Shown here piece after piece: positions 1-47,237 of a stretch of 47,237 nucleotides of DNA (its first letter is position 1; every line of letters begins with the position of its first letter). The notes under the pieces are model-generated. The model was given only the letters and a program-made list of their open reading frames with translations, searched no databases and had not been told where the DNA came from. A program made the translations under genes and the position numbers. The stretch comes from Planctomycetales bacterium (lineage in GTDB: Bacteria; Planctomycetota; Planctomycetia; Pirellulales; S012-138). Location: contig WFOE01000042.1 of the NCBI GenBank assembly GCA_015488215.1, positions 1 through 47,237 of the forward strand, read 5' to 3'.

Positions 1-8
1 CGCACCGA

Positions 9-240
9 AGCAAGAGCAAACGCTGATTCTTGGAAACGGCGAGCCGCCGACTTCAGTCGGCGGAGGACGGACGGCCGTCGGCCACTGGGAGCTTCCGCTC
101 CCGTGCAAGAACAAACGCCGATACTCGCAATCGGCGAGCCGGGAGCTTTAGCTCCCGGAGAAAAACGAGCAAAACAAGCGGCTACGAACTACCTCCCCGG
201 ACTAAAGTCCGGGGCTCGCCTGTGCAAGAACAAATGTAAC
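9..240 (+). repeat. Composite intergenic repeat locus R1 (upstream of nuoF)
   Basis: Hairpins CCGCCGACTTCAGTCGGCGG (44-63), GGGAGCTTCCGCTCCC (87-102), CCGGGAGCTTTAGCTCCCGG (139-158), CCCCGGACTAAAGTCCGGGG (195-214); GGCGAGCC...GGCTCGCC boundaries. Confidence 0.9.
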
Positions 241-317
241 AAACGGCAAAACGGCGAGCCTGACGTGCCGCCCCGGCGGCACCGACGCGACACCACCTGT
301 GCAGAGGAAACCCAACC

Positions 318-1673
318 GTGGCCGAGTTTGAACCCGTGCTGCTGGCCAACGTGGGTGTGCCGGAAAGCTGGACCCGGCGCGTGTACGAACAGCGCGGCGG
401 CTATCAGGCCCTGCGCCGCGTGCTGAAGCAGATGAGTCCCGAGGAAGTGGTCGAGCTGGTCAAAGCCAGCGGGCTGCGGGGCCGCGGCGGGGCCGGTTTT
501 CCCACCGGGGTCAAATGGACCTTTCTGCCCAAGGACCACCCGGGCCCTGTTTACTTCTGCGTCAACGCCGACGAGAGCGAGCCGGGCACGTTCAACAACC
601 GCATCCTGATGGAAGAAGACCCCCATCAGGTGATCGAAGGGACAATCATTTCGGCTTACGCCACCGGGGCGTCGGTCGTTTATATCTACCTGCGCTACGA
701 GTACCCGTTGTGTCTGAAGCGGCTCCAGCAGGCCATCGACGAGTGCTACGAGGCCGGCTACCTGGGCCGGGATATCCTGGGCAGCGGGTTTTCGCTGGAT
801 ATGTACATCCACCGCGGGGCGGCCGCCTACATCTGCGGCGAAGAGACCGGGCTGATCGAAAGCATCGAGGGCAAACGGGCCTGGCCGCGGATTAAGCCCC
901 CCTTCCCGGCCGTCGAAGGCGTGTTCCGCAAGCCCACGGTGGTCAACAACGTGGAAACCGTGGCCTGCGTGAAGCACATCGCCCAGCGCGGGGCCGAGTG
1001 GTTCAAGTCCATCGGCGTGCCGGCCGATCCGAACAACCCGCGCGACGCGGGCAGCTACGGGCCCAAGCTCTATTGCCTCTCGGGCCACGTGAACCGTCCC
1101 GGCTGTTACGAAGCCCCGCTGGGTATCACCTGCCGCGAGCTGATTGACCGCTTCGGCCAGGGGGTGTGGAAAGGTCGCAAGGCCAAGGCGGCCGTACCGG
1201 GGGGAATCAGCATGGGCCTGCTCACCGCCGAGGAGCTGGACACGCCGCTGGATTTCGGCTCGCTGCAAAAGGTGGGCTGCCTGGGCCTGGGCACGGCGGC
1301 CGTGGTGGTCATGGACGAGACGACCAGCATGATCGACTACCTGTACAACTGCTGCCGCTTCTTCGCCCACGAAAGCTGCGGCCAGTGCACTCCCTGCCGT
1401 GAAGGGACCGCCTGGGCGCTGCGGATTATGCAGCGCATCCGCTCCGGCCGCGGGCGGCTGGTCGATTTGGACATCCTGCTGGAAATCGGCAACACCATCG
1501 GCATCATTCCCGGCACCACCATCTGCGGGCTGGCCGACGGGGCCGCCTGGCCGCTAAAGAATGCCATCGGCAAGTTCCGCCAGGAGTTCGAAGACTACAT
1601 CCGACGCACCAATCCCCAAGGCTACCAACAGACCGAGCCGGTCCCGGCCGGCGAGCTGCTTTCGCTGCATTAG
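318..1673 (+). CDS. nuoF: NADH-quinone oxidoreductase subunit F
   Basis: GTG start; GLRGRGGAGFPTGVKW, NADESEPGTFNNR, ESCGQCTPCREGT Fe-S motif; followed by the other nuo genes. Confidence 0.96.
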   Translation: MAEFEPVLLANVGVPESWTRRVYEQRGGYQALRRVLKQMSPEEVVELVKASGLRGRGGAGFPTGVKWTFLPKDHPGPVYFCVNADESEPGTFNNRILMEEDPHQVIEGTIISAYATGASVVYIYLRYEYPLCLKRLQQAIDECYEAGYLGRDILGSGFSLDMYIHRGAAAYICGEETGLIESIEGKRAWPRIKPPFPAVEGVFRKPTVVNNVETVACVKHIAQRGAEWFKSIGVPADPNNPRDAGSYGPKLYCLSGHVNRPGCYEAPLGITCRELIDRFGQGVWKGRKAKAAVPGGISMGLLTAEELDTPLDFGSLQKVGCLGLGTAAVVVMDETTSMIDYLYNCCRFFAHESCGQCTPCREGTAWALRIMQRIRSGRGRLVDLDILLEIGNTIGIIPGTTICGLADGAAWPLKNAIGKFRQEFEDYIRRTNPQGYQQTEPVPAGELLSLH

Positions 1674-1754
1674 AGACCCCAAAACACCCAACTGCCTTGG
1701 TTCCCAAGTGAGCAACAAGAATGTTTGACCTGTTACACAACCAACGGTGAGACG

Positions 1755-1945
1755 GTTTGCGGCTTGCGACCTGCGCCGTGCGACTTGCGCCGGGAGCTTC
1801 CGCTCCGGAGCAAGAACCAACGTAGCAACAGACGATAAAACGGCGAGCCGGGAGCTTTAGCTCCCGGAGACAAACGAGCAAAACAAGCGACTACGAATGA
1901 CCTCCCCGGACTAAAGTCCGGGGCTCGCCAGTGCCATATAAACCA
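1755..1945 (+). repeat. Composite intergenic repeat locus R2 (nuoF/nuoG gap)
   Basis: 7-bp array GTTTGCG GCTTGCG ACCTGCG CCGTGCG ACTTGCG (1755-1789), GGAGCTTCCGCTCC (1793-1806), hairpins 1848-1867 and 1904-1923. Confidence 0.9.
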
Positions 1946-2065
1946 GTGTCGGAACAAACGCAGCAATACAAAACTGCCAACTGCGACAAAAGCAAACAGC
2001 AAGAGCCAACACAAGCACGCACAAAACGGCAAGCCGGGAACTGCTGGTTCCCGGAGGAGAACCCT

Positions 2066-3709
2066 ATGGCTGAGGCAATCATCGACGGCAAACCGATCAC
2101 TCTGCCCGAAGGACAGCAGCTCAACGGCATCCAGGCCGCGCGGCTGGCCGGGGTGGAGATTCCCCACTACTGCTGGCATCCGGGCCTGAGCGTGGTGGCC
2201 AGTTGCCGCATGTGCCTGGTGGAATGCGGCACCCGCGACGCCGAATCGGGCGAAGTGCGCATGCTGCCCAAGCTGGTGCCGGCCTGTCAGACCCCGGTGC
2301 GCGACGGCACCGTGCTGGTGACCGACAGCCCCAAGGTGCGCCACGCCCGGGCCTACGTGGAAGAAGCCCTGCTGATCGACCACCCAATCGACTGCCCCGT
2401 CTGCGACAAGGCCGGCGAGTGCTACTTGCAGGACTACTACTTCAAGCACGGGCAGCCGAAGCGCCGGGCGGACCTGCGCCCGTTTCACAGCCGCAAGCGC
2501 GACCTGGGCCCCACGGTGCGGCTGTTCGTGGATCGCTGCGTGATGTGCAGCCGTTGCGTGCGGTTTTGCCGCGAGGTGGCCGGCACGGGTGAGCTGATGG
2601 TCGTCCACCGCGGCAGCCACGAGGAGATTGACGTGTTCCCCGGCCATCCGCTGGCCAACAAGCTCTCCGGCAACGTGGTGGAGCTTTGCCCGGTGGGCGC
2701 CCTGGGCGACAAGGACTTCCTGTACAAACAGCGCGTGTGGTTCCTGAAGTCGCACGCGGGAATCTGCACCGGGTGCTCGGTCGGATGCAACATCTGGATC
2801 GACGAAAACCAGGACCACATCTACCGCCTCCGCGCCCGGGAAAACCCGCACGTGAACCAGTGGTGGATTTGCGACGAAGGCCGCTACGGGTTCCATCACG
2901 TCCATAGCGAAAAACGCCTGCTGGGCTTCCGTCACCGGCCCGAGCAAGGCCCCGAACAGGAACTGGACTGGGAACAAGCCCGGGACCTGCTCCAGCAGTG
3001 GGCGTCCGAGTCGAGCCGGGCCGCTGCTGTGGTTTCCCCCCACCTGACCGTAGAGGAAGCCTACCTGCTGTGCCGCTTTGTGCGGCAGGTGGATGCGGAG
3101 GCCCCGCTGGTGCTGGGCCCGGTGCCGCGATCGGGCCAGGATGAGCATTTTCCCGGCGGGTTTACGATTCGGGCCGAAAAATGCCCCAACCGGCGCGGCG
3201 TGGTGGAACTGTTGCAGCACTTCGGCGGCCAGGCCGGCCCCTGGCCCGAAGGGCTGCAACGCCTGCTGGAATACGAGCCGGAGCTGGTGTGGGTCTCCGG
3301 TGGATACAAGACCGACTGGATTACTCCTCAGGAGGCCGAACAGCTTGCCCAGGGCCGGCGCCTGGTGGTGCAGGACCTGTTCCCCAGCCCGGCCAGCCAG
3401 GCCGCCCGACTGGTGCTGCCCGGGGCCGCTTTCACCGAAAAGAGCGGAAGCTACGTGAACCACAACGGCCGCTTGCAATGGGCCGATTGGGCCATTCGCC
3501 CACCCGTGGGCACCCGGCCCGAGGGAGCTGTGCTGTGGCAACTGCTGGGCCGCTCAGGTCTGTACCAGCCGGAAGCCGTACTGGAAGAGATCGCCGCCGA
3601 GGTGGTGGCCTTCCAGGCCGTAACGCTGCCGGTGCCCGAGCAAGGAGTGGACCTGCACCTGAGCCTGCTGGCCGAAGAGGTGACCCCCAGCGCCGAGCCG
3701 CCGGCATGA
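2066..3709 (+). CDS. nuoG: NADH-quinone oxidoreductase subunit G, short form (about 547 aa)
   Basis: ATG with GGAGGA upstream; HYCWHPGLSVVASCRMC 2Fe-2S, CPVCDKAGEC and CVMCSRCVRFC motifs, CTGCSVGC...WICDEGR extra cluster motif. ORF upstream extension (1931-2065) is repeat DNA. Confidence 0.93.
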   Translation: MAEAIIDGKPITLPEGQQLNGIQAARLAGVEIPHYCWHPGLSVVASCRMCLVECGTRDAESGEVRMLPKLVPACQTPVRDGTVLVTDSPKVRHARAYVEEALLIDHPIDCPVCDKAGECYLQDYYFKHGQPKRRADLRPFHSRKRDLGPTVRLFVDRCVMCSRCVRFCREVAGTGELMVVHRGSHEEIDVFPGHPLANKLSGNVVELCPVGALGDKDFLYKQRVWFLKSHAGICTGCSVGCNIWIDENQDHIYRLRARENPHVNQWWICDEGRYGFHHVHSEKRLLGFRHRPEQGPEQELDWEQARDLLQQWASESSRAAAVVSPHLTVEEAYLLCRFVRQVDAEAPLVLGPVPRSGQDEHFPGGFTIRAEKCPNRRGVVELLQHFGGQAGPWPEGLQRLLEYEPELVWVSGGYKTDWITPQEAEQLAQGRRLVVQDLFPSPASQAARLVLPGAAFTEKSGSYVNHNGRLQWADWAIRPPVGTRPEGAVLWQLLGRSGLYQPEAVLEEIAAEVVAFQAVTLPVPEQGVDLHLSLLAEEVTPSAEPPA

Positions 3710-3712
3710 GGT

Positions 3713-4085
3713 CGGCTTGCGACTTGCGGCTTGCGACTTGCGCCGGGAGCTGCCGCTCCAAGAGGCTTGGAGGCGTGGGGGCTTGGAGGCTTGTGGGGAG
3801 GAGCTTCCGCTCCACTGTAAGAACAAACGCAACAATACAAAACGGCGAGCCGCCGACTTCAGTCGGCGGAGGGCGGCGCGGCCGCCAGCGACTAGGTGCT
3901 TCCGCACCAAAGCAAGAACCAACACAACACCACCAAACGGCGAGCCGGGAGCTTTAGCTCCCGGAGAAAAACGAGCAAAACAAGCGGCTACGAACAACCT
4001 CTCCGGACTAAAGTCCGGGGCTCGCCAGTGCCAGAACAAACGCGAGCCACACAAACGGCCAGCCGCGAGCGTTAACTGGCGGAGC
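3713..4085 (+). repeat. Composite intergenic repeat locus R3 (nuoG/nuoH gap)
   Basis: 7-bp array 3715-3742, 8-bp array 3764-3795, hairpins 3850-3869, 3895-3908, 3945-3964, 4003-4018. Confidence 0.9.
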
Positions 4086-4133
4086 TAAACCGACGCGGAT
4101 TCGCAAAGAGTGTTCCCCAACCCAAGAACCGCC

Positions 4134-5336
4134 ATGACTGCCTTGCTTGTCAAATCGGTTATTTTACTGGGCGGGCTGCTCACCGCGGTGGCCTACCTGG
4201 TGCTGCTGGAACGCAAGGTGGCCGCCTGGATTCAGGACCGCCGCGGGCCGAACCGGGTGGGCATCCCCTTTACCAAAATCCGCCTGTTCGGGCTGGGGCA
4301 GCCGATTGCCGACGGGCTGAAGTTCTTGTTCAAGGAAGAATACACCCCGGGGCACGTGGATCGGGCCATGTACACGCTGGCCCCCCTGGTCATCTTCACC
4401 GCCGCGCTGGCCACCTTCGCGGTAATTCCGTTTGGGCACGTCGTGCCCGTGGGCGGAAAAGCCGAGCCGTTGGTGGTGGCTCCCGGCGTGGATGTGGGCA
4501 TCCTGTACGTGTTCGCCGTCTCCAGCATCGCCGTCTATGGGGTAATCCTGGGCGGCTGGGCCAGCGACAACAAGTACAGCTTCCTGGGAGCGATGCGCAG
4601 CAGCGCCCAGCTGATTGCCTACGAAATCCCCCTGGGCCTGGGCATCCTGGGCGTGGTGCTTCTGACCGGCACGCTGCGGCTGGACGGAATGATCGAGCTT
4701 CAGGCCCAAAGCGGCGTGTGGCTGCTGCTGGTGCAGCCGGTGGGCTTTCTGGTGTTCGCCGTGGCCGCCTGCGCCGAAGCGGCCCGGCTCCCTTTTGACC
4801 TGCTGGAGTGCGAGCAGGAACTGGTCGGCGGCTACCACACCGAATACACCGGCATGAAGATGGCCATGTACGCCCTAGGCGAGTTCCTGCACATGCTCAC
4901 CGCCAGCGTGCTCATCGTGGTGCTGTACCTGGGCGGATGGCACTTCTGGGGCCTGACCGGCACCGGGACGGAAGTGGGCTGGGGAACCGCCCTGCTCCGC
5001 GTGGCCGTCTTTTGGGCCAAGGTGATGCTGGTGGTGCTGGGCTTCATGATTATCCGCTGGAGCTGGCCCCGGTTCCGTTTCGACCAGTTGATGAACCTGG
5101 CCTGGAAAGTGATGGTCCCGCTGGGACTTGTCAACCTAGTGGCCACGGCCGTGCTGATGGAGTTCTGGCCCCGGGCCTTGACGGAACACCCGTGGGCCAC
5201 CGCCGGGGCGATGTGGGCCCTGGCCCTGGGCACCGTGGGGCTTTGGGCCGCGCTGAGCCCGGTCGGTTCCCAGTCCCAGGCCCGTCGGGGACCGGACGAG
5301 TTCTCCATGCGCCGCGTGGAAACGCCCGCCGCCTGA
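4134..5336 (+). CDS. nuoH: NADH-quinone oxidoreductase subunit H
   Basis: LLERKVAAWIQDRRGPNRVG, ARLPFDLLECEQELVGGYHTEYTGMK signatures; ATG at 4134 (GTG at 4110 possible). Confidence 0.95.
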   Translation: MTALLVKSVILLGGLLTAVAYLVLLERKVAAWIQDRRGPNRVGIPFTKIRLFGLGQPIADGLKFLFKEEYTPGHVDRAMYTLAPLVIFTAALATFAVIPFGHVVPVGGKAEPLVVAPGVDVGILYVFAVSSIAVYGVILGGWASDNKYSFLGAMRSSAQLIAYEIPLGLGILGVVLLTGTLRLDGMIELQAQSGVWLLLVQPVGFLVFAVAACAEAARLPFDLLECEQELVGGYHTEYTGMKMAMYALGEFLHMLTASVLIVVLYLGGWHFWGLTGTGTEVGWGTALLRVAVFWAKVMLVVLGFMIIRWSWPRFRFDQLMNLAWKVMVPLGLVNLVATAVLMEFWPRALTEHPWATAGAMWALALGTVGLWAALSPVGSQSQARRGPDEFSMRRVETPAA

Positions 5337-5359
5337 AAACTCGCAAAAGGCCAATTGCC

Positions 5360-5908
5360 ATGAAACCAGACGATCCTGCCATCCGTTGGGTCAAGCCGCC
5401 GGAACTGGGACTGACGGGCCGCATGTACCTGCCGCTGGTGTTGCAGGGGGTTACGACCACGGTGCGCCACCTGTTTTCGCCCAAGGTGACCCAGGAATAT
5501 CCCGAGGTGGAGCCCCCGATTGGCAACCCGCTCATCTACCGCGGCGTGCATCGGCTCAACCGGGACGAACAAGGTCGGGTCAAGTGCGTGGCCTGTTTCC
5601 TCTGCGCCACGGCCTGTCCGGCCCACTGTATCGACATCGTGGCGGCCGAAAGCCCCTGGCCGGATCGGGACAAGTACCCGGAAAGCTTCGTCATCGACGA
5701 GCTGCGCTGCATCTACTGCGGCATGTGCGAGGAAGCCTGCCCGGTGGACGCCATCGAGCTGACTAGCCTTTACAACCTGACGGGCCGCAGCCGCGAGGAG
5801 ATGTTTTTCGACAAGGAGAAACTGCTGAGCGTTTACGACCAGACCAAAGACCGGGAACCCTCGGCCATGGAGCGGCAGCAACAAGCCGCCGAGGACCAGC
5901 AAAAATGA
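5360..5908 (+). CDS. nuoI: NADH-quinone oxidoreductase subunit I (2x[4Fe-4S])
   Basis: CVACFLCATACPAHCI and CIYCGMCEEACPVDAIEL ferredoxin motifs. Confidence 0.95.
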   Translation: MKPDDPAIRWVKPPELGLTGRMYLPLVLQGVTTTVRHLFSPKVTQEYPEVEPPIGNPLIYRGVHRLNRDEQGRVKCVACFLCATACPAHCIDIVAAESPWPDRDKYPESFVIDELRCIYCGMCEEACPVDAIELTSLYNLTGRSREEMFFDKEKLLSVYDQTKDREPSAMERQQQAAEDQQK

Positions 5909-6504
5909 TGCGGCTTGCGACTTGCGCCGTGCGCGAGGAGCTTCCGCAACAAAGGGCGTGGAGGCTTGGGGGCTTGGAGGCTTGGGGAGGAGCTTCCGCT
6001 CCGGAGCAAGAACCAACGTAACCGCAACAATACAAAACGGCGAGCCGGGGACTTCAGTCCCCGGAGGCGGCACGGCCGCCAGCGACTAGGTGCTTCCGCA
6101 CCAGAGCAAGAACAAACACAACACCACCAAACGGCGAGCCGGGAGCTTTGCTCCCGGAGAAAAACGAGCAGAACAAGCGGCGAGGAACAACCTTCCCGGA
6201 CTAAAGTCCGGGGCTCGCCACTGCCAGAACAAACGCAAGTACGCCAACGGTAAGTACACCTACACTAACGGCGACCCGCCGACTTCAGTCGGCGGAGAAA
6301 AACCAAGAGAAGACGCTAACTTGCCGAACCGTTCCGCAAGTTCACGCTTGCGGCTCGCCCAAGAACGAGAGCAGACGTTGACCTTCGCAAAAGCGGAAGG
6401 ACACCGAACGGGAAACCACTGCCACCTTCAGTAACAACGCAAACACAAAAACCGGCGTTTTTCCTGCCCTGCCCAAGACCCAAGACACAAGTCCCAAGAC
6501 CACC
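5909..6504 (+). repeat. Composite intergenic repeat locus R4 (nuoI/nuoJ gap, about 596 bp)
   Basis: 7-bp array starting at the nuoI stop, 8-bp array 5955-5986, hairpins 6045-6064, 6089-6102, 6139-6157, 6195-6212, 6276-6295, 6334-6353, CCAAGAC heptamers 6473-6500. Confidence 0.92.
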
Positions 6505-7260
6505 ATGACCACTTGGCTGATTGTCGGAGCTATTGTGCTGGGGGCCGTGGCCCTGTGGCTGCTGCTGCCCCGGGGCCGCAAGGCCGGACGCCGCCTGGGC
6601 GCGGTGCTGGGCGCCATCGCGCTGGGAATGTTGCTGGCCACGGTGCCCCCGTTGGGCGGCTGGTTCACCCAGGGGTTGTTCTGGCTGCTGGCGGGACTGA
6701 CAATCGCTTCGGCCGCCTGTACCGTGTCGTTTCGCAATCCGGTGTATTGTGCCGTGTGGTTCGGGCTCACGCTGTTTGGCACAGCGGGGCTGTTGTTTTT
6801 CCAAGGGGCGCAATTCCTGGGGGCGGCCACCATCATCATTTATGCCGGGGCCATCCTGGTTACGCTGTTGTTCGTGCTGATGCTGGCCAATCCGCGCGGC
6901 CAGGCCGCTTACGACCGCCGGGCGTGGGAAGCCCCCCTGGCGGCCACCGTGGGCGTGGTGCTGTTGGGGCTTTTCTCCACCGGGTTTTTTTCCACACTGA
7001 AGGCCATGCCGCAGCAGACCCCGGCCCAGGTCGCCGCCGAGAAGCGGCAGCCGCCGGGAAAATACGCCGTGTCGGCCCTGGGGGCGGAGCTTTTCTCGCG
7101 GCACCTGGTGGCCGTGGAGGTGGCCGGCACGCTGCTGCTGGCCGCCCTGGCCGGAGCGGTGGCCGTGGTGGCCCAACACGCTCAGCCCGGCCAGGTAATC
7201 CCCCGGCCTGAAGGGACCGTGCCCCCTGCCCGAGAACCCAACGAGGTAACCGTGCGATGA
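6505..7260 (+). CDS. nuoJ: NADH-quinone oxidoreductase subunit J
   Basis: Hydrophobic; NPVYCAVWFGLTLFGTAGLLFFQGAQFLGAATIIIYAGAILVTLLFVLML; overlaps nuoK by ATGA. Confidence 0.93.
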   Translation: MTTWLIVGAIVLGAVALWLLLPRGRKAGRRLGAVLGAIALGMLLATVPPLGGWFTQGLFWLLAGLTIASAACTVSFRNPVYCAVWFGLTLFGTAGLLFFQGAQFLGAATIIIYAGAILVTLLFVLMLANPRGQAAYDRRAWEAPLAATVGVVLLGLFSTGFFSTLKAMPQQTPAQVAAEKRQPPGKYAVSALGAELFSRHLVAVEVAGTLLLAALAGAVAVVAQHAQPGQVIPRPEGTVPPAREPNEVTVR

Positions 7261-7715
7261 ACGAACAAGCCTTGTGGCTCGGCTACCAACTGGTGGCGGC
7301 CGCCCTGGTGGCCCTGGGCACCGTGGGCTTTCTGGCCCGGCGGAACATGATCGTCATGTTCCTTTGCGTGGAGATGATGCTCCAGGGGGTGGCGCTGTCG
7401 CTTGTGGCCTGGGGCCGGTACCACGGCACGCTGGACGGCCAGGTGCTGGTGCTGTTCGTGCTGGCCGTGGCCGCCTGCGAAGCGGCGCTGGCCATGGCCC
7501 TGGCCCTGATGCTTTTCCAGCGACGCGGCCACCTGGACACGGCCGCTTGTTTCCGGCTGCACGAGCCGGGCCAGGAAGTGCAACTGGTCGAACAAGTTTC
7601 CGCCGAAGGAGAACTGGAAGAACCGGAACCGGAACCCACCTGGCCCCATCTCCCCCCGGCCGGAGTGGAACCCCAACGCGATCCCGAGCAGGAAGCCTAC
7701 CGCAGCCATGTTTAG
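7257..7715 (+). CDS. nuoK: NADH-quinone oxidoreductase subunit K with acidic C-terminal extension
   Basis: Three-TM core with conserved membrane Glu (FLCVEMMLQGV; AACEAALAMALALMLF); about 50 extra residues at C-terminus. Confidence 0.9.
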   Translation: MNEQALWLGYQLVAAALVALGTVGFLARRNMIVMFLCVEMMLQGVALSLVAWGRYHGTLDGQVLVLFVLAVAACEAALAMALALMLFQRRGHLDTAACFRLHEPGQEVQLVEQVSAEGELEEPEPEPTWPHLPPAGVEPQRDPEQEAYRSHV

Positions 7716-9837
7716 TCTCGATACGCTGCTGGTGCTGGTGGTGGCCGCTCCGCTGGCCGCCGCCGTGCTCACGGCCGCCCTGGGCCGCTGGTACTTGCGC
7801 CGCCACGCGCACTGGCCCGCGCTAGTGGCCGTGGCCGTTTCGCTGGCCGCCGCCGTGGCTCTTGCCTGGCAGTGGTCTGCCGGGCTGCCTGCGCTTCCGG
7901 CCGAAGAACATCACGCCGGACAGACTGCCACTGAGCACGCCCAGCACGAAGAGCCCACCCAGCCCGAAGAGCACGAAACCGCCGGCGAGCGTTACCTGGG
8001 CCGGGAACACGTGGTGGTGCTCTGGCGTTGGGCCGCCGTGCAGGGGGCCTGGGGCACGCCGCCGTTTGTCATCGACGTGGTCCTCCGTGTCGATACGCTC
8101 ACCTGCCTGATGCTGCTGGTGGTAAACCTGGTGGGGCTGCTGGTGGTGCTCTATTCGGTGGGCTACATGCACGACGACCCGGGCTACTGGCGCTATTTCA
8201 CCTACGTGGCCCTGTTCGTCTTTTCGATGAACATGCTGGTTTCGGTGTCCAACTTTCTGTTGCTTTACGTGTTCTGGGAAGCCGTGGGGCTTTGCAGCTA
8301 CTTGCTCATCGGCTTCTGGTTCCAGCGGCCCGCGGCAGCCGACGCGGGCAAGAAAGCCTTTCTGGTCAACCGCGTGGGCGACTTCGGCTTTGCCCTGGGC
8401 GTGTTCCTGCTGTGGAGCGCCCTGGGCACGCTCAACTTCCACGATACGGTGCTGCCCGACGGCAACCTGGTGCCGGGGGTGCTGGGCCAGCACTGGCTTT
8501 CCATGCCCGTTCCCTACGGCGGAGCCTGGGGCTCGCGTGTGGCCGTGGTGGTCGCCTGCCTGTTGTTGTTCGTCGGGGCTTGCGGCAAAAGCGCCCAGTT
8601 CCCCTTGCACGTGTGGTTGCCCGATGCGATGGAAGGGCCCACGCCGGTCAGCGCGTTGATTCACGCCGCCACGATGGTTACCGCGGGCGTGTATCTGGTG
8701 GTGCGAACTGCGCCGATGTTCCTGGTGTCCCAGTCGGCCCATCTGGTGGTGGCCGCCATCGGCGGGCTGACGGCCCTGATGGCCGCTTTCATCGCCCTGA
8801 CCCAAACCGACCTGAAACGCGTGCTGGCCTACTCGACCATCAGCCAGTTGGGCTACATGTTCCTGGCCCTGGGCACGGCCAGTTTTGCCGGGCTGGCGGC
8901 CGGGATGTTCCACTTGTTCACGCACGCGTTCTTCAAGGCACTCCTGTTCCTGGGGGCCGGAAGCGTGATGCACGCCATGGGCGGGGTGATCGACATGAAC
9001 CGCTTCGGCGGGCTGCGGCGCCGACTGCCGCTGACGTACTGGACGTTTCTGCTGGGCGCGCTGGCCCTGGCCGGGGTGGCTCCGCTGGCCGGGTTCTGGA
9101 GCAAGGACGCCGTGCTGGCCGCCGTGCACACCCGGGCAATGGAAAACCCCCTGGGCGAAGGCTACCTGTACCTGACGCTTTACTACACCGGCATGGTCAC
9201 CGCCTTGATGACGGCGTTTTACACGTTTCGGGCCGTGTTCCTCACCTTCCACGGCGAAGAACGCTTGCCCGAGGAAGCCCACGGCCACGCCCACGAAGGC
9301 CCCTGGTGGATGACCGTGCCGCTGGTGCTGCTGGCCCTGGGAGCCGTCGGCGCGGGACTGTTGGGCGGCCCCATTACCGACTGGCTGCGACACACCCCCT
9401 CGCTTGCCTTTGCCGCCCGACTGACCGGTACCGGCCATCACGGTTTCCACTGGCAGGTGGCCGCGCTGAGCACCGCCATGGCCCTGGGCGGAGTGGCCCT
9501 GGCCGCCTGGTTCTACCTGGCCCAGCGGCAACTGGTCGCTTCGCTGGCCGAAACATTCCGCGCCGCCATGCTCTACCAGCTTTCCTACGGCAAGCTGTTC
9601 CTCGATGAAATCTACACCGTGCTGATTGTGATCCCGCTTCGGGTGCTGGGCTGGGTGCTGTTCATCCTGGACCAGTTCTTGATCGACGGGCTGGTCAACC
9701 TGGTCGGCTACCTGGTGCGCGCCCTGGGCGGGCTGTTCCGGCCGCTCCAGACCGGACTGGTGCAGTTTTACGCCCTGGCCATGCTGCTGGGGTTGCTGGT
9801 GCTGCTGGCCTCGATGCTCCGCTGGCCGCTGGGCTGA
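7708..9837 (+). CDS. nuoL: NADH-quinone oxidoreductase subunit L
   Basis: FWEAVGLCSYLLIGFW, PLHVWLPDAMEGPTPVSALIHAATMVTAGVYL, LKRVLAYSTISQLGYMFLALG. Confidence 0.96.
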   Translation: MFSLDTLLVLVVAAPLAAAVLTAALGRWYLRRHAHWPALVAVAVSLAAAVALAWQWSAGLPALPAEEHHAGQTATEHAQHEEPTQPEEHETAGERYLGREHVVVLWRWAAVQGAWGTPPFVIDVVLRVDTLTCLMLLVVNLVGLLVVLYSVGYMHDDPGYWRYFTYVALFVFSMNMLVSVSNFLLLYVFWEAVGLCSYLLIGFWFQRPAAADAGKKAFLVNRVGDFGFALGVFLLWSALGTLNFHDTVLPDGNLVPGVLGQHWLSMPVPYGGAWGSRVAVVVACLLLFVGACGKSAQFPLHVWLPDAMEGPTPVSALIHAATMVTAGVYLVVRTAPMFLVSQSAHLVVAAIGGLTALMAAFIALTQTDLKRVLAYSTISQLGYMFLALGTASFAGLAAGMFHLFTHAFFKALLFLGAGSVMHAMGGVIDMNRFGGLRRRLPLTYWTFLLGALALAGVAPLAGFWSKDAVLAAVHTRAMENPLGEGYLYLTLYYTGMVTALMTAFYTFRAVFLTFHGEERLPEEAHGHAHEGPWWMTVPLVLLALGAVGAGLLGGPITDWLRHTPSLAFAARLTGTGHHGFHWQVAALSTAMALGGVALAAWFYLAQRQLVASLAETFRAAMLYQLSYGKLFLDEIYTVLIVIPLRVLGWVLFILDQFLIDGLVNLVGYLVRALGGLFRPLQTGLVQFYALAMLLGLLVLLASMLRWPLG

Positions 9838-10143
9838 GGGCGGCACGGCCGCCAGCGACTAGGTGCTTCCGCACCAGTGCAAGAACAAACGTGATAACAA
9901 ACGGCACAACAGCGAGCCGCCGACTTCAGTCGGCGGAGAGAAACCAAAAGAAAATGCTGATTTACCGAACCGCTCCGCAAGCTCACGCTTGCGGCTCGCC
10001 CAAGAACGAGAGCAAACGTCGACGTTGGCAAAAACGGCAAAAACACCGAACCGGAAACAACCGCAACCTTCGGTAGCGACGCAAACACGAAAAGTGGTGT
10101 TTTTCCTGCCCTGCCCAAGACCCAAGACACAAGACCCAAGACC
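9838..10143 (+). repeat. Composite intergenic repeat locus R5 (nuoL/nuoM gap)
   Basis: Hairpins 9862-9875, 9917-9936, 9975-9994; CCAAGAC heptamer array 10115-10142 ends 1 bp before nuoM ATG. Confidence 0.92.
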
Positions 10144-11856
10144 ATGTCCACCTGGTTGATTGTTTCGCTGGCGTTGCCGCTGCTGGGGGCCGCCCTGGCC
10201 GCCGGCGTGGCCGCGGCCGGGTACCGCGTCGTGCGCTGCGTGGCCCTGGGCACCACGTTGCTTACGCTGCTGGTGGCCGGGTACCTGGCTTTTCAGTTTC
10301 CGGCCGACTCCCCGGCCCGAATCACCCTGGAAGGTGCCCCCCAGGCGGAACCCTTCGCGTTGTGGGAAGCCCAATGGTTCGGCTCGCCCGAAGGGCCGGT
10401 GGACATCCGTTTTTCGCTGGGCCTGGACGGGCTGGGCGTGTGGCTCTACGCCCTCAGCGCGCTGCTGATGGTGACGGCCGTGCTGATTTCCTGGGAGACG
10501 ATTACCCATCGGCCCGGCACGTATTACGCGCTGCTGTTGCTACTGGAAACCGGGCTGCTGGGCGTGTTCACCGCTCGGGACATTCTGCTGTTCTACGTGT
10601 TTTTCGAGTTCACGTTGCTGCCGCTTTTCTTTCTGATTGGCATCTGGGGGCACGAGGAGCGGCGCTACGCGGCGGTGAAGTTTTTCCTCTACACGCTGGC
10701 CGGCAGCGTGCTTACGTTTTTGGGGCTGCTGGCCATTGCCTGGTGGTGTGCTTCGCAGCATCCGCAGGGGGTGCTCAGCTTCTATCTGCCAACGATTGAA
10801 GAACAACTGCGCCGCACCCCCTTGCCGGCGGAGTTGCAGTGGTGGCTGTTCCTGGCCCTGTTTGCCGGGTTTGCGGTCAAAGTGCCGCTGTGGCCGTTTC
10901 ACACCTGGTTGCCGCTTGCCCACGTAGAAGCTCCCACGGCCGGCAGCGTGTTGCTGGCCGGGGTGTTGTTGAAGGTGGGCTCTTACGGCTTTGTGCGTTT
11001 CTGCCTGCCGCTTTTGCCGGCCGGTTCGGCCGCCTGGATGCCCTGGGTGATGTGGCTGGCCGTGGTGGGCATCCTCTACGCAGCGCTGGTGGCGCTGGTG
11101 CAGTGGGACATCAAGCGGCTGATTGCCTACAGCAGCGTAAGCCACCTGGGCTTTTGCATGCTGGGCGTGTTTGCCATGAACCGGCCCGGCCTGGAAGGCG
11201 GCGTGTTGCAGATGGTCAACCACGGGTTGTCCACCGCCGGGCTGTTCTCCGTGGTGGGCATGATTTACGCCCGCTACCACACGCGGCACATGGCCGAACT
11301 GGGCGGACTGGCCCGACGGCTGCCCCTGCTGAGCACCGTGTTTCTGGTGCTGGTGCTCTCCAGCATCGGGCTGCCCGGGCTCAACGGGTTTGCCGGGGAG
11401 TTTCTCATCCTGGCCGGGGCGTTCAACCGCGGCTGGACCGCTCCGGCGGCTTACGCCGGCCAGTTGTACCTGCTGGCCGCGCTGGCCACGTTGGGCGTGG
11501 TGCTGGGGGCCTGGTACATGCTGGGCATGGTCCGCCAGGTGCTGTTCGGCCCGTTGCAGGAGCCGGTTCGGGAAGAGGGCGAGCCGCACCCGGCGGTGCG
11601 CGACTTGCGCTGGTACGAGCTGGGCGCCGTGGCCCCGCTGCTGGTGTTCGTGCTCTGGATTGGCTTGCAGCCGGGGTTCTTCTTGCAGCGGATGCACTCC
11701 GCACTGCTGCCGCTTGCCGACCGGGCGGCGGTGAGCTATTACCGCAGCTACGCCCAGGCCCATTTGCCGGCAAAGAACAAGGAACAAAAGGGACAACCCC
11801 AAGGCGAGAAACAACCCCGTGCCGAAGAGGCCCCCCCGGCCGACCCGGCGCGGTGA
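10144..11856 (+). CDS. nuoM: NADH-quinone oxidoreductase subunit M
   Basis: FYVFFEFTLLPLFFLIGIWG, KVPLWPFHTWLPLAHVEAPTAGSVLLAGVLLKVGSYG, DIKRLIAYSSVSHLGF. Confidence 0.96.
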   Translation: MSTWLIVSLALPLLGAALAAGVAAAGYRVVRCVALGTTLLTLLVAGYLAFQFPADSPARITLEGAPQAEPFALWEAQWFGSPEGPVDIRFSLGLDGLGVWLYALSALLMVTAVLISWETITHRPGTYYALLLLLETGLLGVFTARDILLFYVFFEFTLLPLFFLIGIWGHEERRYAAVKFFLYTLAGSVLTFLGLLAIAWWCASQHPQGVLSFYLPTIEEQLRRTPLPAELQWWLFLALFAGFAVKVPLWPFHTWLPLAHVEAPTAGSVLLAGVLLKVGSYGFVRFCLPLLPAGSAAWMPWVMWLAVVGILYAALVALVQWDIKRLIAYSSVSHLGFCMLGVFAMNRPGLEGGVLQMVNHGLSTAGLFSVVGMIYARYHTRHMAELGGLARRLPLLSTVFLVLVLSSIGLPGLNGFAGEFLILAGAFNRGWTAPAAYAGQLYLLAALATLGVVLGAWYMLGMVRQVLFGPLQEPVREEGEPHPAVRDLRWYELGAVAPLLVFVLWIGLQPGFFLQRMHSALLPLADRAAVSYYRSYAQAHLPAKNKEQKGQPQGEKQPRAEEAPPADPAR

Positions 11857-11857
11857 A

Positions 11858-12085
11858 GTCCCGGACTTCCGTCCGGGGCTCGCCGAACTAGATTCGGCTT
11901 GCGACTTGTGGCGTGCGCCATGCGCGAGGAGCTTCCGCTCCGGAGCAAAACAAACGTAACAAACAACAAAACGGCGAGCCGCCGACTTTAGTCGGCGGAG
12001 AGAAACCAAAAGAAAACGCTGATTTACCGAACCGCTCCGCAAGCTCACGCTTACGGCTCGGCGGTGGAAGAGCAAACGCCAACCA
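11858..12085 (+). repeat. Composite intergenic repeat locus R6 (nuoM/nuoN gap)
   Basis: Hairpins 11860-11877, 11928-11941, 11979-11998, 12037-12056; 7-bp array 11897-11924. Confidence 0.9.
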
Positions 12086-12108
12086 AACCAGAACCGTAAA
12101 CGGAGACT

Positions 12109-13719
12109 TTGCCGGTGGACGCTTACGTTTCGCCCCAGTTGGTCGGGCACCTGTTGCCTGAAATCCTACTGCTGGCCGCCGGGACGGTGGTGCTGGTCGG
12201 CGGAGCTTTCCACCGCCGCGGGCACTTGTGGCACCTGGTGGCTCTGGCCGCTCCGGCGCTGGCGCTGTTGGTGTTGTGGTTCCAGCGGCCCGGGCCGGGA
12301 GCGGAATGGACGGCCGAAGCCGCTCCGTTGGCCCTGGACGCCATGGCCCGATTCGCCCGTATTACCGTGGCTCTGCTGGGCGTGTTGTTCGCTCTGCTAG
12401 TGTGGCAGCGGGAACCGGACCGCCCGGCCGAATACACCGGGGCGCTGTTGCTGCTTGAGGCCGGGGCGATGCTCGCCGCTTCGGCGGCCAATCTGGTGAT
12501 GGTCTTTCTGGCCCTGGAACTGGTCAGTATCCCCAGCTACGTGTTGCTCTACCTGGTGCGCCGCGCGCCGGACACCCAGGAAGCGACAATCAAGTACTTC
12601 CTGCTGAGTATCCTTTCTTCGGCGCTGATGCTCTACGGGTTCAGCTTCCTCTACGGCGTGGCCGGAGCCACGCATCTGGCGGCCATTCGCCGCGCGTTGG
12701 CCGCCACCACAGGCCAGGCGTGGTTGGGCCTGGGCGGACTAGGGATGCTGCTGGTGCTAGCCGGGCTGGGGTTCAAGCTGGCCGCCGTGCCGTTTCACTT
12801 CTACGCTCCCGATGTGTATCAAGGCACCACCCACGAGAACACGGCCGTGCTGGCCGCCGTGCCCAAGCTGGCTGCGGCCGTGGTGCTGGTGCGGCTGTTG
12901 TGGTGGGCCACGCCGGGGCTGGAGGACTTGGGCTGGCGGGTAGTGCTGGTCCTTGCCCTGGTGACGATGACCCTGGGCAACACGCTGGCCCTGTGGCAGA
13001 ACCACCTGCGGCGGCTGTTGGCCTACTCCTCGGTGGCCCATGCCGGCTACATGCTGGTGGGCCTGGCTGCTGCGTTTGCGTTGAGCCATTCGGGCCGTGC
13101 GGCCGATGCGGCCGTGACTGCCCTGTTGTTCTACGCGCTGGTGTACGCGGTGGCCACCGCGGGCATCTTTGCCGTGCTGGCGGCCTGGAGCCAGGGAGCC
13201 AAACGGGTGGAAACCGTCGAAGACCTGGCCGGACTTTCCCGGCACCGGCCCGGCCTGGCCGCCGGGCTTGCCGTGCTGCTGTTTTCGCTAGCCGGGATTC
13301 CGCCCCTGGCCGGTTTCTGGGGCAAGTTCGGCTTGTTTTCCGCCGCGCTGCAAGTCGTGCGGCAGTCCCCGGGGGAAGTCTCCACCTGGTTCGTGGTGCT
13401 AGCCGTCGTGGGCGTGCTCAACGCGGCGGCTGCGGCGGCCTATTACCTGCGGATAATCGGAACCATGTATTTCCAGGAACCCGGCCCCGAGGCCGACCAG
13501 GTGGAACCAGGCGGCGGGGCGCCGCTGGCGGCTTGGGGCGCCGTGGCCCTGGTGGTGCTGCTGGGTCTGGTTCCGCGGCTTGGGCTGAGTGGGGCCAGCC
13601 GGGCCGGTGCGGCCCTGCAAGCGGCCGCTGCTGCCCCGGTTTCGACGGTCGCGGCACAGACCGAAACCGCTCCTGCGCGCCAGGCGCGGCTCGTTTCGCC
13701 CGATTCCAGAGAACAATAG
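12109..13719 (+). CDS. nuoN: NADH-quinone oxidoreductase subunit N
   Basis: LVMVFLALELVSIPSYVLLYLVRR, GLGFKLAAVPFHFYAPDVYQGTT, HLRRLLAYSSVAHAGYMLVGL; TTG at 12109 or GTG at 12115. Confidence 0.94.
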   Translation: MPVDAYVSPQLVGHLLPEILLLAAGTVVLVGGAFHRRGHLWHLVALAAPALALLVLWFQRPGPGAEWTAEAAPLALDAMARFARITVALLGVLFALLVWQREPDRPAEYTGALLLLEAGAMLAASAANLVMVFLALELVSIPSYVLLYLVRRAPDTQEATIKYFLLSILSSALMLYGFSFLYGVAGATHLAAIRRALAATTGQAWLGLGGLGMLLVLAGLGFKLAAVPFHFYAPDVYQGTTHENTAVLAAVPKLAAAVVLVRLLWWATPGLEDLGWRVVLVLALVTMTLGNTLALWQNHLRRLLAYSSVAHAGYMLVGLAAAFALSHSGRAADAAVTALLFYALVYAVATAGIFAVLAAWSQGAKRVETVEDLAGLSRHRPGLAAGLAVLLFSLAGIPPLAGFWGKFGLFSAALQVVRQSPGEVSTWFVVLAVVGVLNAAAAAAYYLRIIGTMYFQEPGPEADQVEPGGGAPLAAWGAVALVVLLGLVPRLGLSGASRAGAALQAAAAAPVSTVAAQTETAPARQARLVSPDSREQ

Positions 13720-13870
13720 CCGCAAAGCGACCGCCGGAAAGCTCCTCCGGCAGAGTGCGGCGGCCCTCTTCCCGGTTCGTTTTCCGGTCGGTGCCCGTGC
13801 GAGGAAAAGCCGTGCCGGCAGAAGCGGTTTTTCCCGGTTCGTACCGGCCAAGCAGGAGCCTGAGCCGACG

Positions 13871-14890
13871 ATGCGCGTGTGGATCACCGGAGTGACCGGC
13901 TTTCTGGGCTCGCACCTGGCCGAGCATCTGCTGGCCTGCGGCGACCAGGTGTTGGGCACCAGCCGCTCCGGTCGCTGGCCTCCGTGGCTGAACCACCTGC
14001 GATCCCGCGTACCGCTTTTGAGTTGGGACCTGCGCCGGCCCGTTCCCGCCCCGGTTTGGGACGCCGTGGCTTCGTTTGCTCCCCAGGCGGTGTACCATCT
14101 GGCGGCTTTGAGTCTGCCGGACCGTTGCGGCTCCCGGGAGCCCACGGCCGAGGCGCTGGCCGTCAACGTCGAAGGCACGCGCCACGTGTGCCAGGTGGCC
14201 TGGCAGCTTTCGCCCCGGCCGCGCCTGCTGCTGGCCAGCAGCGGGCACGTGTACCGCTCGCCGCCCCGATTCGGCTACCGGATCGACGAATGCAGCCCGC
14301 TGCAACCCCGCAACGGCTACGGCCGAAGCAAGCTGCTGGCCGAACGGGTCCTGGGGCGCTATGCCGCCGCGGGGCTGCCCGCCGTGGTGGTCCGTTCGTT
14401 CAACCACGCCGGAGCGCGGCAGGATAGGCACCTGATGCTGGCCCAGTGGTGCTGGCAACTGGCCGCGGGCCAGGAGAGGCTAGTAGTACGCAATCGCAAC
14501 ACGTGGCTCGATCTGCTGGATGTGCGCGACGCGGCCCGAGCCTATCGCGCAGTGATGTTGCAGGGCAGCCCCGGGCTGGTTTACAACGTGGGCGCAGGCA
14601 CGGCCGTGTGCAGCGGATGGGTGCTCAAGCTGCTGTTGCAGTGCGCAGGCGCCCGGGTGTCGGTGGAGGAAACTTCCCCGGGACTGCGACGCAATCCGGT
14701 GGCCGACACCTCGCGGCTGGCTCGCCACACTGGCTGGTGCCCTCGGGTGCCGCTGCGGCAAACGGTGGAGGACTGCCTACGGTTTTACCAGCAATGGGCC
14801 GAAGCGTTCCCCGCCGCGGAACAAGTCCGCTGCTCCGACACGCCCCCGCCCCCAAGTGAAACGGCAAGCGAGCCAAGGAGTCCCCAGTGA
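13871..14890 (+). CDS. NAD-dependent epimerase/dehydratase (extended SDR, GDP-sugar reductase-like)
   Basis: [21 protein letters not shown] Rossmann motif; [11 protein letters not shown] YxxxK-type motif; ATG at 13871. Confidence 0.85.
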
Positions 14891-16218
14891 AAATCACCAT
14901 GGTGGGTACCGGCTACGTGGGCCTGGTAACCGGCACCTGCTTTGCCGATACGGGCAACCGCGTCGTCTGCGTCGATGTGGACCGGGAGAAAATCGACAAG
15001 TTGCGGCGCGGGGAGGTGCCCATCTACGAACCCGGCCTGGCCGAGCTAATCCATCAAAACGTCAAGCATCGCCGGTTGAGCTTCACGACCCAACTGGCCG
15101 AAGCGGCCCCGGGCAGCGATTTCGTCTTCATTGCCGTGGGCACTCCGCAAGGCGAAGACGGCTCGGCCGATTTGAGCAACCTGTGGGCGGTGGTGGACCA
15201 ACTGGCCCCCGTGCTGGAACCGCAAACGGTGGTGGTCATCAAAAGCACCGTGCCGGTGGGAACCAACGCCCAGGTGACCCGGCGGCTGGAAGAGCAGTTG
15301 GGTCGCCCGGTCGATGTGGCCAGCAACCCGGAGTTCCTCAAGGAAGGGTCGGCTCTGGAAGATTGCATCAAGCCGGACCGCGTGGTGGTGGGCGTGCGTC
15401 GGGACGAGGTGGCCCGGCGCCTGCGGCGGCTCTACGCCCCGTTTCTGCGCACCGACCGGCCCTTTCTGGTCATGAGTCCCGAAAGCGCCGAAATGACCAA
15501 GTACGCCGCCAATGCCATGCTGGCCACCAAGATTAGCTTCATCAACGAAATGGCCAACCTGTGCCAGGCCCTGGGGGCCGACATCAACGATGTCCGCCGC
15601 GGCATCGGCCACGACGCCCGCATCGGCTTTGCCTTCTTGTTCCCGGGGCTGGGCTACGGCGGCAGTTGCTTTCCCAAGGACGTGCGGGCCCTGCAAGCGA
15701 TGGCCCGGCAGTTGGGCCTGCAACCGCGCATCCTGGAAGCCGTGGACCAGGTGAACCGGCACCAGAAACGCGTGCTGCTGGAAGCGATTCACCAGGAACT
15801 GGGCCAGGACCTTTCGGGACGCACGGTGGCCGTTTGGGGGCTTTCGTTCAAGCCGCGAACCGACGACGTGCGCGAAGCCCCTTCGCTGGTGGTGATCGAG
15901 CACCTGCTCGGCCACGGGGCCGCGGTCCAGGCGCACGATCCGGTGGCCATGAAGAACGTCCAGCGGCACTTTGCCGCTCATCCGCACCGGCAGCGGCTCA
16001 CATTCCACGAAGACCCCTACGACGCCCTGGCCGGGGCCGATCTGCTGGTCATCTGCACCGAGTGGAAAGAGTTCCAGCATCCCGACCTGGCCCTGATGCG
16101 GCAGCGGATGCGGCAACCCATCATCTGCGACGGCCGCAACCTGTACGAACCGGAACTGATGGCCGAAGCCGGGTTCACCTACCACTCCATCGGCCGGGCC
16201 ACCGTGCGACCGATATAG
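14887..16218 (+). CDS. ugd: UDP-glucose 6-dehydrogenase
   Basis: [44 protein letters not shown] active-site motif; GTGA overlap with upstream epimerase. Confidence 0.95.
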
Positions 16219-16229
16219 GTTTTCCCCGA

Positions 16230-16480
16230 GCTAAAGCGGAAGCTCCTGGCGCACGCCGCAGGTCGCAAGCCACAAGCCGATTCTGCTTCGGCGATGCTAG
16301 TCTGGCGAGCCCCGGACTTCGGTCCGGGGAGGTGCGGAGAAAGCGGAAGAAAACGCTTGCTCGTTCTTTTCCTCCGCCGACTAACGTCGGCGGCTCGCCG
16401 ATTGCGAGAATCGGCGTTTTTTCTTGCATTGGTGCGGAAGCACCGGCGCAAGGCGCAGGTCGCAAGCCGCAAGCCGATTC
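16230..16480 (-). repeat. Composite intergenic repeat locus R7 (inverted orientation)
   Basis: 7-bp arrays 16250-16277 and 16447-16474; dumbbell hairpins 16310-16329 and 16374-16393; GGTGCGGAAGCACC 16431-16444. Confidence 0.9.
16396..16422 (+). terminator. Rho-independent terminator embedded in repeat R7, downstream of ugd
   Basis: CGCCGATT-GCGAG-AATCGGCG perfect 8-bp stem followed by TTTTTT. Confidence 0.75.
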
Positions 16481-16644
16481 TTTTTCTCCCCACTGAATCC
16501 GGCATAAGGCAAGGGAAAAAGGCTTGCTTGAGTCCCACCGGGGGTTCAAGTAGCCTTGAAGAAAGCCTGCCGTTGTTCCGCCTGGTGGCGGACCGGGAGA
16601 CCCCGCCTGCCATTGTGCCTTCCCTGCCGCGAAAAGGGTGTTCG

Positions 16645-19600
16645 ATGCCGTCTCTGCTCCGATCACGCCGTTGGGTTCTGATGCTGGGATTGCCGGTTCT
16701 CTTGGGCTGCTGGTGGATTTTTGCCACGGCGGCCGAGCCTTCGCCCTGGCATGTGGTTCAGGTGCCGCAGGCATGGTCGCGGGCTCCCAAGGGTCGTTAT
16801 GCTCGGGCGATTTTCACGCACTGGTTCCGCTGCGCGGTGGAAGTGCCCAAGGCGTGGAAAGGCCGCAAGCTCTCCCTGTTCGTCGAGGGGGTGGACGATG
16901 CCCGCGAAGTGTACTTCAACGGCCGCTTGATTGGCCGCCTGGGTAGCTTCCCACCGCGGTATCGCAGTGGGTTGGGCAAAAGTGGCCGCTTCGAAATCCC
17001 CCCGCAGGCGGTCCGTTTCGGTCAGGTGAATTGGGTGGCTCTGCGCGTGCATCACCGGGAAGGCCGCCTGGGGTTCAACGTGGCCGCGCCGGTGCTGTTC
17101 GCCCCGCCGGAAGCAATCCGGCTCCAAGGCCCCTGGCAGGCCCGCATGGGAGACGACCCAAGCTGGGCCACCGGAGACGAGCCGCCCGAGCAGGTGGTCT
17201 ATCGCAAGGCCATCAGCGCCGAGGTGGCCGAGCGGACGTTGAAGAAACTGGCCGACGAAGACGGACCGCTGCCGGTGGCCGAAACGCTGCGGCGAATGAA
17301 AACCCCCGAAGACCTGGTGGTGGAAGCCTGCCTGAGCGAGCCGCTGGTGGGCCAGCCGCTTTGCGTGAAGTTCGACGCCCGCGGAAGGCTGTGGGTGATG
17401 GAATACCGCCAATACCCCAACCCGGCCGGACTCAAGCCCGTAAGCCGCGACAAGCACCTTCGCACGGTGTATGACCGCGTGCCGCCTCCTCCGCCCCGGC
17501 GCACCCCGGGCCGCGACCGCATCAGCATCCACGAAGACACCGACGGCGACGGCCGCTACGACCGTCATAGCGTTTTCCTGGACAATCTGAACATCGCCAC
17601 CTCGTTCGAGTTCGGGCGCGATGGGCTCTGGGTGCTCAACCCTCCCTACCTGCTCTTTTACCCGGACCGTAATCACGACGACCGGCCCGACGGCCCTCCC
17701 GAAGTCCACCTGGAAGGGTTCGGGCTGGAAGATACCCATTCGGTGGTCAACAGCCTGACCTGGGGCCCCGACGGCTGGCTCTACGCCGCCCAGGGGAGCA
17801 CCGTCAGCGGCGACGTGCGCCGCCCCGGCTCGAAACAAAAGCCGGTCCATTCGATGGGCCAGCTCATCTGGCGCTATCACCCGGAAAAACGCATCTACGA
17901 AATCTTCGCCGAAGGAGGCGGCAACGCCTTCGGGCTGGAAATCGACGCCAAGGGGCGCATTTTCTCGGGCCACAACGGGGGCAACACGCGCGGGTTCCAC
18001 TACATCCAGGGCGGCTATTACCAGAAAGGGTTCGGCAAACACGGTTCGCTTTCCAACCCCTATGCGTTCGGTTACTTCGGCTACATGCCGCACGGGAACG
18101 TGCCGCGATTCACGCACGATTTTGTCATCTACGAATCGGTGGAGCTGCCTGCGCGCTATCATGGGCGGCTTTTTGCCGTGGCTCCGCTGCAAAGCCGCGT
18201 TTACATCAGCCGCCGCATTCCCCAAGGCTCCACGTTCCGCACGGTGGATGAAGGGCTGGCCTTCCAGTGCGGCGATACCTGGGTGCGTCCCGTCGAAGCC
18301 TCGCTGGGGCCCGACGGGGCCGTTTACATCTGCGACTTTTACGAACAGCGCATCGACCACGCCTCGCACTTCCAAGGCCGCGTTACACCGGACAGCGGGC
18401 GTGTGTATCGCATTCGGGCCCGCGGCCCGTGGAAGCAGCCCCCGCGGTTCGACTTGAGCCGCGCTGCCGCCGAGGAACTGCTGCGTTACCTGGAGCATCC
18501 GAACCGCTGGTTCCGCCGCCGGGCCTTGCAGCAGTTGGCCTACCGCCAGCCTCGGGAGTTGCTGGACCGTTTGCGCAAAGCCCTGCCGGGTGCCACGGGA
18601 CAGACGGCCCTGGAGTATCTTTGGGCCGTGCACTTGCTCGGGGGACTGGACGAACCGCTGGTGGCAGCCTGTCTGAAACACGCCGACCCCTACGTGCGTC
18701 TTTGGGCCGTGCGGCTGGCATGCGACGATTCGCAGGTGGGCCAGGCTCTTGCCCGGCAACTGGCCCATCTGGCCGCCGTGGAGAAAAACGTCGAAGTGCG
18801 CAACCAGCTTGCCTGCTCGGCCCGGCGGCTCCCCCCGCGGCAAGCGCTGCCGGTGGCCGAGGCATTGCTCCGCCATGACGAAGACGTGCAGGACCCCTAT
18901 CAGGGGCTTACGCTTTGGTGGCTGGTGGAACGGCAGATAAGCCGCAATCCGGAAGCGGTGCTCGGTTGGCTCGGCGAGCATCCCTCGCTGTGGAAGCGGC
19001 CGCTTGTGCAACGGTTCCTCACCCAGCGGCTGATGCGGCGGTTTGCCCAGCCGGGAACACGCCGCGACCTGCTACGAGCCGCGCGGCTGTTGCGCATGGC
19101 TCCGGATCGGACGACCGCCCGGGCGATGATGCAAGGGTTTGAAGAAGCCTTCCAGGGGCGCTCCTTGGCCGGGTTGCCGGACGAGCTGCTCGAAGCAATC
19201 GCCGCGGCCGGGGGACTTTCGCTCCAGTTGCGCATCCGGCGCCGCGAACCGGAAGCGATTCGGGAAGCGTTGCGGCTGGTGCGGGATCCCAAAACTCCCA
19301 CCAAACGGGCGGTGGCCCTGCTGGAAATCCTGGGCGAAGTCCACCCGCCGCAGGCCAAGGACGCCCTGCTTCAACTTGCCCTGGAGCATCCGGACGTGCC
19401 GCGCCGCGTGGCCGCCCTGGCCGCCCTGCAAGGGTATGCCGACGCCCGAATTGCCTCGGCCCTGGTGGCTCGACTGAAATCCATGCCCGAACAGGTCCGC
19501 TCTGCGGCCTTTTCGCTGCTTGCGGATCGGGCAGCCTGGACCGACCAGGTGCTCCAGGCCGTGAAAGCCGGGCGGTTGGACAAGTCGCTGGTGCCGCAGC

Positions 19601-20157
19601 GTTTCTTGCGCCGCGCGCTTCTGCACCGCAAGGAGAAAATAACCCGCCTGGTCGAGTCGATCTGGGGCAAGCTCCAGGGAGCCACCACCCAGGCCATGTA
19701 TCGCCAGATAGCCCGGCTCAAGCAGGTGATTGAAGCGGCCGACGGGAACCCTTATGCGGGCAAGGAGCTTTTCGCCCAGCACTGCGGCAAGTGCCACCGG
19801 CTCTTTGGCGAAGGGGGCCATATCGGCCCCGACCTGACTGCGTTCCAGCGAACCGACCTGGACCGCATGTTGCTCAACGTGGTCAACCCCAGCGCCGAGA
19901 TCCGCGAAGGGTACGAAAACTACCTCATCATCACCGCCGACGGGCGCACACTCACCGGGTTTATCGAAGACAAGGACGATCAACTGGTCGTGCTCAAGGA
20001 CGCCGAGGGCCGCCGGCATCTGGTGCCCCGGGAAGAAATCGAGGAGATGGCCCAGTTGCCCCAGTCGGTCATGCCCCAGGGATTGCTCGACCCGCTCAGC
20101 GATCAACAAATCCGCGACCTGTTTGCCTACCTGCGCGCTTCGCAGCCGTTGCCCTAG
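16645..20157 (+). CDS. PVC-type membrane-bound dehydrogenase: carbohydrate-binding-like N-domain, beta-propeller, HEAT-like repeats, C-terminal cytochrome c domain
   Basis: Signal peptide; EDTDGDGRYD...FEFGRDGLWVLNPPYLLFYPD; C-terminal HCGKCHRLFGEGGHIGPDLT CxxCH heme site and planctomycete heme-binding tail. Confidence 0.88.
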   Translation: MPSLLRSRRWVLMLGLPVLLGCWWIFATAAEPSPWHVVQVPQAWSRAPKGRYARAIFTHWFRCAVEVPKAWKGRKLSLFVEGVDDAREVYFNGRLIGRLGSFPPRYRSGLGKSGRFEIPPQAVRFGQVNWVALRVHHREGRLGFNVAAPVLFAPPEAIRLQGPWQARMGDDPSWATGDEPPEQVVYRKAISAEVAERTLKKLADEDGPLPVAETLRRMKTPEDLVVEACLSEPLVGQPLCVKFDARGRLWVMEYRQYPNPAGLKPVSRDKHLRTVYDRVPPPPPRRTPGRDRISIHEDTDGDGRYDRHSVFLDNLNIATSFEFGRDGLWVLNPPYLLFYPDRNHDDRPDGPPEVHLEGFGLEDTHSVVNSLTWGPDGWLYAAQGSTVSGDVRRPGSKQKPVHSMGQLIWRYHPEKRIYEIFAEGGGNAFGLEIDAKGRIFSGHNGGNTRGFHYIQGGYYQKGFGKHGSLSNPYAFGYFGYMPHGNVPRFTHDFVIYESVELPARYHGRLFAVAPLQSRVYISRRIPQGSTFRTVDEGLAFQCGDTWVRPVEASLGPDGAVYICDFYEQRIDHASHFQGRVTPDSGRVYRIRARGPWKQPPRFDLSRAAAEELLRYLEHPNRWFRRRALQQLAYRQPRELLDRLRKALPGATGQTALEYLWAVHLLGGLDEPLVAACLKHADPYVRLWAVRLACDDSQVGQALARQLAHLAAVEKNVEVRNQLACSARRLPPRQALPVAEALLRHDEDVQDPYQGLTLWWLVERQISRNPEAVLGWLGEHPSLWKRPLVQRFLTQRLMRRFAQPGTRRDLLRAARLLRMAPDRTTARAMMQGFEEAFQGRSLAGLPDELLEAIAAAGGLSLQLRIRRREPEAIREALRLVRDPKTPTKRAVALLEILGEVHPPQAKDALLQLALEHPDVPRRVAALAALQGYADARIASALVARLKSMPEQVRSAAFSLLADRAAWTDQVLQAVKAGRLDKSLVPQRFLRRALLHRKEKITRLVESIWGKLQGATTQAMYRQIARLKQVIEAADGNPYAGKELFAQHCGKCHRLFGEGGHIGPDLTAFQRTDLDRMLLNVVNPSAEIREGYENYLIITADGRTLTGFIEDKDDQLVVLKDAEGRRHLVPREEIEEMAQLPQSVMPQGLLDPLSDQQIRDLFAYLRASQPLP

Positions 20158-20204
20158 TTGGCAAGTGGGTTGCTATTGATTTGATGCGACGGCTGGAGTT
20201 CTCC

Positions 20205-20480
20205 AGCGAGCCGCCGACTTGGAAAGGCCTTGCGTCTTGGGTCTTGAGCAGGAGCTTCCGCGCCGGGGGGCGTGGAGGCTTGGGGGATGGGGTAGGAGCT
20301 CCCGTTCCAGAGCAAGAATAAGCGCTGATTCTTGCACTCGGCGAGCCGCCAGCTTTAGCTGGGAGAGGACGGCACGGCCGTCGGCAACTGGGAGCTTCCG
20401 CTCCAAGGCAAGAATAACCGCCAAAACATTAGCTCTCCCCGGACTGAAGTCCGGGGCTCGCCGTGAAGTCCGGGGCTCGC
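20205..20480 (+). repeat. Composite intergenic repeat locus R8
   Basis: CTTG heptamers 20228-20248, 8-bp array 20269-20292, hairpin CCCCGGACTGAAGTCCGGGG 20437-20456 followed by a partial duplicate GAAGTCCGGGGCTCGCC. Confidence 0.85.
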
Positions 20481-20766
20481 CAAACTACACCACAAACTAC
20501 GCTCTACCCCGACCATCTTGCTGCGCCGCGCCGTGGGCAATCGCCGCGAGTTCCTGGCAGCCCAAGACCCAAGACGCAAGCGCCAGAACCTTTTCGTCCG
20601 GGGCGGGCCAGGGCGCACGATGGAATCTACCGACCGATGCGACGCTGGCACTGCTGGCAGCCTCCGGGGGGTTTGAGTCATGCCACCCCCCACGCCAGGC
20701 CGAAACCATTACATGCCGCTGAAACATTGGATCGATTCTACCGGTTGTACCAGCAGGGGGGCTCCT

Positions 20767-21777
20767 ATGGCCGATCGGGTCCGCGGGTGCCAGCTCGGAC
20801 AGAAAATCACGCCGCAGGCTCTATCGCGCCGCGGTTTCCTGCTCCGTACCGCCGCGGCCGGCATGTTGCCCGCCGGCTTGTTCCTGGCCGAAACGCTCCG
20901 GGCCGAATCGCCAGCCGGAGGGAGCAGCGACCGGGCTGCTTTGGACCAGGCGCGGCAAGCTATCCCGCGGGCGAAGCTCTCCCCCGCCGCACGCCGCAAA
21001 GTGGACGCGGTGTTGCACCGCGTCACCGTGTTTCGCCGCACCCCGGTAAAACCGGTCTATTGCACGCCGGAACTGTTCCGCTTCCTGGTGCTTCATCCGG
21101 ACGTGCTGGTAGGGCTTTGGCGTGTGCTGGGCATCAGCCGGGTGCGTCTGCGGCGCACCGGCCGGGAAACCTTTGCCGCCGACGACGGAGCCGGTACCCA
21201 AAGCGAAGTGGAGTTCCTGCATCACGGCCAGGGCTACCACCTGGTCTATTCCGTGGGGCGTTACCACGGCCCGTTGGCCCCCCGGCCCATCCGCGGCGGT
21301 TGCCTGTTGCAACTGCATTACGCGCCGGTCCCGCAAACCACGGTGCCCACGCTCCTGACCCGGATGGAGCTGTTCGTGCGAATCGACAACCTGGCCGTGG
21401 ACCTCATCACCCGGGCGTTTCGCAACACGGTGGGCAAGATGGCCGACCTGAACTACCGGGAAACGGTGGCATTCGTGGGCCAGATGTACCGCGTGGCCCG
21501 GGTCCGTCCCGAGCTTCTTCACCAGATGGCCGCCCACATGACCGGCGTGACCCGCGAGGATCGCCGCCGGTTCGTGCAACTGGTCTATCAGACCGCAGGC
21601 GTGGAGCCGCCGGAGGAGCTGCTGCCGGGCAAGCCGCAGTCGCGGGAATCCCTGGCCGAGCGAACCCGCCCCAGGCAAGAAGGAGGCCCTCGGCCGGACC
21701 GGGAGACGAAGCTGCGTTCCGCATGGCGGCGCCGCTGGTTCGAAGGGGCAAGCCGCAACAGGGCGCTACGGCGGTAA
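20767..21777 (+). CDS. Tat-exported conserved hypothetical protein
   Basis: Twin-arginine signal SRRGFLLRTAAAGMLPAGLFLAETLRA; continuous ORF; no family recognised. Confidence 0.75.
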   Translation: MADRVRGCQLGQKITPQALSRRGFLLRTAAAGMLPAGLFLAETLRAESPAGGSSDRAALDQARQAIPRAKLSPAARRKVDAVLHRVTVFRRTPVKPVYCTPELFRFLVLHPDVLVGLWRVLGISRVRLRRTGRETFAADDGAGTQSEVEFLHHGQGYHLVYSVGRYHGPLAPRPIRGGCLLQLHYAPVPQTTVPTLLTRMELFVRIDNLAVDLITRAFRNTVGKMADLNYRETVAFVGQMYRVARVRPELLHQMAAHMTGVTREDRRRFVQLVYQTAGVEPPEELLPGKPQSRESLAERTRPRQEGGPRPDRETKLRSAWRRRWFEGASRNRALRR

Positions 21778-21790
21778 GGGCCGGGTCGGG

Positions 21791-23272
21791 CTATTTCGCG
21801 GCCCCTTTGCGGCGAGGGCGGTAGATTTCGGTGGCCGTGCCCAGAATCATCTCGGCGGCGAAAGCCACGGTTTCGCTGAGCGTGGGATGGGGGTGGATTG
21901 TTTCGGCCAAATCGCGCACCGTGCAGCCCAACTCGATGGCCAGCGCGGCTTCCGAAATCAGATCGCCGGCATGGGGACCAACGATCCCCACGCCCAACAC
22001 CCGCTGCGTCAGGGCGTCGACTACCAGCTTGGTCATTCCTTCGGTGCGGCCTAGCGATTGGGCCTTGCCGCTGGCGGCCCAGGGATAGCGAGCCACTTCG
22101 ATCTGGCGTCCGGCCTGGGCGGCTTGGGCTTCGGTGTAGCCAACCCAGGCCACTTCCGGATCGGTAAACACCACGGCCGGAATGGCCATCGTGTCCATGG
22201 CCGCCGGCTCGCCCAACAGGGCCTCGACGGCCACTTTGCCTTCGTGAGCGGCCTTGTGGGCCAGCATGGGATTGCCCACGCAATCGCCGATGGCCAGGAT
22301 GTGCGGGTCGGCCGTGCGCATTTGTTGGTTCACCTGGATGAAGCCGCGCGAGTCGAGCTGCACCTGGGTGTTTTCCAGCCCCAGCGAAGCCGTATTCGGC
22401 TTGCGGCCGATGGAAACCAACACCCGGTCGTAGGACTTGGTAAAGATGCCCTCGGGGCCTTCCATCACCACCTCGACCGCTTCGCCGCGGTCCTTCAGTT
22501 CCAGCACCCGGGTTTTCAGGTAAATGGCTTCCAGTTGTTTTCGCAATCGCTTGGCCAGCGGGGCCACCAGGTCGGGGTCCATGCCGGGCAGCAGCCCGTC
22601 GGTCAGTTCCACTACTGAAACCCGCGAGCCCAAGGCCCGATAGACCGTGCCCAGTTCCAGCCCGATGTAGCCGCCGCCGACGACCAGCAGGGAGTCGGGC
22701 ACTTCGGGCAGCTCCAGCGCGTCGGTGGAATCCATTACCCGGGGCGAGTCGATGGCCAGGGCGGGCACTTTCAGCGGCACCGAGCCGGTGGCCACGATGC
22801 AGTAGTCGAAGGAAAGCTGGGTCAGCTCCGGTTCTTTCTCCCCGACGGGGTTGAGCCGCAACGTGGTGGAATTGAGAAACGACGCCCGGGCCTGGATGCG
22901 TCGCACCTTACGTTGCTTGGCCAGTTGGGCCAGCCCACCGGAAAGGGTGCGGATGAGCTTTTCTTTCCGCGCCCGCAGACGGTCCAGTTCCACCTGGGCT
23001 GGGCCGAACTGCACACCCCAGTCGTCCAGTTCACGGGTTTCCTCGATCACCCGAGCCACGTGCAGCAGGGCCTTGGAAGGGATGCACCCCCGCAGCAGAC
23101 AGGTGCCGCCCAGCCGGGAATCGGCGTCCACCAGGGTGACTTCCATTCCCTTGTCGGCGGCCAGGAACGCAGCCGCGTAGCCGCCGGGCCCGCCGCCGAG
23201 GACCACCAGTTGGCTATGACCGGCACCGGCCCGGGGGGCCTGCTGGTCGGCTTGCACGGAAAGCTGGCTCAT
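21791..23272 (-). CDS. lpdA: Dihydrolipoyl dehydrogenase
   Basis: GGGPGGYAAAFLAADKG, GGTCLLRGCIPSKALLHVA redox disulfide, C-terminal HPHPTLSE motif. Confidence 0.94.
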   Translation of the reverse strand: MSQLSVQADQQAPRAGAGHSQLVVLGGGPGGYAAAFLAADKGMEVTLVDADSRLGGTCLLRGCIPSKALLHVARVIEETRELDDWGVQFGPAQVELDRLRARKEKLIRTLSGGLAQLAKQRKVRRIQARASFLNSTTLRLNPVGEKEPELTQLSFDYCIVATGSVPLKVPALAIDSPRVMDSTDALELPEVPDSLLVVGGGYIGLELGTVYRALGSRVSVVELTDGLLPGMDPDLVAPLAKRLRKQLEAIYLKTRVLELKDRGEAVEVVMEGPEGIFTKSYDRVLVSIGRKPNTASLGLENTQVQLDSRGFIQVNQQMRTADPHILAIGDCVGNPMLAHKAAHEGKVAVEALLGEPAAMDTMAIPAVVFTDPEVAWVGYTEAQAAQAGRQIEVARYPWAASGKAQSLGRTEGMTKLVVDALTQRVLGVGIVGPHAGDLISEAALAIELGCTVRDLAETIHPHPTLSETVAFAAEMILGTATEIYRPRRKGAAK

Positions 23273-23484
23273 CGAAGCACTCTTTGCTGGCAAAAGGCAA
23301 CAGCAGTTCGGCCATCTCACCCCATGACGCTAGCGGTTTTCCGCCTCGCGGACAAGTAGTCCCTATTACAGCCGGTGCAACCCTTCCAAACGATTCGCCA
23401 ACCAGCGGCAAGCCGCCGCGGGGAGCTTGTTCCCAGCGGGCTTTCGCCGGGCGATAGCCTAAGTTTGCCTGGAAGAGTGTTCCC

Positions 23485-24588
23485 TTGGTTCAAGCGACCG
23501 GCTGTTACATGGCTCGCTCTGCGCTTTCATGGATTGTCAATCGCGGCGAGACGCAGCTTTCGGACCCTGCGTGGGAAGAAAACCGCCGCCGCATCGTCCG
23601 CTGCCTGCTGGCCCTGTTTCTGGTGCTGAGCAGCGGAGCGCTGGGTTTCGCCTGGACCGAAGACTGGCCGCTGTGGCGAGGGCTTTACTTCACCCTGATT
23701 ACCGTTACCACCGTCGGCTACAGCGACGAGGGCATCTCGCCCCAGGGAAAACAGTTCGCCGTGGTGCTGTTGCTGGTGGGTATTGCCACCACCACCTACT
23801 GCATGAGTACGGTGGTTCAGATTGTCGTCAGCCGCCAACTGGGATGGAAACGAAGAATGCAACGCCAGATCGATCAGTTGAACCAGCACGTTATCGTATG
23901 CGGCTACGGGCGGGTGGGACGCACCGTGGCCGAACAACTCCACCAGGCCGGAGTGGAGTTCGTCGTCATCGAACGAAACGAACAGCACTTTCAGGAAGCC
24001 GTGGACCGAGGGCTGCTGGCCCTGCACGGGAACGCCACCGACGACGCGGTACTCAAAGCCGCGGGCGTAACCCGAGCGCGGGCGGTGGTCTGCCTGCTCG
24101 ATTCGGACGCCGAAAACGTGTTCATCACCCTCTCGGCCCGCGACTTCAATCCCAAGGCCTTCATCGTCTGCCGGGCCGAGACAGAAAGCGCCGCGGGTAA
24201 GGCCCACCGCGCAGGAGCCCGAATGGTCGTCTCGCCTTACTATGCCGCCGGGGTGGACGTGGCCACGGCGGTCATCCGGCCCAACCTGGCCCAGTTCCTG
24301 GAACACGGACGCAACGGCCAGGGCGGCTTCGACCTGACCGAAATCGCCATCACTCCCCGGAGCCCCCTGGTGGGCAAGACCGTAGCCGAAGTGGGCCGGG
24401 CCTGCGACACGGTGGTGTTCGTGGCACTGAAACAGCCCGACGGGCAGACGATTATTCGTCCCCCCGGCGGGCTGCGTTTCGACGCCGGGGATATCCTCTT
24501 TCTGGCCGGCAGTCGGGAATCCCTGGACGAGTTCTGCCAGATGCTTGCGCCGGACCAGAACGCTGCCCAACCGGCTGCCGCCCTGTAG
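23485..24588 (+). CDS. Potassium channel with TrkA-N (RCK) domain
   Basis: LITVTTVGYSDEG selectivity filter; HVIVCGYGRVGRTVAEQL Rossmann domain; TrkA-C-like tail. TTG 23485 or ATG 23509 start. Confidence 0.88.
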   Translation: MVQATGCYMARSALSWIVNRGETQLSDPAWEENRRRIVRCLLALFLVLSSGALGFAWTEDWPLWRGLYFTLITVTTVGYSDEGISPQGKQFAVVLLLVGIATTTYCMSTVVQIVVSRQLGWKRRMQRQIDQLNQHVIVCGYGRVGRTVAEQLHQAGVEFVVIERNEQHFQEAVDRGLLALHGNATDDAVLKAAGVTRARAVVCLLDSDAENVFITLSARDFNPKAFIVCRAETESAAGKAHRAGARMVVSPYYAAGVDVATAVIRPNLAQFLEHGRNGQGGFDLTEIAITPRSPLVGKTVAEVGRACDTVVFVALKQPDGQTIIRPPGGLRFDAGDILFLAGSRESLDEFCQMLAPDQNAAQPAAAL

Positions 24589-24728
24589 CGGCTCGTCGTT
24601 CCGAGGGACGCGTAAGCCGCCGAATTCCCGGCACGGCGATGCAAACCCGCGCCGGAAAGCCACCGGCCCGGATTTGTCTTTCCACCCATGCGGTGGCATA
24701 CTCGGTGGCGAACCTTCCGGGTGTGTTT

Positions 24729-24778
24729 TTCCGGAGACAGACCTCCGACCCCCTTCCGGAGACAGACCTCCAACCCCC
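24729..24778. repeat. Two-copy 25-bp tandem repeat
   Basis: TTCCGGAGACAGACCTCCGACCCCC / TTCCGGAGACAGACCTCCAACCCCC, one mismatch. Confidence 0.9.
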
Positions 24779-24804
24779 GAACTCCGACCACCGGGAGCCC
24801 CGCC

Positions 24805-25914
24805 ATGCAACGCACCTACCGCGTGGGAGTGATCGGTCACACGGGCCGAGGGAACTACGGGCACGGGCTGGAGCGGGTGTGGCTCGACGTGCCCGGCTGC
24901 CAGGTGATGGCCGTGGCCGATCCCGACAAAAACGGCCTGGCCCAAGCGATGCGGCGCACCGGGGCCAGGCGGGCCTACCGCGATTACCGGCAGATGCTCG
25001 ATCGGGAAAAGCTGGACATCGTGGCTGTGGCTCCCCGCTGGATCGACCAGCACTGCCAGATGGTGGTGGCCGCTGCGGAACGGGGATGCCACATCTACCT
25101 GGAAAAGCCGATGTGCCGCACGCTGGAAGAAGCCGACCGAATGGTCGCCGCCTGCGAAAAACATCACGTCAAGCTGGCCATCGCCCACCAGACGCGCTAC
25201 AGTCCCAAGCTGCCCGTAGTGAAGGAGCTGCTGGCCTCGGGCCGGCTGGGACAGGTGTTGGAGTTTCGCGGTCGGGGCAAGGAAGACCATCGCGGCGGTG
25301 GCGAGGACCTCTGGGTGCTGGGCACCCACATCATGGACCTCATCCGCGCCCTGGGCGGACGCCCCCGGTGGTGCATGGCCCGGGTAACGCAACAGGGACA
25401 CGACGTGACGGCCCGGGACGTGGCTCCCGGCAACGAAGGAATCGGCCCCCTGGCCGGCGACAACGTGACTGCCATGTACGCGCTGGAAGGCGGAGCCACG
25501 GCCTATTTCGCTTCGCGGCGTCGGGCCGCGGGCAAGCCCAGCCGGTTCGGGCTTACCATCTACGGCACCGCCGGGGTGCTGGAACTGCACACCGGCTACC
25601 TGCCTCCGATCAAGCTGTTGCCAGATAGTTCCTGGACCCCGGGCCGAACGGGCCGCCGGTGGCTGGACGTTTCTTCCCGCGGAGTGGGCAAGCCCGAAAC
25701 CCTTGAGGACCGGGGACTGCACGGAGGCAACGTGCTGGCAGTCAAGGACTTGATTCGGGCCATCGAAACCGACACCCAGCCGGAGAGCAACGTCTACGAA
25801 GCCCGCGCCGCCACCGAGATGATCGTGGCCGTGTTCGAATCGCACCGGCTGCGGGCTCCGGCCGCGTTCCCCCTGCAAAACCGCAAAAACCCGCTAGAGA
25901 TGCTGCCGCAATAG
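24805..25914 (+). CDS. Gfo/Idh/MocA family oxidoreductase
   Basis: YRVGVIGHTGRGNYGHGLERVW; CHIYLEKPMCRTLEEADRMVAA (EKP motif); HQTRYSPK. Confidence 0.9.
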   Translation: MQRTYRVGVIGHTGRGNYGHGLERVWLDVPGCQVMAVADPDKNGLAQAMRRTGARRAYRDYRQMLDREKLDIVAVAPRWIDQHCQMVVAAAERGCHIYLEKPMCRTLEEADRMVAACEKHHVKLAIAHQTRYSPKLPVVKELLASGRLGQVLEFRGRGKEDHRGGGEDLWVLGTHIMDLIRALGGRPRWCMARVTQQGHDVTARDVAPGNEGIGPLAGDNVTAMYALEGGATAYFASRRRAAGKPSRFGLTIYGTAGVLELHTGYLPPIKLLPDSSWTPGRTGRRWLDVSSRGVGKPETLEDRGLHGGNVLAVKDLIRAIETDTQPESNVYEARAATEMIVAVFESHRLRAPAAFPLQNRKNPLEMLPQ

Positions 25915-25939
25915 ACCGTCGCCGTTGCGCGGAGCCGGC

Positions 25940-26115
25940 GCTCCGCGGGGCTTGCGGCTTGCGCCGTGCGCCTTGCGCGAAGAGCTTCCGCTCCAACGCA
26001 AGAACGAGCGACAATTCTTGCCAACGGCGAGCCGCCAGCTTTGCTTTAGCTGGCGGAGGAGAAACAACGAGCAAACGCTTCTACTTGCCTCCCCAGACTA
26101 AAGTCCGGGGCTCGC
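25940..26115 (+). repeat. Composite intergenic repeat locus R9 (convergent gap)
   Basis: 7-bp array 25950-25977; hairpin CCGCCAGCTTTGCTTTAGCTGGCGG 26032-26056; CC(C)AGACTAAAGTCCGGGG. Confidence 0.88.
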
Positions 26116-26153
26116 GGGAACCCCGGCCAGCAATGGAGCCGCTGGCCCGCCGG

Positions 26154-27434
26154 TCAGGCCGAAGCGCTTTGCCGGCCGCTCATCGCTTCGGCCAGGATGC
26201 GGGCGGTGCTGGGGCGCATGATCCGCGGGTCCACCTCGCGGCCTTCCATCAGCGCCCGACGCACCTCCTTGCCGGAGATCATCACCGGCTTTTCGTCCGG
26301 GTGGTTTTCCATCAGATCGACCCGGCCAATCGATTCGTAGTAGGCGGCAAAGCCGACCTTGAGCGGCTGGATGAGCAACTGGCCGGGCAACTGGTCGAAG
26401 ATGGCCTGGGCGTCGAAATCGCCCCAGATGGCCGTGCCGTCGTGGTAAGGGGCGTCGGCGTGCTTGCGGCCGATGATGATGTGCGAAAACCCGTAGTTCT
26501 GCCGGTAGATGGCGTGCATGACCGCCTCCTTGGGTCCGGCGTAGAACATCTTCATGTCCAGCGCCACCAGGATCACGCGGTCCGGGACCGACTCGCCCAG
26601 CGGCTCCCACACGGCCGGGTCGCTGTCGCCTTCGCCCAGGGAGCGGCTTTCGATCAGGGCTTCGTAGGTGCGCATGCGCACCTCGGCGCTGACGTCGTCG
26701 GACTTGGTTTCGCCCACCAGCGGGTTCAGGCACGCCCCGGCGTTGTAGCCCTGACGCAGTAGCTCCTCCAGCCCATAGACCAGGGCGTACTCGTGAGCGC
26801 GGTGCAGGGGGTTTCGGGTCTGGAAGGCCACGGCCCGCTCCCAGCCTTTGTCGACCAGAAGCTGCCGCACTTCCCGGGGCGAAAGCAGGTACTTGCCGAA
26901 GGCCGGATGCTTGGGCTGCGGCAGAGCCCACAACCGCCCGCCCAGCAGATGGGTCTTGTCCGCTTCGTTCTTGAGCACCATGTCCCCGCCGGGGTGATCC
27001 GTGCGGGAGGTGCCATAGACGCTCTCCAGGTACCCCTGTTTGTCCCAGGGGTAGATGTCCGTGATTTCCAGCTTGCCGACCACCTCGCCCCGGGAGTTGA
27101 CCAGAGCGACGGTCTGATCGAGCGAAAGCCCCCGGGCCACTTCTTCCGTGACCGGCAGGGCGAGCGGAATGGTCCACGCCCAACGGCCCTGGGTGTTTTC
27201 CAGCACTCCTTCTTCCAGCACCCGCTGCCAGGTGGAGCGGTCCATCGGGCCTTCCAGGGGGCTCAACGCCCCGTCGGCTATCCGGTACACGACCGACAAG
27301 TCCCCGTCGCTTACCGGCACCTGGGGCCAGGTGGCCGCCTGGGCCAGCAGTTCCTGGTGTTGTTCTTCGGGAATGGTACGGCAAACCGGCTCTTGCAAGC
27401 CGCCGTGCGGGGGCAGGGGTACCTGGTGGCTCAT
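26154..27434 (-). CDS. sat: Sulfate adenylyltransferase (ATP sulfurylase)
   Basis: [17 protein letters not shown] catalytic motif; [14 protein letters not shown]; single-domain length. Confidence 0.93.
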
Positions 27435-27504
27435 CTTCGTTCTTTCCATTCCAGCAAAAAACGAGGCTTCCGTGGTTCTTCGGTCCGTTTATCCATCCGC
27501 GCCG

Positions 27505-27850
27505 CCGAGCGAGCCGCCGACTTCAGCTAGCGGAGGCGGCTCCAGCCGCAGCCACTGGGTGCTTCCGCACCGAGCGGGAATAGGCTTGCGGCTTGCGCCG
27601 TGCGCCTTGCGGAAGGTGCTTCCGCACCAGCGCAAGAATAATCGCCGACTCTTGCAATTCGGCGAGCCGCCGACTTTAGTCGGCGGAGGACGGCGAGCCG
27701 GGAGCTTTAGCTCCCGGAGGACGGCACGGCCGTGGGCGACTGGGTGCTTCCGCACCGATGCAGGAATAGGCGTTTTTTGCAACCGGCCCTCCCCGGACTG
27801 AAGTCCGGGGCTCGCCGCGAAGTCCGCGTCTTGCCGCGAAATCCGGGCTT
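27505..27850 (+). repeat. Composite intergenic repeat locus R10
   Basis: Hairpins 27558-27571, 27615-27628, 27667-27686, 27698-27717, 27743-27756, 27791-27810; 7-bp array 27584-27611. Confidence 0.92.
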
Positions 27851-27942
27851 ACCGGACGCGGGCTACCGTTCGCCTGGCGGTGTACTCAATCGCTATACAT
27901 CCGCACTTCGGCGTGGGGGTTTTCCGTTTGGGGTAACGGGTA

Positions 27943-28950
27943 CTACTCCACTTTTTTGTCTTCGATCCAGGGCATCAGCTCCCGCAGCCGCCGGCCCACC
28001 TGTTCGATCAGGTGCTGGCGGTGGCGGCGGCGCATGGCCTTGAAGGCCGGGGCGTTGGCCTTGTTTTCCAGGATCCATTCGCGGGCGAACTGGCCGTTTT
28101 GCACTTCGGCCAGGATGCGTTTCATCTCCTGCCGCACCTGGTCGTTGATGACCCGGGGACCGCGGGTGTAGTCGCCGTACTCGGCCGTGTTCGACACGCT
28201 GTAGCGCATGTAGGAAAGCCCGCCTTCGTAGAACAGGTCCACGATCAGCTTCAGCTCGTGCAGGCATTCGAAGTAGGCCATCTCGGGCTGGTAGCCGGCT
28301 TCGACCAGGGTTTCAAACGCGGCCAGAATCAGGTGGCTCACCCCGCCGCACAGGACCACCTGCTCGCCGAACAGGTCGGTTTCGGTTTCTTCGGCAAACG
28401 TGGTTTGCAGCACTCCGGCCCGGGTGCCGCCGATTCCCTTGGCGTAGGCCAACCCCAGGCGGAACGACTCCTCGCTGGCTCCCTGGCTGGTGGCAATCAG
28501 GCAGGGGACGCCCGCCCCACGCACGTATTCGCTGCGCACCAGGTGGCCGGGTCCTTTCGGGGCGACCAGCACCACGTCCACTCCCTCGGGCGGTTCAATC
28601 TGGCCGAAATGCACGTTGAACCCGTGCGAACACATGAGCAGCTTGCCCGGGGTCAGATGCGGCCTCACCTGCCGTCGGTAGATATCGGCTTGGACCTCGT
28701 CGGGCAGCAGGATGTTGACCAGGTCGCCCTGCTGGACGGCTTCCTCGATGGAGAGCGGCTCGAATCCGTCCCGCTTGGCCGCTTCGTAGTTGGCTCCGCC
28801 GGGGCGTTGGGCCACGATGACCTTCACGCCGCTGTCGCGCAGGTTCAGGGCATGGGCGTGTCCCTGCGAACCGTAGCCCAGAATGGCCACCGTTTTGCCC
28901 TCAAGTAGCGAAAGGTCGGCGTCGTTGTCGTAGTAGATTTTGGCGCTCAT
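27943..28950 (-). CDS. ilvC: Ketol-acid reductoisomerase
   Basis: [62 protein letters not shown]. Confidence 0.97.
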
Positions 28951-29056
28951 GGTCTTTTCGTCGCGTTGGAGTAGGAAACAGGCAGGGTTTACGTTCCGCA
29001 GTGGGTCATGTGCCGGGCATCGCCTTCCCGGGTCGGGGGCCAGGCCGCGGGCATGT

Positions 29057-29596
29057 TCAAGCCGCGTGGGTATCCTGGCCGGAATTGTCCTGTCCGGCGT
29101 AGCCGCGGCCACGGACCATGGCAATGCGGCCGCTGCGCACCAGCTCGATGATGCCAAAGGGGCGCATTACGTCGATGAACGCGTCGATCTTGGACTCCTT
29201 GCCGGAGATTTCGATCATCACCTGGTCGCCGCTCACATCGACAATCCGGCCGCGGAAAATCTGCGTCAGCTCGTGCACCTCGCTCCGCTTGCCGCCGGCC
29301 GGGGCCTGCACCTTGATGAGCATCAGGTCGCGTTCCACGTAGTCCCGGGCCGAAATATCGTCCACCCGCACCACGGTGACAATCTTTTCCAACTGTTTGC
29401 GCACTTGTTCCAGCACCCGGTCGTCGCCGATGACGACGAAGGTCATCCGCGACAGCTTGGGGTTTTCCGTCTCGCCCACGGCCAGGCTTTCGATGTTGTA
29501 GCCGCGCGAGGCGAGCATGCCGGAGATTTGGGCCAGCACCCCCGGCACGTTCTGCACCAGGGCCGAAAGCACGTGTCGCATGTTCGTTTGGGCCAT
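29057..29596 (-). CDS. ilvN: Acetolactate synthase small (regulatory) subunit
   Basis: [38 protein letters not shown] domain; adjacent to ilvC. Confidence 0.95.
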
Positions 29597-29740
29597 TGGC
29601 GATCCCCAAGGGAAGGAAACCGGCGGTCGGGCCGCTTCGTTCGGGCGGGGGAAGAAAACTATTGTGGCGATATTAGTCCTGGCTGACCAGGGCGGCAAGG
29701 GCCAGCCGGCGCCCTCGTTCGGTTCGGCCGAAAACCCCGC

Positions 29741-30274
29741 CTAGTCGTACTCGATCAGCGCCCAGGGGCGATAACGCTGGATGCGCTGCCAGCCGGGCAG
29801 ACCTTTGAGCACGATAAGAAACGCGCATCCAGCCACTTCGGCCCCGCAGCGCTCCACCAGCCGGCAGCAGGCTTCCACCGTGCCGCCGGTGGCCAGCAGG
29901 TCGTCGACCACCAGCACCCGCTGGCCCGGCTCGATTCCGTCGATATGCACCTCCAGCGAATCGGTCCCGTATTCCAGCTCGTAGTGGAAGGCATGCGTAT
30001 CAAAAGGGAGCTTGCCCGGCTTGCGGATGGGCACGAACCCGGCGTTCAGTTCCAGGGCCAGGGGGGCGGCGAAGATGAACCCGCGGGCTTCGGCCGCCGC
30101 CACCACGTCGATCCGCTCCTGGCGATAGTGTTCGGTCATGCGGTGGACCGCTTCGCGAAACGCCTCCGGGTGACGCAAAAGCGGCGTAATGTCCCGAAAC
30201 AAAATCCCCGGCTTGGGAAAGTCCGGGATGTCGCGGATGAACTGCTTCAGGTCTAAAGTGTCCGAGGTGCTCAT
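29741..30274 (-). CDS. apt: Adenine phosphoribosyltransferase
   Basis: [45 protein letters not shown] motif. Confidence 0.95.
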
Positions 30275-30375
30275 GACCGGCTTCCTTCCACGTGGTTAGA
30301 ATCCGCCGATACCGGGGGCAAGTATAACCCATCTTCCGGCTCAGCCGGAGAGCATCGCGTCTTTTACTCGCCAGT

Positions 30376-31161
30376 TCAATAACGCCGCGAAAGCATCCAC
30401 CGCACCGGGCCGGGAAGCCAGCGCACCACGCGGTACAGACACCAACTGCTGGCGTCGGGGAACAGTTCCTTCTTGCCCCGCCGCAGGGCGCGCAGCGTGC
30501 GCCGGGCCACCGTCTCGGGGCTGACCGGCCGGGAGCTGCGCCACGGGGTGTCGCGGCTCTTGTCCAGCACCGAGTCGAAAAACTCCGTATCGGTCGTGGC
30601 CGGATGCACCAGCAGCAGGTGGATGCCGCGTTGGCTCAGCTCGGGCCGCAGGGCTTCGCTCAGCCCCCGCAGGGCGAACTTGCTGGCCGTGTACTCGGCC
30701 ATCATCGGCAGCGGCACGTAGGAGAGAATCGACCCGATGTTGACCACCGCCCCGCGGCCCCCTCGCTCCAGATAGGGAACGCCCCGGCGGATCATCTCCG
30801 CGGCGGCGAACAGGTTCAGCTCCATCACCTGCCGCAGACGTTCCGGCGCAGCGTCAAGAAACGGCCCCAAGGCGCCCACGCCCGCGTTGTTAACCAGCAA
30901 ATCCAACGCTCCCCAGTGCCGCTCCACTTGGGCGTAGATAGCTTGCCGCACCTGGGGCTGGGTCAGGTCCCCGGCCACCACTAGGGCTTGCCCTCCGGCT
31001 TGTTCGACCTGCCGGGCCACTTGTTCCAGCTTGTCGCTGCTTCGGGCGGTAAGCAGCACGTGGGCCCCTTGGTCGGCCAATTCCAGGGCCAGGGCGCGGC
31101 CGATGCCTCGGGAAGCTCCCGTAAGCACCACCCGCAACGGTTGTTCCCGGTGTTGGTTCAT
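30376..31161 (-). CDS. Short-chain dehydrogenase/reductase
   Basis: VVLTGASRGIGRALALELADQGAHVLLTAR; LLVNNAGVG; YTASKFALRGLSEALR. Confidence 0.92.
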   Translation of the reverse strand: MNQHREQPLRVVLTGASRGIGRALALELADQGAHVLLTARSSDKLEQVARQVEQAGGQALVVAGDLTQPQVRQAIYAQVERHWGALDLLVNNAGVGALGPFLDAAPERLRQVMELNLFAAAEMIRRGVPYLERGGRGAVVNIGSILSYVPLPMMAEYTASKFALRGLSEALRPELSQRGIHLLLVHPATTDTEFFDSVLDKSRDTPWRSSRPVSPETVARRTLRALRRGKKELFPDASSWCLYRVVRWLPGPVRWMLSRRY

Positions 31162-31316
31162 CGCTGGAAGCCGCTCGCACACTGGGGCGAAGTTATACAG
31201 GATGGATTCCCGGCCCTCCGTCCTACGGTCCGGCAAACGCCGGGCAAAAGCAAGACGTACCAGCTTGGTGCAGTTTCCGCCCTCGGTGTGTCGGCCCGCA
31301 GTGCCTGCTGCGGAAA

Positions 31317-32432
31317 TCAATCGTCCACGACGGAGATGCCCCGGGACTCCAACAGCTCCACGCCTGCATCGGTTACCCAGGTGCCGGTCAAGTCGACCAG
31401 TTGCAGCCGGGGCAGTTTGAGCAGATGGGGCATCCCGTGATCGGTCACTTCGGTGAAGGCAAGGTCCAGTTCCTGAAGCTGCCGCAGCGGGGCCAGCAGA
31501 GCCAGATCGTCGTCGGCAATCGGGTTGCGCGCCAGGCTCAGTTTCCGAAGCTGTTCCAGTTGGGCGATCCCTCGCAGCGACTCGCCCCGAAGCTGGCAAT
31601 CGTAGGCGGCCAGGTGTTCCAGCCGCGGGCAGTTTTTGAGCTGCGCCCACTGCCGGGCCGAAGGGGCCAGCGTTTGCCGCAAAAGGGCAACGGGCAGCTC
31701 TTCGCGCAGTCGCGGATCCATTTCCGGCAAACCGACGAACACCCCCCGCAGGTGCCGCAACCGCGCGAGCCGGTCCAGGTCGCGTCCCGGGTCCAGAGAG
31801 CGTACGGCCACGAACCACACGCGGCGAAAAATCGGGAGCCTGCCTCCCAACAGGTCGTCCAGCCAATCGAGCGTCTGCTCTTCTTCGGTGGTGAGCGAAA
31901 TCGCTTGGGCCACATCGGGGGCACCCAAGTGCTGCTGGAGCCATTGGGCGTCCCGGTCGAGGTCGCGCCTCAGTTGGGAGACAACGCGCTGGTCGTGCTG
32001 CCCGGACGACCACACGGCCACCAGCAAAGCCGCGGCGGCCACCAGGGCAAACAGCCGAGGAAGCGTCAGCCGCCCGGGGCGAGGCTGGGCCAGCCACCGC
32101 CGCACAAGGTGCGTTCCGGCAATCGCCAGAGCAAACCACAACACCAGGTCGGCCGCCAAGGCCCAGGCCGAAGCCTGTTCCAGGGAATCCCAAAACTGCC
32201 ACCGCTTGCCAAGCGGCAGCGGCCCTCGCACCCGACGCACGGCAAACTCCCAGGGCCAGCCGTGACGCAGCAGAGTGCCGTCGGCCTCGTAGCCCAAGGC
32301 GGCCGCCAGACTCACCAGAACCACCAAGCTCCAAAGCGCCCAAACCGCTTTCCACCACAGCGAGCCGGGCTGGGAGACTTCCGGCTCCGGCGAAGCTTGC
32401 TCGGCCGGGGTTTGCGGGCAGGGGGTGCTCAT
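31317..32432 (-). CDS. Leucine-rich-repeat membrane protein
   Basis: N-terminal TM segments; LRKLSLARNPIADDDLALLAPLRQLQELDLAFTEVTDHGMPHLLKLPRLQLVDLTGTWVTDAGVELLESRG. Confidence 0.8.
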   Translation of the reverse strand: MSTPCPQTPAEQASPEPEVSQPGSLWWKAVWALWSLVVLVSLAAALGYEADGTLLRHGWPWEFAVRRVRGPLPLGKRWQFWDSLEQASAWALAADLVLWFALAIAGTHLVRRWLAQPRPGRLTLPRLFALVAAAALLVAVWSSGQHDQRVVSQLRRDLDRDAQWLQQHLGAPDVAQAISLTTEEEQTLDWLDDLLGGRLPIFRRVWFVAVRSLDPGRDLDRLARLRHLRGVFVGLPEMDPRLREELPVALLRQTLAPSARQWAQLKNCPRLEHLAAYDCQLRGESLRGIAQLEQLRKLSLARNPIADDDLALLAPLRQLQELDLAFTEVTDHGMPHLLKLPRLQLVDLTGTWVTDAGVELLESRGISVVDD

Positions 32433-33496
32433 TCTTCCAACAGCGGCGGCAGAGGCACATGGAGCCGCTGGGCCAGTTGGACCAAGGGGGCCCAGTTGCC
32501 CGGGTCGATTGGGATTCCCTCGCGACGGCGCGTTTGTTCGGTGCGGCGCTCCGGGTCCCCGGGCAGGAGGATTTCTTCCACCCCTTCGGCCCGGGGACAC
32601 CCGCGCAGAAACGCCACCAGTTGCTTCAGCTCCTGTGCAAAGTGGTTCCAACCGCGGCCCAGCCGACTGGGACTGATGACCTGCATATAGACGCAATTGC
32701 CTTTCTGGTTAATGGGCACCTCGCGGCTGGTGACACCGCCGGAGAGGGCCCCGGCGAAGATTTCTACCATCAGCGCCAGGCCGAACCCCTTGTACGTCTG
32801 CCCCGGTCCGCCCATGGGCAGGATGGTGCCCGGCGGCTCGCCGTAGAGGGCGTTCGGATCGGTGGTGGGCCGTCCTTGGGCATCCAGCAGCCAGCCTTCG
32901 GGACACGGCTGGCCGGCCAGTCGCCGCAGCCGCACTTTGCCTTCGGCCGTGGCGCTGGTGCCGAAGTCCAGGATCAGCGGCTCTTCGTCGTAGGGAACGC
33001 CGAAAGCAATCGGGTTGGTGCCCAGGCGAGGGGCGGTTCCACCCGGGGGAGCCACGCGGCGGGTGGCCCCGTGCGTGTTGGCCATGATGATTGCCACCCG
33101 ATTGTGCTCGGCGGCCTGCTGGCAGTATTCACCCAGGCGGCCGATGTGGGCGCAGCGAATCAGCGTGCCCACGCACACGGCCTGGTCTGCCGTGCGGCGG
33201 ATGAGCAGGTCCATCATCCGCCGGGCCTGGACCTGGCCCAGCCCCCAGTGGGCGTCGGCGCTTACGGCCTCGGGCCGGTCGAGGAACACTTCCAGCTCCA
33301 CGCCGCTGCGAACGTTGCCTTGGGCCATCTCGTCCAGGTAATAGGGGATGCGCATCACCCCGTGCGAGTCGTGCCCGCAGAGGTTCGCCTGCACCAGGCT
33401 GCGGGCCACAAGAGGCGCTTCTTCTTCCACCACGCCGCCGCGGCGGAGCAAATCGGTGGCAAACTCGACCAGTGCTTCGTAACTTACCCGGGGCAT
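32429..33496 (-). CDS. Malate/L-lactate dehydrogenase (Ldh) family oxidoreductase
   Basis: CGHDSHGVMRIPYYL; MANTHGATRRVAPPGGTAPRLGTNPIAFGVP; 4-bp overlap with the LRR gene. Confidence 0.9.
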   Translation of the reverse strand: MPRVSYEALVEFATDLLRRGGVVEEEAPLVARSLVQANLCGHDSHGVMRIPYYLDEMAQGNVRSGVELEVFLDRPEAVSADAHWGLGQVQARRMMDLLIRRTADQAVCVGTLIRCAHIGRLGEYCQQAAEHNRVAIIMANTHGATRRVAPPGGTAPRLGTNPIAFGVPYDEEPLILDFGTSATAEGKVRLRRLAGQPCPEGWLLDAQGRPTTDPNALYGEPPGTILPMGGPGQTYKGFGLALMVEIFAGALSGGVTSREVPINQKGNCVYMQVISPSRLGRGWNHFAQELKQLVAFLRGCPRAEGVEEILLPGDPERRTEQTRRREGIPIDPGNWAPLVQLAQRLHVPLPPLLEE

Positions 33497-33629
33497 GCAA
33501 CATCTCCCGAAGTCAGGTGCCGTCGCAGCGGATAGTCTCCCCGATGCCCCGTGGGGTTTTCAAGCCGCATGGGGGTTCGGCCCTTGCGTTTTCTGAGCAC
33601 GCCGCCAAACGAACACTCTCCCGGTGAGG

Positions 33630-33800
33630 CGAACCCCAGACTTTCAGTCCGGGAAGAGCCAATGTTTTGGCAGTTATTCTTGCCTTGGTGCGGAAACACC
33701 TTGCTCAAGACACAAAACCCACGACACAAGACTTTCTGGTGCGGAAGCTCTCCCCATCCTCTCACGCCCCCACGTCTCCACGCCCTCTGCCTTGGCGGGA
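33630..33800 (-). repeat. Degenerate composite repeat locus R11
   Basis: CCCCAGACTTTCAGTCCGGG, GGTGCGGAAACACC (33688-33701), CAAGAC-type heptamers (from about 33706), CCACGCCC-type octamers. Confidence 0.7.
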
Positions 33801-33803
33801 AGC

Positions 33804-33844
33804 GAAAACAAAAAACCGGCTCTCCCCTTTGCGGGGAAAGCCGG
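33804..33844 (-). terminator. Rho-independent terminator of groEL
   Basis: On minus strand: CCGGCTTTCCCCGCAAAGGGGAGAGCCGG followed by TTTTTTGTTTT. Confidence 0.9.
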
Positions 33845-33906
33845 CCGGGGTGGGGAAAGAGGGGGCGGACCGTTGTTTCGGTTCGCTGGGTCCCCAGGGG
33901 GGCGGA

Positions 33907-35559
<1,653 letters not shown>

Positions 35560-35599
35560 TCAGGAAAGGGAGTTAAGCACGCGGGTTCCACTGTGGCAA

Positions 35600-35637
35600 G
35601 CACTCACCCGGCGGCAGAAGTTGCCGGCGGTGAGTGC
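35600..35637 (-). promoter_or_regulatory. Stem-loop in groES-groEL intercistronic gap
   Basis: GCACTCACC...GGTGAGTGC 9-bp arms with partially complementary interior, just past the groES stop. Confidence 0.6.
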
Positions 35638-35644
35638 AGGGCCG

Positions 35645-35971
35645 CTAGTCTTCGATCACGGCCAGGATGTCGTCTTCCCGCATCAACAGGTATTCCTCGT
35701 CGCCCACTTTGAACGTCTCGCCGGCGTAGGAGGAGAACAGCACCCGGTCGCCGGGCTTGACCTGCATTTCGCTCCGGGTGCCGTCATCCAGCAAGCGGCC
35801 GTTGCCCACGCTGATGACCTTGCCCCGAGCGGGCTTTTCTTTGGCCGTGTCGGGGAGCACGATTCCGCCGGGGGTTTTTTCTTCCATCTCCTCGCGTTGG
35901 ACCACTACCCGGTCCCCCAGCGGCTGGAGCTTGATCTTGGCTTGTTTCTTGCTCTTGGTCGCAGTGGCCAT
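35645..35971 (-). CDS. groES: Co-chaperonin GroES
   Basis: KLQPLGDRVVVQREEMEEKTPGGIVLPDTAKEKPARGKVISVG; upstream of groEL. Confidence 0.96.
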   Translation of the reverse strand: MATATKSKKQAKIKLQPLGDRVVVQREEMEEKTPGGIVLPDTAKEKPARGKVISVGNGRLLDDGTRSEMQVKPGDRVLFSSYAGETFKVGDEEYLLMREDDILAVIED

Positions 35972-36288
35972 CGAAACTCCTCCAACGGTGGGAATGTTCG
36001 TGGAACAAATCCTCCAAACGCCGTCCGCCAGTGTAAGAACACCCCGACCCTGCCACTTTGGCCAGCCAAGTGGGGTGCGGTGGTAAAGGAGTGCAAACCG
36101 CGTGCCGACCGAGGGTGGATGCCCTAACTGATTGCAGAAAATCATGTTATGGCAACGGCCTACTTCCCCGCTCCCCTCGCGTCAGAAGCTGCCAACTTGG
36201 CAGAACCGCATACGGCAAGCGTTTGCCCCGGGCTGTGTGCCCACGGCCGGTTCCGATTTCGCTGGCAGAAGGCCGGTCCGCCGAGTGC

Positions 36289-39200
36289 CTATCGCCGGTC
36301 CGGTCGCGGGGGTTGGGCCAGGTCCAGCGATTGGGCGTCTTCCACCCGGACCTGGTTCGTCCGCCGCCAGTAGAGAATCTTCCTCGCCGTGGCCGTCGAG
36401 GCTGGCCCGCCCGGGTAAGCCCAACGCTGCAACAAAGCGGGGCTGCGAGCGGTGCCTTCCAGCACCAGGCGTTCCTTCGCCTGACTGTAGGCGGCCCGGT
36501 GAGCCCGGGCGGTGAACAAGGCTCCTTCGATTACCGTGTTCTGGCTGGCTTGGATTTCCAAGGCCCAGCGGCCACCGGCCACCGGGAGTTGGGCCAGGGA
36601 TAGTTTTTCGCAGTGGATGGCAATGCCCCGAGGGCCGAGCCGTTCCGGCTGGTCGGCATCGAGCGTGGCTTCCCAGTGGGCCACCGGCCCGTACACCACT
36701 TCCACCTGGCCGGAAAAGAGCATTTCGCGGCGATGCAAGTTGCCGGTGAGTCCCTTGCGGAACGTGATGCCTAGATACCGCAGCGGCAAGTTCTGCTGCG
36801 GCTTGGAGCCGCCGCGGACCGGCCCGGCCAATTCCTTCACCTGGTCGGCCCGCATCACACGGCGCAGCCACCCGGGCCCTTGGGCCACCACCGCTCCACT
36901 GATTTGGTTGATGGACAAGTCGGCCGCGCTCATCTGTTCCCAGGAAACCAGTCCGCGGCCGTCGTACTGGCGGCTCTGGGCAAACACGCCTTGCGAGCAG
37001 ACAATCCGGGCCAATTGGGGCCGGTTCTGCCTGGCCGCCTGGTGGAACAGCAACGGGTCTTTCAGATGGACTTCCAGGGTTTCGGTTTGCAGGTGGTCGT
37101 CGCCCCGGCGGGCCACCACCGCGCGGTCGAAGACGGCCTTGCGACCGTCGAACTGCATCGAACCCATCCACTGCACCACCAGCGGCTGGCGGCTGCCGTC
37201 GACGGTCCCTCGCCAGGAACGATCCACCTGCACCCACATTTTGCCCGCCGAGTCGATCCACAACCGGTTGGTCTTCTGGTCCAGTTGAATCACCGGGCCT
37301 TGGAGGACCAGGGAGCGGCCTTCCAGATGGGCCGGATGGCCTTCCAGCCGCAGTTGTCCCTGCTGGGTGCTCAGGTTCCGGGCCTGGATGCGGTTTCCTT
37401 GGAGTACGAGCGGCTTTTCGGTGCCGGTCCCGGGGAGCACTTCGCGCAATTGGGCCTGTCCGGTCACAAGCAGATGTTCCGGCTGCGGATTGCCGGGGGA
37501 GTCGATCACCCAGAGTTGCACTTCCTGGCCGCGCAGCTCGTAGCGGCGCGAGGCCAGCGGGGCAGCAGCCACCCGGCCCCGCCCAGGCCGGCTGCGCGGC
37601 GCAGTTCCCCCGGGGGGATTCGCGGCGGCGACCCAGTGCCCCGGTGCGTTCCCCGCCGGTGCAATGGCCCCGGCCGGGACGACGCGCCTCGCCGGCGCAC
37701 CCGGCGGCGGCAAGTGCCCCGAGCCTGCCGGAGAACCCCGGCGGCGATCCGCTACCGGATAGGCCACCACGGGCCAGGAAGCTCGGGCGGACGTTGCTAC
37801 AGGCCAGGATGGTCTTTGAGCAGCCCCCGTCCATCCGCTTACCGGGAACTGGGAGGGCGGTACGCGAAGGCCGGTTCGGGCTCCCGCTGCGGGAGCCGTC
37901 ACGGGCCTGGCAGGCCGCCCTGGGGGAGCGATGCCCGGGGGTGGAAGAAACTCCACGGTCAGCTTTTCGGTTTCCACGTCCAGTTGGGGCGAAGCCACCC
38001 GCACGGCCCCCTGGGCTTCCAGGCGCCGGGGGCGGTAGCTTAACCGCTGCTGCCCTGGCTGTTTGGCCGGCACGGGCCGCTGGACCAGTCCGATGCGGAT
38101 TTGCTGAGCACGCAGTTGTCCCTGGCCCCAGGCGCGCAGCATCGCGTCGCGGACCAGTACCACCTGATAGGTACCGTTGGGGCCGGGAATCCCCTGCATC
38201 TGGGCGGCCCAGGCGGCTTCGAGCACCTGGGGATTCGAGTTCGGTGCCGGACCGGCGTTTTGGGTTCCGCGAGGAGCGTTTTTCTGCTGAAGCAACCAGC
38301 GGATATCGCCCCGGCCGGTGGCCTGGAAACGCCCGGGAGCGTTTCCAGTTCCCGGTTCGTAAACCAGCTTGCGTGCCCGGAGCCGATTGCGCCCCTGCTG
38401 CAACAGTCCTTGGCGCAGGTCTTCCAGCTCCACGCGCCCCGTGGGCACATGGTAAGCCAGACGGTGCCCCCGAGCCAGCAACCCTGAACGCGGTGCCTGA
38501 AGCAAGGCCGGATGACCGGTGGCTTCGAGCAGTTCGATTTTCCACCGCCCGCGGAGCGGATCGGCCGGTTTGTTTCGTCCGCGGCGAACCTGGCCCTCGG
38601 CGGCGTTTTTCTTCCCTCGGGGCTTCGCCTTCCCCTTTTTTCCCGCGGTGGTAGACACCCGGGGTAGCACGGCAAACTTGAGCCGCAGCCGGTCGGCCGT
38701 GAGCCGATCCGGGGCCGAGTCCTTCCAGCGGCGGGTTACTTCCACCTCGCGCTGGAACGTGGCTTCGTGCCGCAGAAAGTCAATCCGCATCGGGCCGGTA
38801 CAGTTGATATCCAGCGGCTGCGGTCCTCGGGCCACCAGGCTAAGCGACGGCGTTCCGGCCGCCGGCGGTTTGCTCGGCTGCCTGGCGCTTCGGCCGGCGG
38901 GCGTTCCGGCGGTGGTGCGTTTCGTCGGGGGGGTGCTTTCGGCCTGGGGGGCTTTTTTCTCCTGGAGTACCAGATGGAGCGAGACGTCGTTTTTCAGCTC
39001 CAGGGATTCCACCAGCAGTTGGGTGCCGCGTCCCCGGCGGCGGTTCTGCACCAACTGCACGAACAGTTCCCTGCCGGAGCCGTAGTTGGCTCCCCAGCGG
39101 AACTGGACCGGATGCGGCGTATAGACCGAATCGCGGCTTAGCTTCACGTCGTAGGTGGAAAGCCACAGGTCGTCCTCGGGACCGGGGGAACGGCCTTGGC

Positions 39201-39747
39201 TGCGGATAGTGATCTTGCCCAGCAGGGTGCCCCCACCCAACTCGCCCACCTGGCCGCGGCGCAGATCGAAGCCGCGATCAAACTGCAAAATGGCCCCCTC
39301 GGGAGCTTGCAGAATGATGGCCTGGCGCTCTCGCAGCTCGGGATCGGCCACCTGCTCGCGCGGCAGCAGCACCAGCGAACAGGGCCAGATTTTCACGCGG
39401 CCCCCTTGCAGCACCTTGTACTTCTGAAACAGCAGAATCCCCTGATCCGTACGCAGCACTTTGGGCGTGCGCAGCTCCCAGGCGTCCGGCTGATCGCCGA
39501 ACCAGCGAAGCATACTCTCGCTGGGCTTGGTGCCGCGGGCGGCTTGCGGCTGGTCCTGCTGAGCTACCGCCTCGGGGGCCTGTTCCGGGGCAAGCCACCA
39601 GCCCACGCTGACCCGATAGAGCAGAAACGCCACCAGCACGCACAACCAGCCCAACAAGGCGCGGAGCACCGCCCCTTGCACCGTGCCGGCGGCGGCCAAG
39701 TCGGCCAGCGTGTTCAGCAGGCTTCCGTGCCGGGTTGCTGAGTTCAT
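36289..39747 (-). CDS. Large membrane-anchored protein in LptC/LptA genomic position; probable OstA-like beta-strand protein
   Basis: N-terminal TM (LRALLGWLCVLVAFLLYRVSVGWWL); repeated short beta-strand pattern (LLVTGQAQLREV...LVLQGNRIQARNLSTQQGQLRLEGHPAHLEG); directly after kdsD-kdsC. Confidence 0.65.
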   Translation of the reverse strand: MNSATRHGSLLNTLADLAAAGTVQGAVLRALLGWLCVLVAFLLYRVSVGWWLAPEQAPEAVAQQDQPQAARGTKPSESMLRWFGDQPDAWELRTPKVLRTDQGILLFQKYKVLQGGRVKIWPCSLVLLPREQVADPELRERQAIILQAPEGAILQFDRGFDLRRGQVGELGGGTLLGKITIRSQGRSPGPEDDLWLSTYDVKLSRDSVYTPHPVQFRWGANYGSGRELFVQLVQNRRRGRGTQLLVESLELKNDVSLHLVLQEKKAPQAESTPPTKRTTAGTPAGRSARQPSKPPAAGTPSLSLVARGPQPLDINCTGPMRIDFLRHEATFQREVEVTRRWKDSAPDRLTADRLRLKFAVLPRVSTTAGKKGKAKPRGKKNAAEGQVRRGRNKPADPLRGRWKIELLEATGHPALLQAPRSGLLARGHRLAYHVPTGRVELEDLRQGLLQQGRNRLRARKLVYEPGTGNAPGRFQATGRGDIRWLLQQKNAPRGTQNAGPAPNSNPQVLEAAWAAQMQGIPGPNGTYQVVLVRDAMLRAWGQGQLRAQQIRIGLVQRPVPAKQPGQQRLSYRPRRLEAQGAVRVASPQLDVETEKLTVEFLPPPGIAPPGRPARPVTAPAAGARTGLRVPPSQFPVSGWTGAAQRPSWPVATSARASWPVVAYPVADRRRGSPAGSGHLPPPGAPARRVVPAGAIAPAGNAPGHWVAAANPPGGTAPRSRPGRGRVAAAPLASRRYELRGQEVQLWVIDSPGNPQPEHLLVTGQAQLREVLPGTGTEKPLVLQGNRIQARNLSTQQGQLRLEGHPAHLEGRSLVLQGPVIQLDQKTNRLWIDSAGKMWVQVDRSWRGTVDGSRQPLVVQWMGSMQFDGRKAVFDRAVVARRGDDHLQTETLEVHLKDPLLFHQAARQNRPQLARIVCSQGVFAQSRQYDGRGLVSWEQMSAADLSINQISGAVVAQGPGWLRRVMRADQVKELAGPVRGGSKPQQNLPLRYLGITFRKGLTGNLHRREMLFSGQVEVVYGPVAHWEATLDADQPERLGPRGIAIHCEKLSLAQLPVAGGRWALEIQASQNTVIEGALFTARAHRAAYSQAKERLVLEGTARSPALLQRWAYPGGPASTATARKILYWRRTNQVRVEDAQSLDLAQPPRPDRR

Positions 39748-39799
39748 GACGGTTCGTCGAGGATGGTTTGTCCGGGCAGCGTCCGTGGCCCGGTTCCAC

Positions 39800-40330
39800 T
39801 TACACCGCACCGCTTTCGTAACGGCGGACGATTTGTTCCCAACGCCCTTGGGCCTTGAGAATCACTTCCACGGTTTCCCGCACCGCACCGCGGCCTCCGG
39901 GAGCTTGCGTAACCAGGTGGGCTGCTTGTCGTAGCTCGGGTGCGGCGTCGGCCACGGCCACGCCCAGGCCCACATAACGCAGCACGGGCAGATCGGGCAA
40001 GTCGTCGCCGATGTAGCACACCTTGTCCGGTTCCAGGTTTTGTTGTTCCAGCACTTCCCGCACCACGGCCAGCTTGTCTTCGCTCCCCTGGCGCAACAGC
40101 GTGATGCCCAATTCGGCCGCGCGGAGCTTTACCGCTTGGGAGCTCCGGGCCGTAACCAACCCGAAGCGGTGTCCGGCCCGTTGCCACAGCCGCACGGCCA
40201 GGCCGTCGCGAATCGAAAACCCTTTCAGTTCCACGCCCTGGGCGTCCAGCCACAGGGTGCCGTCGGTCAACACGCCATCGACATCCGATAGGATCAACTC
40301 AATCGCTTCGCAGCGTTGTTGCAGCTTCAT
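39800..40330 (-). CDS. kdsC: 3-deoxy-D-manno-octulosonate 8-phosphate phosphatase (HAD, C0 type)
   Basis: IELILSDVDGVLTDGTLW; GLVTARSSQAVKLRAAELGI; CYIGDDLPDLPVL. Confidence 0.92.
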   Translation of the reverse strand: MKLQQRCEAIELILSDVDGVLTDGTLWLDAQGVELKGFSIRDGLAVRLWQRAGHRFGLVTARSSQAVKLRAAELGITLLRQGSEDKLAVVREVLEQQNLEPDKVCYIGDDLPDLPVLRYVGLGVAVADAAPELRQAAHLVTQAPGGRGAVRETVEVILKAQGRWEQIVRRYESGAV

Positions 40331-40350
40331 GGCGCGGTCTTTCCGGAGGG

Positions 40351-41370
40351 TCAGGCGCTTCGGGCCCGCGGCAGGCTCGGGCTCCGTTGCAACAGCTCCG
40401 GAAACAATCCTACCACATCGGTAATGTCGAGCATCCCCACGGGACGGCCCTGGGGATCGACCACCGGCAGTTCGCTGATTTTCCGCCGGGCCAGCAGCTC
40501 GACCGCTTCGACCATTGGGGTATCCACCTGCACGAACACGGGGGAACGGGTCATCACGCCGCGGATTGGCTGATCCAACGCCTGGTCCTGCTTTCGTTCC
40601 AGCAGCCGGGCCAGGTCGCTGTCGGTAAACAGGCCGCTGAGCCGCCCTTGCTCGTCCACCAGGATGATGGCCCCGCTGCGGCGGCCCGGACGGCAGAGTG
40701 AAACATACACCTGCCGCACGGTCCAGTCCTGGGGAGCGACGCGGCACTGGTCGCGCGGCCGCATGTGCTGTTGCACCCGGGAAAGTTTCAGTCCCAGGCT
40801 GCCGGCCGGATGGAGCGTGGCAAAGTCGGCGGCTTGGAATCCCTTGCATCGGGCCACGGTCATGGCCACCGCGTCGCCCACGGCCAGCATGGCCAAGGTG
40901 CTAGTGGTGGGAGCCAACCGCAACGGGCAGGCTTCTTCCAGCGGTCCCAGTTCCAGCACCACTTGGGCTGCTTGAGCCAGTGGGTTGTTGCGCCCTCCGG
41001 TGGTGGCCAGCAACGGCGTTTGCCAGCGGGCGAACACCGGCAGCAGCCGCACCAGCTCTTCGGTCTTGCCGCTGAAGGAAAAGGCCCACACCAGATCGCG
41101 CCGGCCCACGCGGCCCAAGTCCCCGTGAACCGCTTCGGCCGGATGCAAGAAGTGGCTGGGCGTGCCGGTGGAAGCCAACGTGGCGGCGACCTTCTGGGCA
41201 ATCAGTCCCGCTTTGCCCATCCCGGTGGTGATGACCGCCCCGGAACACTCGCAAATCATCTGCACGGCCGCTGGGTAGGCGCCGTCGACTCGGGAGGCAA
41301 GTCCCGCCAGATAGTCCCGATAGGTGGCAAGCACCCGCTTGATGAACTCGATCTGTTCCCAGGGGTTCAT
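40351..41370 (-). CDS. kdsD: Arabinose-5-phosphate isomerase, SIS plus tandem CBS
   Basis: GAVITTGMGKAGLIAQKVAATLASTGTPSHFLHPAEAVHGDLG; two CBS domains with VFVQVDTPMVEAVELLARRKISELPVVD. Confidence 0.93.
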   Translation of the reverse strand: MNPWEQIEFIKRVLATYRDYLAGLASRVDGAYPAAVQMICECSGAVITTGMGKAGLIAQKVAATLASTGTPSHFLHPAEAVHGDLGRVGRRDLVWAFSFSGKTEELVRLLPVFARWQTPLLATTGGRNNPLAQAAQVVLELGPLEEACPLRLAPTTSTLAMLAVGDAVAMTVARCKGFQAADFATLHPAGSLGLKLSRVQQHMRPRDQCRVAPQDWTVRQVYVSLCRPGRRSGAIILVDEQGRLSGLFTDSDLARLLERKQDQALDQPIRGVMTRSPVFVQVDTPMVEAVELLARRKISELPVVDPQGRPVGMLDITDVVGLFPELLQRSPSLPRARSA

Positions 41371-41516
41371 GGTGGCGTGTTTTTCCGGTGTGCGGTTCGG
41401 GTGGGCAAGCTGCGAGCTTGTAAGCTGCGATTGCTCGTTGTGGCAAACCTCCGGCGGTGGCAAACCAAGACACGGATGCAAAAGCACCGGCACAAGTCGT
41501 CCGCTCGACGCCTTCG

Positions 41517-42755
41517 CTATCGCCGGCGCGGAGCTCGCCAGCCCTGACTGGTGCGGGCCGTGCGTTTGTTTGGGACTCGGGCCGAACCGGTCGGTGCCGC
41601 TTGTTGCCCGGGGGCTGCTTCCGCCGAGGCTTGCCGCCCGGGATAAGCCGCCCGGGTGGAAGGCAGAAACCGCATCGGCTGTGGGTCGGCGCCGGCTTTG
41701 GCCTGTTCTGCGGCGCGGCGCGGAGCACGCCAGCGGCCAGCCAAGGCCGTGCCGGAAGAGGTCTTCCCGGACGCGGAAGCCCGTGAAACCGAACTGCCGA
41801 GCTTCCCCCCAGCGGCCGCTACCGGCACCAGCGGTCCGGCGGTTACCACGCGGGCAGGCTCCGAGCCGGCGGGAGTCGCCGGAGGGTCGGCGCTTTGGGC
41901 GCGGTAGATCAGGTTGGGCCGAGGCCGGGGCAGCCTGGTCGTTCCGGCTGCGGGGGCTCGGTTCCCACGAGGTGTTTGGGCCTGGGCCAGCAGCGCCGGC
42001 TGCTCTGCGGGGCCGGAAGGCAGTGCCGGCGAGCCGCGCCGCACCCAATCCAGCCACGCCTGCTGCAACGCACCCAGGCTGGGGTAACCGTAAAACTGCC
42101 GCGTTACCAACGGCCAGTTCTCATTCTGCAAACCGGCTTCCAGGTATTGGATGAACTTCCGCTTGCCGCCCTGCTGGATGAGGAACGTACAGAGCGAGTG
42201 ACCTTGGGCGTAAAGCGGGAGCACGTCGCGAGGGTACTCCTTCATTAAAAACATCCGCGAGAAGGCAATCCCGCGGCCGGTGCGCAGAAACTGGATTAGC
42301 ATCCGCTGTTGCTTGGCCCGTTCCGAAGGGTGCTCGACGGTGGAACAGGCCCCCTCGTCGGCCCAGCGCGGAAGCGGCTGGCGAAAATGGCTGGCAAAGA
42401 TGGTGTGCGTCACCTCGTGCGGCAGCACCGAATCCAGAATCCGCTCTCGCGAACCCTGGATGGTCATCCGCCAGCCAAACACCTCGCCCCGGTCGAAGTA
42501 AAAGCTGGTGGCTCCGCCGGCTCCCAGGTGCGGGCCGACCTTCACGTAGATGGGACAGGGGCGATACCACCGCGGCAACGTATAGCCGAGCCACTCCTGG
42601 GCCAACTGGCGGCGGTACTGTTCGGCGGCTTGGGCCACCTCGCGAGCCAACTGCGGCGTGGGTGCGGTTACCACAAAGTTGGGCGTCCGGTACGTGGCTC
42701 CCAGGGCCAGAAGCGAACCCAACAGAATCCAACCGCGGACGACTCGGGCATCCAT
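41517..42755 (-). CDS. Exported HExxH (peptidase MA-like) protein
   Basis: Hydrophobic N-terminus; DSVLPHEVTHTIFASHF...LPRWADEGACSTVE; Pro/Ala/Arg-rich C-terminal tail. Confidence 0.75.
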   Translation of the reverse strand: MDARVVRGWILLGSLLALGATYRTPNFVVTAPTPQLAREVAQAAEQYRRQLAQEWLGYTLPRWYRPCPIYVKVGPHLGAGGATSFYFDRGEVFGWRMTIQGSRERILDSVLPHEVTHTIFASHFRQPLPRWADEGACSTVEHPSERAKQQRMLIQFLRTGRGIAFSRMFLMKEYPRDVLPLYAQGHSLCTFLIQQGGKRKFIQYLEAGLQNENWPLVTRQFYGYPSLGALQQAWLDWVRRGSPALPSGPAEQPALLAQAQTPRGNRAPAAGTTRLPRPRPNLIYRAQSADPPATPAGSEPARVVTAGPLVPVAAAGGKLGSSVSRASASGKTSSGTALAGRWRAPRRAAEQAKAGADPQPMRFLPSTRAAYPGRQASAEAAPGQQAAPTGSARVPNKRTARTSQGWRAPRRR

Positions 42756-43108
42756 GCCGCAGTCTCCTGAGGGGAGGGAGAGCCGGAGATGCAATTTCCG
42801 CTCCGGCCACACCAGGCCATCCAAGGGCTTGTTCCGACCGGCGTCCGCCGGTGGCAGCCGGGTGTGGCAAAGATACTGGGGCGGCCAATGCCGGACCAGT
42901 CCGGTTTCCTTCGTGCTGCCAGTGCTGCCAGTGGGGGACCTGTGCTGCCAGTGCGGGAGAGACGCGGTATGTCTTACGCACGGAGAGGAAGCAGAAGTGG
43001 CTTGAGCAAAGGGCATCCCTTGTCCCCTCCGGGGGCTTGTCCCATAATCGGCTCACCCCGGTGTTACTTGGGCTTCCGGGGAGCAACTCGCACGCGAAGG
43101 ACGGTTTC

Positions 43109-44011
43109 ATGCCGCTTCTGGTGGTCGGCTCGGTGGCGTTTGATACGGTGGAAACCCCCACCGAAACCCGGGAAAACGTCCTGGGCGGCTCGGCTGTGTT
43201 CTTTTCCTATGCGGCCAGCTACTTTTCCTCGGTGCGGCTGGTCGGGCCGGTGGGCGAAGACTGGCCCGAGGAACACACCCGACTGCTGCAACAGCAGGGG
43301 ATCGACACCACCGGGTTGCAGGTCGTTCCCGGTGGCAAGACGTTCCGCTGGCGGGGCAAGTACCTGCCGAACATGAACGACCGGGAAACGCTGGAAGTGC
43401 ATCTGAACGTACTAAGCCACTATCGGCCCGAACTGCCCGAGCCGGCCCGGCGAGCCAAGTACGTGTTCCTGGCCAACGGTTCGCCCGAGACCCAGCTCCA
43501 GGTGCTGGAGCAGGTGCCCGGGGCCCGACTGGTGGTGGCCGACACGATGGACCTGTGGATTCGCGAGACGCACGACGAGTTGCTTGAACTGCTGCGGCGG
43601 ATCGACGGACTGGTGCTCAACGACGCCGAGGCGAAACTGCTGATGGACGACGAAAACCTGGTCCGCGCAGGCCAGGGCGTGCTGGAGCTGGGGCCGCGGT
43701 TCGTCATCATCAAAAAGGGCGAACACGGGGCCATGTTCTTCAGCCGGCACGAAACCTATGTGCTGCCGGCCTATCCCACCCCGCGGGTGGTGGACCCCAC
43801 CGGAGCCGGGGACAGTTTTGCCGGGGGGATGATGGGCTATCTGGCTTCCGAAGACAAGCTGGACCCGGCTACGCTCAAACGGGCGATGGCTTACGGCATC
43901 GTCGTAGCCAGTTTTACTGTGGAGGATTTCAGTCTGGATCGGATGCGGGCCATCGGGCGGCACGACGTCGATGACCGCATGGCCCATTACCAGCAGATGC
44001 TCAGCTTCTAG
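43109..44011 (+). CDS. PfkB-family sugar/nucleoside kinase
   Basis: MPLLVVGSVAFDTVETP; VVDPTGAGDSFAGGMMGYLA. Confidence 0.92.
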   Translation: MPLLVVGSVAFDTVETPTETRENVLGGSAVFFSYAASYFSSVRLVGPVGEDWPEEHTRLLQQQGIDTTGLQVVPGGKTFRWRGKYLPNMNDRETLEVHLNVLSHYRPELPEPARRAKYVFLANGSPETQLQVLEQVPGARLVVADTMDLWIRETHDELLELLRRIDGLVLNDAEAKLLMDDENLVRAGQGVLELGPRFVIIKKGEHGAMFFSRHETYVLPAYPTPRVVDPTGAGDSFAGGMMGYLASEDKLDPATLKRAMAYGIVVASFTVEDFSLDRMRAIGRHDVDDRMAHYQQMLSF

Positions 44012-44026
44012 AAAACTTTCCCCGCC

Positions 44027-44608
44027 ATGCGCAGCCGTGTTCGCACGTTCGTGGCCGTGGAGTTGGCCCCCCGGCTGAAAAAACAAGTGGAACGGCTCAT
44101 CACCCGGCTTTCTTCCCAGGGAGCGGGCGTGAAGTGGGTGGAGACGGAAAACCTGCACATCACGCTCAAGTTCCTCGGTGAGATCGACAACCCCGAAGTG
44201 CCCCAGGTGTGCCGGGCGGTGGCTCAGGCCGTGGCCCCCTACGACCCGTTCGAGCTGGAGCTGGAAGGCGTGGGAGCGTTTCCGCGGCTCCAGCGCCCCC
44301 GGGTGCTGTGGGTGGGGGTGGGCCGAGGTCGCGAACAGCTTCAGCAACTCCAACGAGACATCGAAGACCGCCTGTACAAGCTGGGCTACCCGCGCGAGGC
44401 GCGCCCTTACGAACCGCACCTGACCATCGGCCGGGTAAAGCGGGCCGGGCCGGAGATGGACCGCCTGGCCCAAGAGCTTGAACGGCACAAGCAGTTCGCC
44501 CCGGGGGCAATGTGGGTCGAAGAAGCCGTGGTGTTTGCCAGCCAGTTGGGCCGAGGCGGGCCTACCTACACCCCGCTAGGCCACCTGGCACTTGGCAAAA
44601 CCGAATGA
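44027..44608 (+). CDS. thpR: RNA 2',3'-cyclic phosphodiesterase (2H superfamily)
   Basis: LHITLKFLGEI and PHLTIGRVKR paired HxT motifs. Confidence 0.92.
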   Translation: MRSRVRTFVAVELAPRLKKQVERLITRLSSQGAGVKWVETENLHITLKFLGEIDNPEVPQVCRAVAQAVAPYDPFELELEGVGAFPRLQRPRVLWVGVGRGREQLQQLQRDIEDRLYKLGYPREARPYEPHLTIGRVKRAGPEMDRLAQELERHKQFAPGAMWVEEAVVFASQLGRGGPTYTPLGHLALGKTE

Positions 44609-44649
44609 CCGCCGTTTGGGGGCTACTATTGGGCGGGGGGAGAGAACGT

Positions 44650-45843
44650 TCAGCGGCGGATGACCACCTTCGAGCCCACCGAAAGAATATCGAACACGTC
44701 GGCCATGTCCTTGGGCCGCAGGGCGATGCAGCCCACTTTGTCGCTTCGCCCGATGCGCGAAGGGTCGTTCGTGCCGTGGATGGCCAGGTTCTGTTCCAGT
44801 TGAATCAAGCGCTGGCCCAGCGGATTCTGCGGCGAGCCGCCTTCGATGGGCTGCTGAGCCGGGTCGGCCGGCACGTACTGGGGATTGACCACTTTATTCA
44901 CCACGCCGAACTCGCCGGGCACGGGCGGGATTTCCTGGCCCAGTCCGATGGGAAAACGTCCTGCATAACGCCCCCCCGCTACGAACAGCGTCAACTCCAT
45001 CCGCCCCAGGTCCACTTCGGCATGGAAGGGGCCGCGGACCACTTTGAGCGTCTCGCCCGGCTGAAGCGTGTAGGGGGGCAGGATGCCGTTGATTTTGGCC
45101 AGCAGTTGCCAAGGGACCTGGTACTGCTGGGCGATCTGCTGCAATGTTTCGCCGGGTTTGACCACGTGGGCCGGTTCCAGCCAATGCTGCCGCGAATAGA
45201 CGACCGTGCCAGCCAGTTGGTCCAACAGGCCGACCAGTTGCCGGTGCTGTTGTTCGGAAAGCTTGGGGTGCCCATACCACCGCGAGAGTACCAGCAGGGC
45301 TTCGGCTAGTTGATTGCTCTGGAGCAGCTTTTCGGCTTCCCGCATCGCTTGCTCGAAGCCGCTGCCGGAGCCTTCCGAATCCGTTTCGGGAGCCGCGACT
45401 CCCTGCTGCACCTGGGCGGGAATGACGCCGGGGTCGCGATGATGCTGCGACACACCAGCCGGAGCGTCCTGTGGAGTAGTCTGGCCGTCGGCTTCTGCGG
45501 CCTGGTCCGTCTTACCGGCGCTGGCGGCCGCCGGCGGAGTTTGCAGCGGCGGGGCGCTGTTCCCCTGCTGGTCGGACTGTTCCGGAACCGGCAGAGGGGG
45601 CGTACTTGAACTCTCCTGGCCGGGCAGCGGCGGCAACTGACTTTCCGAGCCGGCGCCTGCTCCCGCGGGCGGTTGCAGGCTGCCCAGGTCGATTTGCGGC
45701 GGAGCGACGCTTTCCACCGCGGCTTGCTGCACTTCGGCTTCTTTGGGCTGCGGCTCGGTGCCCGGCTGGTTCAGCCAGGCATAGACCGCATAGACCAGGA
45801 ATCCCAGCAGCCCCAAGACGAGCACGGATCGAACCCACTTCAC
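44650..45843 (-). CDS. LysM plus L,D-transpeptidase (YkuD) domain membrane protein
   Basis: GTG start with GGAGG; N-terminal TM; LysM HVVKPGETLQQIAQQYQVPWQLLAKINGI; LAIHGTNDPSRIGRSDKVGCIALRPKDM. Confidence 0.88.
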   Translation of the reverse strand: MKWVRSVLVLGLLGFLVYAVYAWLNQPGTEPQPKEAEVQQAAVESVAPPQIDLGSLQPPAGAGAGSESQLPPLPGQESSSTPPLPVPEQSDQQGNSAPPLQTPPAAASAGKTDQAAEADGQTTPQDAPAGVSQHHRDPGVIPAQVQQGVAAPETDSEGSGSGFEQAMREAEKLLQSNQLAEALLVLSRWYGHPKLSEQQHRQLVGLLDQLAGTVVYSRQHWLEPAHVVKPGETLQQIAQQYQVPWQLLAKINGILPPYTLQPGETLKVVRGPFHAEVDLGRMELTLFVAGGRYAGRFPIGLGQEIPPVPGEFGVVNKVVNPQYVPADPAQQPIEGGSPQNPLGQRLIQLEQNLAIHGTNDPSRIGRSDKVGCIALRPKDMADVFDILSVGSKVVIRR

Positions 45844-46184
45844 GGCGATCCTCCTTGATTCCACCTGGAGTGGACGAAACACGACGCGCCGGCCGGGTGC
45901 GACCGCCCGGAACGGTCGCCGGCCCCTGCATCAAGCATCGGACGGGTCCGGCCGAAAAAGTCGGAAAAACCGGCCGTGGCCGCTCCTCCGAACCGGCCGG
46001 CAGTGCCGGCCCGGATCGAGCCACAAGCGGCGGGATGGTAGCCAAAGGTTTCCCCCGGGACCAGAGCATTCTGCCGGGTTTTTTGCCGCTTGCCAGCAGT
46101 GCCAGCGGGCGGTATGAAGCAGGCAGACTCGGGTTTGCCCCCCAGGGGCGTTCCGGTTTTTCCCGTGCTTGAAAGCGGTGTTCT

Positions 46185-46661
46185 ATGACCACCGATTCCC
46201 CCCCGCACCAGCAGCGAATGCAGTTGGCCTTGCAACAGGCCCGGCGGGCGATGGCCGAGCAGGAAGTGCCCGTGGGAGCGGTCATCTTCCGCGGGGATCG
46301 TCTGCTGGCTGCGGCCCATAACCAGCGGGAACAACTGCGCGATCCCACGGCCCATGCCGAAATGATTGCCATTACCCAGGCCGCCCAGGCCCTGGGCGAC
46401 TGGCGGCTGGAAGACTGTACGCTCTACGTCACGCTGGAACCCTGTCCCATGTGCGCCGGGGCCATTCTCCAAGCGCGGATTCCGGTGGTGGTCTATGGAG
46501 CCGCCGATCCCAAAGCCGGAGCCGTGGAAAGCCTCTACCACCTGTTGCAGGATGCGCGGCTGAACCACCGCTGCCAGGTCGTCTCCGGCGTGCTGGCCCA
46601 GGAGTGCGGGCAGTTGCTCACCGAGTTTTTCCGGCAACAGCGCCGCTTGGGCAAAAAGTAA
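46185..46661 (+). CDS. tadA: tRNA-specific adenosine deaminase
   Basis: [11 protein letters not shown] and [13 protein letters not shown] zinc/catalytic motifs. Confidence 0.95.
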
Positions 46662-46879
46662 CCCCGACAACCGACGGAAACCCTTGGCGACAAACGGCCC
46701 GGTGGTCCGCCCGGTCGCAGCAAGCCGCTTGCCCCAGGAGGCCGGGACGGTAGCCCTTTCAGCAGTACCCAGCCAACAGCCTTTGGGCACACCAGCACAA
46801 ATGATTCGCCTCGGCGCCTCGGCCAGCCCCGGATTTCCGCTCGGGGAGGTCATTCGCAATCGCCTGTTTTGCTCGTTTT

Positions 46880-47237
46880 TCTCCGGGGACTGACGTCCCC
46901 GGCTCGCCGTTTCCAAGAATCAGCGTTTATTCTCGCCCGGAGCGGAAGCTCCCGCGCAAGGCGCACGCCGCACGGCGCAAGCCGACTTGCACCCGGCGAG
47001 CCCCGGACTTCAGTCCGGGGAGAGCCGGAGAAAAACGCTTGTTGTTGTTTCTCCGCCGACTCAAGTCGGCGGCTCGCTGGGTGCAAGAATCGGCGTTTGT
47101 TCTTGCACTGGAGCGGAAGCTCCCAGTGGCAGCGTCCCCGCCGTGCTCCGGGAGCTGACGCTCCCGGCTCGTTGTTGCTCCGCCGACTCAAGTCGGCGGC
47201 TCGCCGTTTCCAAGAATCAGCGCTTATTCTCGCCCCG
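46880..47237 (-). repeat. Composite intergenic repeat locus R12 (inverted orientation), running off window end
   Basis: Hairpins 46883-46902, 46939-46952, 47001-47020, 47052-47071, 47110-47123, 47148-47167, 47180-47199; 7-bp array 46955-46982. Confidence 0.92.

Follow-up and report, generated by a model that had tools for sequence, protein, structure and literature searches.

We showed that the genomes of an uncultured planctomycete and of a congener contain a family of short, REP/REPIN-like, non-autonomous repeats built on a small set of recurring hairpin stems, and we consider it probable, with moderate confidence, that their hairpins are exchanged as cassettes between copies of the family. 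Two closely similar clusters of these repeats, R3 and R4, which lie in a respiratory-gene (nuo) cluster, carry different but equally well-paired first hairpins, apparently because the repeats draw on this small stem set, whose members are probably swapped as cassettes. The window (the whole stretch of 47,237 nucleotides that was analysed) belongs to the genome referred to as G000; G001 and G002 are two congeners from the same genus, and all three are MAGs. Cassette statistics are based on 1.0 Mb of the 4.29 Mb of G000 and on 0.33 Mb of G002, in contigs picked for carrying cassettes or dimers, and the cassette densities therefore do not represent genome averages.

The cassette is a REP-like hairpin of 28 nt, GGCGAGCC-NNNNN-CTTNAG-N'N'N'N'N'-GGAG, composed of a fixed head (GGCGAGCC), a variable, perfectly paired stem core of 5 bp, a (T/G)TNA loop and a GGAG tail. 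Exact matches to the pattern GCGAGCC-N4-R-CTTNAG-Y-N4-GGAG number 367 in G000 (181+186), and the reversed control pattern has none there. The pattern itself was matched 850 times in G002 and 19 times in G001 (a variation of about 45-fold within one genus), and a further 57 genomes from the family and the order gave no match. A census of the sampled part of G000 in which the loop sequence was left unspecified recovered 193 perfect 8-bp hairpins behind GCGAG. The first base of their loops is T (175/193) or G (18/193), the second is T in 190 and the fourth A in 187, and the third is free. Approximately half of the loops in G002 have G at position 1. Cassettes whose loop is GTNA, and whose tail is often GGTT, form a sister family that is frequent in G002 (L112, L182, L198 and others) and rare in G000.

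No cassette of the window lies in a nuo gene (nuoF, nuoG, nuoH and nuoJ were assigned by Pfam); the intergenic location was established for the nuo region. An Rfam search of the window gave no match. Intrinsic terminators were considered and rejected: the cassettes occur on both strands within the operon, end in GGAG and carry no T run.

A preliminary description of this DNA had stated that R3 and R4 align nearly base for base, and that the first hairpin carries a double change in its left arm with matching changes in the right arm. Both statements were borne out. The alignment, which runs from CAACAATACAAAACGGCGAGCC to GCCAGAACAAACGC, contains 199 identities in 212 positions, 13 substitutions and two 1-nt indels. 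Hairpin 1 reads CCGCCGACTTCAGTCGGCGG in R3 and CCGGGGACTTCAGTCCCCGG in R4, so that two base pairs differ, with both sides of each changed. The 10 variable arm positions of this hairpin hold four of the 13 substitutions (hypergeometric P = 0.0015, computed before requiring that the four match pairwise). The term “recent duplicate” was too strong, since the copies diverge by about 6%. The features of the nuo region are listed in Table 1, together with a double cassette at 27661-27719.

Table 1. Repeat clusters, cassettes and associated elements of the window
Feature	Position	Strand	Basis
R1, third three-cassette cluster, upstream of nuoF	38..220	+	
R1 cassette, stem GCCGA (as in R3 hairpin 1)	38..65		
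R1 cassette, stem GGGAG	133..160		
R1 cassette, stem CCGGA	193..220	-	
R2, convergent pair alone, between nuoF and nuoG, without lead cassette	1842..1929	+	
R2 cassette, stem GGGAG	1842..1869		
R2 cassette, stem CCGGA	1902..1929	-	
R3, three-cassette repeat cluster between nuoG and nuoH	3830..4043	+	Alignment with R4; Pfam of flanking genes
R3 hairpin 1, lead cassette, stem class GCCGA/TCGGC, loop TTCA	3844..3871	+	
R3 small hairpin GGTGCTTCCGCACC between cassettes 1 and 2 (second hairpin family, A-T/T-A pair flips)	3895..3908	+	
R3 hairpin 2, B cassette of the convergent pair, stem GGGAG/CTCCC, loop TTTA	3939..3966	+	
R3 convergent-pair spacer, 32 nt, homologous among dimers of both species	3967..3998	+	
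R3 hairpin 3, A cassette, stem CCGGA/TCCGG	3999..4026	-	
R4, same three-cassette cluster as R3, upstream of nuoJ	6025..6236	+	Alignment with R3
R4 hairpin 1, lead cassette, swapped stem GGGGA/TCCCC, loop TTCA	6039..6066	+	
R4 hairpin 2, B cassette, stem GGGAG, one loop base deleted	6133..6159	+	
R4 hairpin 3, A cassette, stem CCGGA/TCCGG	6192..6219	-	
Tandem double cassette, GCCGA then GGGAG, 31-bp period, at one lead-cassette site	27661..27719	+	

Since R1 has the stem of R3 at the same place and R2 has no lead cassette, R4 is most simply regarded as the changed copy; its first hairpin, the sole perfect GGGGA among 47 lead cassettes, would then be a replacement of the GCCGA stem that R1 and R3 keep. 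The direction of this putative swap is read from copies within one genome. The orthologous nuo spacers of the congeners contain no orthologous cassette, those of G001 being short and repeat-free and those of G002 filled with other cassettes and repeats, which indicates rapid turnover of these spacers.

Other repeats were also observed in this region. Runs of short near-repeats (for example GGCTTGCGACTTGCGGCTTGCG and GGCTTGGAGGCTTGG) lie upstream of the clusters in several spacers (1743-1800, 3712-3800, 5909-6000 and others), and repeats of the CCCAAGACCCAAGACACAAGACCC type (6471-6513 and 10113-10155) are common to the spacer ends before nuoJ and before a gene starting near 10144. A second small hairpin, GGAGCTTCCGCTCC or GGTGCTTCCGCACC, occurs in two matched states in the window (3800-3813 and 3895-3908) and genome-wide; the A-T, T-A and mixed forms number 96, 56 and 13 in the G000 sample and 62, 55 and 13 in G002.

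Analysis of the stems revealed a small vocabulary. Among 220 cassettes of G000 (one mismatch each tolerated in head and tail), 184 have perfectly complementary 5-nt arms, whereas random dealing of the right arms gave 43 on average and at most 62. Seven classes (CCGGA, GCCGA, GCCAG, GGGAG, GGGGA, CCGAG and GGGAA) cover all 184 perfect stems, and both forms of hairpin 1, in R3 and in R4, are standard classes. The G000 sample contains no private perfect stem, as against 24 cassettes with a single one-sided change. The stem set of G002 overlaps with that of G000; here four perfect stems lie outside the main classes, as against 10 one-sided mutants.

The stem change between R3 and R4 is real, but it is one among many. 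Cassettes were paired if their 40-nt flanks were at least 80% identical on either side; this gave 23 pairs with different perfect stems and 11 with the same stem in sampled G000, and 11 and 30, respectively, in G002; these pairs have members in common, and the counts are thus not numbers of independent events. Stem class in G000 correlates strongly with the loop base (chi-square P = 1.5e-11; z = 10.6), shows no association with the upstream flank (z about -2 to 2.5) and has a weak to moderate association with the downstream flank, which probably reflects in part the role of a cassette as lead or dimer partner. It is thus apparently the hairpin as such that moves. For G002, stem class and loop base are associated when all classes are taken together (P = 3e-4), but no association is seen among non-A cassettes (z = -0.8).

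The same picture was obtained for dimers, whose spacers are homologous and in the same orientation in both species, while their stems differ. The B-cassette stem takes six forms in the dimers of G000. In a nearest-neighbour test it weakly followed the spacer (13 versus 6.8 expected, P = 0.034), and vertical inheritance of stems is therefore weak but not zero. Three dimers of G002 have an identical 29-nt spacer and B stem (L208 versus L033 and L203), and in these the A stem and the A loop differ together (CCGGA/TTCA in the first, CCGGG/TTTA in the other two).

Individual loci also carry forms that combine two classes. Class-to-class hybrid stems with at least two differences were found three times in each of G000 and G002, where 0.014 and 0.005, respectively, are expected from the one-sided mutation rate. 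One of them, GGGGA/TCGGC (L120:8347), joins the left arm of R4 to the right arm of R3 in the same lead-cassette context. This hybrid is located some 135 bp from the end of its contig, and two others are within about 200 bp of a contig end, so that in these fragmented MAGs assembly chimerism is possible for three of the six; the other three are interior. In a 171-bp tandem array of G002 (L178, copies approximately 95% identical), CACGG, CCGAG and GCCAG/CTCGG occupy the same position, the last having one arm alone exchanged. Moreover, 20 tandem double cassettes a few bases apart were identified, all of them (20/20) with two different stems. The one listed in Table 1 has the arrangement expected half-way through a swap by insertion and deletion: loss of its first cassette would produce a stem swap.

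These observations suggest that the entire hairpin, loop included, or in some cases a single arm, may be replaced within homologous loci by that of another copy. This could occur in two ways: (i) by recombination or conversion anchored in the common head, loop and tail, or (ii) through a second cassette that inserts next to the resident one, which is then lost. Selection would retain hairpins only if they are perfectly paired, and convergent pairs only if their two stems differ. The joint movement of loop and stem, together with the existence of half-swaps, makes such a mechanism directly testable.

An alternative is ordinary compensatory substitution, in which single bases of an arm mutate, mismatched hairpins are selected out and those that remain give the impression of concerted change. 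Pairing could plausibly be under selection, given that a stem mismatch cripples cleavage by a group-3 REP transposase (PMC8266576). G-T intermediates are present among GGGAA, GGGGA and GGGAG, and the one-pair steps between these three stems may be accounted for equally well by ordinary compensatory mutation. The R3/R4 difference, however, needs two C-G to G-C transversions per arm by way of non-pairing states, and the sole R3/R4 intermediate seen already has both left-arm bases changed. The restricted vocabulary and the lack of private stems do not fit this explanation either, which we regard as unlikely.

About as unlikely is template-directed arm copying, whereby a mutation in one arm is copied to the other at replication (quasipalindrome correction, template switching) in one concerted event. 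The mechanism is established and yields multi-base compensatory changes (PMC8794818, PMC7202029), and the half-swapped hybrids would be natural substrates for it. Its signature, a new perfect stem matching a one-arm mutation, has four candidates in G002, namely the perfect stems outside the main classes, but none in G000, despite 82 possible one-pair neighbours and the 24 one-sided mutants; as the main source of the changes, arm copying is therefore unlikely. It would moreover leave the loop base alone, whereas in G000 this base changes with the stem, and seven recurring stems are not expected from correction in situ. Arm copying could nevertheless act as a second step, repairing or finishing half-swapped stems. 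Independent insertion of R3 and R4 from different subfamily copies, or splicing of stems in a chimeric assembly, is highly improbable: MAG contigs are repeat-rich and several hybrids lie close to contig ends, but the two clusters are distinguishable by 13 substitutions spread along them, and a second MAG independently shows the same pattern, which also recurs at many sites in the interior of contigs.

Both module exchange and arm copying had been offered in the preliminary description. The former is supported, as it explains the fixed vocabulary of seven stems, the stem-loop linkage, the hybrids and the double cassettes; the latter, as a source of stems, is not supported by the counts of private perfect stems against one-sided mutants (0 against 24 in G000, 4 against 10 in G002). 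This calls for caution, since concerted stem changes in repeats may come from cassette exchange and not from slow compensatory evolution or arm copying.

Another feature of the family is the composition of its convergent pairs. Strict convergent dimers number 53 in G000 and 153 in G002, and the two stems were different in every perfect convergent pair sampled (51/51 and 32/32, respectively). No same-stem pair was thus found among 83 in the samples of the two species, where 12 to 16 were expected in G000 and 5.5 to 7 in G002. Each convergent pair of G000 has exactly one CCGGA partner, which indicates that common descent of an asymmetric element contributes to this heterodimer rule. The rule nevertheless applies in G002, where neither partner is constant. 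It is absolute in these samples, and stems change within homologous dimers with the rule intact.

REP dimers are known to prefer two different stems, a preference which, according to a survey of REP families, “has no obvious explanation” (PMC3733652). When folded with DNA parameters, 53 of 75 natural dimers formed both hairpins locally, as against 0 of 75 homodimers constructed in silico, for which the long hairpin was approximately 17 kcal/mol more stable. In the predicted fold of the R3 dimer, pairing between the two heads closes a clover; the clover, and not the long hairpin, was proposed by Bertels and Rainey as the form recognised by RAYT (PMC3116915). The folding calculation thus supplies a concrete reason for the heterodimer preference: equal stems are predicted to merge both cassettes into one long hairpin.

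The presence of a transposase was also examined. G002, the genome richest in cassettes, was the only one of the three with PF01797 matches, and has several related Y1 transposase-like ORFs. One of these (C494:12619-13227) is bracketed by cassettes, which could be due to chance in such a cassette-rich genome. In G000 (96.5% complete) no Y1 transposase was found with the Pfam model PF01797 or with the G002 protein as query, and PF01797 had no match in G001. We also propose, as a rather unlikely extension of cassette exchange, a REPIN-like element with an interchangeable stem slot. An HUH transposase whose recognition is confined to the head, the perfect pairing and the TTNA loop would insert or exchange stem cassettes at existing elements, the heterodimer rule would remove long-palindrome combinations, and a small stem vocabulary would be actively shuffled.

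Several known systems resemble the repeats described here. The group-3 REP transposase of Marinomonas requires T, T and A in the loop and leaves the third base free; stem sequence matters little to this enzyme, stem mismatch seriously lowers cleavage, and cleavage was also lowered by a GTTA loop (PMC8266576). Like its REP-Mb substrates, the cassettes of G000 are small perfect palindromes with a T-T-N-A loop, a free third base and a largely free stem sequence. This likeness has its limits, as the cassettes lack the GTAG motif and part of the family has GTNA loops. The fixed T and A, the free third loop base and the perfect but variable stem point to TnpA-REP-like recognition on single-stranded DNA as the most likely reason why pairing is kept while the stem varies.

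With the GTAG and CGTC REP superfamilies (PMC3733652) the cassettes share the form of short palindromes that recur between genes in hundreds of copies, the division into subfamilies whose stem bases are alternative but complementary, and convergent dimers, which in many REP families are heterodimers. They differ in that, at homologous loci, alternative stems may diverge in as many as four of their five pairs and that heterodimers are exclusive. Moreover, the conserved 5' flank is GGCGAG, with neither a GTAG-type nor a CGTC tetranucleotide 5' of the stem, and we therefore claim no formal membership in those superfamilies.

REPINs with RAYT transposases (PMC3116915) likewise consist of two inverted REPs and a short spacer as a common unit with many copies per genome, for which long-hairpin and clover folds are both possible. 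Unlike the dimers described here, however, REPINs are symmetrical doublets that fold as one long hairpin, a form which is disfavoured when the two stems always differ, and no RAYT was found in G000. Finally, template-switch (quasipalindrome) mutations also change both arms of a hairpin in concert (PMC8794818, PMC7202029), but they create new perfect stems in situ, whereas the stems described here belong to a fixed repertoire and are accompanied, in G000, by their loop base.
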